NCBI GenBank assembly: GCA_029548365.1
Contig: JAKPNN010000015.1
Span: 1-56,332 of the forward strand
Direction: 5' to 3'
Length of the DNA: 56,332 bases
Source of the DNA: Chloroflexota bacterium
Lineage (GTDB): Bacteria; Chloroflexota; Anaerolineae; Anaerolineales; Anaerolineaceae
Shown here: in pieces, positions 1 to 56,332 of the stretch
Layout of the letters: each line of letters begins with the position of its first letter
Numbering within the stretch: position 1 is the first letter of the stretch
Notes under the pieces: model-generated
What the model was told of the DNA's origin: nothing
The model's input: only the letters and a program-made list of their open reading frames with translations
The model's database searches: none
Program-made: the position numbers and the translations under genes

Positions 1-3000
1 ATGCCGCGGGTCGTCCATCTTGCGACCTTTGCGGTCCTTGAGGTATTTATCCAGCACCTGGTAGCCGCCGATCTGGTAATTCCACACCTCGGGCGCCACG
101 CCCTCAAAATAATGGGTTTTGTTGATGTAAACGCGTTGTTCTTCTTCGTTATAGACGGGCTTTCCGATGGTGTGATCATCGCCCTGCCCCTGGTATTTGA
201 CGGTCGGCTGGTCAAGCTCCGGGCTTTTGAGCAAATGCAAATTAGCCAACCTCTGGCCCAATGATGCAGAAGCCATAAATAATTCTGGATTTCTCGTAAA
301 AGGAATCCTTGGAAAATCGAATTTTAGATAATGTGAATACGTTGCTCTGTAAATATTACAATAAAGGACACTATAAATATAAAACAGAATATCTTCTGCA
401 GTAAAATGTTCGGAATTTGATCCCATTATTTTCTTAAGAAATTCTTTAGTGAAGTTTGGCGTTTTTTCTGAGGATCCAAAATCAAAGAGATTCTTATTGT
501 TTGGATCTGGATAAAGGTAAAGTGGGAACAAGTAATTTATATCGTATGCACTAACAGTTTTATGTCCAATTATTGTTTTCGTTATAAAGGCACCGGGTTG
601 TTCTTTGAATTGTTTTGGAACAATTACACCAAGATTTTCACCCTCTAACATATGTCTCATGACTCTTTTTACAGTTCGCCAAACAAGTGAGTCATGATAA
701 AAAATATATCTATCGTCAAATGGCCGATAGTTAACCCTGATAATTAATTTGTCAATTTCATGATCTTGTATTTCTTGTAATTGGTTCCAAGCCTTTCTTA
801 TACTCCAACCCTTCTTTTTCCGAATATCAAAGGCTTTATGCAAACCATCATCATCTAAGTCAGAATGTTTAAAAAGCCGGATCCTATTTAATAATTTGTT
901 TTTATCACCATCAACAACAAAGCCGTCTCTAGCAGTTGTCATCCCTACACCAAAAACCTGAAAAATATCGGTGATAATGGGCCAGCCTAAATAATATTGA
1001 ATATTTTCGGTTGCACGGGGTACAAAAAAGTAATACGGGCTGGATGGTTCTGTTTCTTCGTAATCGCATGTCCCCACATCATGTTTATTCAACCAATCAT
1101 ATTTTTTGTTTCTGAGTCCATAAATATCTTTGTGAAAAATATTTTCCGACTTGTTCTTAGCGGTTTTGACAAACAAAGCAATCGCCACACCCTGGCGGAT
1201 ATCAAAGACATTCTCATCCTTGCCGCCATCCGGGGCGGTTTCCTTTTTCAGGCTGTTGCCATGCAGGTCAAGGATATAAATTTTATCAAAGGTCTTCATC
1301 AGCGATTGGCGCATGCCCCTGAAGGTGGGGTTATCCAGGTAGCTGTGGTTGGTGATCATCGCCACGATGCCCTTGCCGGCTTCGTGGATCTTCCACTGGG
1401 CAAAGCGCAGGAACTTGACGTAATCATCCTGCAGCCATTTTGGATTTTTCTCACCCAGCGGTTTGCCGTCCACCGTGTAATAGCTCTGCGCGCCGTCAAC
1501 ATCGGTTTTCAGCAGTTGCTCCGTCCATGCATTCTTGTTCGCAGAAATGCCGGAATAGGGCGGGTTGCCCATGATCACCAGGATCGGCTCGCGCTTTACC
1601 TTGCCCGCCAGCCGGCTTTCCACGCTCAGCGCGCTGACCCCGGGAATGCTGATCTGCTCGATCTCCTCCATCTCCAACGTGTTGGTCAGGTAGAGCTGGA
1701 AGCTGTCATCCCCCTGCAGTTGACAGCCGAGCGACTCAAGCAAATAGCTGATCTTCATGTGCCCGATGGCGTAGGGCGCCATCATCAGCTCCAGCGCGTA
1801 GTAATTCTTCAGGATCTGGTTGCGAATAAAGCCCTGCTTGCCGCCCTGGCCATATTTACCCACGTATTCCTCTACTGCCAGGCGGATAGCCTCCGCCGGA
1901 AAGGTCAGCGTGCCGGCGGCCGGGTCCAGCACGGTCACGGATGGGTCAGCCAGCCCGTCGCGCAGTTCAAAACGGGTCTTCAACAGGCTGTGCACCGAGC
2001 GGACAATGTACTTCACCACCGGTTCGGGGGTGTAATACACGCCGCGCCGTTCGCGGGTTTGCGGGTCGTACTGGTTGAGGAAGGTCTCGTAAAAGTGCAC
2101 GATCGGGTCTTCGCCGCGGCCTTCCTTGTAATACTGGTCGAGGATGCTGTTGATATCGGCAGCGTTCAGCACCGCAGTGATATCATCCACGATCACTTCC
2201 ATCTGATCGGAGAGGTTGCCCAAAGAAATAAACTGGAACACCTCCCGCAGGATGCCGATCGATTGGGGGATGTAGTCAAAGGCAATTTTCCGGTTGAAGT
2301 CCCCATCGGCGCGGGTGCGAGCGGCGAACAAGCCGTAGGCGATCGTCTGGGAATAGAGATCGGCAAATTGTTGAGGGGTCAGGCTGGTGATCAGGTATTT
2401 CTGAAAAGCCTGGTAAAAACCGTAAATTGCGCCCTTTCCCCGCTCTGATTCACGCAGATCTTCGGCGACCACCTGGTCACGTAAAAAACGGGTGCGCTTG
2501 GCCAGTTCAACAGCCAGGCTTTCCGCGGTGAAAGTTTTGGGCAGTTTGAATGAGAAAAAGCGATTCGCTAAATTTTCAAACGCATCAATATTTTCAAGTG
2601 CGGGCGTGGTTTTTAAGGTTCTGGCGGTGAAGTGTTGCCCGATAATCGCCCGGTCGATCATGATCCCATTGCGGTACAGGCGGAATTCGTAAAAATCCGT
2701 CAGGATCACGTTGGGAAAGGTGTTCAGGTAGCGCTCTAACTGTTCGCTGGTTTCAGCCTGGTCCAGGTTGGTCCCCGGCGCCTTGGCTTCAATATAACCG
2801 ACGATGAAGTGGTCGCCGTCCCACACGCGAAAATCCGGGTTACCGGCTTCGGTCTGCTTGGGCAGTTGGGTTACATCGGTTCTACGCCCTTTTTCAAGCG
2901 GGAAGCCGGAAAACAGGGTTTTCAGTGCAGGGTAATAGGTTTCTTCACGCGCGTCACCGTGCTTCTCGGTATCGGCGATATCTTTCAGGTATTGAGTGAG

Positions 3001-3012
3001 CAGTTTCTGCAT
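1..3012 (-). CDS. Type IIG/ISP-like restriction-modification enzyme (C-terminus cut by window edge)
   Basis: The frame is open from the ATG at 3012 to base 1 (1004 codons), so the C-terminus is missing. Seen in the sequence: an N-terminal PD-(D/E)xK nuclease (Asp60, then Glu75-Ala-Lys77), an N6-adenine methyltransferase with SAM motif LDPAAGT at residues 362-368 and catalytic NPPY at 483-486, and a C-terminal VWNYQIGGYQVLDKYLK-type segment typical of type ISP C-terminal domains. About 285 residues separate nuclease and methylase, too few for the full helicase of classical ISP enzymes, so I infer a single-chain type IIG enzyme. A good ribosome site (AAGGGGA) precedes the start. Residues about 610-910, the expected target-recognition part, are encoded by strikingly AT-rich DNA (bases 280-1185). 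No separate methylase or specificity gene is visible. Confidence 0.88.
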   Translation of the reverse strand, partial: MQKLLTQYLKDIADTEKHGDAREETYYPALKTLFSGFPLEKGRRTDVTQLPKQTEAGNPDFRVWDGDHFIVGYIEAKAPGTNLDQAETSEQLERYLNTFPNVILTDFYEFRLYRNGIMIDRAIIGQHFTARTLKTTPALENIDAFENLANRFFSFKLPKTFTAESLAVELAKRTRFLRDQVVAEDLRESERGKGAIYGFYQAFQKYLITSLTPQQFADLYSQTIAYGLFAARTRADGDFNRKIAFDYIPQSIGILREVFQFISLGNLSDQMEVIVDDITAVLNAADINSILDQYYKEGRGEDPIVHFYETFLNQYDPQTRERRGVYYTPEPVVKYIVRSVHSLLKTRFELRDGLADPSVTVLDPAAGTLTFPAEAIRLAVEEYVGKYGQGGKQGFIRNQILKNYYALELMMAPYAIGHMKISYLLESLGCQLQGDDSFQLYLTNTLEMEEIEQISIPGVSALSVESRLAGKVKREPILVIMGNPPYSGISANKNAWTEQLLKTDVDGAQSYYTVDGKPLGEKNPKWLQDDYVKFLRFAQWKIHEAGKGIVAMITNHSYLDNPTFRGMRQSLMKTFDKIYILDLHGNSLKKETAPDGGKDENVFDIRQGVAIALFVKTAKNKSENIFHKDIYGLRNKKYDWLNKHDVGTCDYEETEPSSPYYFFVPRATENIQYYLGWPIITDIFQVFGVGMTTARDGFVVDGDKNKLLNRIRLFKHSDLDDDGLHKAFDIRKKKGWSIRKAWNQLQEIQDHEIDKLIIRVNYRPFDDRYIFYHDSLVWRTVKRVMRHMLEGENLGVIVPKQFKEQPGAFITKTIIGHKTVSAYDINYLFPLYLYPDPNNKNLFDFGSSEKTPNFTKEFLKKIMGSNSEHFTAEDILFYIYSVLYCNIYRATYSHYLKFDFPRIPFTRNPELFMASASLGQRLANLHLLKSPELDQPTVKYQGQGDDHTIGKPVYNEEEQRVYINKTHYFEGVAPEVWNYQIGGYQVLDKYLKDRKGRKMDDPRH

Positions 3013-3045
3013 AGCCGGTCCCCTTCGGATAATGACATCAGTTTA

Positions 3046-3051
3046 ATTATA
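3046..3051 (-). promoter_or_regulatory. Candidate -10 box of the restriction-modification gene
   Basis: A perfect TATAAT on the minus strand lies 34 bases upstream of the restriction-modification ATG. No convincing -35 box is present at 17-18 bases, so this is only a candidate. Confidence 0.35.
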
Positions 3052-3156
3052 AACCATTCTGGCGGTTGCGTCGGATCACACAGGTGTTTTCGGTTTTTTG
3101 GGGGTGGTGAGTGGTGAATAGTGAATGGGCGTTGAGTAGACCGGGGTTGGCATCGA

Positions 3157-3488
3157 TAATCCCATCGTAGGGGCGGACCTCCATGTCCGCCCAGGGCAGG
3201 CACAGCTCGATACCCTTGCAGGGCACAGGGAGTGCTACGCGAAGACCTGCCCCTACGGGTGACTGGCAAATTAATGCATCTGCGGATGATCGATCAATCC
3301 GGCGGTTAACCCTGTTTTGAACCATAAAGGACGCAAAGAACACGAAGTTTGTCATTGCGAGCTTACGGCGCGAACTCATGTTTCCACCAGAGATTGCTTC
3401 TCTCCGCTGCGCTCCGATCGCAATGACAACGCGTTTGTATGTCATCGCGAGCTTGCGAAGCGATCTCGGTTTTTGGCGATGCACCCGA
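3157..3488 (+). repeat. REP-like bipartite repeat, unit 1
   Basis: The unit has two modules. The first, GC-rich, carries nested inverted repeats: outer arms CGTAGGGGC and GCCCCTACG, inner arms GGGCGGAC and GTCCGCCC. The second carries a 10-base inverted repeat, GTCATTGCGA at 3351-3360 and TCGCAATGAC at 3418-3427, followed by GTCATCGCGAGCTTGCGAAG. The same order is repeated nearly base for base downstream, showing a true unit of about 330-370 bases. It lies just upstream of the restriction gene. Confidence 0.85.
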
Positions 3489-3862
3489 AATAGATAATCC
3501 CATCGTAGGGGCGGACTTCCACGTCCGCCCAGGGCAACCACGGAGGGTTGCCCCTACGGATGGCCGGGGCAGGCACAGCTCGATACCCTTGCAGGGCACA
3601 GGGAGTGCTGCGCGAAGGGTTGCCCCTACGGGTGACCGGCAAATCAATACCTCTGGGGATGATCAATTAATCCGGCGGTTAACCCTGTTTTGAACCACAA
3701 AAGACGCAAAGAACACGAAGTTTGTCATTGCGAACATACAGCGCGATCTCATGTTTCCACCAGAGATTGCTTCTCTCCGCTGCGCTCCGATCGCAATGAC
3801 AACGCGTTTGTATGTCATCGCGAGCTTGCGAAGCGATCTCGGTTTTTGGTGATGCACCCGAA
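3489..3862 (+). repeat. REP-like bipartite repeat, unit 2
   Basis: A near-identical direct copy of unit 1, with a slightly longer GC-rich module (an additional piece around 3535-3570 that duplicates the pyrimidine-rich arm). The AT-richer spacer, including the stretch beginning AATCCGGCGGTTAACCCTG, is also kept, so the whole unit was duplicated and not just the palindromes. Confidence 0.85.
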
Positions 3863-3945
3863 ATAGATAATCCCATCGTAGGGGCGGACCTCCATGTCCG
3901 CCCAGGGCAACCACGAAGGGTTGCCCCCACGGGGGATCAATATAA
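3863..3945 (+). repeat. REP-like repeat, partial unit 3
   Basis: Only the GC-rich module is present, ending about 20 bases before the transposase start codon. It lies in the same reading frame as the transposase and reads through without a stop, so it could be translated if an upstream start (for example the ATG at 3812) were used. Confidence 0.75.
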
Positions 3946-3967
3946 CAATTGCAATTATAATTTCTTC

Positions 3968-4594
3968 ATGAACGCGACCAATCGACCCCTGTCCAATCGC
4001 AAAAACCCGCGTCTACCCGGGTATGATTATGCCCAAGCCGGGGCGTATTTCATCACTGTCGTCACCCAGGGGCGCGTCCCCCTGTTTGGTGAGGTTGCAA
4101 ATGGTGAAATGCACCTTAATCCCGCCGGGGAGATGGTGGTGTGGGTGTGTGAGGAAATGCCAAATTATATTCCGGGCATGGAATGGGGCATTTATCAGGT
4201 CATGCCGAATCATTTTCATGGGGTTATTGAATTGCACATTGGCGATGCACCCAAATCAAATAATCCCATTGTAGGGGCGGACTTCCATGTCCGCCCAGGG
4301 CAACCACGAAGGGTTGCCCCCACGGGTGGCCGACAAATCAATACCTCTGCGGATGATAAATCAATCCGGCGGTTAACATTGGGCAATATCGTGGGACGTT
4401 TCAAATCTCTGACGACGCGGCGCTATCTCGATGGTGTCCATGCCGACAATTGGCAGCCACTTCCAACCCACCTGTGGCAGCGCAATTACTACGAACACAT
4501 CATTCGTGATGACCAGGATTACCAATCCATTTTCGATTATATCCTCGCTAACCCCCAAAATTGGGAGCAGGACCGGGAACACCCATCAAGATAA
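3968..4594 (+). CDS. REP-associated tyrosine transposase (RAYT), Y1/HUH family, with an embedded repeat
   Basis: The 208-residue protein has the family hallmarks: an N-terminal GYDYAQAGAYFITV strand, the HUH metal-binding motif PNHFHG (His82, His84), and a C-terminal helix with WQRNYYEHIIR, where Tyr174 or Tyr175 is the expected DNA-cleaving residue. RAYT proteins are single-strand endonucleases linked to REP palindromes, matching the repeat cluster on both sides. Residues about 92-136 are not family sequence but an in-frame copy of the neighbouring repeat (bases 4241-4375). The ATG at 3968 was chosen because homology starts there. An ATG at 3812 in the same frame would add 52 residues encoded by repeat DNA. 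HUH and tyrosine motifs are intact, so the enzyme may still be active, but this is unproven. Confidence 0.88.
   Translation: MNATNRPLSNRKNPRLPGYDYAQAGAYFITVVTQGRVPLFGEVANGEMHLNPAGEMVVWVCEEMPNYIPGMEWGIYQVMPNHFHGVIELHIGDAPKSNNPIVGADFHVRPGQPRRVAPTGGRQINTSADDKSIRRLTLGNIVGRFKSLTTRRYLDGVHADNWQPLPTHLWQRNYYEHIIRDDQDYQSIFDYILANPQNWEQDREHPSR
4241..4375 (+). repeat. REP-like repeat copy inside the transposase gene
   Basis: 135 bases (exactly 45 codons) match the GC-rich module and adjoining spacer of the flanking units, from the GGCGATGCACCC edge to the TCCGGCGGTTAAC edge. It lies between the HUH motif and the tyrosine helix. It keeps the reading frame and contains no stop in that frame. Confidence 0.85.
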
Positions 4595-4609
4595 AAAAAC
4601 ATCATGCGC

Positions 4610-5015
4610 TGGGCACCGGGGTTGACATCGATAATCCCATCGTAGGGGCGGACTTCCATGTCCGCCCAAGGCAACCACGGCTCGATACCCTTGCAGGGCA
4701 CAGGGAGTGCTGCGCGAAGGGTTGCCCCTACAGGTAACCGGCAAATCAATACCTCTGCGGATGATCAATTAATCCGGTAGTTAACCCTGTTTTGAACCAC
4801 AAAGGACGCAAAGAACACGAAGTTTGTCATTGCGAGCTTACGGCGCGATCTCATGTTTCCACCAGAGATTGCTTCTCTCTGCTGCGCTACGATCGCAATG
4901 ACAACGCGTTTGTTTGTCATCGCGAGCTTGCGAAGCGATCTCGGTTTTTAGTGATGCACCCGAAATAGATAACCCCATCGTAGGGGCGGACTTCCACGTC
5001 CGCCCAGGGCAGGTA
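4610..5015 (+). repeat. REP-like bipartite repeat, units 5 and 6 (last one partial)
   Basis: A full unit, with the GC-rich module at 4633-4735 and the CATTGCGA palindrome module at 4826-4945, is followed by the start of another GC-rich module at 4970-5012 that stops before the CsoR-like gene. Several point differences from units 1 and 2 show that the copies are diverging. Confidence 0.85.
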
Positions 5016-5096
5016 CCGCTCAGACTTTGGGATATCATTCGATCGGGGTAAAATAAGGTCTGGTAAGCGGAAAAATAATTAAGCCAAACACGGTGA

Positions 5097-5444
5097 ATGC
5101 AGATGAACAATCACTCTGATAATCGAGGAACAAGCCCACACCATGATCATGATCATGATCATGCGCAGCATGTCTATGTCCACAGCCAGGCTGAAAAAAA
5201 AGCGGTGATCAATCGCCTTTCGAAGGCTGTGGGTCATATTGAGGCGATCAAGCGCATGGTAGAAAACGATGCCGATTGCAGCCAGATCCTGATCCAGCTT
5301 GCTGCGGTGAAAGCGGCGATCAATAACACAGGAAACCTTGTGTTGAAGAATCACATCAGCCACTGCATTGTCCAGGCAGCCAAAGAGGGGAATGAGAAGG
5401 CGATCAGCGACCTGAACACCGCTATTGATCGGTTTATTAAATAA
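5097..5444 (+). CDS. CsoR/FrmR-family metal-sensing repressor with His-rich N-terminus
   Basis: The 115-residue, all-helical protein belongs to the DUF156 family of metal- or formaldehyde-sensing repressors. The copper-type ligand set Cys61, His86, Cys90 is present with the CsoR spacing (25 and 4 residues), which favours Cu(I) over the His-rich set of RcnR. The N-terminal extension HHDHDHDHAQH (residues 15-25) is encoded by a run of ATGATC hexamers at about 5142-5166 and could hold extra metal. Two starts are possible, 5097 and 5103, and neither has a strong ribosome site. No copper ATPase or chaperone lies next to it, so its target is probably elsewhere or itself. It converges on the methyltransferase gene. 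Confidence 0.85.
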   Translation: MQMNNHSDNRGTSPHHDHDHDHAQHVYVHSQAEKKAVINRLSKAVGHIEAIKRMVENDADCSQILIQLAAVKAAINNTGNLVLKNHISHCIVQAAKEGNEKAISDLNTAIDRFIK

Positions 5445-5479
5445 AAAATGCTATTTTTCCACCGCTGGCGCAGCGCTTA

Positions 5480-6070
5480 TTAAAATTTGTCTTTAATCCC
5501 GGCAACCTGGTACATCCTCTCGTTTGAGATCTTCACCTTCACGGTCAGATACTGCCCAAGCAAAGTTTCAAGCTGATCTTCATGCATCAATCCAATGGAT
5601 ACGCTGCTGGCGGTGCTCTGGTGATGCCGGTCAATGCTGGAGCGGCTCATCCCGTGGGCTACTGTCAACACCCCGCCGGGTTTGAGGTCGCCCGCCAGCT
5701 TTTCGATCAATCTGGCGGGGCGGAAAAAATGCGGAAAAGCGTTATACACGATGATGCGGTCAAAGGCTGACTCAAACGTGAGTGTTTCAACATCGGCGCA
5801 GATCAGGTGAACATTGGGCTGAGAAAACTTCCGGCGAGCGTGTGCGATCATCTCCGGTGAAATATCCACTGCAGTGACCAGAGACACGCCGCGCAGCAGG
5901 TAATCCGGGATCAGTACGCCCGTACCGCAGGCGACATCCAGAACACAATCGCCAGCTTCCACACCGGCGTTATCGAGGATAGCATCAATCACCGCGTCGT
6001 CACGGATCATTTTTGCATCCCAAACCGGTGCGCAGCGATCAAAAAATTTGATGATCTCCTGCTGGTTCAT
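5480..6070 (-). CDS. Class I SAM-dependent methyltransferase
   Basis: The 196-residue protein shows the Rossmann SAM-binding motif VLDVACGTGVL near residue 43, an acidic VDIS motif ending strand 2, and a C-terminal GMSRSSIDRHH segment. It is the last gene of the ECF transporter operon, 49 bases after the S-component gene. That context suggests it modifies the imported compound or a product of it. The substrate cannot be read from the sequence. Confidence 0.8.
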   Translation of the reverse strand: MNQQEIIKFFDRCAPVWDAKMIRDDAVIDAILDNAGVEAGDCVLDVACGTGVLIPDYLLRGVSLVTAVDISPEMIAHARRKFSQPNVHLICADVETLTFESAFDRIIVYNAFPHFFRPARLIEKLAGDLKPGGVLTVAHGMSRSSIDRHHQSTASSVSIGLMHEDQLETLLGQYLTVKVKISNERMYQVAGIKDKF

Positions 6071-6119
6071 GTGGATGCCACCCTCAGCACCTGCGGGAAG
6101 TTAAAGCGCAGTACTGCTT

Positions 6120-6668
6120 TCACGCTGATTTTGGATAGCGTCTGGGGATCAACCTGGCGTTCATCAGTGCAAAGACAATCGTTGGGATCAGCACAAGCTG
6201 GATGATAATCCCCGGCAGGCTGGTGACAAAATAGCTGGCAGCCCAGGTAGCCATGGTGGTGGCTCCGCGCGCAAAGATGAAAGCCCTCGCCAGGCCAGCG
6301 ACAATCCGCCCGGTCACCATGGCGATGATCAAGCTGATGTACAAATCGACGTAGGTTTTCCTGGTGCGGATCAAGGACATTATCAAGCCGCTCACCAACC
6401 CGTAAACAGCCAGCTCTATGATCATAACAGGCAAAACCGCAACCGGGGGCATACCGGTGAACAGCGTAGACAGGGCAGGCCCAGCCAGTCCGCACAGCAA
6501 TCCAAAGGGCCAGCCACAAATCAGTCCGCACAGGAGGACCGGGATGTGCATCGGCAGATACACCGAACCGGCATTGGGGATGGCATGAAACGCCTGTGGA
6601 AGGACCACGCACAGCGCCAGGCAAACCGCGGTGATAATGGATTTTTTAACAACGGACATTTCTTTCAT
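6120..6668 (-). CDS. ECF transporter substrate-binding (S) component
   Basis: The 182-residue hydrophobic protein has about six membrane segments and the HAIPNAGSVYLPMHIPVLL and GLICGWPFGLLCGL stretches seen in S components of the ECF-type importer superfamily (the broad PF12822-like group). S components bind the vitamin or metal and dock on the shared EcfT/EcfA/EcfA' module encoded just upstream. A strong ribosome site (AAAAGGAG) lies 9 bases before the ATG. An 89-base gap separates it from ecfT. No known riboswitch was recognised in this gap, so the ligand stays unknown. Confidence 0.8.
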   Translation of the reverse strand: MKEMSVVKKSIITAVCLALCVVLPQAFHAIPNAGSVYLPMHIPVLLCGLICGWPFGLLCGLAGPALSTLFTGMPPVAVLPVMIIELAVYGLVSGLIMSLIRTRKTYVDLYISLIIAMVTGRIVAGLARAFIFARGATTMATWAASYFVTSLPGIIIQLVLIPTIVFALMNARLIPRRYPKSA

Positions 6669-6757
6669 GATATTTTTCTCCTTTTAATTCAATGGTAAAC
6701 CAAGTTGAACCTGTTCTAAAATTAATACAAGTTGTGGTGTTCAGACAACCTCACAAT

Positions 6758-7549
6758 CTACCTGATTAAAATTTGTAAAATACAGATCGCAATCACAATC
6801 AACAGAGCGAAATAATCATCCACCTTCAGGGGAGCGAATTTTTTCCTGGTACGGCCGGATGCAGAGCGGTAGCCCCTGGCTTCCATCGCGATGGAAAGCT
6901 CGTCGGCACGCTTGAACGCAGATAAAAAGATCGGAACGACCAGGGGCAGCACAGCAGCGGCTTTTTCAGTCAATTTTTTGCTGTCAAACCTTGCACCCCT
7001 GGCTGTCTGCGCTTTGCGGATCATCTCCGTCTCTTCAGAGAAGGTTGGAATAAACTGGATCGCAATCGACAGGATCATGGCAATTTGCTCGGCAGGGATG
7101 CCAACCAGTTTGAATGGGGAGATGAGGGCTTCGAGCGCGTTGGTGATCTCCATCGGCGCTGTGGAGCTGGTGATGACATTGCTGGCAACCAGCGCAAAAA
7201 CAACGCGCAGCACAACGTCGACGCCCTGCATCAAACCAGCGGAAGAGGGTGTGAAGATCCACCAGGAGAACCAGGCATTTTCCGGGCTGTAGAAAAAGGT
7301 GTTCATCATGAAAATGACCAGAAAGAACCATGATAGTCTTTGAACCGAATTGAGAGCAATCTTGATCGAAAGGCCGGATAGCGCCACAGTGAAGGCCAGA
7401 AAAGCCAGTATGACCCCGTAACCGATCAACGGCCTGACGAGGATGATAGCGGTAACTGAGATGAACAGCCCCAGCAGTTTGACGCGTGGGTCTAACCTGT
7501 GAATCGGTGAATCGCCAGGCAGGTACATACCGGTTGGAAGACGGTTCAT
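6758..7549 (-). CDS. ecfT: ECF transporter membrane component EcfT
   Basis: The 263-residue membrane protein has the EcfT pattern: early DPRVKLLGLF, several membrane helices, and the coupling-helix motifs TARGARFDS (about residues 182-190) and MEARGYRSAS (about 222-231), each with the Ala-Arg-Gly signature that contacts the ATPases. It overlaps the upstream ATPase gene by 4 bases, so the two are translationally coupled. Confidence 0.93.
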   Translation of the reverse strand: MNRLPTGMYLPGDSPIHRLDPRVKLLGLFISVTAIILVRPLIGYGVILAFLAFTVALSGLSIKIALNSVQRLSWFFLVIFMMNTFFYSPENAWFSWWIFTPSSAGLMQGVDVVLRVVFALVASNVITSSTAPMEITNALEALISPFKLVGIPAEQIAMILSIAIQFIPTFSEETEMIRKAQTARGARFDSKKLTEKAAAVLPLVVPIFLSAFKRADELSIAMEARGYRSASGRTRKKFAPLKVDDYFALLIVIAICILQILIR

Positions 7550-8403
7550 CGGCTGGCTCCCTTGCCAATGTTGATTAAGAAAGGCAGCAATTCCTGGTAG
7601 CGGATGGTGTCTTGTGGGATGGGATGACCGCAGGCCGATAATAGGTGCGCCATTTCCCTGGCTGGGCTGATGCCGATGCCTTTTTCCTGGAGTAATGCAA
7701 CGTCCCTGAAGGCGTGCTTTGCGGGGGCGTTGATGAGCAAGCGACCGTCTTCGAGTACGATCACGCGCTGGGCGTTCTCTGCGATGGCATCAGCGTTGTG
7801 CGAGACCATGATGATCGTCACGCCGGCTGCGTTCAGATGCGTGGTTAGCTCGAGAAAAGCTGCTCTGCCGCGGGGATCAAGGCCAACGATCGGTTCATCC
7901 AGGATCAGGATTTTTGGTTTTGCCGCCAGAACCCCTGCAATGGCAACCCGCCGTTTCTCACCGCCGGAAAGGCTGAACGGCGATTCGGCGCGGATCGCCT
8001 CAAAGTCAAGGCCGACGGTTTCAATCGCCCAGCGGACATTTTCGGCAATTGTAGTTTTTGATAATCCCGAATGCCTCAATCCAAAAGCTACGTCCTTTTC
8101 AACGCTGGTTTCAAATAACTGCACCTCGGGGTATTGAAAGACAATGCCCACCTTTCGCCGCAGTTCCTCTCGCGGGTAATCGCGGGCGTTGATGTCCTTG
8201 CCGTCGATGATGATTTGCCCTTCCAAAGGCGGCATTAACCCTGCGATCAGTTGGATCAGCGTGGATTTACCGCACCCGGTTTTGCCCATGATCCCGACAT
8301 AGTCGCCATCATCAATCTGCAGGCTGAAATCCTGTAGAGCCAGCGACTCGAAGATTGTGCCCGGGAAATAAGTGTAGGAGGCGTGCTTTATTTCGATGGG
8401 CAT
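7546..8403 (-). CDS. ecfA2: ECF transporter ATP-binding protein EcfA2
   Basis: 285-residue ABC ATPase with Walker A GKTGCGKST, Q-loop FQYPEVQLF, signature LSGGEKRR, Walker B ILILDEP and H-loop VSHN. The YPEVQLF Q-loop is typical of the second ATPase of ECF modules. It overlaps ecfA1 by 16 bases and ecfT by 4. With EcfA1 it forms the heterodimeric motor. Confidence 0.93.
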   Translation of the reverse strand: MPIEIKHASYTYFPGTIFESLALQDFSLQIDDGDYVGIMGKTGCGKSTLIQLIAGLMPPLEGQIIIDGKDINARDYPREELRRKVGIVFQYPEVQLFETSVEKDVAFGLRHSGLSKTTIAENVRWAIETVGLDFEAIRAESPFSLSGGEKRRVAIAGVLAAKPKILILDEPIVGLDPRGRAAFLELTTHLNAAGVTIIMVSHNADAIAENAQRVIVLEDGRLLINAPAKHAFRDVALLQEKGIGISPAREMAHLLSACGHPIPQDTIRYQELLPFLINIGKGASR

Positions 8404-9221
8404 AGAGCTTCAACCAGTTCTTGATGGGTCAGCGGGCAGCATGGCAGTGTCACGCCCTCTTTTTGCAGGTCATAATAGGCTCTGATCGGCAGGGGCGGGG
8501 TCAAACCGGCGTTATGCAATAAATCCAGGTTACTGAGGACTTCCCTTGGGCTGCTGACGCCGAGCAGTTTCCCCTGACTGAAAACAGCTACGCGATCCGC
8601 CAGCGTTGCTTCCTCCACAAGGTGAGTGATCATCACGATCGTCTTGCCTTCTTCTGCATGCAGTTTGTGGATGGTGGAGAGAACCTCCTGCCGACCTTCC
8701 GGGTCGAGCATGCTGGTCGCCTCGTCGAACAGGATGATCTGCGGGTCGATGGCCAGAACGCCAGCGATCGCGATGCGCTGTTTCTGACCGCCGGAAAGCA
8801 TGTGCGGGGACTTCTTTTCGAAGCCGTCCATGCCCACAATCGCCAGCGCACGTTCGACCCGCGCGGGGATTTCACCTGCGGGCGTGTCGTAATTTTCCAG
8901 CCCGAAGGCGATATCTTCCTCTATCACGGATGAAACAAACTGGTTGTTGGGATCCTGGAACACCATGCCGCAGTGCCTGCGGATTTCCCAGATGTTGGCT
9001 GGATCGCGCGCATCCAGCCTGGCAACGTTCAGTTCTCCGCCCTGGACGGGCAACAGGGCGTTGATATGCTTGGCGAAGGTGGTTTTGCCGCTCCCGTTTC
9101 TGCCCAGAATAACGAGCCACTCTCCCTGTTCAATATGGAGGGTAACGCCGTCGATGGAGCGATTTTGGCTTCCTTCAAATTCGTATGAGTGCACCAGATC
9201 GGTGGCTTCAATAATAACCAT
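8388..9221 (-). CDS. ecfA1: ECF transporter ATP-binding protein EcfA1
   Basis: 277-residue ABC ATPase with Walker A GRNGSGKTT, Q-loop FQDPNNQFV, signature LSGGQKQR, Walker B IILFDEATS and H-loop ITH. The FQDPNNQ loop is the usual EcfA1 form. It is the first gene of a five-gene operon (ecfA1, ecfA2, ecfT, S component, methyltransferase). The ribosome site is weak. Confidence 0.93.
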   Translation of the reverse strand: MVIIEATDLVHSYEFEGSQNRSIDGVTLHIEQGEWLVILGRNGSGKTTFAKHINALLPVQGGELNVARLDARDPANIWEIRRHCGMVFQDPNNQFVSSVIEEDIAFGLENYDTPAGEIPARVERALAIVGMDGFEKKSPHMLSGGQKQRIAIAGVLAIDPQIILFDEATSMLDPEGRQEVLSTIHKLHAEEGKTIVMITHLVEEATLADRVAVFSQGKLLGVSSPREVLSNLDLLHNAGLTPPLPIRAYYDLQKEGVTLPCCPLTHQELVEALCPSK

Positions 9222-9589
9222 AAGATAAAACCTGGCAGCAGACCGGGTGAAACAGCCTGCATCGGAACCTTGTTGTCAGCCAATATCGAATGAATGAACC
9301 ATCATTATTGATTTGTGGCTTTTTTTACTTGAGTCAGTTTACTGAATGGAGCCTGATTGTGAAAGCCCCCTGGGGGGATAAACGGGTGGATTATGATGCG
9401 CAGTGAATAAAGCATTGTGAATGGTCCCAATCCCAAATTGCTGTAGCTTCGAGAATGGGTTATTCCTTGCTTAATTTGACAAATTCTGTCTAATATACCA
9501 AAATTAAGCTTGAGTAAGAAAGAAAATAAAAGAAAATTTTTGAACGGGATTCATAATCAATTTCGTTCGAAAGGAAATGGTGAAATCAA
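9222..9589. other. Divergent intergenic region, ecf operon / AhpD-like gene
   Basis: 368 bases between two divergently transcribed genes. It should contain both promoters. I see a likely promoter only for the rightward gene. The ecf-side leader is long (no recognisable -10 close to the start) and has no vitamin riboswitch consensus that I can identify (no cobalamin, TPP, FMN or preQ1 core). Confidence 0.5.
9476..9504 (+). promoter_or_regulatory. Candidate sigma-70 promoter of the AhpD-like gene
   Basis: TTGACA at 9476-9481, a 17-base spacer, then CAAAAT at 9499-9504 (4 of 6 consensus). It is followed by a purine-rich ribosome site around 9568-9580 before the ATG at 9590. Confidence 0.5.
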
Positions 9590-10075
9590 ATGAAACCACG
9601 GCTGAGTTATCCCAAAACCTCCCCCGAAGGCGTTGAAATCTTAGGCAAACTGGAAGCTTACATCAAACAGTCCGGACTTGAACCCGAGTTGGTGGAACTG
9701 GTCAAATTGCGAGCATCGCAGATCAATGGCTGCGCCTTCTGTATTGACATGCATACAAAGGACGCCCGCAGCCAGGGCGAAAGCGAGCAACGCTTGTATG
9801 GACTGAGTGCCTGGCGGGAAGCACCGTTTTACACACCGCGGGAACGAGCTGCGCTTGATTGGGCAGAACACGTTACATTAATCAACCAGAATCATGTGCC
9901 CGACGCGGTCTATAACCAGGTCAGGGAGCATTTCTCAGAGAAAGAACTGGTCGATTTAACCTTAGCAGTCATCGCTATCAATTCTTGGAACCGACTGGCG
10001 ATCAGTTTTCACACGCTGGCTGGGTCTTACCAGCCAAACCATCCCGTGGCAAAAAAGAATACCCTGGAAAAATAA
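9590..10075 (+). CDS. Carboxymuconolactone decarboxylase / AhpD-like alkylhydroperoxidase family protein
   Basis: 161-residue all-alpha protein with the AhpD core: LVKLRASQINGCAFCIDMH, in which Cys48 and Cys51 form the redox CxxC and His55 is the proton relay. Family members reduce peroxides or act in thiol relays; true decarboxylases lack the CxxC. Preserved catalytic cysteines favour a peroxidase role, fitting oxidative-stress defence in an anaerobe. The next gene, a DNA repair glycosylase, starts 59 bases later on the same strand. Confidence 0.88.
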   Translation: MKPRLSYPKTSPEGVEILGKLEAYIKQSGLEPELVELVKLRASQINGCAFCIDMHTKDARSQGESEQRLYGLSAWREAPFYTPRERAALDWAEHVTLINQNHVPDAVYNQVREHFSEKELVDLTLAVIAINSWNRLAISFHTLAGSYQPNHPVAKKNTLEK

Positions 10076-10134
10076 AGATGTTGAGGTATGCGCCCGATGA
10101 GCGATGAATTTAAAAGGAGGTTGACCGCTGACTT

Positions 10135-11079
10135 ATGGAAGAACGTCAATTAATTTTAAATCCCGTTCCGCCCTTCAGACTGGATCACACCGTTTGGGCG
10201 CTGCGCCGGCGACCGGATAATATCGTCGACCGCTGGGATGGCGAGACCTACCGGCGTGTGCTGATCGACAATGCAGGAGCGCCGTTTGAAATCGGGGTGA
10301 GGATGTCGGGCGGGGTGGACGCGCCGCAACTCCATGTTTCCATTCACAGCCACAAGGCGAACGGCGAGATAGAACGCCAGATCGCCACAACTGTGGAGCG
10401 GGTGCTGGGGATTAATTTGCACCTGGATGATTTTTACCGCCTGGCTGACCAGGACGATGATTTAAAGCCGCTCGCAGATCGATTTCGAGGTTTTAAGCCG
10501 ACGCGCTACCCAACCTATTTTGAGACTCTGGTCAATGCCATTGCCTGCCAGCAGCTCACGCTGACCATGGGCATTCGTATTTTGAACGAAATGGTAAAAA
10601 CTTATGGGCTTGAATTTCGCACCGAAGAGGGGACCTTCTATGCCTTCCCGCGCCCGCAGGACCTGTCGGACGCCGATATCGAAGATTTGCGCAGGATGAA
10701 GTTCAGCTACCAGAAAGCCCGTTACATCACCGGCATTGCGCAATTGATTGTCAGCGGAGAACTTGACCTGGAAGCAATCAATCTGTTGGATGACCGGAGC
10801 GCCGTGGAGCGTTTATGCGAATTAAAGGGCGTCGGGCGGTGGACAGCGGAGTATTACCTCTTGCGGGGGCTTGGGCGGACGCACATCTTCCCTGGCGATG
10901 ATGTCGGCGGACGCAATCACTTGCAGCGTTGGCTGGGGCTGCCCGAGAAGCTGGATCACGATGGCGTCCATCACGTTTTAGAACCCTGGAGGGGCTACGG
11001 CGGTCTGGTGTACTTCCATCTGCTGATGAAGGGCATTGATGACAAATCCTTACGTGCGATCTTAAAGGAAGAGCGATGA
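10135..11079 (+). CDS. DNA-3-methyladenine glycosylase II-like (AlkA/HhH-GPD family)
   Basis: 314-residue base-excision repair enzyme. An N-terminal TBP-like half (about residues 1-110) is followed by the HhH-GPD fold with helix-hairpin-helix LKGVGRWTA (230-238) and the catalytic aspartate region FPGDDVG (Asp255/Asp256). No iron-sulphur cysteines follow, which excludes the MutY/Nth type. A strong AAAGGAGG site lies at 10113-10120, about 14 bases before the ATG. Its stop overlaps the next start in an ATGA, so it is coupled to the DUF488 gene. It probably removes alkylated purines. Confidence 0.9.
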   Translation: MEERQLILNPVPPFRLDHTVWALRRRPDNIVDRWDGETYRRVLIDNAGAPFEIGVRMSGGVDAPQLHVSIHSHKANGEIERQIATTVERVLGINLHLDDFYRLADQDDDLKPLADRFRGFKPTRYPTYFETLVNAIACQQLTLTMGIRILNEMVKTYGLEFRTEEGTFYAFPRPQDLSDADIEDLRRMKFSYQKARYITGIAQLIVSGELDLEAINLLDDRSAVERLCELKGVGRWTAEYYLLRGLGRTHIFPGDDVGGRNHLQRWLGLPEKLDHDGVHHVLEPWRGYGGLVYFHLLMKGIDDKSLRAILKEER

Positions 11080-11426
11080 TCAAATTAAAACGAGTTTATG
11101 AAAGTGTCGACCCAGGCGATGGCGTGCGCTTCCTGATTGAGCGCTTATGGCCGCGCGGCATGAAGAAAGAAGCTGTGAAGATGGATGCCTGGCTGAAAGA
11201 GGTTGCGCCCAGCAATGAGCTGCGCAAGTGGTTCGGGCACGACCCGGATAAGTGGGAGCAGTTTCAGGAACGCTACCGGGCTGAATTGAAGACCAACCCG
11301 GCAGGGTGGGAGCCGATCTTGCAGGCGGCCAGGCAGGGCGATGTGACTTTGTTGTACAGCACCCATGACCTGGAGCATAATAACGCCGTTGTCTTGAAGC
11401 AGTTTTTGGAGGAACGCCTGGGTTAG
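11076..11426 (+). CDS. DUF488 family protein (YeaO-like)
   Basis: 116-residue protein with the family motifs FLIERLWPRG near residue 20, WFGHDPDKW near 48 and LLYSTHDLEHNNAVVL near 90. The biochemical role of DUF488 is not established. Its start overlaps the stop of the alkyl-base glycosylase by 4 bases, so the pair is one transcriptional unit. Confidence 0.85.
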   Translation: MIKLKRVYESVDPGDGVRFLIERLWPRGMKKEAVKMDAWLKEVAPSNELRKWFGHDPDKWEQFQERYRAELKTNPAGWEPILQAARQGDVTLLYSTHDLEHNNAVVLKQFLEERLG

Positions 11427-11494
11427 CGCTTGAAATCGGGTCAATTTATTGGCGCCGACAAAGGGTGGCGCGAATTGAATAAGGGGCTAACTTT

Positions 11495-11689
11495 TCAGGG
11501 CAGTTGACGGATCAGGATGTAGCCGTTGCTTGATCCCGGCATATTTTTTAGCGAAGGATTGGGCTTCAGGCTGATCACCTGGAAATCCTGATCGCCAATG
11601 GAGAAGATATCACATTCGTGAACGATTAAGATGTCGCTTTCCCCCGTGTCCTCGTTCCAGACGGAGATTCTCGCTCCTCTTCTGCACAT
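11495..11689 (-). CDS. Small hypothetical protein (doubtful)
   Basis: A 64-residue frame from an ATG at 11689, or 75 residues from a TTG at 11722. It reads as plausible protein (mixed hydrophobic/charged, ending GYILIRQLP) but I recognise no family. It starts just inside a large inverted repeat at 11725-11779. It may be the remnant of a longer gene. Confidence 0.3.
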   Translation of the reverse strand: MCRRGARISVWNEDTGESDILIVHECDIFSIGDQDFQVISLKPNPSLKNMPGSSNGYILIRQLP

Positions 11690-11724
11690 TCTCTTGTTCA
11701 ACCCCTGTTGTCTCTCAAACAAAG

Positions 11725-11779
11725 ACCCGCGGGGTTTATGATTAATCTCCGCAGACCATGCGTGAAAACCCCGCGGGTC
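11725..11779. repeat. Long inverted repeat, possible bidirectional terminator
   Basis: Arms GACCCGCGGGGTTT (11725-11738) and AAACCCCGCGGGTC (11766-11779) are perfectly complementary over 14 bases, with a 27-base loop. A loose T-rich stretch (ATTCTTATTTG) follows on the plus strand. It could end rightward transcription from the DUF488 gene. Confidence 0.6.
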
Positions 11780-11832
11780 TATTCTTATTTGTGAGATTGC
11801 TTCTCACTTGCTAGCCCGTGATGAAAAACACA

Positions 11833-11916
11833 CGCGTTGTCATTGTGAACGAAGTGAAGCAATCTCTGGTGGAAACATGCGATCACTCAAAACCCCGAGA
11901 TCGCAAGAACGCATAA
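11833..11916 (-). repeat. Solitary copy of the REP-like repeat, inverted orientation
   Basis: CGCGTTGTCATTGTGAACG through the AATCTCTGGTGGAAACATG stretch is the reverse complement of the CATTGCGA palindrome module near the transposase. The following GAGATCGCAAG matches the reverse of the adjoining GCGAGCTTGCGAAG arm. The GC-rich module is absent. Confidence 0.75.
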
Positions 11917-11947
11917 GAAAACAGAAAATCAGTATGCCGACAACTGC

Positions 11948-12748
11948 TTACCAGCAGGGACCGGAGGATTCCCATTCTCCGGATTTGCTCTTGATCGTAT
12001 CAACCGAATAATAGAAGCCACACGAGTCATAACAGCTCATCCCAACCAGGCAGGAATTGTCTTCGTAGCGGCGGTATTCGATTTCGCAAGTTAAATTAAT
12101 CCCCCTGACGGGGCAGCTGGGGGGATTGTAGCCCCAGGTGATGTCAGCAGGAAAAAAATCTGCTCTTGGCCAGATAAACCCCACGGGGGTTGGTGTGAGT
12201 GGAATAATGTCAAGATCAGTAGTAAAGGACCCCGCGTAAACGCGGTAGGTATGCGCTTCATCTGCGAAAAACTCAAACGCTTTGAGGCTGGTGCCAAATA
12301 AGTTCGCATCTGTGCTGCACACCAGCAGGTTAACCTGGCTGGGATCGGGTTCGCAGGTCAGATCATGACCATCGACGGTTCCAAAATAAGGTGATTTCAC
12401 GCCAGGCGCGATGAAATAAAACAAAGTTCCATCAGAATTTGCATAAGCTTTGTACACCCGTGCATGCTCGAAGCCTGAGTATTTTGTCGGTGTGGCGGTT
12501 GGGGTTGTGGTCGAAGTCGCAGTCGATGACTTTTCAGCGGTGGGTGAGGGTGTGCCTGTCAGGGTTGGTGCTGGTGTTGCTGTTAGCGATGGAGACAGCG
12601 TTGGGCTGGCGGGGTCAGGATAGGGCGAATCGATTGCCGAGGTAGTTTTTGCGATTATTAGATCATCAGGTGCGTTGCAAGCTGAAAGCAAAAACAGGAA
12701 AGTGGTAAGAATAAGACCGGTAATGACGAGGGTTGATTGATTTTTCAT
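11948..12748 (-). CDS. Lipoprotein with Thr/Pro-rich linker and Cys-rich C-terminal domain
   Basis: 266 residues. The signal peptide ends in a lipobox LLSAC (cysteine about residue 24), followed by a 50-60 residue Ser/Thr/Pro linker of the kind common on Chloroflexota surface proteins, then a globular domain of about 175 residues with eight or so cysteines (for example SCPVRGINLTC and SCYDSCGF) that probably form disulphides outside the cell. I do not recognise the domain. It is monocistronic. Confidence 0.75.
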   Translation of the reverse strand: MKNQSTLVITGLILTTFLFLLSACNAPDDLIIAKTTSAIDSPYPDPASPTLSPSLTATPAPTLTGTPSPTAEKSSTATSTTTPTATPTKYSGFEHARVYKAYANSDGTLFYFIAPGVKSPYFGTVDGHDLTCEPDPSQVNLLVCSTDANLFGTSLKAFEFFADEAHTYRVYAGSFTTDLDIIPLTPTPVGFIWPRADFFPADITWGYNPPSCPVRGINLTCEIEYRRYEDNSCLVGMSCYDSCGFYYSVDTIKSKSGEWESSGPCW

Positions 12749-13083
12749 AGCTTGATAGGGCTGCGCCAGTCGTTGATTAAGGGTTATAGTTGATTTAAAA
12801 AGAGAATTCTACTACAAATTTGCCAATGTTGAACGCGGACTCCAGCAGGTCAGAGCTAACCAGCCCGCTTCAGAAAACCAACGGGGCTTTTTTTGGTATA
12901 GGGCTGCTTCTCACTCGCTGTATCTCAACCCCTTTTGCTACACTTCTTTCCACCTCTGCTTCGCTTCGTGGATGAGCTCCAGGGGCTTCGTTGCGATTCG
13001 CTTTTCCTGACCCTAATCCACTGATTGCGAATATCTAATCCCTAATCCCCCTTTTCCCACTCACCAATGACTGAAAGATAAAA
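12749..13083. other. Intergenic region with a possible orphan terminator
   Basis: 335 bases without a supported gene. At 12862-12894 a short AGCCC/GGGCT stem is followed by seven Ts, a weak terminator on the plus strand with no gene ahead of it. Around 13011-13060 runs of CCCTAATCC-like sequence resemble, in reverse, the GATTAGG minisatellites seen elsewhere in the window. Confidence 0.4.
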
Positions 13084-13545
13084 TCAAGGCCAGAGCTTCC
13101 AGAATACCAGGTTGACCAGTATCCCCAGGATCACGCCGCCCAGGGCTTCGGCGGGTGAGTGTCCCAACACTTCGCGCAATTCTTTGAACTCCTCCACCGG
13201 TGCTTTTTCACCACCGAACATTTCTTTAATAATGCGATTGATCTGCTGGGCGTGGAAGCCGGCCTGGCGGCGGATATTGGTGGCATCGTAGATCACCACA
13301 ACGGCGGTGGCAAAAGCCAAGCCAAACAGAGGCGTATTGAAACCGGTATAATAGCCCACACCCGCAGCCGCGGCAGTAACCACGGCAGAGTGCGAGCTGG
13401 GCATTCCGCCGGTGCTGAACAGCAGAGAAAAATTCCATTCCCGGGTTTGCAGGTAGCTGAGAGGCAGTTTGAGAACCTGGGCCACAAATGAAGTTACCAG
13501 TGTGGCGATTAAGACCGGGTTGTGAAGCAGACCGGATAGTGGCAT
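13084..13545 (-). CDS. Divergent PAP2 family (DUF212, YuiD-like) membrane protein
   Basis: 153 residues with three to four membrane segments and the acid phosphatase-like motifs GGMPSSHSA (about residues 46-54) and GHSPAEALGG (about 128-137), which correspond to the phosphatase histidines of the vanadium-haloperoxidase/PAP2 superfamily. Substrate is unknown, perhaps a lipid phosphate. It starts 4 bases after the xseB stop, so it is co-transcribed with exonuclease VII. Confidence 0.85.
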   Translation of the reverse strand: MPLSGLLHNPVLIATLVTSFVAQVLKLPLSYLQTREWNFSLLFSTGGMPSSHSAVVTAAAAGVGYYTGFNTPLFGLAFATAVVVIYDATNIRRQAGFHAQQINRIIKEMFGGEKAPVEEFKELREVLGHSPAEALGGVILGILVNLVFWKLWP

Positions 13546-13549
13546 GGTG

Positions 13550-13780
13550 TTATGCTTCTGTTTCTTCTTCAGAATCCACAGTCAAGGTGCGGACTTTAAG
13601 CTCGGCTTCTTCCAACAAAGCGGCGCAACGTTTGGCCAGCGCCTGGCCGCGCTCAAACAAAGCCAGGGCTTGTTCGAGGGGCAGGTCTTCTCCTTCAAGT
13701 TTGCTCACATTTTCCTGCAGGGCATTAAAGGCGGTTTCAAAATCCATTGCCTGGATATCTTCAGACGGGTTATCGGTCAT
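13550..13780 (-). CDS. xseB: Exodeoxyribonuclease VII small subunit
   Basis: 76 residues from the ATG at 13780, chosen because a GGAG site lies just upstream and homology starts with MDFETAFNALQENVSKLE. The coiled-coil LPLEQALALFERGQAL is the family signature. It overlaps the end of xseA by 11 bases. XseB binds XseA to form the single-strand exonuclease that trims DNA ends. Confidence 0.9.
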   Translation of the reverse strand: MTDNPSEDIQAMDFETAFNALQENVSKLEGEDLPLEQALALFERGQALAKRCAALLEEAELKVRTLTVDSEEETEA

Positions 13781-15014
13781 GTTTATTCTCCTGGTGGGTT
13801 TGTAAAATACGGGCATCCATCGTCCCCTGGCTGACCTGGATGCGGATGTCATCCTGCGGGTTCACATGGTCAAACCGTTTGACCAGGGCGCCGTCGCTGG
13901 ATCGGGTGACGATGGCATAGCCGCGGTTGAGCACCGCGTGGGGGTTCAAGCTGCGCAGAGATTGCTCCAGGTGAGCGAGATGTAAGGTCTTTCTTTCCAG
14001 GTCAACCCGGGCGGCGCGTTCCAGACGCAGGCTGATTTCGTCCAGGCGCTGGCGATAGGTATTGACCGCATAGCTGGGAGAGAGGCGCGCCAGGGTATTG
14101 TGCGCTTGTCCGAGCGACCAGCGCAGGCTGGAAAGGCGTGAATTCAGGTAAGAGGTATGGCGGTTAGCTAGTTCTGTAAGGGCACCCAGCAAATCAACGC
14201 GATCCGGGGTGGCGACTTCGGCCGCGGCGGTGGGTGTGGGAGCGCGCAGGTCTGCGGCGAAATCGGTCAGGGTGAAGTCAGTTTCATGCCCGACGCCTGA
14301 GATGACCGGTGCTTCAGAAGCAGCCACGGCGCGTGCAACAGCCTGATCGTTGAAAGCCCACAGGTCTTCAATCGAACCGCCGCCGCGCCCGACGAGGATT
14401 ACATCCGGTTTGACCTGGCGGTTAAGCAGCTTCAGGGCTGCCACGATCTCACCCGGAGCTGCCACCCCCTGCATCGACGCGGGCGCGATGACCACTTCAA
14501 CGACCGGATACCTGCGGCGCAGCGTGTTGAGCATGTCCTGCAGGGCAGCGCCCGTTAGCGAGGTGACGATGCCAATCACTTTGGGCAGGGTTGGGATGGC
14601 CTGTTTTGTGGACGGGTCAAACAGGCCTTCAGCCTCCAATTTGGCTTTCAGGCGCAGAAACTCCTGGAAGAGCAAACCTTCACCGGCAGGGCGCAAGGTG
14701 TCGACGTAGAGCTGCACCTGACCGGAGGTCTCGTAGACGCCCATTCCACCGTGGGCTTCGACGGCCAGTCCTTCGCGGGGTTCAAAGGTTAAGCGTGCTG
14801 CCGAGTTACGCCACATCACGCAGCGGATGGCGGACTGGCTGTCTTTAAGGGTGAAGTACAGGTGACCTGAAGAGGGCCGGGAAAAATTGGAAATCTCACC
14901 TTCAACCCACAGATCTTGCATCAGGTCATCGCCCTCAATTAACTGGCGCAGGTACCCGGTTAGCTGACTGACGCTGAGGATATTTTGTGGTTGAAAAAGG
15001 CTGTATTGTTCCAT
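13770..15014 (-). CDS. xseA: Exodeoxyribonuclease VII large subunit
   Basis: 414 residues: N-terminal OB fold (about 1-105, with VEGEISNFSRPSSGHLYFTLKD-like sequence), catalytic core with VGRGGGSIEDLWAFN and SGVGHETDFTL, then a C-terminal coiled coil ending in NPHAVLNRGYAIV. Length and all motifs agree with active XseA. It is the first gene of an xseA-xseB-PAP2 unit. No clear Shine-Dalgarno precedes the ATG. Confidence 0.95.
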   Translation of the reverse strand: MEQYSLFQPQNILSVSQLTGYLRQLIEGDDLMQDLWVEGEISNFSRPSSGHLYFTLKDSQSAIRCVMWRNSAARLTFEPREGLAVEAHGGMGVYETSGQVQLYVDTLRPAGEGLLFQEFLRLKAKLEAEGLFDPSTKQAIPTLPKVIGIVTSLTGAALQDMLNTLRRRYPVVEVVIAPASMQGVAAPGEIVAALKLLNRQVKPDVILVGRGGGSIEDLWAFNDQAVARAVAASEAPVISGVGHETDFTLTDFAADLRAPTPTAAAEVATPDRVDLLGALTELANRHTSYLNSRLSSLRWSLGQAHNTLARLSPSYAVNTYRQRLDEISLRLERAARVDLERKTLHLAHLEQSLRSLNPHAVLNRGYAIVTRSSDGALVKRFDHVNPQDDIRIQVSQGTMDARILQTHQENKHDR

Positions 15015-15322
15015 GGTATCAATATCACTTTAAAATTGGGTTAAGTATATCCAATAATCATACCTCTGGCGAGGGGGTTGAGATTAATTCGCAAGCAGAT
15101 CAAGGCGCAAAGAATTAGAAAATGGGAAAATCTTGTTCTGTAAATCCTTGTCAATTCTTGATCTGAGGGGATGAGTTTATCTTTTTTACAACATCTGTCT
15201 ATGATGTTCTCCTTCTTCGCTTGCTAACCCACTTTTTGGCAGGAAAAGACCCCCAGAGCGGAATGATCCTCACCCGGTTTAATTCGGATACAATTATAAG
15301 CGCAGCGAAAGGATGAGACTCA
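15015..15322. other. Divergent intergenic region, xseA / HIT gene
   Basis: 308 bases between divergent genes. The HIT side has a TACAAT (15289-15294) as a possible -10 box without a good -35, and a GAAAGGATG ribosome site. I see no RNA gene or repeat here. Confidence 0.35.
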
Positions 15323-15811
15323 ATGAACCATATCTGGACACCGTGGCGGATGAAATACTTTCAAAAGGACACTGCTGAGCAGGGTTGTGCCTTTTGCCTG
15401 GCAGCTGAAAGAGAGGATGGGCCGGAAAACCTGGTCTTTCATCGAGGTGAAAATCTTTTTATGATTTTGAACCGCTACCCGTATACCAGCGGACATGTGA
15501 TGAGCGTACCTTTTATGCATATTAGCAAATTGGAGGATCTCACCTCAGAGACGCGCTGTGAGCTGATGGAACAGGTCGCAAAAGCGGTGCGGGTGCTGAG
15601 TGACGTGTATAAGCCGGAAGGATTTAATGTGGGGATGAACCTGGGCAGTGCGGCCGGAGCGGGCATCGCAGATCACCTGCATATGCACATCGTCCCGCGC
15701 TGGGGGGGCGACACGAGTTTTATTTCAACCCTGGGTGGGACACGGGTGGTTCCAGAACCCCTGGAAGTTACTTATCAGAAGGTGAAGGAAGCCTGGGAAC
15801 GGGTGGATTAG
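15323..15811 (+). CDS. HIT family nucleotide hydrolase/phosphorylase
   Basis: 162 residues with the histidine triad HLHMH (His118, His120, His122; His120 is the expected nucleophile) followed by IVPRW, and N-terminal IWTPWRM plus a CAFC motif (Cys22, Cys25). This N-terminus resembles the actinobacterial/Chloroflexota Ap4A phosphorylase-like HIT proteins, so the substrate is probably a dinucleoside polyphosphate or AMP conjugate. It is a single gene followed by a hairpin. Confidence 0.9.
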   Translation: MNHIWTPWRMKYFQKDTAEQGCAFCLAAEREDGPENLVFHRGENLFMILNRYPYTSGHVMSVPFMHISKLEDLTSETRCELMEQVAKAVRVLSDVYKPEGFNVGMNLGSAAGAGIADHLHMHIVPRWGGDTSFISTLGGTRVVPEPLEVTYQKVKEAWERVD

Positions 15812-15837
15812 TAAATCTCAATTTTGACTGCATCACA

Positions 15838-15870
15838 ACAGGGCTGGAGGTAATGAACATCCAGCCCTGT
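15838..15870 (+). terminator. Hairpin after the HIT gene
   Basis: Perfect 11-base stem ACAGGGCTGGA / TCCAGCCCTGT with an 11-base loop, 26 bases past the HIT stop. No T-run follows, so it may be a factor-assisted terminator or a transcript-stabilising structure. Confidence 0.5.
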
Positions 15871-15902
15871 GAATGTTGATGTGCACATCATTTTTCGAAA
15901 AT

Positions 15903-15918
15903 TGCCAGTAAGCTGGCA
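15903..15918 (-). terminator. Hairpin after the small membrane-protein gene
   Basis: TGCCAG / CTGGCA stem with a 4-base loop, followed on the minus strand by ATTTTCG, lying 7 bases beyond the stop of the leftward membrane-protein gene. A short intrinsic terminator is plausible. Confidence 0.45.
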
Positions 15919-15924
15919 GTGGGT

Positions 15925-16431
15925 TCAGGCACGCGGTTTCTTTTTGGAGAAGACGGCGCGCACCAGGGCAATCACTCCCAGAAGGACCAACAATACCGGC
16001 CAGTACCGGGTTATCTCAGCGTACAGCCCGAAGAATTCTCCAAATGCAAAAAATAACACACCGCTGATCAACAGCAGGGTGAGTCCTCCGGTAAAGGCCT
16101 CTTTATAATTGCCATCGATGATCCCGCTGAGGATCACCCCGATACCGACAAAGCCCGGGATCAACCCCCAGATATAAGACCAAGAAGCCCAATCATTGGT
16201 CAGGCTCTGGTAGTAAAGGATGCCACCGATGCCTGCCAGGATTGTCCCGGGAACAGCCAGCCCGCCAGTTTTGTTGACAATTGCCCAGAGGATGAAAACA
16301 CCGCCCAGCCCGATGATAAAAAACGGCCAATCCCAGAATTGAAATAATTCCGGCCAGATTTCACGGCTGAGCAGAAAGGCGCCTAATAGGACCAGCAGAA
16401 TGCCGCCAAAGATCATGCTTTTTTGTTTCAT
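15925..16431 (-). CDS. Multi-pass membrane protein of unknown function
   Basis: 168 residues with about five to six membrane helices (starting IFGGILLVLLGAFLLS) and a basic tail FSKKKPRA. The repeated LxxGxxLLS pattern recalls the small LiaF/DUF5668-type membrane proteins, but this is only a resemblance. A strong AAGGAG ribosome site precedes the ATG. It is monocistronic. Confidence 0.7.
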   Translation of the reverse strand: MKQKSMIFGGILLVLLGAFLLSREIWPELFQFWDWPFFIIGLGGVFILWAIVNKTGGLAVPGTILAGIGGILYYQSLTNDWASWSYIWGLIPGFVGIGVILSGIIDGNYKEAFTGGLTLLLISGVLFFAFGEFFGLYAEITRYWPVLLVLLGVIALVRAVFSKKKPRA

Positions 16432-16664
16432 AAAGATCTCCTTACAATGAAACCATTCATTGGAACCCGAGCTGACCCCGGTTTCTGGTTAATTCTATCA
16501 TAAGGACTATCATAAGGACGAATTATTTTCAGCCCAGGACGATTAACTGGTCCATGCACGGATGGTGTGTGAGACATCTGGTGATCCAACGCATTATTCG
16601 TAAAAAAACGCAAAATGACGGTCCGAATCGAGGTATTCATCCATGGTTTCAGCCCGGGTTGCGT

Positions 16665-16694
16665 TTGACGGTTGTATAAGAAAAATGATAAAAT
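16665..16694 (+). promoter_or_regulatory. Sigma-70 promoter of the methyltransferase / ParB-like pair
   Basis: TTGACG (16665-16670), an 18-base spacer and TAAAAT (16689-16694) preceded by TGA, which gives an extended -10. It lies 36 bases ahead of the TTG start codon at 16731. Confidence 0.6.
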
Positions 16695-16730
16695 GACTTA
16701 AAGAACTTACCGATTGCAGAGGTCAATAAA

Positions 16731-17375
16731 TTGTCACAAACAAACAAGCGCCAAAACCTGTTTGATCGTTGGGCGAGCACCTATGACGAAGACCTGGGGG
16801 GTGAGGAAACATTCCCGTTTTTCGGTTATGATGCTGTTTTGCAGAGCATGCTCACAGGCGCAGAAATCCAACCGGGTCACCGGGTCCTCGATGTGGGAAT
16901 TGGTACGGGTAATTTAGCCCGACAGTTGCCCATTCCTGGTGACCAAATCTGGGGCCTGGATTTCTCTGCAGCGATGTTGGAAAAAGCTCGCCTGGCGCTA
17001 CCCGCTGCACACCTTGTCCAGGCTGATCTGGCTGGTGAGGATTGGCTGGCGAAAATTGAACAGCGCTTTGAACACATCCTGTCAGCCTATACCCTGCATG
17101 AGTTTCCTGACCCCCTGAAAATAGAAATTTTGATCAAGCTGGCAAAAAATAGCCTGGAAGCAGGCGGGGAAATAATTATCGGTGATATTTCCTTTCAGAA
17201 TCAGGCTGATTACCGTTTTGCGCGGGAAAAGTATTTTGATTCATGGGATGAGGATGAATATTACTGGTGCGCCGAGCCCCTGACAGTCATACTCAACCAG
17301 GCTGGATTTTCCGTTCAATACGAGCAGATTTCTATTTGTGCTGGCACTTATCAATTGCACTGGAAAGGGTGTTGA
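16731..17375 (+). CDS. Class I SAM-dependent methyltransferase (YrrT-like)
   Basis: 214 residues. FDRWASTYDEDLGG near the N-terminus, SAM motif VLDVGIGTGNLA (about residues 52-63), the WGLDFS acidic strand and a SAYTLHEFPD motif 4 are all present. The start is a TTG, supported by a GAGG site about 9 bases upstream and by the family N-terminus; no ATG fits. The acceptor is unknown. The next gene follows after 4 bases. Confidence 0.85.
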   Translation: MSQTNKRQNLFDRWASTYDEDLGGEETFPFFGYDAVLQSMLTGAEIQPGHRVLDVGIGTGNLARQLPIPGDQIWGLDFSAAMLEKARLALPAAHLVQADLAGEDWLAKIEQRFEHILSAYTLHEFPDPLKIEILIKLAKNSLEAGGEIIIGDISFQNQADYRFAREKYFDSWDEDEYYWCAEPLTVILNQAGFSVQYEQISICAGTYQLHWKGC

Positions 17376-17379
17376 CCCG

Positions 17380-17793
17380 ATGGCTCACCAGCCAGAGACG
17401 CGCCTGGTCAAGTTGTGCGATTTACAGCCCTCACAGCTGTATATCAGCCGGGAAAAACTTACACGGGTTCAGGCCGGGCTTAATCCGCTTTGCCTGCAAA
17501 GCATTGATGCAGTACCCTTCAAGGATTTGGACGGTCTGTTGGTGATGACCGATGGCCATACCCGAGCTTTTGCAGTTTTTCTGGCGGGATTTGATGCCAT
17601 ACCGGCTTATCCCGATCCGGACGAACTGGATTGGGATGCTTACCGCATTTGTGTGAGCTGGTGCCATGCCGAGGAGATTTACTCCATCGCTGATTTGGCG
17701 AGTAGGCTGGTGGACGCCGGGGATTATGAGCGCCTATGGCATGACCGTTGCCGCGTCATGCAAGCTGAGCTGAAAAAAAACAGAGCCAGATAA
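17380..17793 (+). CDS. ParB/sulfiredoxin-like domain protein
   Basis: 137 residues from the ATG at 17380. The segment VKLCDLQPSQLYISREKL followed by MTDGHTRAFAVFLAG resembles the ParB/Srx nucleotide-binding fold, with GHTRA in the position of the GxRR-type catalytic loop. No helix-turn-helix is visible, so it is not a chromosome-partition protein. It is probably co-translated with the methyltransferase. Function unknown. Confidence 0.65.
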   Translation: MAHQPETRLVKLCDLQPSQLYISREKLTRVQAGLNPLCLQSIDAVPFKDLDGLLVMTDGHTRAFAVFLAGFDAIPAYPDPDELDWDAYRICVSWCHAEEIYSIADLASRLVDAGDYERLWHDRCRVMQAELKKNRAR

Positions 17794-17848
17794 ATCAATC
17801 AATGCCGTGTGATCGATTGGCAGGAAAAACAGGTTGTTTATTAACTGT

Positions 17849-17865
17849 TTGACAGGGCTTATAAT
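17849..17865 (+). promoter_or_regulatory. Promoter-like elements before the protease gene
   Basis: A perfect TTGACA (17849-17854) and a perfect TATAAT (17860-17865) occur, but only 5 bases apart, so they cannot form one promoter. The TATAAT, 43 bases before the start, is the more likely -10 box. Confidence 0.3.
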
Positions 17866-17908
17866 AAGGTGTTTATTACTGGTTTTCTATCAAAGAGCGA
17901 GGATGATG

Positions 17909-19795
17909 ATGGCTGATTACAAAACTGAAAATCACATTCCTGGAAAAGTACAACCCGGTTGGACTCAAAGACGCGCCCTGAATAAATGGCTTATCCTGGG
18001 CTTGCTAGCTTTTGTTATGATCGCGGGTTTGGGATGTCTGGAGTCCATGTTTAGCGGACAAACAGAAGGTGGGTTGACCGTCGAAGTTGCTGCACCGGCG
18101 GGTCCGGTTAGCATCGGAGAGACTTTCACCGTTGAAGTCGCGCTTTCTAACACCGGCAATCGAAATGTGACGGTTACCGAAATCCTTCTGCCAAATTCAA
18201 TGACCGAAAGAGCAAACATGCTCAGCGTCGATCCTGCGGGCTCTGGACTGCAGAATAAATTCGCATACGATATGATGATTGCTCCCAATGGTCGTGAAAA
18301 GGTGATCTTTCATTTTCAGGCGGTCAGTCCTGGTGAAATTAAAGACCAGGTGAGTGTGAAAACAAGTTTAGATTCGATTACTGCCCCTATCAGTGTGGTC
18401 ATCGCTGCCGGTCAAAGCGACGTGGTTTTAGAACCGACCGCAACGGCGTCAGTGGTGATGGGTGATGTGATCCCATTTCAGGCGGTTGTGCAGATTACCG
18501 CTCTTGTCGATTTCTATGGTGATGTGATTGATGGCTGGACGGGGTCTGGCACGATTATTTCTGAGGATGGGCTGATCCTGACCAACGCGCATGTGGTGCT
18601 TTCGGATCGGTTTTACACTGTGGTTGACCTGGTGGTCTCGATCACCGAAGAACAGGATCAACCGCCTACAGAAATGTTCTATGCGGATGTGCTGCAAGCG
18701 GACTATAACCTGGACCTGGCGGTAATTAAAATCAGGTCGGACCTGAATGGAAACCCACCAAATTTCAGCGCACTGGGGATCGAACCGGTGAAAATTGGAC
18801 GGGCTGAAACGCTTAAACTGGGTGATCCCCTCGTTATCATTGGTTATCCGGGCATTGGCGGTGAGACAATCACGCTGACGCGTGGAGAGGTAAGCGGTTT
18901 CACAGCGGAAGCTCCCTATGGCAACCGCGCTTACATCAAAACCTCGGCAACAATTGCTGGCGGCAACAGCGGTGGCCTGGCAGCTACCCCCCAGGGCGAG
19001 ATCATCGGTGTGCCCACCCAGGTCGGTTCGGGCGATTTGGAGGGGGAGGTCGTGGATTGCCGCGCCCTGGCGGATACGAACCGGGACGGCGTCATTGATG
19101 AATTTGATAACTGTGTTCCCACCGGCGGATTCATTAACGCGCTGCGTCCAATCAACCTGGCGCAACCCTTAATCGATGCTGCCCTGGCAGGCCAGGTGGC
19201 AATTATTGAGGAACCCCTGTCAGAAGAGTATGTCGATGAATACTCTTATGAAGGTGATATGTTGCTGCACGACACATTCGAAGATAATCGCAACAAGTGG
19301 CTGCTTGAAGATTATAACGAGGGCTGGGCGGATATTGTGGACCGGCAGTTGGTGATCAAAGTGATTGATGAAAGCACCTATATTTATTCAATCCTACCAG
19401 ATTCGTATTCAAATATCATCATGGTGGTTGATGCCGAGGTTTTGTTGGCTGCAGGAGACGGTGATTTTGGCTTCATCTGCGGCTATGTGGATGAAGAGAA
19501 CTTTACCGTCCTTGAAATCAGCGAAGATGGTTATTTCACAATCTGGGCGCTGGTGAATGATAAGTCGGTCTCGGTTGTAGATTGGACACTTTCGAGTTCT
19601 GTTCCCGCCAGCGGGATTAACACCTTGTCTGCTTATTGCGGAAATGATGGATTTGCCCTGGCGGTCAACAACATCCTGCTGGTTGATGTGGATAGCGATA
19701 TTTATCGACCTGGACAGGCCGGGCTCTTCGTCGGTACCTGGGACCAAAGGGAAATCATGGTTGGGTTTTCTGAATTCGCGATTTTTAAACCCTGA
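17909..19795 (+). CDS. HtrA/trypsin-like serine protease with CARDB-like N-terminal and lectin-like C-terminal domains
   Basis: 628 residues from the third of three consecutive ATGs, chosen because the GAGG site is 6 bases upstream. Order: membrane anchor (about residues 27-43, ending GLGC, a poor lipobox), a CARDB-like beta domain (about 55-170), a trypsin-fold protease with His228 (TNAHVV), Asp269 (NLDLAVIK) and Ser354 (GGNSGG), then a C-terminal jelly-roll-like domain (about 440-628). A calcium-loop sequence DTNRDGVIDEFD lies at about 389-400, inside the protease's end and flanked by two cysteines. There is no PDZ domain. It should be a surface protease; substrate unknown. Confidence 0.85.
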   Translation: MADYKTENHIPGKVQPGWTQRRALNKWLILGLLAFVMIAGLGCLESMFSGQTEGGLTVEVAAPAGPVSIGETFTVEVALSNTGNRNVTVTEILLPNSMTERANMLSVDPAGSGLQNKFAYDMMIAPNGREKVIFHFQAVSPGEIKDQVSVKTSLDSITAPISVVIAAGQSDVVLEPTATASVVMGDVIPFQAVVQITALVDFYGDVIDGWTGSGTIISEDGLILTNAHVVLSDRFYTVVDLVVSITEEQDQPPTEMFYADVLQADYNLDLAVIKIRSDLNGNPPNFSALGIEPVKIGRAETLKLGDPLVIIGYPGIGGETITLTRGEVSGFTAEAPYGNRAYIKTSATIAGGNSGGLAATPQGEIIGVPTQVGSGDLEGEVVDCRALADTNRDGVIDEFDNCVPTGGFINALRPINLAQPLIDAALAGQVAIIEEPLSEEYVDEYSYEGDMLLHDTFEDNRNKWLLEDYNEGWADIVDRQLVIKVIDESTYIYSILPDSYSNIIMVVDAEVLLAAGDGDFGFICGYVDEENFTVLEISEDGYFTIWALVNDKSVSVVDWTLSSSVPASGINTLSAYCGNDGFALAVNNILLVDVDSDIYRPGQAGLFVGTWDQREIMVGFSEFAIFKP

Positions 19796-19910
19796 GCGAT
19801 CCAGTTTAACTGCTATAAAAACATCGACCCCAGGAATGAAATTCGTTAGGGGATGTCGTTTTCAATCCATTTGATTGAATTATTCGCCCGTTTGACGACT
19901 GGTTTCAGGG

Positions 19911-20837
19911 TTATGGGTCATGGGCGAACCTGGCCGCGAATTCCTCCAGTGAATCGCTGCCGTGGATTTCGATCCGATGAAGATAAAACAAATTCCCCCA
20001 GGTGTGGGTAATTGAACCTCCCAGACCCATGCCCGCCTTGTAAGTAGCATTGCTGACAATTGTGGCGGTATATGGATCGATCAACCCGTAGGGATAGGCA
20101 AAAGTATTGACCGGTGCCTCCAGGGCAGCTTGCAGATCGTACTTTGATTGGGCAATTTCGTATTCAGCGGTGTAATGATTCTGGGTGACATCCAGGTGAG
20201 AGTAGCCGTGGCTTCCGACCTCCCAGCCGGCATCCAGCATGGTTTTGATTTGTTCCACATCGACAAAATTCGGAGAGCCATTGATGCGGTTGGCGACGAT
20301 GTAAAACACGCCCGGAAAACCGTACTCTTCCATGATGGGAAAGGCTTTCTCATACACACTTAAATGACCATCATCGAAGGTGAGCACGATTGGTTTTTCT
20401 GGCAGTTCACCGCCCTCCAGCAGCACGTCAACCAGGGTGGAGATCGTGATGGCGGTATAGCCTTGATCGAAAAGCCATTGCATTTGGGCGCGAAAATCGG
20501 GAACCGCTACCTGGTAGCGGTTATCGTAACCATCCCCGTCAATATGATGGTAAAGCAGAATCGGCGCTACGACCTCGCCGGGCTCGTGATACACCAAAAC
20601 AGGGGTGGACGTTGCTGTGGGCGGGGGTGGCGTTGGTGAAGGGGATGCTGTGACCGTCGCAGTAAGGGTGGGCGGCAGGACTTCAGCGGTGTGTGTGGGG
20701 TCAGGCTGTGTAGCGGTCAGGGTTTCGGAGGCAGCCGGTGCGGTTTCCACGGGTGTTTGTGGAAGGTGGCAACCCGTAAGGATGAGTGTGCCCATTAAAA
20801 AAATGGGTATTAACTGAAGTAAACGACTATTTTGCAT
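19911..20837 (-). CDS. Polysaccharide deacetylase lipoprotein
   Basis: 308 residues: lipobox LTGC (about residue 23), a Thr/Pro linker to about residue 78, then a NodB-type carbohydrate esterase domain with TFDDGH (metal-binding Asp pair) and SHGYSH (metal histidines), and FAYPYG. It probably removes acetyl groups from surface or environmental polysaccharide outside the cell. It is a single gene; the promoter region overlaps minisatellite-like sequence at 20926-20957. Confidence 0.92.
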   Translation of the reverse strand: MQNSRLLQLIPIFLMGTLILTGCHLPQTPVETAPAASETLTATQPDPTHTAEVLPPTLTATVTASPSPTPPPPTATSTPVLVYHEPGEVVAPILLYHHIDGDGYDNRYQVAVPDFRAQMQWLFDQGYTAITISTLVDVLLEGGELPEKPIVLTFDDGHLSVYEKAFPIMEEYGFPGVFYIVANRINGSPNFVDVEQIKTMLDAGWEVGSHGYSHLDVTQNHYTAEYEIAQSKYDLQAALEAPVNTFAYPYGLIDPYTATIVSNATYKAGMGLGGSITHTWGNLFYLHRIEIHGSDSLEEFAARFAHDP

Positions 20838-20925
20838 ATTGAGTCCATTTACATGTGTTCTTCATCCTGAAATCCCTTTCTGTTTTATTCTATACCTGTA
20901 AACATATTTCAGGACGGCACATCTG

Positions 20926-20957
20926 ATCCCTAAATCCTAATTCCTAATTTCCAATCA
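20926..20957 (-). repeat. Short CCTAAT-type minisatellite remnant
   Basis: CCCTAAATCCTAATTCCTAA is the reverse complement of the GATTAGGAATTAGG repeats seen at 27728, 34582 and 38229. Only about two units remain. Confidence 0.5.
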
Positions 20958-20984
20958 CAAAACCCGGCTCCTGGCTCCCCATCC

Positions 20985-21683
20985 TTACCGTCGCTGACTT
21001 CTGCCGCCGACCAAGGAGACGAAGTACAGCAATTGCATCAGGGAGGTGACGATGGCAGCCACATAAGTCAGTGCCGCGGCATTCAGCACCTGTTTCACGC
21101 CCTGGTCCTCTTCCTGAGTCATGATCAGGCCGCTGGATTTGAGCATGACGCGTGCCCGTCGAGAAGCGTTCAGTTCCACGGGCAGTGTCGCTACAGAAAA
21201 GATCACGCCTGCGGAGAAGGCAATCACTCCCAACCAGGCCAACCCGCTGATCTGGATGATCAGCCCGAGCATGATCAAAATCCAACCCAGGTTGGTGCCG
21301 ATATTCACCATTGGTACCAGGGCTGAGCGCAGACGCATGGGCAGATAGTTATCTTTATCCTGCTGGGCATGACCCAGTTCGTGGGCGGCAATCGCCATCG
21401 CTGCCACACTCGAGGTTTGGGCGACGCCCTGCGAGAGAGCCAGGGTTTTATTGCGCGGGTCGTAATGATCGGTTAGCTGACCGGCGATACCTTTGAGTTG
21501 CAGATTGTGCATACCCTGTCGTTCTAACAGGTGTTGCGCGACCTGAGCACCGGACATGCCAGACCGGTTTTGCACCTTGCTCCACTTGTTGTACCTGCTT
21601 TGGACATAAACCTGGGCTATCAACCCCAGCAGGAGCGCCGGGAGCATATAAACCAGGTAGTTGATGTTAAACATCGAATACAT
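20985..21683 (-). CDS. Zinc metallopeptidase, YugP-like membrane protein
   Basis: 232 residues with an N-terminal membrane helix, SGAQVAQHLLE, the zinc motif AAHELGHAQQ (His-Glu-x-x-His, about residues 100-104) and two or three C-terminal membrane helices. It matches the Zn_peptidase_2 family found in many Gram-positive and Chloroflexota genomes. Target proteins are not known. It ends an apparent two-gene unit with the S41 peptidase 24 bases upstream. Confidence 0.9.
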   Translation of the reverse strand: MYSMFNINYLVYMLPALLLGLIAQVYVQSRYNKWSKVQNRSGMSGAQVAQHLLERQGMHNLQLKGIAGQLTDHYDPRNKTLALSQGVAQTSSVAAMAIAAHELGHAQQDKDNYLPMRLRSALVPMVNIGTNLGWILIMLGLIIQISGLAWLGVIAFSAGVIFSVATLPVELNASRRARVMLKSSGLIMTQEEDQGVKQVLNAAALTYVAAIVTSLMQLLYFVSLVGGRSQRR

Positions 21684-21707
21684 TATTGTTTACCTTACTT
21701 TATTCAC

Positions 21708-23039
21708 TTATTTTATCAATTCTTTCAGGACCTCGATGGCTTTATCCAATTGCGGATCGAGCCCGGCCTCGTAATCTTCGGCGGTTAATTCGACGATATA
21801 TTCGGGTTCCAAGCCGACTTCGCTGATCTGGCGCCCGTTAGGTGTCAGCCAGCGGGCAATCGTGACGCGCACACCGCCCGCATCGCCTTCCAGTGCAATC
21901 CAGCTTTGAACAGAACCTTTGCCATACGTTATGTCGCCCACCAGCGGACCCCGGTTATAGTCCTGGATGGCACCGGCGGTGATCTCCGCGGCGGAAGCAG
22001 TGCCCCCATCAACCAGCACCACAAGCGGAATTTCAGTGGCTAACCCGCCCGATATTGCCTGGTATGTGAAGGTTTCGCCATCGCCATATTGTTCGAACAT
22101 GACCACACCGTCAGCGATGAATTCTGAAACCACCTGGATGGCGGTGTTGAGGTAACCGCCGCCATTGCCGCGCAAGTCGAGGATCAAACCTTCCGGATCC
22201 TGTGCCAGCAGGCTTTTTAAGGCATCTCGCAGTTGTTGGGTGGTTTTATCGCCGTAGTTAGATAATTCAATGTAGGCGATGTTGTCTTTCAGCATTTCAT
22301 GTTCCACAGTGGGGACGATGATGTTCGACCGCGTAATGACGACATCGAAGGTCTCGTCGCCGCGGCGGATGGTGAGGGTCACACGGGTTCCGGCAGGACC
22401 AAGAATGCGCCTGAGCGCCAGGTCGCCTGGGATGCCGGTCATATCCTCGCCGTCAATCGCGATGACGAGGTCTTTGGGCTGCAAGCCGGCTTCAGCAGCT
22501 GGAGAACCGCGCATGGGGCTGATGATCTCGATATAGTCTCCGGAGGTATCGACCCAGGCACCAATTCCTTCATACTCACCTTCCAGGTTTTCATTGGCCT
22601 GTTTAAACTCTTCGGGCGTCATATAAGAGGTATGCTTGTCTCCCAGGGCATCCAGCATGCCGATGATGGCGCCGCGCATCAGCGCCAATTGGTCTACGGG
22701 TTGATCAACATACAGCTCGTGGACAATATCCCAGGTCTCCCAGAAGGGGCTAAATAATCCTTGTAATTCCTCGGGAGTATCGCCCTCAGCATCTACATAG
22801 GGGATTTCAGGGCATTTTGGGCACTCAACTGGCGTGACGACGATGGATTCACCATCTTCGCCTGCTGTGATGACCGTCTCAGGGCAGGGCGGGCAGGACA
22901 CCGGTCCCGTAACGGGAACCGTGCTCCCCAGCAGCCGGGGGGTGATATAACCAGCGCCAAAACCCAGTCCAAAGCTAAACACCAAAAAAATCAGTGCGAG
23001 GACAATCAATAAACAGGTGCGGAGGCTTTTCGATTTCAT
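21708..23039 (-). CDS. S41 family C-terminal processing peptidase
   Basis: 443 residues from the ATG at 23039, chosen for the AAGGAG site before it (an ATG at 23060 is possible). Order: membrane anchor, a short exterior linker with two CPxC motifs (Cys49/52 and Cys73/76), a PDZ domain (about 150-235) and the tail-specific protease domain with nucleophile Ser349 (GGTASAAE) and Lys374 (TYGKGSVQ). It should degrade or mature exported proteins. The paired CPPC and CPKC motifs are unusual for CtpA proteins and might bind metal or form disulphides. Confidence 0.93.
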   Translation of the reverse strand: MKSKSLRTCLLIVLALIFLVFSFGLGFGAGYITPRLLGSTVPVTGPVSCPPCPETVITAGEDGESIVVTPVECPKCPEIPYVDAEGDTPEELQGLFSPFWETWDIVHELYVDQPVDQLALMRGAIIGMLDALGDKHTSYMTPEEFKQANENLEGEYEGIGAWVDTSGDYIEIISPMRGSPAAEAGLQPKDLVIAIDGEDMTGIPGDLALRRILGPAGTRVTLTIRRGDETFDVVITRSNIIVPTVEHEMLKDNIAYIELSNYGDKTTQQLRDALKSLLAQDPEGLILDLRGNGGGYLNTAIQVVSEFIADGVVMFEQYGDGETFTYQAISGGLATEIPLVVLVDGGTASAAEITAGAIQDYNRGPLVGDITYGKGSVQSWIALEGDAGGVRVTIARWLTPNGRQISEVGLEPEYIVELTAEDYEAGLDPQLDKAIEVLKELIK

Positions 23040-23392
23040 GCAAATCTCCTTCAAATCCATCGGCTCACCATGGATTGATGTTCTATTAAATTATTCCTTG
23101 AAGATTACCACATAAATGTTAACAATTGGTAGGAATGCGTGATGTATGTGAATTTTTCTGATGAGATTAAGCCTGTGTTCAAGCTGAGGTGTGGGTTAAT
23201 GCGCGTGATCAAGGGGAGGACTGGGGTATTTTTACCAGCCATGTTTCGCCAACCCATCCTACGACCCGTCTACTGTCTTTGGCCCTCCGTATTCCCTACT
23301 CCTCTTTCCGATCAACTATAATAAAGTGGAACATAAGCAGTACAAATTCCGTCTATAATGATGTCTATCTGACTCACACGGAGATCAAAAAA
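23040..23392. other. Divergent intergenic region, S41 peptidase / YIP1 operon
   Basis: 353 bases. Two TATAAT boxes on the plus strand (23317-23322 and 23354-23359) are candidate -10 elements for the exporter operon; neither has a clear -35 box. An open frame through this region would lengthen the YIP1 gene but lacks family sequence. Confidence 0.4.
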
Positions 23393-24184
23393 ATGGAAGA
23401 TGAGAGCAACCCCCCGCACTTACAAACTGAATCACCAAAAAGACATTGGCGTTTTTTATTAGAGATTTTTTATGCTCCACGGCGTGTTTTTAATGACTTA
23501 GCCAATATCGAGGTGAATGCCTGGCTAATTCCGATGCTGTTGCTGACAGCCTTGATTATCCTTGCTGCGCTGGCAGGCGGCCCTGCCAGGTTGCAGCACA
23601 CCCTCATGAACCTTCAACAGCCCCCAGACGATTTTTTGTACTGGACATCTGAACAACAAAACCAATTTGCAGAAGGACAGATCGCCATGCAAGGACCCCT
23701 GTTTACGGTTATCTTTCCAATGATTGGCAGCCTGGCTGGGCTATGGTTGGGCTGGTTCCTGCTCAGCAGCGTTTTGCACTTGCTGATGACGCTTAAGGGC
23801 TCCCGGCAAAGCCGCGAAGTCTACTTCAATTTTGTAGCCTGGGCAGCGGTTCCCTTTGGACTGCGCAGCCTGGTGCAAATCGTCGCGCTGCTTTCTACCC
23901 GGCAAATGATTAATAATCCCGGGCTTTCCGGGTTAATCAGTCAGCAGGCTGGCGGTTGGCAGGTTTACCTTCGATTGATTCTGGAGCTGGTGGACCTGTA
24001 CGGCATCTGGTTCCTCGTATTGCTCCTTGTGGGGAGCCCAATTATCAGCGACCTCAAAACAAGCAAGGCAATATCGACTGCGCTGATCGCCATTCTGATT
24101 TTTATCGTCCTGGCGCTAATCCCCGGCATTGTTCGTACTCAACTGGGTGGACTGGGTGCTGTGAGGCCGTTCATCTATTTTTAA
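23393..24184 (+). CDS. YIP1 family membrane protein
   Basis: 263 residues from the ATG at 23393 (GGAG about 10 bases upstream). The N-terminal RFLLEIFYAPRRVFNDLA followed by five membrane helices is the YIP1 domain pattern in bacteria. Its role is not known. It opens a four-gene operon with 9- to 12-base gaps and ends just before the ABC ATPase. Confidence 0.8.
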   Translation: MEDESNPPHLQTESPKRHWRFLLEIFYAPRRVFNDLANIEVNAWLIPMLLLTALIILAALAGGPARLQHTLMNLQQPPDDFLYWTSEQQNQFAEGQIAMQGPLFTVIFPMIGSLAGLWLGWFLLSSVLHLLMTLKGSRQSREVYFNFVAWAAVPFGLRSLVQIVALLSTRQMINNPGLSGLISQQAGGWQVYLRLILELVDLYGIWFLVLLLVGSPIISDLKTSKAISTALIAILIFIVLALIPGIVRTQLGGLGAVRPFIYF

Positions 24185-24193
24185 TGCTGTGTC

Positions 24194-24910
24194 ATGATGG
24201 ATTATATTAATACCACCAGCCTCACCAAGCACTACCGAATGGGCCTGGGTACCGTTAAGGCACTCAACGGCGTTGACCTGAACTTGCCTGAAAAATCCCT
24301 GTCGGTGGTGATGGGGCCTTCCGGCTCGGGGAAAAGTACGTTGCTGCACCTGCTTGGCGGACTGGACAGGCCTACCAGCGGCGAAATCTACCTGGATGGG
24401 AGTCGGCTGTCGCAGCTTGATGAAAACGACCTGGCTGTTTTCAGACGCCAGACTGTGGGTTTTGTTTTTCAATCCTTCAACCTGATTCAATCCTTCAATG
24501 CTGTGGAAAATGTCAGTTTTCCCATGCGTTTTATGAACACTCCCCGTAAAAAACGCAATGAAGCGGCTATGTTTTATTTAGAGCAGGTCGGGATTGCAGA
24601 CCGTGCCACCCACAAACCTGCTGAGCTCTCTGGGGGCGAGCAGCAACGTGTCGCCATCGCCCGAGCCCTGGTCAACAACCCCTCACTCATCCTGGCTGAT
24701 GAACCCACCGGAAATCTCGACACGACGATCGGGTTCAGCATCATGGAAATTTTGGCCTCGCTCAATCAATCCGGGCGGACGGTTCTGGTGGTTACCCACG
24801 ACCCGCGTATGACGCAGTTTGCTTCTCACATTATCTATTTGCTGGACGGTAAAATTGTAGAAGCCTCGGTCTATAACCAGGCTGCCCAGGAGATTACACA
24901 ATCTCGTTAA
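24194..24910 (+). CDS. ABC transporter ATP-binding protein (MacB/LolD type)
   Basis: 238 residues with Walker [10 protein letters not shown] (about residues 42-50), Q-loop FQSFNLI, signature LSGGEQQR, Walker [13 protein letters not shown] and H-loop VTHD. The sequence ADEPTGNLD is characteristic of the MacB/LolD/FtsE group, which works with FtsX-type permeases like the one encoded two genes on. ATGs at 24194 and 24197 are both possible. Confidence 0.93.
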
Positions 24911-24920
24911 GGAACACAAC

Positions 24921-26330
24921 ATGAAAAAGAAATCCCTGTTACTGTTTTTCCTCGTGATCGTTTTATTATCCCAGGTGAAGATGCCTGTAAACGCACAGTC
25001 AGCATCTGAGCGCCCGGTGATTGCAATTGATTCGTACTCGACCGATATCACCCCTGCACGCGGCGAAACTTTCTCCATGACGATTGCCTTTCTGAACCGA
25101 GGGCAATTAGCCTCCACCAACCTGATGATTGAGTTTATTCCCGGTGACCTGATCCCGCGTGATACCGGCGGCTTCCAAACGATCTACCAGTTGATCACGG
25201 GCGAAAAGAAAAATATCACACAAACCTTTACGGTCAACCAGGATTTGTGGGGCGCGAGTATTGCCAACACAACCGTGAACATCAACTATTCCGATTACGA
25301 TGGCAATCTCTACAGCGATAGTTTTACCCTGGCGATTGACCTCAGGATCCCACCTTATGTTGCTCCAACCCCCACGCCAACCCCTACCCCAGCGACGATG
25401 TTGCATCCGCAGTTGGTGATTCAATCTTTTTCTACCGATGAAGCCATCCTGCAACCCGGCACGATTTTTGAGCTGACCCTCAACCTGATGAACCTGGGAA
25501 ATACTCCTGCTAAATCCGTCTCAATGGTTATGGGCGGCGGCACCGTGGAGACGAATATGGAAGGCACACCCCAGCCAGGCATCTCTGGCAGCACCGGAGA
25601 TTTTACCCGTTTTGCACCGCTTGATTCCTCCAACATTACGTTTATCGGGGATATCCCTCCCGGGGAAACCATCAAAACAACCCAGCGCATCATCGTCAAC
25701 GTTAATACGACCCCCGGTGCGCACTCTATTAATTACTCCTTCGTTTACCAGACTGAGGATGAGCAAAAAGTCGTCGACAACCAGGTGATCACCCTGCTGG
25801 TTTATCGCCTGCCTTCTTTGCAGGTTGACTTCTCTATGGATCCAGGAGCGTTTTTTGCCAATCAGCCCAATATCCTGCCCTTGCAGGTGGTTAATCTTAG
25901 CAAGCAATCCGTTATTTTGGGGAATATGCTGGTTTCTGCCAACGACGCTCTGCTTGAGAACAACACGGCACTGGTTGGTGTGATTGAACCGGGCTTCTAC
26001 TTCACCCTGGACACCATGATCACACCCTTCCAGGTCGGGCCGATGGAAATCCTGGTCAGCGTCCATTTTACGGATGATTTTAACCAGGCGCGCACCTTCG
26101 AAACCACGCTCCTGATTGATGTGGTGGAGATGGATGTGGGTGATTTTTATCCAGACGATGATTCCTTCTCACCGCATGATGGCTTTGAAGATTGGGAACC
26201 CCCAGCGATAGAGGAAACCTTCTGGCAAAAATTACTCCGTGTGCTCAAAGGTCTGATCGGGCTGGATAGCGGAGTCAAGACCGATCCCGTGTTTTTTGAA
26301 GATGCAATGATGCCCAGCGACCTGCCTTGA
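24921..26330 (+). CDS. Exported CARDB / S-layer-like domain protein of the ABC exporter operon
   Basis: 469 residues. A signal peptide ends near VNAQSA (about residue 27). Two beta-sandwich regions with the CARDB-like pattern ('GETFSMTIAFLNRGQ' and 'GTIFELTLNLMNLGN') are separated by a PTPTPTPTP linker at about 150-160; a third domain and an acidic tail follow. I see no coiled-coil hairpin of a MacA/HlyD adaptor. It sits between the ATPase and permease genes and is likely the exterior partner of the exporter. Confidence 0.72.
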   Translation: MKKKSLLLFFLVIVLLSQVKMPVNAQSASERPVIAIDSYSTDITPARGETFSMTIAFLNRGQLASTNLMIEFIPGDLIPRDTGGFQTIYQLITGEKKNITQTFTVNQDLWGASIANTTVNINYSDYDGNLYSDSFTLAIDLRIPPYVAPTPTPTPTPATMLHPQLVIQSFSTDEAILQPGTIFELTLNLMNLGNTPAKSVSMVMGGGTVETNMEGTPQPGISGSTGDFTRFAPLDSSNITFIGDIPPGETIKTTQRIIVNVNTTPGAHSINYSFVYQTEDEQKVVDNQVITLLVYRLPSLQVDFSMDPGAFFANQPNILPLQVVNLSKQSVILGNMLVSANDALLENNTALVGVIEPGFYFTLDTMITPFQVGPMEILVSVHFTDDFNQARTFETTLLIDVVEMDVGDFYPDDDSFSPHDGFEDWEPPAIEETFWQKLLRVLKGLIGLDSGVKTDPVFFEDAMMPSDLP

Positions 26331-26342
26331 TGGAAACTCGCA

Positions 26343-27668
26343 ATGAAACTGCGTGAACTCATAAGTTTGATTTTGCTCAACCTCAACCGGCGAAAAGGGC
26401 GCGTCATGCTGACGGCGATCGGCGTGGTGATCGGTACGGCGGCGGTTGTGGTGTTGGTCTCCCTGGCGCAGGGTTTGAAGCAAAGCGCCAGTGCACAGTT
26501 CGGCAATATTGCTGAAATGTCGCAGATTAGAGTTTACCCGGATTGGGGGTCTCAAATGAGCCAGGAAGTGACAGGGACGGGCGAGTACACTGAACCGCCA
26601 CCGATCAACCAGGCTGTTATTGAGGACATTGGCGCGATTCCCTCTGTCATGGCAGTGATTCCACGTGTAGGAGTTTACGCGATGACCATAATGAAAACCA
26701 GCAAGCTGGAATCCTGGGTGAATTTGATTGGTATTGGCATCGATGACCTTTCAATCCTCGGGATGGAGATGGCTTCAGGTACCTTTGAACTGTCCCGGGG
26801 AACGGTGATCATGGGTGAAGAAGTGCTGAAAAGCTTTTACGACCCTGCGAGTAACACCGTGGTCGAACCGCTCCTTCTGCCTGACCTACAAGACCAGGTG
26901 GTAACCCTCGAGCTGACGAAATGGAGCGAAGACGATTCGGGGAATTATATCGAAACCAAGAAAGCTTTGAAATTAAAAGTCGCCGGTATTATCCGTGCAA
27001 CCCGTAGCGAATCCGATTATTCGGTGTATATGTCCCTGAACGATGTACTGGATATCAACGCTTGGGTTAATGGGCGGCGATTTGACCCGAAAAAAGATGG
27101 CTTTGACACGGCCATTGTCGTGGCTGATGACCGCCAAAATGTGTTGAACATCGCCAGCCAAATCAATGATATGGGGTTCATGGCTTATACCCCGCAGGAA
27201 TATATCGAGGGCGTCAATAACTTTTTTGTTGTGCTGCAGGTTATCTTTGGCGGTGTGGGCGGGATTGCCCTGCTGGTGGCAGCAATCGGCATTGCCAATA
27301 CCATGACCATGGCGATCCTGGAACGCACCCGCGAAATCGGGTTGATGAAGGCGATTGGCGCGACCAACCAGGACGTGCTCAGCATCTTTTTGGGCGAATC
27401 GGCGAGTATTGGGTTTATTGGCGGGATTGGGGGCGTGTTGTTGGGCTTGTTGCTGGGAGAATTGATCAATATTTTCGGCAGCGTCTATATGGCCGGGCAA
27501 GATTCCGGGATGATGAGCAGCAGCTCTACAGGGATCTTAGTCGCCACACCGCCCTGGTTGATTTTGTTTGCGCTTCTATTTTCAACGCTAATCGGCTTGA
27601 TTTCAGGCGTCTACCCGGCTGTTCGGGCTGCCAGTCTGGTGCCGGTACAGGCGTTGAAGAATGAGTGA
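26343..27668 (+). CDS. ABC transporter permease (MacB/FtsX type)
   Basis: 441 residues: N-terminal membrane helix after LRELISLILLNLNRRKGR, a large exterior MacB_PCD domain (about 45-290) and a C-terminal FtsX domain with three helices, including ERTREIGLMKAIGAT (the coupling helix) and SGVYPAVRAASLVPVQAL. It pairs with the upstream ATPase. Such transporters move lipoproteins, peptides or signals by mechanical pull and not through a pore; substrate unknown. Confidence 0.9.
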   Translation: MKLRELISLILLNLNRRKGRVMLTAIGVVIGTAAVVVLVSLAQGLKQSASAQFGNIAEMSQIRVYPDWGSQMSQEVTGTGEYTEPPPINQAVIEDIGAIPSVMAVIPRVGVYAMTIMKTSKLESWVNLIGIGIDDLSILGMEMASGTFELSRGTVIMGEEVLKSFYDPASNTVVEPLLLPDLQDQVVTLELTKWSEDDSGNYIETKKALKLKVAGIIRATRSESDYSVYMSLNDVLDINAWVNGRRFDPKKDGFDTAIVVADDRQNVLNIASQINDMGFMAYTPQEYIEGVNNFFVVLQVIFGGVGGIALLVAAIGIANTMTMAILERTREIGLMKAIGATNQDVLSIFLGESASIGFIGGIGGVLLGLLLGELINIFGSVYMAGQDSGMMSSSSTGILVATPPWLILFALLFSTLIGLISGVYPAVRAASLVPVQALKNE

Positions 27669-27856
27669 ATGGGGGATAGTGAACGGGGGATAGTGGATGG
27701 TGAATAGTGAGTGGGGACGCAGAATTTGGGGATTAGGTGATTAGGAATCAGGGATTAGGAATTAGGTGATCAGGTACCAGCTACCAACTACCAGCTACCA
27801 GCTATCAGCTACCCGCTATCAACTACCCGCTACCCGCTATCAGCTATGAGCTAACA
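27669..27856 (+). repeat. Minisatellite array (GTGAATAGTG, GATTAGG and CTACCAGC types)
   Basis: Three low-complexity blocks in order: GTGAATGGG/ATAGTG variants (27665-27716), GATTAGGAAT variants (27728-27770) and CTACCAGCTACC variants (27776-27856). The last block runs into the HAD gene and supplies its final codons and TGA stop. Confidence 0.8.
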
Positions 27857-28502
27857 ACCGCGCCAGGGCTTTGATATCGTGGATGTGGGGGCTGCCGTCA
27901 TGCCGGTGCATGCCAACGCTGACGGTTTTTATGCCGAGGGAGCAGGCAGCCGCCAGGTTTTTGGGGTTATCGTCGACCATCAAACAATGCTGAGGTTGCT
28001 CTGCAACGATTTCCAGCGCTTTGTGGAAGGCTTCGACTTCCGGTTTGCAGTGGGGGTAAATATCGTAAATATCGATGATGCGTTCAAAATGCTCTTGCAC
28101 GTCCAATGCCTGCAGGACACGTACAGCATGGTTTGTGTTGGCATTGGTGAAGATCACCTTGCGCTGAGGCAGGGTGTGCAAGACCCGGCCAAGCTCAGAA
28201 TCCGGTGAAAGCAGGTCAGCGATGGGGACATCGTGCACATAATCCAGGTAGAAATCCATATCGACTTCATTTTCCACCTGCAATCCCCGCAGGGTGGTGC
28301 CGTACTGGTTGAACAGGCGCGCCCTCAGTGCCCTGACCTCCTGCTGCGGAAAGCCCATCACTTCTACCAGGAACCGATCAATCTGCTCGCCGACCAGGGT
28401 CCAGGCGCCGGTTTCGAAGGGGTAGAGGGTGTCATCCAAGTCAATCAGTAAACAGCGAATATTCTCAAAAGCAGGTTGGTAGGCGGGTTGATTCATAGGC
28501 AT
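27840..28502 (-). CDS. HAD-superfamily pyrimidine 5'-nucleotidase-like phosphatase
   Basis: 220 residues with HAD motif I DLDDTLYP (about 20-27), motif II IFTNAN, and motif IV MVDDNPKN; the DLDDTLYP form is usual for the SDT1/PHM8 nucleotidase branch. It probably removes phosphate from pyrimidine nucleotides or a sugar phosphate. The last codons (LLAHS) and stop lie inside the CAGCTATGAGCTAAC repeat, so its C-terminus appears to have been set by the repeat. Confidence 0.88.
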   Translation of the reverse strand: MPMNQPAYQPAFENIRCLLIDLDDTLYPFETGAWTLVGEQIDRFLVEVMGFPQQEVRALRARLFNQYGTTLRGLQVENEVDMDFYLDYVHDVPIADLLSPDSELGRVLHTLPQRKVIFTNANTNHAVRVLQALDVQEHFERIIDIYDIYPHCKPEVEAFHKALEIVAEQPQHCLMVDDNPKNLAAACSLGIKTVSVGMHRHDGSPHIHDIKALARLLAHS

Positions 28503-28651
28503 GGTGTAACAGAATTATCCTTCAGGTATCAATGATACCATGTGCTGCCAGGGTGGTCCTTCGCGAAAGTGCAGCTTATTCGGGCTGGTAGAGATGGTCG
28601 ACCCTGTTTGAGGTTAAAAAGAGGCAGACCATCGGCATAGATTGATCCCGG

Positions 28652-29593
28652 CTAACCGGTTGATTTTCGCATCATTAAGCCCACCCAATCGGCATCGATC
28701 ATTCGCTCGATCAGCGAAAAGCCAGCTTTTGTCGCCGCATCAAGCACATCAGGCTCTTGCTCGGCGAGGATGCCCGAGAGCAGCAGCGCCCCATCCGGGC
28801 TGACCAGCGCGCCCAGCCCCTGCCCGAGCAGGCGGATGATGACCGGCGCGAGGATATTGACCAGCACCAGCGGCGCTTCCTGCCGCGAGAAATTCCCGCT
28901 GAGAATTTCATTCACGGAACCCAGACTGACCTCCAGTCGGGCAGCGTCTATTCGGTTCAGCTCGGCGTTTTCCCGGGTAGATACCAGTGCTTCTTCATCA
29001 ATGTCCACCGCCAATGCATGCGATGCGCCCATCAGCAGGGCGGCGATCGAGAGGATGCCCGAACCGCAGCCCAGGTCGATGACCGGCTCTCCGGGTGCCA
29101 GGTGCACTTCCATCAGGCGCAAACACAGCTGGGTGGAGGGATGTGCCCCGGTGCCAAAAGCCATAGCCGGGTTGATGCGTACCACCAGCCGAATTTCGCC
29201 CTCATCAGGCTGCCTCCAGGCGGGCAAGATCAACAGGTTTTTTCCTACCTGGATGGGCTGATAATGGGCTTTCCAGGCTGACATCCAGTTCTCATCGTGG
29301 ATGGGTGTGTACTGAATCGGGGGCATTGGCGCGATCATCCCCAGGTACCGCAGGGCTTCTTCGAGCGCCTGTCGTTTTTCTTCCATGGTGTTATCGTCGG
29401 GCAGGTAGCCATATACAGCAATATTCCCTGTTGGCTCATTCTCCTGGGTTTTTGGGTTGAAACATGTTTCAGCTTCCACCACCACGCCGTTGGCAACAAA
29501 ACGCCCCAGCACTTCGGCCAGGGCTTCCGCGATTTCACCATCGGTTACCAGCTTGATTTCGATCCAGTGGACCGGAGTATCGGCATCAGCCAC
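28652..29593 (-). CDS. prmA: Ribosomal protein L11 methyltransferase
   Basis: 313 residues from a GTG at 29593, chosen because a GAGGTG site precedes it and translation from the ATG further upstream would run over dnaJ in another frame. AMAFGTGAHPST and DLGCGSGILSIAA (SAM motif) are diagnostic of PrmA. It overlaps the dnaJ end by 8 bases and closes the CIRCE operon, an arrangement seen in several heat-shock loci. It methylates ribosomal protein L11. Confidence 0.9.
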   Translation of the reverse strand: MADADTPVHWIEIKLVTDGEIAEALAEVLGRFVANGVVVEAETCFNPKTQENEPTGNIAVYGYLPDDNTMEEKRQALEEALRYLGMIAPMPPIQYTPIHDENWMSAWKAHYQPIQVGKNLLILPAWRQPDEGEIRLVVRINPAMAFGTGAHPSTQLCLRLMEVHLAPGEPVIDLGCGSGILSIAALLMGASHALAVDIDEEALVSTRENAELNRIDAARLEVSLGSVNEILSGNFSRQEAPLVLVNILAPVIIRLLGQGLGALVSPDGALLLSGILAEQEPDVLDAATKAGFSLIERMIDADWVGLMMRKSTG

Positions 29594-30716
29594 CAAACAC
29601 CTCGCGCAACTTATCGAAGAAACTTTGCTCCTGGATTTTGATATCCGGGTCCATGGTTTTGGCCAATTGTTCAAACAGCTCGCGTTGCTCTGCGCTCAAT
29701 CGGGCGGGGATCTGCACTGAAACCGTCACCAACTGGTCGCCGGTGCCGGAGCCGCGCAGGTGGGGGATGCCCCGACCGCGCAAGCGGAAGATTTTTCCGG
29801 GCTGGGTGCCCGGTGGAATCCGCAGTTCCACATCGCCGTTCAGGGTTGGGATGCGAATTTCATCGCCCAAAACAGCCTGGGCGATGTTGATATCCAGATC
29901 GAGCAGGATATCATCCCCCGCGCGGCGGAAGAAGGCATGCTTTTCAACCTCGATTTCCAGGTAGAAATTGCCGTGGGGTCCGCCGTGGGTGCCGGGCTGA
30001 CCCTCGCCAGCCAGGCGAATTTGAACACCATCTGAGACGCCCGGGGGGATGTTGACCAGCTTGTTGACGGTCTTGCGTTCCAGGCCGCGCCCATGACAGG
30101 TAACGCAGGGAGTTTCGATGACCTCACCAGTACCGTTGCAGCGTGAACAGGTGACCACCTGCACCATCGACCCCAGCAAAGTTTGATGGACCTGGCGCGT
30201 TTCGCCCTGACCATTGCATTGCGGGCAGGTGACCGGCGAGGTGCCCGGTTTGGCGCCCGAACCAGTACAGGTCTGGCACTGTTCATCGCGGGTGATTTGG
30301 ATTTCTTTTTCGACACCAAAGGCTGCTTCTTCGAAGGTCAGCTTAACCCGGCTGGAGAGATCTGCACCGCGGCGGGGGGCATTGCGAACGCGTCTGCCGC
30401 CCATACCGCCAAACCCGCCGAACCCACCAAAACCGAACAACCCCTCGAGGATGTCTGAAAGGTCGATATTGGAGAAATCGGGCATGCCCTGGGTGTTGAC
30501 GCCAGCGTGCCCATAGCGATCGTAGGCTGGGCGTTTATCGCTGTCTGAAAGGACGGCGTAGGCTTCGTTAATCTCTTTAAATTTCTCTTCCGCATCAGGG
30601 TCACTGCTGACATCCGGATGGTACTGGCGCGCTAAATTCCTGAAGGCAGACTTCAGTTCATCATCGTTGGCTCCTCGTGGGACGCCAAGCACTTCGTAAT
30701 AATCACGCTTAGGCAT
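29586..30716 (-). CDS. dnaJ: Chaperone DnaJ (Hsp40)
   Basis: 376 residues with all parts: J domain with HPD at about 33-35, a Gly/Phe-rich region, the zinc-binding domain with four CxxCxGxG repeats (CQTCTGSG, CPQCNGQG, CSRCNGTG, CVTCHGRG), and the two beta-domains plus C-terminus. It stimulates the DnaK ATPase. It is 144 bases from dnaK and may have its own promoter in the gap. Confidence 0.96.
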   Translation of the reverse strand: MPKRDYYEVLGVPRGANDDELKSAFRNLARQYHPDVSSDPDAEEKFKEINEAYAVLSDSDKRPAYDRYGHAGVNTQGMPDFSNIDLSDILEGLFGFGGFGGFGGMGGRRVRNAPRRGADLSSRVKLTFEEAAFGVEKEIQITRDEQCQTCTGSGAKPGTSPVTCPQCNGQGETRQVHQTLLGSMVQVVTCSRCNGTGEVIETPCVTCHGRGLERKTVNKLVNIPPGVSDGVQIRLAGEGQPGTHGGPHGNFYLEIEVEKHAFFRRAGDDILLDLDINIAQAVLGDEIRIPTLNGDVELRIPPGTQPGKIFRLRGRGIPHLRGSGTGDQLVTVSVQIPARLSAEQRELFEQLAKTMDPDIKIQEQSFFDKLREVFGG

Positions 30717-30775
30717 TTTTTTAATCTAATCTCGCAGTTTTTTATCCAAAGGACCTTCTGCAATTCAGCCGCATA

Positions 30776-30804
30776 AGTTTACTCATTTGACAGGGTCATG
30801 TCAA
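30776..30804 (-). promoter_or_regulatory. Candidate internal promoter for dnaJ-prmA
   Basis: On the minus strand TTGACA (30799-30804), a 17-base spacer and TAAACT (30776-30781, 4 of 6) lie in the dnaK-dnaJ gap. The TTGACA is one arm of a 7-base inverted repeat, TTTGACA/TGTCAAA (30786-30805). Confidence 0.4.
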
Positions 30805-30818
30805 ATTGACTCGCGTCA

Positions 30819-30846
30819 CAGTGCCCGGGATTAACACCGGGCACTG
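30819..30846 (-). terminator. Hairpin between dnaK and dnaJ
   Basis: A perfect 10-base stem, CAGTGCCCGG / CCGGGCACTG, with an 8-base loop lies 15 bases after the dnaK stop. No T-run follows, so it may be an attenuator or an mRNA-processing/stabilising element that makes dnaK more abundant than dnaJ. Confidence 0.5.
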
Positions 30847-30860
30847 CGTGGATCATCGGG

Positions 30861-32762
30861 TTAGACTTGTTTGAACTCGCCTTCAACGACGTCACCATCG
30901 TCCTGGTCGTCAGATGGGGGCTCGCCCTCTGTTTCAGGGTCGGGCGGCGGGGTTTGTCCTGCCTGGGCATAAGCTGCCTCGCCCAGCTTTTGCATGACCT
31001 GGGAAAGCTCGTTGGTGGCGCCTTTGATGGCTTCGATATCTTCGCCGTCCTTGACCTCACGGACTTTGGCTGCGGCATCTTCGACCTGTGTTTTCAGGTC
31101 GGCGGGCGCCTTGTCACCCAGGTCAGTGAGGGTCTTTTCAGCCGAGTAGACCATGTTGTCGGCCTGGTTTCGGGCTTCGATCAGTTCGCGCCGTTTTCGG
31201 TCTTCGTCGGCATGCAGTTCAGCATCGCGGCGCATTTGTTCAACTTCATCATCGTTAAGGCCGGAAGAGGCTGTGATGGTGATGTTCTGGCTGCGCCCGG
31301 TGGCTTTATCCTGTGCGGTCACTTCAAGGATGCCATTGGCGTTGATGTCGAAGGTAACTTCGATTTGAGGAATGCCGCGCGGGGCAGGGGGGATGCCGTC
31401 GAGAATGAATTTGCCGAGGGATTTGTTGTTGGCTGCCATGGGGCGTTCACCCTGGAGGACGTGAATTTCCACCTGGGTCTGGCTGTCGCTGGCCGTGGAG
31501 AATACCTGGCCTTCGCGGGTGGGAATGGTGGTGTTGCGCTTGATCAGGGGCGTGGCCACACCGCCCAGAGTCTCTACCGAGAGGGTCAGCGGGGTCACAT
31601 CGAGCAGGAGGATATCCTTGACTTCCCCGCCCAGAACGCCAGCCTGAATTGCGGCGCCAACTGCCACCACCTCGTCGGGGTTGACGCCTTTGTGGGGTTC
31701 CTTGCCAAACAGTTTTTCCACTTCGCTTTGAATTTTGGGCATGCGGGTCATTCCGCCCACCAGGACGATCTCATCCACTTCGTTTTTTGCCAGGTTGGCA
31801 TCGTTGAGGGCATTTTTAACCGGGGTAAGGCTGTGGGAGACCAGGTCATCGGTGAGTTGTTCCAGCTTGGAGCGGCTGATGGTCATCACCAGGTGCTTCG
31901 GTCCGGCAGCATCAGCGGTAACGTAGGGCAGGTTGATTTCAGATTGCATGGTGGAAGAAAGCTCAATTTTGGCTTTCTCGGCTGCTTCTTTCAGACGCTG
32001 TAAAGCCTGCCGGTCGTTGCGCAGGTCAATGCCATGTTCTTTTTTGAATTCGTCAGCAATGAAATCGATCAGGCGTTGATCAAAATCGTCGCCGCCCAGG
32101 AAGGTGTTGCCGCTGGTGGAGCGTACCTGGAAGACACCTTCGCCGACATCCAAAATGGAAATATCGAAGGTGCCGCCGCCCAGGTCGTAAACAGCGATGA
32201 CCTCGTTCTTCTTCTTATCCAAACCGTAAGCCAGGGAGGATGCCGTGGGCTCATTGATGATGCGCAATACTTCCAGACCGGCGATCTTTCCCGCGTCTTT
32301 GGTGGCGTTGCGCTGGGCATCGTTGAAATAGGCTGGCACAGTGATCACTGCCTGCGTGACGGGCTCACCCAGGTAGGCCTCGGCATCGCGCTTGATCTTG
32401 GACAGGATCATGGCGCTGATTTCGGGCGGGGAGTACTCCTTGCCTCCCAGCACCACGCGCATGTCGCCGTTTGGTGCTTTGGTCACCTGGTAAGGGACCA
32501 GTTTTAAAGCCTGTTGAACTTCGGGGTCGTCGTATTTGCGACCCATAAAGCGTTTGATGGAGAAGATGGTGTTCTCCGGGTTGGTGATGGCCTGGTTGCG
32601 GGCGACGCGGCCGACCAGGCGCTCACCATTCTTATTGACGGCGACGACGGAAGGGACCAGTCGTTCGCCTTCTGCGGATGGGATCACAACCGGTTCGCCG
32701 GCGATCATCACTGCGGCGGCGGAGTTTGTGGTCCCAAGGTCGATACCAATGATTTTTCCCAT
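30861..32762 (-). CDS. dnaK: Chaperone DnaK (Hsp70)
   Basis: 633 residues, the usual length. [10 protein letters not shown] starts the ATPase domain, [14 protein letters not shown] and [10 protein letters not shown]-type motifs follow, then the substrate-binding domain and an acidic tail ending EGEFKQV. An AGGAGG site precedes the ATG. Lying 26 bases behind grpE, it is the main product of the CIRCE operon. A 378-codon frame on the opposite strand is only a shadow of this gene. Confidence 0.97.
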
Positions 32763-32788
32763 GTGATTATGCCTCCTAAAATTTTCTA

Positions 32789-33364
32789 TTACTGGGCGAC
32801 ACGCACCATCGCCGGGCGGATGATGCGGTCGGAAATGCGGTACCCGGGCTGGATGATGTCAATGATCTGCCCTTCGGTGTATCCCGGGTGTTCTTCAAGG
32901 GTGATCGCTTCGTGGATGTTGGGGTCAAATTCGTCTCCGGGGTTAACGTCCATACGCTCGACACCCTGGTTCTTCAACTGGGTGAGGATCTTTTGATAGA
33001 TCAATTCGATCCCTTCAACCCAGGCAGCAGCGCCTTTTTCAGCTGGTTTATCTTTGAGGGCGCGCTCCAGGTCGTCAGCGATGACCAAAAAGGATTTGAC
33101 CGTACTGGCCAGGGCGTCCTGGTAAGTGCGTGCCGTATCGCGTTGCACGCGTTTTTTGTAATTGTCAAAATCAGCGCAGGTGCGCAGATAACTGTCGAGC
33201 TGCTCATCAACCTGTACCTGTAGGGATTCAATTTCCTTTTCCAGATCGGAATATTCGTCAAAGGTCAAGGCAATCATAGGCTGACCCTCATCGGCGGGGT
33301 TGTGCTCTTTGTTTTCATCTTTTTGTGTTTGTTTTTTGTTTTTCTCTTTTTTTTCTTCAGTCAT
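32789..33364 (-). CDS. grpE: Nucleotide-exchange factor GrpE
   Basis: 191 residues from the ATG at 33364, chosen for the GGAG site 7 bases upstream. A charged Lys/Glu-rich start leads into a long coiled coil (about 35-75), then the beta-wing with FDPNIHEAI and [16 protein letters not shown], both diagnostic. It resets DnaK by ADP release. Part of hrcA-grpE-dnaK-dnaJ-prmA. Confidence 0.95.
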
Positions 33365-33414
33365 AGGTTGCTCCAGTAGATCAGGGTATGGATGATTCCT
33401 TGTCATAACAGGGT

Positions 33415-34446
33415 TTACACCACCAGAGACTCAGACACGAGATCGCTGAGCACATTGGCGACGAATTGAACGGTAGAGATGGTGCGGTCGTAGGGCATGC
33501 GGATCGGACCCAGCACGCCGATCGAGCCGGTCAGAGATTGGGGGTCGCCATAGCGGGCCAGGATCACCGAACACTGGCGCAGCTCATCCCAGGTGCCCTC
33601 ACCGCCGATCAGAACCTGGATACCACCAACATCGGTGTTCATCATTGTGCTGGCAAGCAGGTTTTCTAAAAGCGAGCTTTCCTCCAGGATATGCAGCGCC
33701 TGGCGGGCTTCATCAGATTCGGGGAACTCGGGTTCCGAGAGGACGTAGGTCATCCCGTCCAGGTAAATTTCGCCGGTGACCGATTCTTCAATCAGGGTCA
33801 TTTCAGCCACGAGGATATCGATGATATCCTGTCCGAGGGCGTCAAATTGGGGTCGTAAGCGGGAGATGTCGTCGATATCACAGCGGGTACACTGGTGTGA
33901 GATGCGGTTGGCAACCTCTGACAGGCGCTCTTGTGAAACGGCTTCGGCCAATGTAATGAACTGCTGACGGATCTCGCCCCCCATCAGGACCAGCACCATC
34001 AACACCTGCCGGCCGCGTGCAGCAACCAGTTCCAGGTGTTTGAAGATGGTCTTGTCAGCGTGGGGTGCGGTCACCAGTGAGGCAGCCTGGGATTGATTGG
34101 CCAGCACCGAAGCAGCTAATTTCAGCCATTGTTCAACGTCCTGACGGGACTGGTAGAACTGGTGGGAAATGGTGCGGCGTGTGGCGGTGGGGAGAGTGCT
34201 TTTTTGGGTCAGGTTGCCGACAAAAAAGCGGTAGCCTTCTTCAGTGGGCACACGACCGGCAGAGGTATGCGGCTGCCGCAGGAGGTTGTATTCCGTCAGG
34301 ACACTCATCTCGTTGCGGATCGTAGCCGAACTCATCGCCAGGTTGTATTTTAGAACCAGCGTTTTAGATCCGACCGGCTGTGCGGTCTGGATATGTTCGT
34401 GAATCACGAGGGTCAGGATCAATTTCTGGCGATCGGTCAGCCGCAT
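33415..34446 (-). CDS. hrcA: Heat-inducible transcription repressor HrcA
   Basis: 343 residues: an N-terminal winged helix (TDRQKLILTLVIHEHIQTAQPVGSK region, split here), a dimerisation GAF-like middle and a C-terminal domain with GPIRMPYDRTI. It is the first gene of the operon and sits just behind a perfect CIRCE box, so it represses its own operon. GroEL-dependent folding links its activity to heat stress in known systems. Confidence 0.96.
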   Translation of the reverse strand: MRLTDRQKLILTLVIHEHIQTAQPVGSKTLVLKYNLAMSSATIRNEMSVLTEYNLLRQPHTSAGRVPTEEGYRFFVGNLTQKSTLPTATRRTISHQFYQSRQDVEQWLKLAASVLANQSQAASLVTAPHADKTIFKHLELVAARGRQVLMVLVLMGGEIRQQFITLAEAVSQERLSEVANRISHQCTRCDIDDISRLRPQFDALGQDIIDILVAEMTLIEESVTGEIYLDGMTYVLSEPEFPESDEARQALHILEESSLLENLLASTMMNTDVGGIQVLIGGEGTWDELRQCSVILARYGDPQSLTGSIGVLGPIRMPYDRTISTVQFVANVLSDLVSESLVV

Positions 34447-34464
34447 GGTTTGCTCCGTAAAATT

Positions 34465-34491
34465 TTAGCACTCTCATCATGAGAGTGCTAA
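34465..34491. promoter_or_regulatory. CIRCE operator
   Basis: TTAGCACTC (34465-34473), nine bases, GAGTGCTAA (34483-34491): a perfect match to the HrcA operator consensus. It lies 18 bases ahead of hrcA and immediately after the promoter's transcription start region. Confidence 0.98.
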
Positions 34492-34506
34492 TTTAGCACA
34501 GGTTTA

Positions 34507-34535
34507 ATCTTACCATGCAGGGTTTAGAGCGTCAA
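34507..34535 (-). promoter_or_regulatory. Sigma-70 promoter of the hrcA operon
   Basis: On the minus strand TTGACG (34530-34535), a 17-base spacer and TAAGAT (34507-34512). Transcription would start within or next to the CIRCE box, the correct geometry for HrcA repression. Confidence 0.75.
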
Positions 34536-34581
34536 GAAACGGAAGGTCATGTGAGCGTTAGCGTTTTATTAGAAATGGTGG

Positions 34582-34714
34582 GTAGGAATCAGGTGATTAG
34601 GAATTAGGTGATTAGGGATCAGGCGATTAGGAATCAGGTGATTAGGAATAAGGGATTAGGGATTAGGTGATAAGTATCAGCTACCAGCTACCAGCTATCA
34701 GCTATGAGCTAACA
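34582..34714 (+). repeat. 15-bp minisatellite plus CTACCAGC array
   Basis: About five tandem variants of AATCAGGTGATTAGG (34587-34670) are followed by CAGCTACCAGCTATCAGC variants (34676-34714). The right end contains the same 21-base stretch found at 27836-27856. It supplies the TAG stop of the acetyltransferase gene. Confidence 0.8.
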
Positions 34715-35740
34715 GCCTCGCTCAAGGGTGGCGCGGTAAATGTGCCGGTCGACGCCGCCGAATTTATATTTATAATCCTCATCGCCGCGCATAAAGTCGA
34801 CCTCGGTGAGTCCATTTTTTATAGACCACTGCACCAGGTGTGCCAGGTGCACCCAGCCGGGAGAATAATCGCGAAACGTCCATTCCCAGCTGGAATTGTA
34901 GCCCCAAAGGCGATTGTTGAACAAAAAAGAGAGGTGGCCGGCTGCTTTCTTCCCGTCCAGGGTGAAAAATGAGAGCTGAAGCCAGCCGTGCTCAAAGGCG
35001 GCCCGGGCGGTGTTGTGCAGGTGCTGCACCATTGGCTCGGTCAAAAAACCGCGTTTACTGGGGTCCTGGGCCATCATTTCAATGAAAACCTGGGTCTCTC
35101 CCTCCAACTGGTCCCGATCTTCGACGATATAAAAACCCACTTCTGCCAGGCTGTTTTCCACATTGCGATTTTTTCTGCGGATCTCGTGGCGCTGTTTTTT
35201 ATCGAGTCCCGCCAGGTAGGTTTCATAATCCCCGGGGAGGGGGATGTAAGGTGCTGGCTGAAGATGAGTCTGTTGGTGTTCCCAACCACGCTTTTTGGCT
35301 TCGGATTCCAATGCCGCCAGTGTAGGGGAGGTTTCTAACAGGTTGTACAGGTCCAAAAATTCCCAGTGGGGCAGGTCGTCATCAACTGAAAGAAAGTCCA
35401 GCAGACCGCTCAGAAAAGGGTGCAGGTCCTGCGGATTGACGATAAAATCCAGGAAATCAGAAACTTCAACGGCGCCAACGAACATCAGCGCGGGCTGACC
35501 GGTGAGATTCTCAGCGAAAAACAGGGGCGCAATTCCCACCAGGCGATCGCCCTGTGTGGCAGCGATGACCGCCAATGGGCTGTCCTCGGGCCACTCCCCG
35601 CCGCCGCGTGTCTGCCACCATGCCTGCTGATATTCGAAGGTGAGGAATGGTACATCACTTGCGCTGTGTCCTAAAAGCTGATTCCATGAATCTTTTAAAG
35701 GCTCAAGCTCAGAAAAGTTGTGATAACGTTGAAATTTCAT
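34709..35740 (-). CDS. GNAT-type acyltransferase, CelD/FemAB-like
   Basis: 343 residues with a double-GNAT fold pattern: the middle motif LDKKQRHEIRRKNRNVE and the C-terminal segments AAGHLSFLFNNRLWGYNSSW and EVDFMRGDEDYKYKFGG typify the CelD/BcsL-like acyltransferases linked to polysaccharide or wall modification. Its stop codon (TAG at 34709-34711) falls in the repeat. A TATAAT box (35748-35753, minus) lies only 7 bases before the ATG, so transcription would begin at or beside the start codon and the mRNA may be leaderless. Confidence 0.82.
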   Translation of the reverse strand: MKFQRYHNFSELEPLKDSWNQLLGHSASDVPFLTFEYQQAWWQTRGGGEWPEDSPLAVIAATQGDRLVGIAPLFFAENLTGQPALMFVGAVEVSDFLDFIVNPQDLHPFLSGLLDFLSVDDDLPHWEFLDLYNLLETSPTLAALESEAKKRGWEHQQTHLQPAPYIPLPGDYETYLAGLDKKQRHEIRRKNRNVENSLAEVGFYIVEDRDQLEGETQVFIEMMAQDPSKRGFLTEPMVQHLHNTARAAFEHGWLQLSFFTLDGKKAAGHLSFLFNNRLWGYNSSWEWTFRDYSPGWVHLAHLVQWSIKNGLTEVDFMRGDEDYKYKFGGVDRHIYRATLERGC

Positions 35741-35769
35741 GGCCCTGATTATACCTTAGCACAAGCGTG

Positions 35770-35775
35770 TATAAT
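35770..35775 (+). promoter_or_regulatory. -10 box for the PP2C-like gene
   Basis: A perfect TATAAT at 35770-35775, 35 bases ahead of the ATG at 35811. It faces the minus-strand TATAAT at 35748-35753, so the two promoters lie back to back and may compete. No clear -35 box. Confidence 0.45.
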
Positions 35776-35810
35776 GGAGGCAAGCTTTAGAATGAACGGG
35801 TTAGGTGCAC

Positions 35811-38228
35811 ATGTATGATCTCAAATTAATCCCCATTCACCAGGAAAAAGGGCAGACGATCCCGCGGCAGCGTGGTTTTATCGCCGCCAGTCCGCCGCGC
35901 AGAGCGGCGCGCAGCCGGGAAGAGGACATGCTGATTCTTTCATTAATCATCAACGGCGATGCACAGGCTGTGGCAGAGCTGCAGGATTCGTGGCTGGAAA
36001 AATTTGTGGAGCCGTTTTTCAAGACCGGCGGTTCGGTGACATCGGCGCTGCGCTCGTTTATCGAGACCCTCAACCTGACCATGATGGAAAAGAACCTCAA
36101 GGCAGCTGGGGCCGGGGCTGCGGTCACCGGTGCGATCACCCTGGCCGCCGTTCATCGGCGTGCGGTGTATATCGCCCAATCCGGGTTGACCCATGCTTAT
36201 GCCCTGACCCAGGCTGGACTGGGGCACTTCCACGATGCCAGCCGATTGGATCGCGGCCTGGGTTTGAGCCGCACACCCACCATCCGTTACTACCAGGCAG
36301 ACCTGGGTTCCGGGGGCTACCTGTTTATGTCGGATTCGCCTGCGCCCACGTGGACACAGGAACAATTATGTAAGGATGGTTTTCCGAACCTGGAGCAATT
36401 ACACCGGCGTTTAATGAACCAGTCTTCCCCCGATTTGCGCCTGGATTTGGTCCAGATCTTACCCGGCGAAGGCCAGATCACAACGATCAGCCCGGTTGTT
36501 TCCGTGCCGGCTGCCCCTGAGCGAGCTGAGGTTTCCCTCTCCGACCAGGAAAGAGTTGCTATTGACGCATTGCCCCTGGTCGATGAAAGCCCCGAGGAAA
36601 CCGTCATTGATGATACGCAGCCGGTACTCCCACCTGAAGATGAAACAGCGCTGGAGCAGCCCGTGGAAGAGGAACTCGTATCGGCGCCGGAGGATGAGCT
36701 CACAGATCAAGACGAGGAATCGCGCATCATCACCGATGGCGTAGAAAAGGAACCGCTTCCGGCGCTGGTTGAGCCTGGCGTCCCGCATGAAATCAGCGAT
36801 CAGGACCAGCCCCCAGAGAGAGCCCGCCCGCCAGAAGCTGCCAAAGCTCGCAAGGACCGCAAAGCCTTTGCCGACCAGGTCGACGAGATGCGCGAAGAGG
36901 GTTTAAAGGGCCTGGCGAAGTTTTTCAGATGGTGGGGTGGCGTCCGGGAAAAACTGGGCACTGCTTTCAAAAAAATCTTCGCAAGAGGTGGGTCAGCCGA
37001 AGAAGCGGGAGTGCCAGCGTTGTCCTTGCGCACTTCGTTGATTATTGTCATTGCCGTGCCCTTGCTGGTGGTGGGGATTGCGGTTGGCGTTTACCTCTCA
37101 CGCGGGCGGGTACAGCAACATCAGTATTACCTTGCGCAAGCAGAAACGGCGATTGCTAGTGCGCAGGCAGTTAGCGACCCCGTACAGGCACGCGAAGCGT
37201 TGGCACTTGCGATCCAGTTTTTGGACCAGGCGGAATCGTTCCGATCGACGGATGAAACCAAAGAACTGAGAACAAACACCCAGCATGCCCTGGACGTGTT
37301 TGATGGAGCCTTACGGCTCAGCTATCACCCGGCAATTCTTGGCACGCTGTCCGAAGGCATTAATATCACTCGCATCATCTCTTACGGCATGGATTTATAC
37401 ATGCTCGACGCCACTGCGGGGCGGCTGATCCACGCCACCCGGGGCAGCCAGGGATACCAGATCGATTCCGACTTCCTGTGCGATGCCGGTAATTACAGCG
37501 GCGGGACGGCGGATCTGCTGGTGGATGCCACCGCGCTGCCGATTAACAATCCCTACCTCGCCCATGTTCTGGCGGCGGATGCGAAGGGCAATGTGATTTA
37601 CTGCAGTCCGGGACAGGAGCCGGTGGTGCAAACCCTGCCGCGCGGCGTTGAGGCCATCGGTGCGGTAACACGTATTGCCTATGAAGGCAACTTTCTGTAC
37701 GTCCTTGACCCCACTGCTGAGGCGGTGCGGGTTTACCGCTCGACTAACGGGCAATTTTTGGATGAACCGACCGTGTTCTTCGGGAGAGCAAAGGTTGGCG
37801 AAATACCACCGTTAAGACAGATGGTGGATATAGCCGTCAATGGCGCGGAGCTTTACCTGCTGCGGAGCGATGGGATGCTATCACATTGTTTGGCGACGGG
37901 GCTGTCCGATGATCCGGTCCACTGTGAGAACCCGGTAGAGTATATAGACGGGCGGACCGGGAAGGAAGATCAGCCAGTGACCATGCCTGATTCCCGGTTT
38001 GCTGCTGTGCTGTACACAGCTCCGCCCGACCCGACAGTGGATATCCTGGATGCAGAAAACGCGGATATTTTCCGGTTTTCACTGCGCTTCAGGTTGTATC
38101 AACGTATGCGCTCTGATATCGGAAATTATGAAGTGGTTTCACCCGCGGCAACAGCTTTTACCATCGGCGTGGACCGGATCGCCTTCATTGCCTTTGGGCA
38201 CCAGGTGTTTTGGGCGTATGTGGAGTAA
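35811..38228 (+). CDS. Membrane protein with degenerate PP2C-like domain and exterior propeller-like domain
   Basis: 805 residues from the ATG at 35811 (a GTG two codons earlier is possible). Residues about 1-230 follow the PP2C layout (SREEDML near the start, GAAVTGAITLAAVHRRAVYIAQ, then LGLSRTP, YLFMSD), but the GDSR-type metal aspartate position reads QSGLTH, so metal binding is probably lost. An acidic, Pro-rich linker (about 240-345) and a membrane helix (about 406-430) follow. The outer part, 515-800, has repeated YxLDPTAEAVRV-like strands, as in a beta-propeller. It looks like a pseudo-phosphatase sensor or scaffold. Function unknown. Confidence 0.65.
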   Translation: MYDLKLIPIHQEKGQTIPRQRGFIAASPPRRAARSREEDMLILSLIINGDAQAVAELQDSWLEKFVEPFFKTGGSVTSALRSFIETLNLTMMEKNLKAAGAGAAVTGAITLAAVHRRAVYIAQSGLTHAYALTQAGLGHFHDASRLDRGLGLSRTPTIRYYQADLGSGGYLFMSDSPAPTWTQEQLCKDGFPNLEQLHRRLMNQSSPDLRLDLVQILPGEGQITTISPVVSVPAAPERAEVSLSDQERVAIDALPLVDESPEETVIDDTQPVLPPEDETALEQPVEEELVSAPEDELTDQDEESRIITDGVEKEPLPALVEPGVPHEISDQDQPPERARPPEAAKARKDRKAFADQVDEMREEGLKGLAKFFRWWGGVREKLGTAFKKIFARGGSAEEAGVPALSLRTSLIIVIAVPLLVVGIAVGVYLSRGRVQQHQYYLAQAETAIASAQAVSDPVQAREALALAIQFLDQAESFRSTDETKELRTNTQHALDVFDGALRLSYHPAILGTLSEGINITRIISYGMDLYMLDATAGRLIHATRGSQGYQIDSDFLCDAGNYSGGTADLLVDATALPINNPYLAHVLAADAKGNVIYCSPGQEPVVQTLPRGVEAIGAVTRIAYEGNFLYVLDPTAEAVRVYRSTNGQFLDEPTVFFGRAKVGEIPPLRQMVDIAVNGAELYLLRSDGMLSHCLATGLSDDPVHCENPVEYIDGRTGKEDQPVTMPDSRFAAVLYTAPPDPTVDILDAENADIFRFSLRFRLYQRMRSDIGNYEVVSPAATAFTIGVDRIAFIAFGHQVFWAYVE

Positions 38229-38297
38229 GAATCAGGTGATTAGGAATCAGGTGATTAGGAATTAGGTGATTAGGAATTAGGTGATTGGGAATTAGGC
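38229..38297 (+). repeat. 15-bp tandem minisatellite
   Basis: Four and a half tandem copies of AATCAGGTGATTAGG with single-base changes, starting right behind the stop codon of the PP2C-like gene. 15 is a multiple of 3, so the array can be read in frame. Confidence 0.85.
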
Positions 38298-38541
38298 GTC
38301 CTGAAAAAATCCGCAGTACAGCAGTGCACTGATTCCTGATTCCTGTTCTCCCATTTTTCATTCCTGCTCACAATTCACTATCATCGTCCCCGAGCGAAGC
38401 GAGTGGGATCACCATTCACCATTCTCAATTCACTATTCCCTGATTCTTTATCCCCCAATTTCCATTCCGCTTTCCCCTTTCACCCCTCCCCATTAATGTT
38501 ACAATAGATTTGACTCGAAACCATCATCAATTAGGAGGATT
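38298..38541. other. Low-complexity intergenic region before the decarboxylase operon
   Basis: 244 bases dominated by pyrimidine-rich reverse-complement versions of the same families (CCTGATTCCTG, CACCATTCACCATTC, TTCACTATTCCC). The decarboxylase promoter should be at its right end (TACAAT near 38497-38502), followed by a TTAGGAGG ribosome site. Confidence 0.5.
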
Positions 38542-40086
38542 ATGGCACAAGTTGATCCACGAATAGAGGTGTTGCGCGAGATGCGTACCAGAGCAATGGG
38601 CGGCGGCGGGCTGGATAAAATTGACCGCCAGCACGCCAAAGGCAAACTGACTGCCAGGGAGCGCCTGGATTTGCTGCTGGACCAGGGCAGTTTCACCGAA
38701 TTAGAATCTTTTGTTGTTCAGCAAAACACACCCGAGGACGAGGCTGTTTTTGGTGACGGGGTGGTCACCGGCTATGGTACGGTGGAGGGCAGAACAATCT
38801 ACGTTTATGCCCAGGACTTCACCGTGATGGGCGGTGCGCTGGGCGAGATGCACAGCCGCAAGATCTGCCGTGTGATGGACCTGGCTGCCGCTAATGGGTG
38901 CCCGATCGTCGGATTGATTGATTCGGGCGGCGCGCGTATCCAGGAGGGCGTGAGGAGCCTGGGCGGCTATGCTGAGATCTTCAAACGAAATGCCCAGTAC
39001 TCCGGGGTGGTACCGCAAATCAGCCTGATTTTGGGACCCTGCGCCGGTGGAGCGGCTTATTCCCCGGCGTTGACCGATATGATCATCATGGTTGAAAAGC
39101 AGAGCTTCATGTTCCTGACCGGTCCGCAGGTGATTAAAACCGTTACCGGTGAGGAGACCGATTTTGAGTCCCTGGGTGGGGCGCAGGTACACCTGAACGT
39201 GAGCGGGACCGCGCATCTGATCACCAAAGATGAGCAATCCGCCCTGGCACTGGCGCGCTATGTGTTGGGCTATCTGCCCTCGAACAATGTTGAAAATGCG
39301 CCGCTGAAACTCGGCACAGATGACCCGCAGCGCCTGGCAGAGACGCTGAACAGCCTGGTGCCGCTGGATCCCGGTGAACCCTACAGCATGCACTCCGTGA
39401 TCGAATCGGTGGTGGATCAGGGTTCGTTCCTCGAACTGCAGGCGGGGTTTGCCCGCAATTCGATTGTGGGCCTGGCGCGGTTTGATGGGATGACGGTCGG
39501 GATACTGGCGCAGGAACCCAGTGTGATGGCCGGGGTGATCGACATCGACGCGGCGGATAAGCTGTGCCGAACGGTACGCTTGTGTGACGCATTCAATATC
39601 CCCCTGGTGACCTTTGTGGACTCACCCGGATTCTTGCCGGGGGTTGGGCAGGAGCACCGCGGGATCATCCGCCATGGTGCAAAGGTGCTGTTTGCCTATT
39701 CTGAGGCGACGGTGCCCAAAATCAGCGTGGTGACGCGCAAGGCATATGGCGGGGCTTATGTAGTGATGAGCAGCAAATACCTGGGCACGGACATCAACTT
39801 TGCCTGGCCCAGCGCAGAAATCGCTGTGATGGGGCCGGAAGGCGCCACCAATATCTTGTATGGGAAAGACCTGGCTAAAGCCGAAGACCCAGAGGCAGAG
39901 CGCGCGCGCCTGGAAGAAGAATACCGTCAGCGCTACCTAACGCCCTATGCCGCTGCCCATGCCGGGTATATTGATGAGGTGATTGAACCTGCAGAGACAC
40001 GCAAAAAGATTATTGCTGCTCTTCAGGCGATCCAGAACAAGGCCGAGCAGCGCCCACCCCGAAAACACGGCAATATGCCCGTTTAG
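38542..40086 (+). CDS. Biotin-dependent decarboxylase/carboxylase, carboxyltransferase (alpha) subunit
   Basis: 514 residues of the carboxyltransferase superfamily: GKLTARERLDLLLD, the two crotonase-like halves with GLIDSGGARIQEGV and FVDSPGFLPG, and GGAAYSPALTD. It is closest in form to methylmalonyl-CoA decarboxylase alpha or propionyl-CoA carboxylase beta. Context (small OadG-like subunit, biotin carrier, Na+ pump) favours methylmalonyl-CoA decarboxylase, which removes CO2 onto biotin. Glutaconyl-CoA is an alternative substrate. AGGAGG precedes the ATG. Confidence 0.88.
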   Translation: MAQVDPRIEVLREMRTRAMGGGGLDKIDRQHAKGKLTARERLDLLLDQGSFTELESFVVQQNTPEDEAVFGDGVVTGYGTVEGRTIYVYAQDFTVMGGALGEMHSRKICRVMDLAAANGCPIVGLIDSGGARIQEGVRSLGGYAEIFKRNAQYSGVVPQISLILGPCAGGAAYSPALTDMIIMVEKQSFMFLTGPQVIKTVTGEETDFESLGGAQVHLNVSGTAHLITKDEQSALALARYVLGYLPSNNVENAPLKLGTDDPQRLAETLNSLVPLDPGEPYSMHSVIESVVDQGSFLELQAGFARNSIVGLARFDGMTVGILAQEPSVMAGVIDIDAADKLCRTVRLCDAFNIPLVTFVDSPGFLPGVGQEHRGIIRHGAKVLFAYSEATVPKISVVTRKAYGGAYVVMSSKYLGTDINFAWPSAEIAVMGPEGATNILYGKDLAKAEDPEAERARLEEEYRQRYLTPYAAAHAGYIDEVIEPAETRKKIIAALQAIQNKAEQRPPRKHGNMPV

Positions 40087-40098
40087 AAAGGTCATCTG

Positions 40099-40455
40099 AT
40101 GAATGAAGTAATCCAGCAAGGTTTGATGATCACGGCCATTGGTATGGGGCTGGTGTTTGCCGTGATCATCTTTTTATGGGGGTTGATGGTGCTGTTGGTG
40201 CGGGTGACGACCCCCAAATCGACTGATGAACCTGTCGAAGAAGATGTGGATGATGGCGGGACAGCCGATCCGTTGACAGAAATAGCGGCTGTTGAAAAAC
40301 AACGCCGCGCCGCCGCAGCCGCGGTGGCGGTTGGGATGGCGATTGCCCTAAGCAAACCGATAACCCGGGACGCACAGGCTCAACTCGGGACGATGAGCCC
40401 CTGGCAAAGCGTGCATCGCTCACAACAATTGGTTGGACAGCGAAAAAGAGGATGA
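40099..40455 (+). CDS. OadG-like small membrane subunit of the decarboxylase
   Basis: 118 residues: an N-terminal membrane helix MITAIGMGLVFAVIIFLWG (about 10-30), an acidic stretch and an alanine-rich helix AAAAAVAVGMAIAL. OadG/MmdD subunits assemble the complex and may coordinate the biotin carrier. It is 12 bases behind the alpha gene. Confidence 0.8.
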   Translation: MNEVIQQGLMITAIGMGLVFAVIIFLWGLMVLLVRVTTPKSTDEPVEEDVDDGGTADPLTEIAAVEKQRRAAAAAVAVGMAIALSKPITRDAQAQLGTMSPWQSVHRSQQLVGQRKRG

Positions 40456-40459
40456 TTAA

Positions 40460-40888
40460 ATGAAAATTGAAGTGCAGATTGATAATCAGCATTACACGGT
40501 TGAAATTGATGATATTCATGCCCGGCCGGTGATTGCATGGGTACAGGGCGAACGTTTTGAGGTATGGCCAGAGGATACAGGCTCAACCCAAACCGGTCAG
40601 GCTGCCATGCCGCTGGTCTCGGTGCCGGATGTGACCCCTGTTGTCAGCACACCGCAAGTGATCGCAGATGGCGGGCGAGAGTTGACCTCACCCCTGCCCG
40701 GCGTGATTGTGGCGGTACTGGTCAAACCCGGTGATGCCGTAACACGTGGCCAGGAATTGTGCACCCTGGAGGCGATGAAGATGAAAAACGCCATTCGCGC
40801 CAGCCGGGAGGCGGTGATCGAGGCGGTCGCAGTCACTGTGGGTGAACAGGTCAATCACGGTCAGGTGCTGATCACCTTTGTAGAATAA
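40460..40888 (+). CDS. Biotin carboxyl carrier subunit of the decarboxylase
   Basis: 142 residues. An N-terminal beta region, a proline-containing flexible linker (about 48-75) and a C-terminal biotinyl domain with EAMKM, where Lys107 is biotinylated. It carries CO2 from the alpha to the beta subunit. It starts 4 bases after the OadG-like gene. Confidence 0.92.
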   Translation: MKIEVQIDNQHYTVEIDDIHARPVIAWVQGERFEVWPEDTGSTQTGQAAMPLVSVPDVTPVVSTPQVIADGGRELTSPLPGVIVAVLVKPGDAVTRGQELCTLEAMKMKNAIRASREAVIEAVAVTVGEQVNHGQVLITFVE

Positions 40889-40900
40889 GGGAGTGAATCA

Positions 40901-42028
40901 ATGGCCTATTTGGACTTTTCCTTCCTGTTCCGTGAAATCACCAAGGGCTTCACCGCCTTTACCTGGGGCAATGCTGTAATGATTCTTTTGGGGGTGGTGT
41001 TGATCTACCTGGCGGTGGTCAAAGAATACGAACCGGTCTTGCTGCTGCCGATTGGCTTTGGCTGCATTATGGCCAATATTGGCATGTCTACTGATGCGGG
41101 CTTCATGAAAGTGATCTACGATGCCGGGATAGCCACGGAGTTATTCCCGCTGTTGATCTTTGTCGGCGTGGGTGCGATGATCGATTTCAGCCCCCTGTTG
41201 ACACAGCCAAAGATGGTGCTTTTAGGGGCTGCCGGGCAATTCGGGATTTATGGTACCCTGTTGTTAGCGCTGCTGCTGGGTTTTCCGCTGAACCAGGCTG
41301 CATCGATTGGGGTGATCGGCGCGATTGACGGTCCAACAGCGATTTTCGTCAGCGCCAGGCTGGCGCCTGAACTCCTGGCGCCGATTGCGGTGGCGGCATA
41401 CTCGTATATGAGCCTGATCCCGATCATCCAGCCGCCGATTATGAAAGCCCTCACCACACGTAAAGAGCGCCTGATTCGCATGGAGTACGCCCCGCGACCG
41501 GTCTCACGTTTGACCCTGGTGATCTTTCCGATCTTTGTGACCGTTGTGGTCAGCCTGGTGGCGCCGGACGCAGCTCCGCTGATCGCGTCGTTGATGCTGG
41601 GCAACCTGCTGCGGGAAAGCCTTGTGGTGGACCGGCTGAGTAAGAGCGCCCAAAACGAGATCATCAACGTGGCTACGCTGTTCCTCGGGTTGGCGATTGG
41701 CGCAACCATGAAAGCCGAGTCGTTTTTAAACCTGCAGACACTGATGATTCTAGGCCTGGGATTGATTGCCTTCATCCTCGACACGGTTGCCGGGCTGCTG
41801 TTTGGCAAGCTGATGTCTGTGATGAGCCGTGGTAAGATCAACCCGCTGATTGGCGCATCCGGGATCAGCGCTTTCCCGATGGCAGGGCGCCTGGCGGCGA
41901 GAGTTGCGCAGGATGAGGATTTTGAAAACTTCATCCTGATGCACGCCATGGGTGCTAATACAGCCGGACAGCTGGGCAGCGTGATCGCCGGGGGATTGCT
42001 ACTCGCCCTGGTTTCCGGGATCGTGTAA
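40901..42028 (+). CDS. Sodium-translocating decarboxylase, membrane pump (beta) subunit
   Basis: 375 residues with about ten membrane segments. GAIDGPTAIF (residues 140-149, with Asp143) is the Na+-binding region IIIa of OadB/MmdB/GcdB, and GANTAGQLGSVIAGG near the end corresponds to region VIII. It uses decarboxylation of carboxybiotin to export Na+, giving the cell an ion gradient without a respiratory chain. Last gene of the operon, followed by a strong terminator. Confidence 0.95.
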   Translation: MAYLDFSFLFREITKGFTAFTWGNAVMILLGVVLIYLAVVKEYEPVLLLPIGFGCIMANIGMSTDAGFMKVIYDAGIATELFPLLIFVGVGAMIDFSPLLTQPKMVLLGAAGQFGIYGTLLLALLLGFPLNQAASIGVIGAIDGPTAIFVSARLAPELLAPIAVAAYSYMSLIPIIQPPIMKALTTRKERLIRMEYAPRPVSRLTLVIFPIFVTVVVSLVAPDAAPLIASLMLGNLLRESLVVDRLSKSAQNEIINVATLFLGLAIGATMKAESFLNLQTLMILGLGLIAFILDTVAGLLFGKLMSVMSRGKINPLIGASGISAFPMAGRLAARVAQDEDFENFILMHAMGANTAGQLGSVIAGGLLLALVSGIV

Positions 42029-42048
42029 GCACACCGGGTTAATATTAG

Positions 42049-42086
42049 AGCAGGCGCCGCGATTGGTCGCGGCGCCTGCTGGTTTT
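42049..42086 (+). terminator. Terminator of the decarboxylase operon
   Basis: A 14-base perfect stem AGCAGGCGCCGCGA / TCGCGGCGCCTGCT, 4-base loop and a GGTTTT tail, 20 bases after the beta-subunit stop. The leftward neighbour converges on it. Confidence 0.9.
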
Positions 42087-42100
42087 AATGGTCAATCTTG

Positions 42101-42610
42101 CTAATCGAGCTCAGCTTTGTCTTTTAACATTTTTGGCGTCCAAAAACCCGCCAGCTTTCCCGTCGTTTCAAAGGAAATCTCGTCCCAGCTTTCCAGGTCG
42201 AGAACCAGGTAACCCAGGGCCGCCGTGGGCATCGCCTGATATTCGTCGCCAATAATTTGTAAAACATCTTCCAACCCGGGGTTGTGGGCGATGATCATCA
42301 CGGTCTCAATGTCGTTGTCGAGGTTTTTCAGAACTTCAATGAAATCGTGGAGTTCAGCCATGTAGAGCGTCTCGGAGAAGATAATTTCGTTTTCATATTC
42401 CAGGCCTTCAATGAGGGCTTCTGCGGTTTCAGCAGCGCGTTTAGCTGAGGATGAAAGAATTAAATCAGGATAAAGGTCGTTTTCGTCGATGACCCTGCTC
42501 ATAATGTGTGCATCATTACGACCGCGCCTTTTTAGGGGGCGGTCATAATCCGTGAGTTCGGGGTGATTCCAGCTTGATTTTGCGTGGCGCATCAACAACA
42601 ATGTTTTCAT
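42101..42610 (-). CDS. SixA-like histidine phosphatase
   Basis: 169 residues from the ATG at 42610 (AGGAGG 7 bases upstream; a TTG two codons earlier is less likely). The RHG-type motif LLMRHAKSSW (His9 is the phospho-acceptor) and MIIAHNPGLEDV with the second histidine are typical of SixA, which dephosphorylates phosphohistidine in signalling or PTS proteins. No partner kinase is nearby. Confidence 0.88.
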   Translation of the reverse strand: MKTLLLMRHAKSSWNHPELTDYDRPLKRRGRNDAHIMSRVIDENDLYPDLILSSSAKRAAETAEALIEGLEYENEIIFSETLYMAELHDFIEVLKNLDNDIETVMIIAHNPGLEDVLQIIGDEYQAMPTAALGYLVLDLESWDEISFETTGKLAGFWTPKMLKDKAELD

Positions 42611-42694
42611 ATTCAACCCTCCTGGTTGATTTGTTGGATGAGTTTCATACCATAAACTGCGTGAGATTAATGGGTTCTGGCACTTACCGAAGGA

Positions 42695-43642
42695 TTAATT
42701 CGAAGTCTGTGCCGGCATGGGGTAGGTGTCCGTCGCCTCGATAGCCAGGCGGATGTTTTCCCGGTTGATGTCAGTTGGCAGGGTACAATCGGCGCCGATG
42801 ATCAGGTTGGCAGGTCCCGCGCTGCGGATAATTTCGTGTACAGCGTGCTCAATCTCTTCTGGCTTTCCTTTAACAATCAGACCGTTGTTATCTAAACCGC
42901 CCAGGATGGGACGGGTGAATAAACGCTTGCCAGATTTCAGCGAAAGGTTGACTGGCGCGGTCACAGCCCAGTTGAAAACATGCCCCGGGTAGTTGCAGTA
43001 CAGGTGCAGGCGGACGTTGTCGCGGCAGATATGGATGATATTCAGCTCGCCCTTTGACCGGATTGCATTCAACACGGTCAGATCGTGGGGTTTGATGAAT
43101 TCAAGGAACACATGCTCACTGAAGCGGTCGGCTTCTCCGCCCTGAGCCGAGAAGTAAATACCGTCAGCGCCGGCACCCAGGCACGCCACAGCAAATTCAG
43201 CCAGGCTTTCTGCTATCACAGCCAGGCCCATGTTCACGGATTGGGGGTCTTCTTTGAGGTGTTGCGTCACCAGGCGACCTGAGGCATGGTCGCCGGAGGA
43301 AAAGGGGTTGAAGATGGTGGTGGTGGTTAAACATTCCCCTTTGAGCGCATCGGTGATCTGTTTGATCTCGTCAAGTTGTGCCTGGTAGAACTCGCTTGAT
43401 AACGGCGCGGGTTTAAGTTTACGCCAATCGCTTGGTATTTTAATCTGCACCTTTGTCTGGTAGGGGTGCTCGTTCATGATCTTTAGAAAGTCCGGTTTCA
43501 CCTGGTGGTAATAATCAAGATGAACTTTAACCGCAGCTTCCCCGTGGGCTTGCTCAGCAGGAAAGTGAAACCAAAAGCTGGCTGGCACACGATCTGGTAC
43601 CTGGCCAGCAAGGACCGCGCGAATGCGTTCTATTCGATTCAT
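42695..43642 (-). CDS. Uroporphyrinogen decarboxylase (URO-D) family protein
   Basis: 315 residues with the URO-D TIM-barrel layout: IERIRAVLAGQVPDRVPASFW start, GADGIYFSAQGG and a C-terminal LIIGADCTLPTDI. The last motif matches the MtaA/CmuA-like methyltransferase branch more than true HemE. It probably transfers a methyl group to or from a corrinoid or thiol; the corrinoid partner is not in the window. Confidence 0.8.
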   Translation of the reverse strand: MNRIERIRAVLAGQVPDRVPASFWFHFPAEQAHGEAAVKVHLDYYHQVKPDFLKIMNEHPYQTKVQIKIPSDWRKLKPAPLSSEFYQAQLDEIKQITDALKGECLTTTTIFNPFSSGDHASGRLVTQHLKEDPQSVNMGLAVIAESLAEFAVACLGAGADGIYFSAQGGEADRFSEHVFLEFIKPHDLTVLNAIRSKGELNIIHICRDNVRLHLYCNYPGHVFNWAVTAPVNLSLKSGKRLFTRPILGGLDNNGLIVKGKPEEIEHAVHEIIRSAGPANLIIGADCTLPTDINRENIRLAIEATDTYPMPAQTSN

Positions 43643-43947
43643 GATCTATTCTCCTGCTTTAATTCTACCAGTCTTTGACGCCGAGAATTGCAAGCCAATT
43701 ATCTGAAAAACTGACCATCGGGGAGACCCTGAGAATGTTGCAGATGGTCAAAAATACAGCCGTTGAGACGGACCTGCATGTCCACCTTGCTAAAGAACGC
43801 CCTGTGGTCAGGGGTTTTCGTTGAACCAATACGAAGAGTTCTTAAAAATATTTCTTGCGGTATTAATGGGTGTACTGCAGTATAATGCTCTCGTTTGGGA
43901 ATGATGGTCCGTGATCGCCTGCGAATAAGGCAGGTCATTCAAATCTG
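43643..43947. other. Divergent intergenic region, URO-D / LprI-like genes
   Basis: 305 bases. A TATAAT at 43881-43886 is the probable -10 box of the rightward gene. A 79-codon minus-strand frame here has no family sequence. Confidence 0.4.
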
Positions 43948-44457
43948 ATGAATAAAATTCGACTCCATATGCAAAGCATCACCCTTCTCAGCCTGGCAGG
44001 GATCCTGCTGGTGATTGCTTTTTATATTTCTCTGCAAACACAAACTGGTGAAAAAGAACCCGGCCTGACGGTGACGCCCCGCACTGAGAAAAATACGTTG
44101 ATCGATATGCCGGATTGTTCGGAAGAGCTGCCCATTCAAGATGCGATCTCGTGCCACCTTGAGGCAGCACAGGTTTCTGACGCGCTGGTCCAATCTATGG
44201 AGAGCAGACTCGTTCAGTTGGAGCCCAAAGCAGTGGACCAGCTCGCATTGATAGAAAACCAGATTGCCTGGGAGGAATCGCGCAATACGGAATGTCATTT
44301 GGTGCGCGAAATGTCTGGCAGCAGCGATGAGGGCCAATTGCAGGAATTAATCTGTCTGACCGAACTTAATTTGACCCGCCTGGCAAGGCTTGAACAGTAC
44401 TGCAATGAGTGGCATGGGCTGAAGGATTGCGGGAATGGCGTTGAAGCAAACCAATGA
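43948..44457 (+). CDS. LprI-like (DUF1311) exported protein
   Basis: 169 residues with an N-terminal membrane/signal segment (about 13-31) and a cysteine pattern like the lysozyme-inhibitor LprI domain: CSEEL..., WEESRNTECHLV, ELICLTELNLTRLARLEQYC. The cysteines probably form disulphides outside the cell. LprI of mycobacteria inhibits lysozyme; whether this one does is not shown. It ends at a bidirectional terminator. Confidence 0.72.
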   Translation: MNKIRLHMQSITLLSLAGILLVIAFYISLQTQTGEKEPGLTVTPRTEKNTLIDMPDCSEELPIQDAISCHLEAAQVSDALVQSMESRLVQLEPKAVDQLALIENQIAWEESRNTECHLVREMSGSSDEGQLQELICLTELNLTRLARLEQYCNEWHGLKDCGNGVEANQ

Positions 44458-44539
44458 TTTGATTCCCGTCCAGCACACCTCCCGCTACCTGCTGCAAAAA
44501 ATCATACGGAGAAACGATTGGTCAGACCGATAAAAAGAA

Positions 44540-44569
44540 CCCCGAAGCACTGGGCTTCGGGGCTTTTTT
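44540..44569. terminator. Bidirectional terminator between convergent genes
   Basis: Stem CCCCGAAGC (44540-44548) / GCTTCGGGG (44554-44562), 5-base loop, six Ts on the right and AAAAAG on the left, so it can end both converging transcripts. Confidence 0.93.
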
Positions 44570-44586
44570 GCGGTATGTAATAAAAA

Positions 44587-45252
44587 TCAGACTGCTTTGC
44601 GCTTCCGTCGGATAAGGGCATAGATGATTAGGGCCAGAGCGCCAAGAATTCCACCCAGCAAAACCGACCAGGCCCAGGTGGGAAGTTGAATCATCGGGGC
44701 AGGCAGCGTCAGGGGTGGAACCAGAGCCTTTTCCCAGTTGACGTTATGGGCTCGTGCGCCGGTCAGGTTCGCGTTGGTGAATTTTGCACCGGTTACATTC
44801 AATCCTACCAGGCGCGTGTTGGTCATGTCTGCCCTGGTGAAATTGGCGTCGGTGAAGTTTGTTCCCACCACCGCGGCGTTGCGCAGGTTGGCGCCTTCTA
44901 AGCTGGCTTCGGTAGCATCCGCGCCGACAATCGCTGAGTCGCTGAGATCCGTCCCGGAAAAGTTGGCTTTCACCAGGTCGCCGCCCAGGACAATCGTGTT
45001 ATGGATAGCTGCATCCTGTAGAGAGGCTTTATAGAAATTCGGATTAATCAGCAGTCCATGCGAAAGATCTGCTCCGGCCAGATTGGTTTTACGCAAAATT
45101 GCACCTACAGCGGTAATATTTCCCAGCGCCATGCCGCGCAGGTCTGCGCCGGAAAGGTCTTTCCGGGTACAGATGGCTTCCTGAGCTTCTTCGCCGGATT
45201 TGGGTTGAACAACTTCTGAAGCTTTCTTTTCGATTTGAATTTCCTGGCGCAT
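44587..45252 (-). CDS. Pentapeptide-repeat protein with C-terminal membrane anchor
   Basis: 221 residues. Residues about 32-170 are tandem A(D/N)LXX-type pentapeptides (for example GADLRGM, NLAGADL, ANFSGTDL, SLEGANL), forming a right-handed quadrilateral helix. One membrane helix (about 192-212) and a basic RRKRKAV tail follow, so the repeat faces outward or inward depending on topology. Role unknown. It lies 29 bases behind the DUF2807 gene. Confidence 0.85.
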   Translation of the reverse strand: MRQEIQIEKKASEVVQPKSGEEAQEAICTRKDLSGADLRGMALGNITAVGAILRKTNLAGADLSHGLLINPNFYKASLQDAAIHNTIVLGGDLVKANFSGTDLSDSAIVGADATEASLEGANLRNAAVVGTNFTDANFTRADMTNTRLVGLNVTGAKFTNANLTGARAHNVNWEKALVPPLTLPAPMIQLPTWAWSVLLGGILGALALIIYALIRRKRKAV

Positions 45253-45281
45253 AACTCCTCCCTTATTATTTTATCGAATTT

Positions 45282-45947
45282 TTAAAGATTATTCAACCTT
45301 TTTGATTTGCCCATCCCGCTAATGACCTGGCGCAGTTTCGGCTGACCGTAGTAATTGACCTGGCCCATGCCCGAGATGATGATTTCAAGGCTGTCATCCA
45401 CCCGCAAGGTGGCATTGCCCTGCCCCGAAATCACGATTCGTGCAGACTGGCTGGCGAGATGGGGGGCTTGATATTCTCCTGAGCCCGAGATGCGGATTGA
45501 TTGATGGTCGGCATGACCGGCGGCATAGAATTCGCCGCGCCCGCTGATGGTCACCTCGAGAGTTCTACATTCTAAATGACCGAAGTTCAGTTTGCCCAAT
45601 CCTGAGACGTTGAGTTTGAAATCATCGCTTGAGAAGGAATCACAGTTCAGGTCGATTTTTCCGCTGATACTCACCTGGCGCAAATCGGGGACGGTGAGAT
45701 AATAAGTGACCTTGCGATCGTCTTTGAAAAACATCGATGAGAATAACATTTCGATCTGATTTATCCAGCTCTCATCAAAGCCCAGTACCAGGCTGTCACC
45801 GTGCACCTCGGCAATCAGCTTTTCGAACAGACCTTCATCTGCGTCAACGGTCAGCGCGGGCACCTCGCCCTGGGTCAGGATCAGCGTGCCTACATCCTTA
45901 CACCTGACTTTGGAAAAGGGTTTTAACAGTTGGAATTCTTTTTGCAT
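45282..45947 (-). CDS. DUF2807 (head-GIN/adhesin-like) beta-helix protein
   Basis: 221 residues. The repeated ISGxG-type turns (VSGLGKLNF, TISGRGEF, RISGSGEY, VISGQGN, IISGMGQ, VISGMGK) are diagnostic of the DUF2807 domain. No signal peptide is visible, unusual for a family that is often exported. It shares an operon with the pentapeptide protein; both are beta-solenoid folds. Confidence 0.85.
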   Translation of the reverse strand: MQKEFQLLKPFSKVRCKDVGTLILTQGEVPALTVDADEGLFEKLIAEVHGDSLVLGFDESWINQIEMLFSSMFFKDDRKVTYYLTVPDLRQVSISGKIDLNCDSFSSDDFKLNVSGLGKLNFGHLECRTLEVTISGRGEFYAAGHADHQSIRISGSGEYQAPHLASQSARIVISGQGNATLRVDDSLEIIISGMGQVNYYGQPKLRQVISGMGKSKRLNNL

Positions 45948-46129
45948 CTGTTCACCTGTGCTTCTATTTGATCATCGTATTGACGATAATGATTATAACA
46001 TAAAAAGTAAATAAAATCAAACATGTAATAAAGATAACAAAATATCTTCGCTGAAAAACTTAATATAATCAATTAAAAAGTTGAAATCATTACTGATGAA
46101 TCTGGAAGCGATGAAGAAAGCGAACGGAC

Positions 46130-46531
46130 CTATTCAGCCGGGTGGAAAATTAAACGTTCCCATACTGATTTTGCCCAGGGCAGGCCATCCGGGTTATCCA
46201 GATAAAAGGCGATTTGCAAACACGAGGTATCACTGGCAGTGAAAGTATACAGTGATAGACGCTTGATTTCATTCTGTTCGTTATTGATACGCGTATAACC
46301 TAAGCCGACAATTTCGCCTTTGGTGGAAACCATGGTTTCCAGAGTATCAGCCGGCATTTTTTCCTGGATTTGTTTGAGCAAGGATAGCTTGTCAGTTCCT
46401 TCAGGTAGTCTAAAGGGAACCGCGATGACCGTAATCCCGGACTTCCAATAGATGAGTTTGCCCTCCTCCACCCGGCTATCAAAGTCTTCGGAGAGGTTGA
46501 TCAGCCATTCTTTTGTGATTGAAAACGCCAT
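46130..46531 (-). CDS. Hypothetical protein
   Basis: 133 residues with a good ribosome site (AAAGGA). It begins MAFSITKEWLINL and ends WERLIFHPAE and reads as an alpha/beta globular cytoplasmic protein without signal peptide. I recognise no family. The neighbouring genes give no clear hint of its role. Confidence 0.65.
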   Translation of the reverse strand: MAFSITKEWLINLSEDFDSRVEEGKLIYWKSGITVIAVPFRLPEGTDKLSLLKQIQEKMPADTLETMVSTKGEIVGLGYTRINNEQNEIKRLSLYTFTASDTSCLQIAFYLDNPDGLPWAKSVWERLIFHPAE

Positions 46532-46848
46532 AGGGTCCTTTCAAATTGCTCGCCCAGGGAAATGCCCTGTCGCACCAGGTTCACATCATGATCGGGTTCT
46601 ATTAATTATACCTGCGAGGCAGGCGGCAGGCTTGTTGGTGCCTGGAGCGAGTTAAACACAGAGGTTAGATGTTAGTGGAAGAGCCGTGTATCTTGTTTTG
46701 AATCATCGTTACACCCGGAAGAAACGCCAGAAATGAAGATAAGAGCGGTGGTCTGCGATCTTTGATCGGTCCATTTTTCTCTTGCTTTCGGCTACAAGAA
46801 ATTGAATCGCCCTGGTCGATCTATAAAAGTGTTTTTCAATTTCCACCC
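46532..46848. other. Intergenic region before the addA end
   Basis: 317 bases on the upstream side of the hypothetical gene and the downstream side of addA. I see no RNA gene, repeat or clear terminator. Confidence 0.4.
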
Positions 46849-49800
46849 TCACCATACACTTTCCAGAACCACCCTGCCATGATCATCTAAAAAGCACAGG
46901 CTTGCCTGGGCGTCTATGCCCAATAGTTGTTTGACGGCACGCCGGTAGCGCCGTACCTGGGGCGCGTACCCGGACAGCAATTCTGCTTTGTCACCCGGTT
47001 TCAGGATGGTATCGGTTTTAAACTCAACGATTTTCCAGCCCTCATCATCCTGGTAAATCAGGTCAATGATTCCATTCTCAGTTTTGCTGCCCACCTGCAG
47101 GGTGTAGGGAACTTCATGCAGGCGCTTTGTGCTGGTGTTGATTTGATCCCAGATAGGGTGTGCCCGCAGGCGTTCGAGCAGGACAATCGCCTGTTGGATG
47201 AGTTCGGATCGTTGATCTTCCTGAACGAGCCCGGCACGCAACGCTGCTGTGTCCAACATCTGCTCAAAACCTGTCTCCCCCGGAAAGCGCCAGCGTTCAA
47301 GCGCTTTATGTACCATGATCCCCAGAATTTTCCCGATATGCGCGCTATCCTGGTTGAACCTCCACCAGCTTGATGGATCGATCTGCTCCTCACCTTCATC
47401 GCTTGCTGGTTCCAGATCACTGACCTGGATGGGATGATACAACGGATAGAGTTTGCTGACCTCCAACTTTTCACCGACTTCAACGGGGAGAAGGATTTCA
47501 GGCGTCGGGTGGGCAGCACTTAAGCACCACACCCGCAGGGGTTGGTTAGATGGTGTGCGGAATTCAAAGGGCTCAACATCGGCAAGATGTAAGTCCTCGC
47601 TCTTCAAGCCGAGACCTTCGACAAGCATTTTTCCCCACGCGCGAAAGTTAAGCTTTCCCTCCTCGTTTTGGGTGGCATGAGCGCTGATGATCAATTTGTC
47701 CTCAGCGCGTGTCAGGGCAACGTACAATAACCGCAATTGCTCCATTGCATTCTGATCTTTATCAATAAGCTTAGACAGGTTGTAAAGCATGGGCGAAGGA
47801 TCAAGTTTGAACGCCACGCCCAGTTCCTCGAACAGGTACACCAGTTCGCCGGGCGATCGGGTCTCCCGGCTGGCGGCTGCCAGTATGACCACTTTGAACT
47901 CCAGGCCTTTGGCTTTGTGGATGGTCATCAATTGTACGGCCCCCTGGGCTTCAGCAGAGGCCTCACCTTCGCGGGCGCCCGCGTCATTGAGGGTTTCGAT
48001 CATGTCCAGGTAATTGCGCACACGCAGTTCTTCGCTGGCCAGGGCGTCAGCCAGAAGTTTATCCAGGTTACGCCACAGGCGACCCCCGGTTGTACTGGCG
48101 CTATGTAGATTATCCTTCACATCCGCTGCAGCCAGGATGGCGCGATATTGGGTTGCATTGACGATTTTGGGGAGAAGTTCTGCCACGGGGATTCGGTCGA
48201 CCAGGGGCAAGAGCTGTGAAACAATTTCAAGGGTCTTGTGGGCTCGTTCACAATCCTGGGTATTCAAAACAGAGAGATCCGCCTGTAAAGCTTCCCAGTA
48301 GGGCAGCCCGGATTGACGCAACAGGAACAACGCGTTGTCGCTCAATCCGAAAGCCGGAGAACGCAGCAGACCGGCAAAAGCAAGATCATCCAGCGGGTCT
48401 GCCAGCGCTCGCAGGATGTTGATCAGGTCGCGAATTTCAGGGCGATCATAAAATCCCCGACCTGCGACAGTCACAAAGGGGATACCCGCCTCTTCCAGTG
48501 CCGTTTCATAATCTGCGTAACCTGTTGAGGCGCGAAATAGCAGTGCGACCTCATCCCAGGCTTGAACCTGTCCTTCTTCTTTAAGCTGCAGCAACCGCAA
48601 TGCCAGCGCCTGGGCGGCTTTTTGTTGGGCAGTTTCAGTATTTTCGGCTGTGCCGATTACCAGCTCGATGTGGGGGGGCTGGATGCATTCAGGCGGTTCC
48701 TGGCGGTGGGCTTCCATTGTTGAATAGGGGACATAATAATCCCGCGCCGGGTCGGGCTGGGTGCCGATCACCGGGGAAAGCAGGTCGTCGATGGCCAGCA
48801 GCAGCGGCTGATGTGTTCGGTAGGTCAATGGCAGGTCGATCACCTGGCCGCCAGCCGCGCGAATACGATCTTGTACCTGTTTGAACACGGTTACATCCGC
48901 CTGACGGAAGCGGTAAATCGACTGGCGCATATCGCCGACGATAAACAGGCGCCCCGAGGGACCGGCCAGGGCTTCGATGATGTCCTGTTGGCGGCGGTTG
49001 GTATCCTGGAATTCATCCACCAGGATGGCGTCCAGCTCGTTTTGCCAGTGCTGACGGATGGCAGGATTGTCTAAAAGCTGTAGTGCGCCCTGCTCCAGAT
49101 CGTCGAAATCGAGGGCCTGGCGGGCTTGCAACAGGTTCTGGTAGTTCTGGCACAACGTGACATAGGCGTCTCGCAGCAGTAGCCGTAATTCGCTAAACAA
49201 AGTTTCTATTTCTGGGTCTGGAGCCTGATCGGCAGCCTCTTTTCCGCCTGTAATTGGGTTTATTAGCAGGTCGAAGTTGGTCTGTAAATCCCGGATGATC
49301 TCCTTTGTATCACCCTTTTTTCCCATGTTCAATTTCATGTATGAACGCCGGGCCTGGAAAAGCGCTGCCGCACAGCCAAACAGGTCGCTGCGGTTCATGG
49401 CGCGTTCTGCTTCATCCCACACGGGCAGCAAATTCTGAACCATACCCGCTAATTTTTCACCTGCGTTACTGATTAACTCATCCAGAGACATCCCCCGCAG
49501 GGCGGAAATAGCGTCTTTGATGATCGGGTTGTGCATGCCCTCGTTCAGTATTTCGGTGATCATTGCGAGGTAATCCGGCTGCTGATTAAAGGCTTCACTG
49601 GCTTCCAAACGGCGGTTCAGCAGGTCTTTCAGCATTGTCCGTAAATCAAACAGGGGAATGTTCGTTAATAAGGGTGCATAGGATTCCCCATCCACCAGTG
49701 CTTTGAGAGTATCCTCTACCGCTTGAAGGCGTAAGGCAGCTGCCAGGCTTTCATCGACGATCGCAAAGCTGGGATCGATGCCGGCCTCTGCGGGATGGGC

Positions 49801-50160
49801 GCGCAGGATCTCGGTGCACAGGCTGTGGATGGTGCTGATGCGTGCAGCGTCCATTTGTGCAGAGAGCGCTAACCATTCCTGACGTTCTTCTTCAGTTGTA
49901 GCGTCTTGTTGGAGCTCGTACAGAGTCTCGCGCACCCGGGAACGCATCTCGCGTGCTGCTTTGATGCTGAAGGTTATCGCTGCAATCCGACGAGGCGGAA
50001 TTCCTTCAGCTAAAAGCGATGTATAACGGGCGACCAGGGTCTTTGTTTTACCGCTGCCCGCGCCGGCTGTAGCGACCACATCCCGCCCGCGATCGATAGC
50101 AGCCAGGTATTGTTGTGGGTTGAGGGTGTCCAGTGTTTTTTTAATGTGAGGATCGGTCAT
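46849..50160 (-). CDS. addA: Helicase-nuclease AddA
   Basis: 1103 residues from the second of two ATGs at 50160, placed by the GAGG site 5 bases upstream. It has UvrD-type motifs: Walker A AGAGSGKT (about 32-39), DEFQDTN (motif II), and LMTIHKAKGLEFKVV and LLYVALTRAEDKL in the second half. The C-terminal RecB-like nuclease shows GIIDLIYQ and the catalytic EFKTD. It unwinds and cuts DNA ends with AddB. It starts 13 bases behind addB. Confidence 0.93.
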   Translation of the reverse strand: MTDPHIKKTLDTLNPQQYLAAIDRGRDVVATAGAGSGKTKTLVARYTSLLAEGIPPRRIAAITFSIKAAREMRSRVRETLYELQQDATTEEERQEWLALSAQMDAARISTIHSLCTEILRAHPAEAGIDPSFAIVDESLAAALRLQAVEDTLKALVDGESYAPLLTNIPLFDLRTMLKDLLNRRLEASEAFNQQPDYLAMITEILNEGMHNPIIKDAISALRGMSLDELISNAGEKLAGMVQNLLPVWDEAERAMNRSDLFGCAAALFQARRSYMKLNMGKKGDTKEIIRDLQTNFDLLINPITGGKEAADQAPDPEIETLFSELRLLLRDAYVTLCQNYQNLLQARQALDFDDLEQGALQLLDNPAIRQHWQNELDAILVDEFQDTNRRQQDIIEALAGPSGRLFIVGDMRQSIYRFRQADVTVFKQVQDRIRAAGGQVIDLPLTYRTHQPLLLAIDDLLSPVIGTQPDPARDYYVPYSTMEAHRQEPPECIQPPHIELVIGTAENTETAQQKAAQALALRLLQLKEEGQVQAWDEVALLFRASTGYADYETALEEAGIPFVTVAGRGFYDRPEIRDLINILRALADPLDDLAFAGLLRSPAFGLSDNALFLLRQSGLPYWEALQADLSVLNTQDCERAHKTLEIVSQLLPLVDRIPVAELLPKIVNATQYRAILAAADVKDNLHSASTTGGRLWRNLDKLLADALASEELRVRNYLDMIETLNDAGAREGEASAEAQGAVQLMTIHKAKGLEFKVVILAAASRETRSPGELVYLFEELGVAFKLDPSPMLYNLSKLIDKDQNAMEQLRLLYVALTRAEDKLIISAHATQNEEGKLNFRAWGKMLVEGLGLKSEDLHLADVEPFEFRTPSNQPLRVWCLSAAHPTPEILLPVEVGEKLEVSKLYPLYHPIQVSDLEPASDEGEEQIDPSSWWRFNQDSAHIGKILGIMVHKALERWRFPGETGFEQMLDTAALRAGLVQEDQRSELIQQAIVLLERLRAHPIWDQINTSTKRLHEVPYTLQVGSKTENGIIDLIYQDDEGWKIVEFKTDTILKPGDKAELLSGYAPQVRRYRRAVKQLLGIDAQASLCFLDDHGRVVLESVW

Positions 50161-50173
50161 CATTCCTCTTTCT

Positions 50174-53100
50174 CTAATAGCCAGGCTGGTAGCGCCAGCA
50201 CCATTGGACAGCCGGGCAATAGCTTGGGCAGCCATCGCCGGGTGCGATGGGTGGGAATTGGCCTGAACGAACACTCCCCAGGATGCGCCTGATGTGGTCG
50301 AGGGTGATCGTGTAGGCACCTTGTGGCCCTTCTAGCTCATCGTTTTTAAATTTTGATAACTTGAAGTAACCTGGTTTTGCAGCTCTGATTTGCCAGTAAA
50401 AACCTTCTTCAACCGTGCCCAAACGCAGGGCTTGCTGGGCTGCAAGGGCATAAATCGGCATTTGCAGGCGTCGCCCGCTGATCAGGTCTTTGCTGGACAG
50501 GTTTGATCCGCCTGTTTTGTAATCAATGATCCGGAGACCCCCAAACTCATTCCGGTCCACCCGGTCGATCAACCCGCACAGGCGAACTTCTTCAGTTCCA
50601 AGGTCGAGGACCAGGGCGGGTGTATTGCTGATACCAAACTTCTCTTCAAAGCGGATCGGTGTCCAGCCCAGGCTTTCTGTATGGAGAGCTTCAATCGTCT
50701 TGCGCAGCATGGCGACAAACTGGTCTTTTTCAACCTCCCACAACGGCGACGGGCGAAAGACTTCTTTATGCGGAGCTTGTGCAAAGACGCTGGCGGCATG
50801 GCCTTCCAGGGTGGCCAGCAGGGCGTCAAGGTCGGTGGTGTCTTCTGCTGCCCGATACACCTTTTCTAAAATTTCGTGCAGGATACTGCCGACCTGGGCT
50901 GCGTCCAAACCCAACTCGGGCGGTTTTTTCGGTTCAAGCTTCAGCAGATTTCGAATAAAAAATTGATGTGGGCAGGTGGAGTAGGTCTCAAAACGCGAGG
51001 AGCTCCAGGTGTGATCAGGTGAACAGGTTGCTTTAAAGGTTGTTGCCAGAGCGCTGAGATCGCCCTCGTATTGGCTTTGCGGTACTTTCATCCGCCGGGC
51101 ATTGAGGATTGTTCTGGCAAGGGCGAGTTCCTTCCAGCCGGAAACCAGCTCGTCATCGTCTTTGTAATGCAGGTCCTGTTGCTGGACCGCCCAAAACAAC
51201 AGCTCCTGGGGAGAAGCAGCTTCTGCCTGAGGGCGAACCCTGTTCGGATTGATCTTCTGCACAGCCTCTTTTTCGAACAAACTGACTGCAGAGAGCCAGT
51301 AAGGGGAGGCTTCCCAACGCTCACCGTGTTCGGCCAGGTACGGACGGGTGAACAATAAGTAATGGTCGGCGCGGGTAAAAGCCTGGTAGAAGGTATTGAC
51401 CTGCGCGCGCCCCAATCGCGGGTCCAAACCCAGGTCAGCCCTGGTGACCTCATCCAGGAAGGGATCGGGGTGCTCTACGACTGGGAACAACCCTTCGGAG
51501 AAGCCCAGCAGCGCTACTGCCCTAAAACGAGAGGCTACGGCATGCTGGATTCCGCTGATAAACACAGCATTTTGATGTGCTTCGCGGGGTTCATCCAAGC
51601 GTGCCCCCTGAACTGCGCCCACCAGGACCGACAAAAAGTGTTCGTAATTAACCGGGTGCCCACCGAGCACCTGTTCACTCAGGATGAGTGACCCCATGCT
51701 TTCGCCCAGGGTTTGCCAGGCTTCCAGGTCGTGCTCACCGGAGAGCAGATTGTAAAATTGCAGGTGCGCCAGGGTGGATTCCAGCCAGGCGACCCATTCA
51801 GTTTGGGTGCGGGGCGTTTCGATGTCATCAAAAACCTGCCAGAAGCGAACAAACCGCTGGCGCAATGCCGTAAGGTCGACGCTGCGCAGCGGGTTGCTTA
51901 CCTGGCGTTCATCATCCAGAGATTCCTCGGCATCACGGCGAGTTGCTGCAAGCATCTCCCAGGCTTCCGTCCATTGCCCCTGCCCGGCAACGATGCGCGC
52001 CGTCTGGCTGACTAATTCTAAATGGTCAATATCCTTCTTGTCCAGTCCAAAATCAAAATAGGGCGAGTGCAGGGCGTTGATCACAGCCCGGGTCGTGAAG
52101 TCCTCCGGGGGCGTTTCCAGCAAATTAAGCAACGATTGCACCGCGGGTGATTTCATAAGGCTGTCCGGGTGAGAGAAGCGTATTTTGACCCCGAACTCGT
52201 CAGCAGCGGCTCGCAAGTGGGGTCGGTAGGTGTCCAGGTGGCTGACGAACAGGGCACAGTCTGAGAGCGGAACCCCATGGCGCGTGTGCAGGCGCTTGAC
52301 CCAGCGCAACGCTTCGCGGGCTTCCTCGCCCTGGTTCTGAGTTTCCAGGAAGAATGGGCTGGAGGCACCCATTTTGGGGGTTTCACCGGGTTCCAGGATG
52401 TGCTGCTTAAGATGTTTGCTCTCACGGGGCAGGAAAGGCGCGCTGGACAGCTCGGTCACGCGGGGTGAGAGTTCGTTTAGCAGGGTTTGGATCACCGCCC
52501 GGGTTCGACGGTCGACTGCGCGAGTTGAGCCCTGCACGCCGGGCAGGGTGATCAGCATCTCGCCCACCTGGACTGAGAGCCGTTTGAGAAACTCAAGACG
52601 GGCGCTGGAAAAGGCGCCGAACCCGTCGACTACCAGCAGGCGGATATGGGCTGCCGTTTTCGGATCGCTTTCCAGGGCGGTGATTGCCTCCCAAATCTGT
52701 CCGTCCCGATCGATCCAGCCGATATCCTCCAGTTGAGCAATGAAACGGGCATACAGGATCGCCAATTCTTGCCTGGCACGGGGAGACGTGCCGGTGTAAT
52801 CTAAAAACTGTTCAGGGGAAATGTAAGCGCTGCGCAGCTCGGAAAAAACATCCCGCAGGACGCTGATAAACCCCGGCCTGGCTTTGATCGAAGTGTAGTG
52901 ATCCAGCTCACCGGCAGTATGGGCTGCCTCTACAATTTGCTGAACCAGGCGACGTTCCAGGGCAGCGGTGATCACCGGCGAGAAGCGCCCCTGCCGTTCT
53001 AGCAGGTCAGTGTACAGCGCCCTGAAGGTGCCCACATTGACGCCCATGCCACCGCCGATGCGCCCCATACGCTGGCGGAAATAGGCTGCGTTTTGTGCGT

Positions 53101-53224
53101 CGGGTACGAGCACCCAGACGGGCGCTAAAGGCTCGGCTGCTCGGAGGGATTGGATATGCTGCAAACAGGCCCGGGTTTTGCCAGCCGCCGCAGGCGCAAG
53201 GATTAAATTAACGGGCAATTCCAT
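50174..53224 (-). CDS. addB: Helicase-nuclease AddB
   Basis: 1016 residues. A degenerate Walker A LAPAAAGKT is at about 9-17. The C-terminal nuclease has LIDRVD and IIDYKTGG. Four cysteines expected for the iron-sulphur staple are present: Cys751 (STCPHQFF) and Cys999, Cys1003, Cys1009 at the very end (CPSYCPAVQWC); spacing is x3-x5 and not the x2-x5 of Bacillus AddB. It senses Chi-like sites and cuts the other strand. It lies 37 bases behind the YhaN-like gene. Confidence 0.9.
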   Translation of the reverse strand: MELPVNLILAPAAAGKTRACLQHIQSLRAAEPLAPVWVLVPDAQNAAYFRQRMGRIGGGMGVNVGTFRALYTDLLERQGRFSPVITAALERRLVQQIVEAAHTAGELDHYTSIKARPGFISVLRDVFSELRSAYISPEQFLDYTGTSPRARQELAILYARFIAQLEDIGWIDRDGQIWEAITALESDPKTAAHIRLLVVDGFGAFSSARLEFLKRLSVQVGEMLITLPGVQGSTRAVDRRTRAVIQTLLNELSPRVTELSSAPFLPRESKHLKQHILEPGETPKMGASSPFFLETQNQGEEAREALRWVKRLHTRHGVPLSDCALFVSHLDTYRPHLRAAADEFGVKIRFSHPDSLMKSPAVQSLLNLLETPPEDFTTRAVINALHSPYFDFGLDKKDIDHLELVSQTARIVAGQGQWTEAWEMLAATRRDAEESLDDERQVSNPLRSVDLTALRQRFVRFWQVFDDIETPRTQTEWVAWLESTLAHLQFYNLLSGEHDLEAWQTLGESMGSLILSEQVLGGHPVNYEHFLSVLVGAVQGARLDEPREAHQNAVFISGIQHAVASRFRAVALLGFSEGLFPVVEHPDPFLDEVTRADLGLDPRLGRAQVNTFYQAFTRADHYLLFTRPYLAEHGERWEASPYWLSAVSLFEKEAVQKINPNRVRPQAEAASPQELLFWAVQQQDLHYKDDDELVSGWKELALARTILNARRMKVPQSQYEGDLSALATTFKATCSPDHTWSSSRFETYSTCPHQFFIRNLLKLEPKKPPELGLDAAQVGSILHEILEKVYRAAEDTTDLDALLATLEGHAASVFAQAPHKEVFRPSPLWEVEKDQFVAMLRKTIEALHTESLGWTPIRFEEKFGISNTPALVLDLGTEEVRLCGLIDRVDRNEFGGLRIIDYKTGGSNLSSKDLISGRRLQMPIYALAAQQALRLGTVEEGFYWQIRAAKPGYFKLSKFKNDELEGPQGAYTITLDHIRRILGSVRSGQFPPIAPGDGCPSYCPAVQWCWRYQPGY

Positions 53225-53261
53225 ACTCCTTGATTGCGTTGACGAATTTGTATCATCATAT

Positions 53262-55349
53262 TTATTTTACCAATTCAAACATTACATAACGATCCATGAA
53301 CCTTGGTTTTATCCGTTCTTCAAAGAGTCCTTTGATGTGATCATCCATGGCAAAATAGATGATCTGCCAGCCAATGGATGCCAGGTAAGCCATCTGGTCA
53401 ACCATCCACTCTCGGCGCTGCCAGTCCGAATGCTGGAAGGCATCATCAAGAATCAGGAACATCTTTTTGTCCTGTAAATAGTGAGCAGCGATGCCAATTC
53501 TCAAAGCCAGTAAAATTTGTTCCTGCGCTCCGGTACTTAAATGATGTACTGGAAACCTTTCATTCTCGCTGAACACAATGATGTCATCCCCGTCCATCTC
53601 GATTCCTTGATAGGTTTGGGTTAAGGCCTTAATGGGCTCACAGATGGTGTTAGCAGCCAGGGCTTTTGCAATGCCCTCATCTTCCCTGCCTTGAATTTCT
53701 TGTATTACTTTTGTGATAACCGCCCCTGAACCGATTTTTGCCATAATTTCTTTCTTTGACTGGCTGGTTTCATCTCTGCGATCACGTAAGTCATTAATTA
53801 TTTTATCCCAATCTGAATTGATGTCTGAAGAGGTCAAATCACAGACGCGTTGTTTTAAAACCTGAAGGCTGGCTTCATTTTCATCGATCGAACTCAAAAG
53901 CTCATTTTTCTGGTTGTTAAGTTTATTAAATAACTCCCGGTCATATTGTGTGTCAACGGGGCCACTGAAATAATCTTCAGGCTCAACCCCTAAAGCCGCC
54001 AGGGCGATGTTCTCGTTTTTGTGTGCTTCTTCTAGCCCATCCCGCTTTTTCTGCAGCGCATTAATCCGCTCATCCGGGTCATCGTGATCTGGGGTATAGG
54101 CACAATAGCCCGAGAGTCTGACCTCAAGCTCTTTTTTCAAATGATCGAATTCTCTCTGGTTAACGATACATTGTGATTTGATTTGACCTAGGGCATAATA
54201 ATCGGGCTGTAGCTTTGCATGTGTGCTTTTTAAATCCGTTATTGCCTGTGCTTTTTGGCCAAATCTCTCCTGATACCCGGCGAATATACGGTTTATTTCA
54301 GCGATATCATCGCGCTGCTGCAACATCAGCCGGTAACGGCGGCTCATAAATATAAAAAACAGCACAGCCAGCAGGCCAGCCGCAAGTGCCCCCCAGGGTA
54401 TTTGAAAAAAAGCAAGCCCAACCGTAGTGATGATCAGGACAACCCCCATGATGATGAAAAATAAATCGGATTTGATAGAAAGTGCTTCCGGTCTCTTTTC
54501 ACATTCGGTAATTGCGGTCTCCAGCCAGTGATAATGGGTGCATTTAAGTTCAAGGACATTGATTTGATCTTTTCCTTGTTGAATTTGCTTTTTCAATGAT
54601 TGAACTTGATTATTAATTTTTTTGATTGCATCCAATTCGATCTGCGGAAGCTGTTTGAGTTCTTCAGATAGCGCCCTGATTTTGCTGTGTTTCTGATAAG
54701 CGCTGTATCTGCGTGCCTGTTCCTGAATTTGCAGCAAGCCATCAACCTCCTCAAGCTGATGTTTTTCTATCATGATTTCACCCAACGTGTATTTTTCATC
54801 AACTTCGGCGAGAAGTTCATCGATTTTTTGAAGCTCGATGATGTAATTATTATAAGTTTTGCAGTCACCGGATTGTTGGCCAGTAATAAGCTGCCCATTC
54901 TCCCAGGAACTTTTTTGAATGTTGGCTGGTATTTGGCTTAAAATCAAATCCAATACTCGCTGATCAGACAGGTAATCTTTCAGGATCGTTTTTGTGACCC
55001 CTCTTTCACTGTCTGAAGAAAATTTTGTTACCCCAGCTTTAACCACCAAAAGGCGAGAGAGATCAACAGGCTTGCCATCAGGGTATAAATAATCCTCAAT
55101 CTTTTTCCTGGATTTAGGATCAAATCTCATCGCGTTCTCAACCAGTCCAGAAATATTGATCTGCCCAGAATCTGTCAGGGGGCGGGTTTTAGGATGATTT
55201 TTGAATAATGAACTTAAGAGATATTCAACAAGAAAAGTTTTCCCCTGCTCGTTTTTGCCATAAATCAGGTTGACATCTTTAAATTGCCATTTGATTGATG
55301 CAATGGGCCCGAGACCATTAACCGAAAGGTTGTCGATTCGTATACGCAT
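53262..55349 (-). CDS. YhaN/SbcC-like AAA ATPase with central membrane helices
   Basis: 695 residues. The N-terminus is a RecF/SbcC-type ATPase half: GKNEQGKT Walker A at 31-38. Coiled coils (about 175-285 and 340-580) flank a hydrophobic double helix at about 296-335 that should cross or dip into the membrane. The C-terminal half has the signature HLSTGAQEQ and Walker B MFLILDDAFQ. It resembles the YhaN subfamily of SMC-like proteins. Two bases separate it from the phosphoesterase gene, so both form one SbcCD-like complex. Confidence 0.85.
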   Translation of the reverse strand: MRIRIDNLSVNGLGPIASIKWQFKDVNLIYGKNEQGKTFLVEYLLSSLFKNHPKTRPLTDSGQINISGLVENAMRFDPKSRKKIEDYLYPDGKPVDLSRLLVVKAGVTKFSSDSERGVTKTILKDYLSDQRVLDLILSQIPANIQKSSWENGQLITGQQSGDCKTYNNYIIELQKIDELLAEVDEKYTLGEIMIEKHQLEEVDGLLQIQEQARRYSAYQKHSKIRALSEELKQLPQIELDAIKKINNQVQSLKKQIQQGKDQINVLELKCTHYHWLETAITECEKRPEALSIKSDLFFIIMGVVLIITTVGLAFFQIPWGALAAGLLAVLFFIFMSRRYRLMLQQRDDIAEINRIFAGYQERFGQKAQAITDLKSTHAKLQPDYYALGQIKSQCIVNQREFDHLKKELEVRLSGYCAYTPDHDDPDERINALQKKRDGLEEAHKNENIALAALGVEPEDYFSGPVDTQYDRELFNKLNNQKNELLSSIDENEASLQVLKQRVCDLTSSDINSDWDKIINDLRDRRDETSQSKKEIMAKIGSGAVITKVIQEIQGREDEGIAKALAANTICEPIKALTQTYQGIEMDGDDIIVFSENERFPVHHLSTGAQEQILLALRIGIAAHYLQDKKMFLILDDAFQHSDWQRREWMVDQMAYLASIGWQIIYFAMDDHIKGLFEERIKPRFMDRYVMFELVK

Positions 55350-55351
55350 GG

Positions 55352-56332
55352 CTAACCTCCATAGACCTGGTTCATGGACGACAGAATGTAATCATCAAGG
55401 ACCGGGTCATCAAACCCATCAGGCAACTCCAAAGAAGCCAATCGCTCCTGAACGGCTAAAATGATATCTGCCCGCGTCAGATCGGTGGATATTTTTAGCT
55501 TGCTGAGGTCCGGTGGCTCAACCAAATTTATGTTCTCCTGTTGAAGGTAATCGATGATCGTTTTCCCAACCACTTCACGATTAGCAGAGTATCCGTGGGC
55601 AAATATTCTCACTTTCAGCAGCTTTTTGTGCCTTTCTTCAACTCTCCAACCTGAGATTAGCGCGGAAAGCTTATTTCTGATAAAGTCAACCTCATTTTCC
55701 ACTGGCAGCACGGTTAATCGCTCCTGAAAGTAGATCACGTCTGTTTTAACGGGCTGACGGACGACGGTGTTGGAAAAGGTATCGTAGATCAGAAAGGTCC
55801 GTATGCCGGTTTCAGTGATGTCCAAACCACAGGGGGAACCCGGATAGTACAGCTTATCCATGGTGTAAGGTAGATGGATATGCCCTAAAAACACCTTCAC
55901 AGGCTGGTATAGCTCGATGTCGCGTCTTGAAAGTGGCATATAAACACCTTCTTCGTAATCATTACGAAGGGTTGTGCTGGAAAGATAATCCCCGTGTGAG
56001 ACGAGCACCCAATTTTTACCCGATATCGAATCTTGATGGGCAACCAGTGTTTCGCCTATGCTTGTTTTGGGTTTATATGGAAGAAAAAGAAAAAGAACAT
56101 CTTCCGTGAAAGCAATGCTTTCAGGTTCAGTCAGATACCTGATGTTTGACAAAGCGAATGACCCCGAGGATAGGGCGGGATCATGGTTGCCCGGGATGAT
56201 GTAAATGATCATGTGGTTGTATTTTTCCTGACCAACCAGCTTTTCGAACTCGCCCGGGTTATCGCACGATGCGTCGAATAAATCGCCGGCGATGATCAGT
56301 TTATCGATGTTCTGATCAACCAGTTGGTCGAG
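55352..56332 (-). CDS. SbcD/YhaO-like metallophosphoesterase (N-terminus cut by window edge)
   Basis: The frame remains open to the window end (327 codons), so the N-terminus is missing. Visible motifs are GDLFD (metal ligand), GNHDPAL (catalytic His), VSHGDYL and GHIHLPY, all in the order of Mre11/SbcD nucleases. A C-terminal domain of about 150 residues follows, as in YhaO. It should be the nuclease partner of the adjacent YhaN-like ATPase. Confidence 0.9.
   Translation of the reverse strand, partial: LDQLVDQNIDKLIIAGDLFDASCDNPGEFEKLVGQEKYNHMIIYIIPGNHDPALSSGSFALSNIRYLTEPESIAFTEDVLFLFLPYKPKTSIGETLVAHQDSISGKNWVLVSHGDYLSSTTLRNDYEEGVYMPLSRRDIELYQPVKVFLGHIHLPYTMDKLYYPGSPCGLDITETGIRTFLIYDTFSNTVVRQPVKTDVIYFQERLTVLPVENEVDFIRNKLSALISGWRVEERHKKLLKVRIFAHGYSANREVVGKTIIDYLQQENINLVEPPDLSKLKISTDLTRADIILAVQERLASLELPDGFDDPVLDDYILSSMNQVYGG

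Follow-up and report, generated by a model that had tools for sequence, protein, structure and literature searches.

The means by which REPs spread and remain linked to their transposases are not settled; a copy of the presumed substrate inside the enzyme's own reading frame, densest there and shared by many members of one phylum, gives a natural way to test them. The locus described here raises the question directly: how did a piece of the surrounding repeat come to be translated within the gene of a putative REP-associated tyrosine transposase (RAYT, or TnpAREP), and what accounts for its survival at that place? The gene lies on a contig of 56,332 nt from a Chloroflexota bacterium of the Anaerolineaceae (GCA_029548365.1, contig JAKPNN010000015.1), which is referred to as the window (contig C48 of genome G000; G, C and L mark our genomes, contigs and loci). 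The answer bears on a recurrent route from palindromic DNA to protein sequence at one fixed site.

The transposase gene

The gene and the two motifs of its presumed catalytic core are located as follows.

3968..4594, +: RAYT / TnpAREP (REP-associated tyrosine transposase), 208 aa, by sequence and fold match to 4er8, with a match to profile NF047646 below its cut-off
4208..4219, +: HUH motif N-H-F-H at residues 81-84; all 39 sequences of an alignment share N81, H82 and H84
4538..4540, +: codon for Y191, presumed to be the catalytic tyrosine, within YILANP; Y191, N195 and P196 are likewise common to all 39 sequences

The RAYT identity proposed in a preliminary description of the locus is supported. 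The NCBIfam profile NF047646 matches the ORF with an E-value of 1.6e-17 and 63.7 bits, below the curated cut-off of 80, in two stretches split at the insert. A PDB sequence search returned E. coli TnpAREP (4er8; E 0.0037) as the sole match at E 0.01, and the same protein is the top fold match of an AlphaFold2 model (E 2e-6); a Pfam search of the protein gave no match. The HUH and single-tyrosine core and the RAYT fold are thus present, as judged from the invariant residues and the match between the model and 4er8. GTAG-footed REP hairpins flank the gene, with further copies across the genome. An in-frame ATG at 3812 is an alternative upstream start. A second RAYT was found in the same genome by profile search (C30:13952-14380).

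Among the subclasses defined by Quentin et al. (2018; PMC6006769), subclass 2.4 is described by the motifs NH[IFV]H, WQ and YIxNNP, and subclass 2.5 by YI[VI]ANP with DH[LF]H. The protein carries NHFH and WQRN, corresponding to the first two motifs of subclass 2.4, and its tyrosine motif is YILANP rather than YIxNNP, one position off. As in subclass 2.4, the protein ends soon after the core (17 residues past Y191, with no conserved C-terminal extension), a variable insertion lies between beta3 and alpha-C (predicted loop 90-137, with lengths that differ among relatives), and a REP is present inside the gene without a break in frame. By its motifs and features, the ORF fits a TnpAREP of subclass 2.4 type, except for the one residue of the Y motif.

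The repeat copy inside the gene

The insert and its core occupy the following positions.

4239..4378, +: repeat-derived insert, translated, approximately residues 91-137, between strand 82-89 and helix 138-160 (genome matches, junctions and AlphaFold2 model)
4271..4324, +: REP dimer reading VGADFHVRPGQPRRVAPT in frame, with a GTAG foot (4271-4274), hairpins (4275-4296 and 4298-4319) and a CCAC foot (4320-4323)

The preliminary description placed a 135-base copy of the surrounding repeat between the HUH motif and the tyrosine helix, read without a stop in the gene frame, and on both points it was correct. DNA 4240-4374 (135 nt) has 31 matches in its own genome, self included, of which 16 are on the window and contig C39. 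The best matches elsewhere are 90% over 93 nt and 92% over 87 nt, and the E-values of repeat matches (7e-31 and 3e-30) exclude chance. Homology between the gene and the surrounding repeat runs from about 4239 to 4378, and the insert, first given as residues 92-136, has the location claimed and corrected bounds of about 91-136.

The insert represents part of a composite unit that spans about 340-370 bp. The core of the insert, a REP dimer, has two 8-bp hairpins with GTAG at one end and CCAC at the other. As single-stranded DNA, this 54-nt core folds at -19.1 kcal/mol (z -6.2; 0/200 shuffles fold as well), so that its hairpins are not due to chance, and the fold of the whole 135 nt is less remarkable (z -2.0, with 9/200 shuffles as good). 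Two of the six frames of the 135 nt are free of stops, the gene frame among them, and five of six are open in the core. No cleavage or target-site signature was seen in the window junctions inspected by eye. Compared with three neighbouring copies in the window, the insert has 8 differing bases in codons for the same residue and 14 in changed codons; compared with a C39 copy, the numbers are 2 and 18. These differences are too few to speak to selection on the inserted peptide, and their direction is unlike that of a conserved peptide.

Copies around the gene and elsewhere in the genome

Repeat units on both sides of the gene are arranged as follows.

3135..3845, +: two composite repeat units upstream, 3135-3470 and 3473-3845 (repeat search of the window)
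3846..3945, +: upstream partial unit with a REP dimer at 3878-3931 (92% over 87 nt; sequence)
4610..5051, +: downstream composite unit (4610-4945) and a partial unit from 4948 (repeat search; sequence)

The downstream unit contains a long-form REP (4642-4731) that starts 48 nt past the RAYT stop. Upstream, the REP at 3878 precedes the in-gene REP by 393 nt, or 131 codons, and therefore shares its frame, as the preliminary description had noted. This agreement may be coincidental (odds of 1 in 3), and because aligned relatives start near 3968, the upstream copy is probably 5' untranslated. Variants CACGAAGG and CCCCCACG are common to the in-gene and 3878 copies and absent from the copies on C22 and C28, which points to local copying between the upstream and in-gene REPs. 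Similar 53-nt dimers with a CTAC foot are found on C22 (two), on C28 and at 3505 in the window, with variants on C39.

The two RAYT genes of the genome carry different loop REPs, the dimer in the window and GTAGGGGCACGGCATGCCGTGCCCCTAC at C30; the latter has two one-mismatch copies on C33. Beyond this genome, most of the composite unit is also present in another Chloroflexota MAG (L079, 4960-5260), where no RAYT was seen. The ORF 150 nt before that unit is one that we take to be an S-adenosylmethionine synthetase.

Dispersed REPs were counted at 22 copies in 19 regions of five genomes of the genus, and 17 of the 22 overlap no chosen ORF (ORFs of at least 80 aa, by a simple longest-first choice; one copy on C94 of G011 was missed by the pattern). 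The other five overlap four small ORFs (101-133 aa), three of which were tested and had no Pfam match. As a whole, this count is a weak test of whether dispersed REPs lie inside other genes. Pfam searches of eight ORFs from C39 and C22 identified one sigma factor, and searches of four further ORFs (three small ones overlapping dispersed REPs and one beside a REP on C39) gave no match.

Several other repeats were observed. A second palindromic repeat, of the GTCATTGCGAGC...GAAGCGATCTC type, is present at 3347-3467, 3720-3840 and 4822-4942 of the window. The composite units combine this palindrome with a ACCACAAAGGACGCAAAGAACACGAAG-like stretch and are mosaics built from several repeat families. 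Contig C19 of the same genome (65167-72060) has a separate REP cluster, in which the hairpin GTAGGGGCAGACCTCCGTGTCTGCC is present in seven exact copies and one with a mismatch, all on one strand within about 7 kb; the profile search found no RAYT on that contig. Just past the last repeat unit of the window, at 5097-5444 (+), is a gene for a metal-sensitive repressor family protein (PF02583) with a His-Asp-rich N-terminus.

The loop in related genes

We compared the corresponding region across 110 genes including that of the window (set 1), taken from genomes of the genus, family, order and class and from named loci. The number is that of the distinct motif matches (127) less 17 that lack the PNH motif; fetched places without a motif match are uncounted. 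The queries were the C-terminal part alone, the family profile, and the whole protein (one of six peptide patterns coming from the insert), and the first two therefore do not favour repeats in the loop.

REP-like DNA is concentrated in the loop, in counts that are not independent because the genes are related. Loop DNA matches the gene's own flanks in 35 of the 110 genes, as against 9 of 566 control pieces of those genes. Hairpins with a stem of at least 12 are present in 43/110 loops and in 2/220 control pieces, and a REP foot in 72/110 loops. Across 14,160 nt of loop DNA the two foot motifs were counted 70 and 88 times, as against 9 and 19 times in the 42,399 nt that make up the remainder of the genes. 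The reading VGA...APT recurs among the loops of relatives. Five of seven named loci from other phyla have a clean two-footed REP in the loop, namely those from Peregrinibacteria (L069 and L078), Paceibacterota (L073), Neomarinimicrobiota (L074) and Bacteroidales (L076); the Chitinophagaceae loop (L065) is REP-like with no hairpin listed, and the Clostridia locus (L077) had no motif match. Some loops have grown in tandem (L124 and L346). Locus L346 (G577:C3:796000-803700) has two adjoining RAYT genes, in both of which the loop has expanded through tandem VGAKN repeats, and the L124 loop has PPLPDE repeats. In G002 (C25:256-771), a relative of the C30 RAYT has a decayed loop REP and an intact REP about 30 nt downstream of the gene.

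The 45 residues are lacking in clade members L093, L096 and L112. Three other relatives (L092, L107 and L064) hold the 18-residue REP part in variants of their own, without the rest, and L064 has an extra half-repeat. Taken with the unit at L079, which has no RAYT, this indicates that the insert is not ancestral protein sequence, as the preliminary description had supposed in calling it an insertion. The genome matches and the loops of relatives thus rule out a spurious match and an ancestral sequence as explanations. The genome matches and the open frame likewise uphold its description as the gene's own repeat family inserted in frame.

The motif GTRGGGS falls in the three phases of the loops in the ratio 57:13:0, where 57 is the phase that reads GTR as a codon and 0 is the phase in which GTAG gives a TAG stop. 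This ratio bears only weakly on the alternative of a repeat that evolved to be compatible with coding: the GTAG foot stops one frame in three and leaves two that are usable. Orientation also varies. In the homologous loops of G012 (L106) and G013 (L113), the dimers are alike at 38/52 positions when one is reversed and at 26/52 when it is not, and both are open in the frame used. Thus, either strand is translatable, and at least one of the two dimers came from an insertion of its own or from an inversion. Genome G012 has two RAYT loops with two different REP families, one of which has seven like elements elsewhere in that genome.

In L102 (G011:C3), a longer, 72-nt form of the REP is in the loop and the parts before and after it are in different frames, whereas the relative L092 of G006 is open. 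A change of frame at a loop REP implies that survival, rather than any design, keeps the frame, and on these sequences the keeping of frame in other relatives is best read in the same way.

Exchange of N- and C-terminal halves by recombination at the loop REP was considered and rejected. Distances for the N-terminal half are correlated with those for the C-terminal half (Mantel r 0.62; the highest permuted value was 0.17), with one discordant pair among 84 genes.

Predicted structure of the loop

The AlphaFold2 model, run with an alignment of 39 sequences, has a confident core and a mean pLDDT of 83 overall. Residues 91-130 have pLDDT values of 47-58, the mean for residues 131-140 is 77, and no secondary structure is assigned at residues 90-137, between strand 82-89 and helix 138-160 (alpha-C). 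The repeat-derived stretch is thus predicted to be a disordered loop between the HUH strand (beta3) and alpha-C. The suggestion in the preliminary description that the protein tolerates an insertion in a loop is favoured by this model.

Hairpin density in the loop and its flanks

Hairpins were counted with a stem of at least 12 and at most one mismatch, taking each gene to begin 85 codons ahead of the HUH motif. In set 1 (110 loci) the loop has 44 hairpins in 13,830 nt (3.18/kb), compared with 1.11/kb in the first 150 nt past the stop, 0.94/kb in the 150 nt upstream and 0-0.28/kb farther out. The remainder of the gene has almost none (0 in 27,805 nt of the N part and 1 in 14,646 nt of the C part). 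Set 2 consists of 33 genes identified by motif from 37 loci (17 loci and 20 regions) in other classes of the phylum; one of its queries contained loop sequences and may slightly favour such loops. Here, the loop has 17 hairpins in 4,527 nt (3.76/kb), as against 0.61/kb on each side and 0-0.62/kb beyond, and the N and C parts have 0.12 and 0.22/kb. With a stem of 10, the loop has 4.70 compared with 1.97 and 1.69 in the flanks (set 1) and 5.30 compared with 1.01 and 2.42 (set 2). The loop is the richest stretch counted in both sets, with an excess over the flanks of about 3x (set 1) and 6x (set 2) at stem 12 and of 2.2-5.2x at stem 10.

Insertion and tolerance alone predict at most the density of the flanks, because two thirds of random insertions shift the frame. 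The density in the loop exceeds this expectation, and thus some further process is required: REPs would have to be targeted to the loop, retained there or lost faster from the flanks, and the counts do not discriminate among the three.

Origin and persistence of the in-gene repeat

We consider it reasonably probable that the gene is a RAYT of subclass 2.4 type whose loop received a 135-140 nt fragment of the composite repeat with its cognate GTAG dimer, through the spread of the repeat and its survival in the loop. The sequence, its frame and hairpins, its position in the loop, the local copies and the repeated occurrence at this site in relatives are observed; from these we propose that the enzyme (its activity being predicted), or single-strand copying or conversion at its hairpins, would spread REPs near its own gene. 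Copies that land in coding sequence would survive solely in the disordered loop. The survivors would be those read in a frame where the GTAG foot does not yield a TAG stop, with a total length that leaves the downstream half in frame. The loop may then be copied again, or be kept in step with the current REP family of the genome. Against this account stand the excess of REPs in the loop over the flanks, which pure tolerance does not predict, and the low divergence of the REP in L102 and L092 described below.

The excess in the loop is what an active process would account for, in which the in-gene REP is retained or targeted as a DNA or mRNA element, either a seed copy inseparable from the gene or a site for self-binding. 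We regard this as possible but rather unlikely. The loop densities given above favour it in both sets, although flank REPs may vanish by rearrangement or at contig breaks, and in set 2 some more distant stretches are at least as rich as the flanks. Divergence in L102 and L092 also speaks for retention: their REPs differ at 2/53 columns, both beside a 19-nt insertion, compared with 56/239 columns of the gene before the REP and 32/230 (14%) after it, the latter leaving out 12 unread bases (N). That loop copy is therefore not decaying. However, exact copies of its left hairpin are dispersed in both genomes (five elsewhere in G006 and four in G011), and thus selection is not separable from turnover or conversion. 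More broadly, the REP has diverged less than the gene in 51 of 57 related pairs with loop REPs of the same length (pairs that are not independent), and stem changes keep two-sided pairing in 102 cases and break it in 19 (among REPs chosen for having both feet), but many pairs may be separate insertions, which would also mimic two-sided changes. Against retention, the loop REP of L086 has decayed while an intact REP lies downstream, and the loops of L093, L096 and L112 show no REP.

In its most specific form, which we put forward tentatively and would not expect to hold, the in-gene REP could be a maintained seed (REP - first half - [REP] - second half - REP), with the loop as a cargo site that accepts either orientation and the peptide as a by-product. 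If this were true, neither movement of the gene nor loss of its flanks would part the enzyme from its substrate.

It is improbable that the gene is instead the source, from which the loop segment with its REP was copied out to seed the dispersed composite repeats. The 31 nt and 54 nt that flank the in-gene REP are indeed also present in dispersed units. However, only part of the unit of about 370 bp is within the gene, and BLASTN of both flanks (E 1e-3) against the other fetched loci matched L079 alone (3' flank) and no RAYT gene; the search is weak for the short 5' flank, for which the L079 copy was missed and recovered by a longer query.

Least probable is a function of the translated repeat in the protein, for example as an element that recognizes REPs: the peptide is near the catalytic core and the VGA...APT reading recurs, but the stretch is predicted to be unstructured and its sequence, length and reading frame differ among relatives, which goes against the preliminary proposal that a translated repeat aids recognition.

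Comparison with known systems

Insertion of a REP in frame within the transposase gene is already known for TnpAREP subclass 2.4 (Quentin et al., 2018; PMC6006769). This subclass takes in the 100 sequences of RAYT group 4 of Bertels, and in the account given there, insertion domains between beta3 and alpha-C are limited to subclasses 2.3 and 2.4 and inserted REPs to 2.4. The core idea of the preliminary description (its own repeat, in frame, in a tolerated loop) is therefore right and already published. What is new is a Chloroflexota member and an insert that is a fragment of a larger composite repeat. None of the titles and abstracts listed in literature searches, which left out subscription papers and supplementary files, addresses the density, phase or orientation points.

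The window RAYT shares with subclass 2.4, as described in PMC6006769, NHFH with WQ, a variable region between beta3 and alpha-C, a REP in frame between HuH and Y, and double-foot GT[AG]G...C[TC]AC REPs both flanking and inside the gene. It differs in having YILANP instead of YIxNNP and an insert that is a 135-nt piece of a composite unit. The distance from HuH to Y is 107-109 in the window protein, compared with the median of 88 reported for the subclass, and the host is from the Chloroflexota, whereas the hosts named in that source are Cyanobacteria, Bacteroidetes and various phyla.

A broader precedent is provided by intragenic GTAG and CGTC REPs and by the RPEs of Rickettsia (Di Nocera et al., 2013; PMC3733652), which are likewise palindromic tagged repeats translated in frame within protein-coding genes. 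The host genes described there are varied, whereas here the host is the repeat's own presumed transposase, repeatedly and at one site. Biochemistry exists for other groups (PMC8266576). With E. coli TnpAREP (4er8), the window protein has in common the fold, the HUH/Y core and a GTAG-footed hairpin, which is the substrate in E. coli and presumably the substrate here. The E. coli enzyme belongs to subclass 2.2, which according to PMC6006769 is without inserted REPs, unlike the RAYT of the window.
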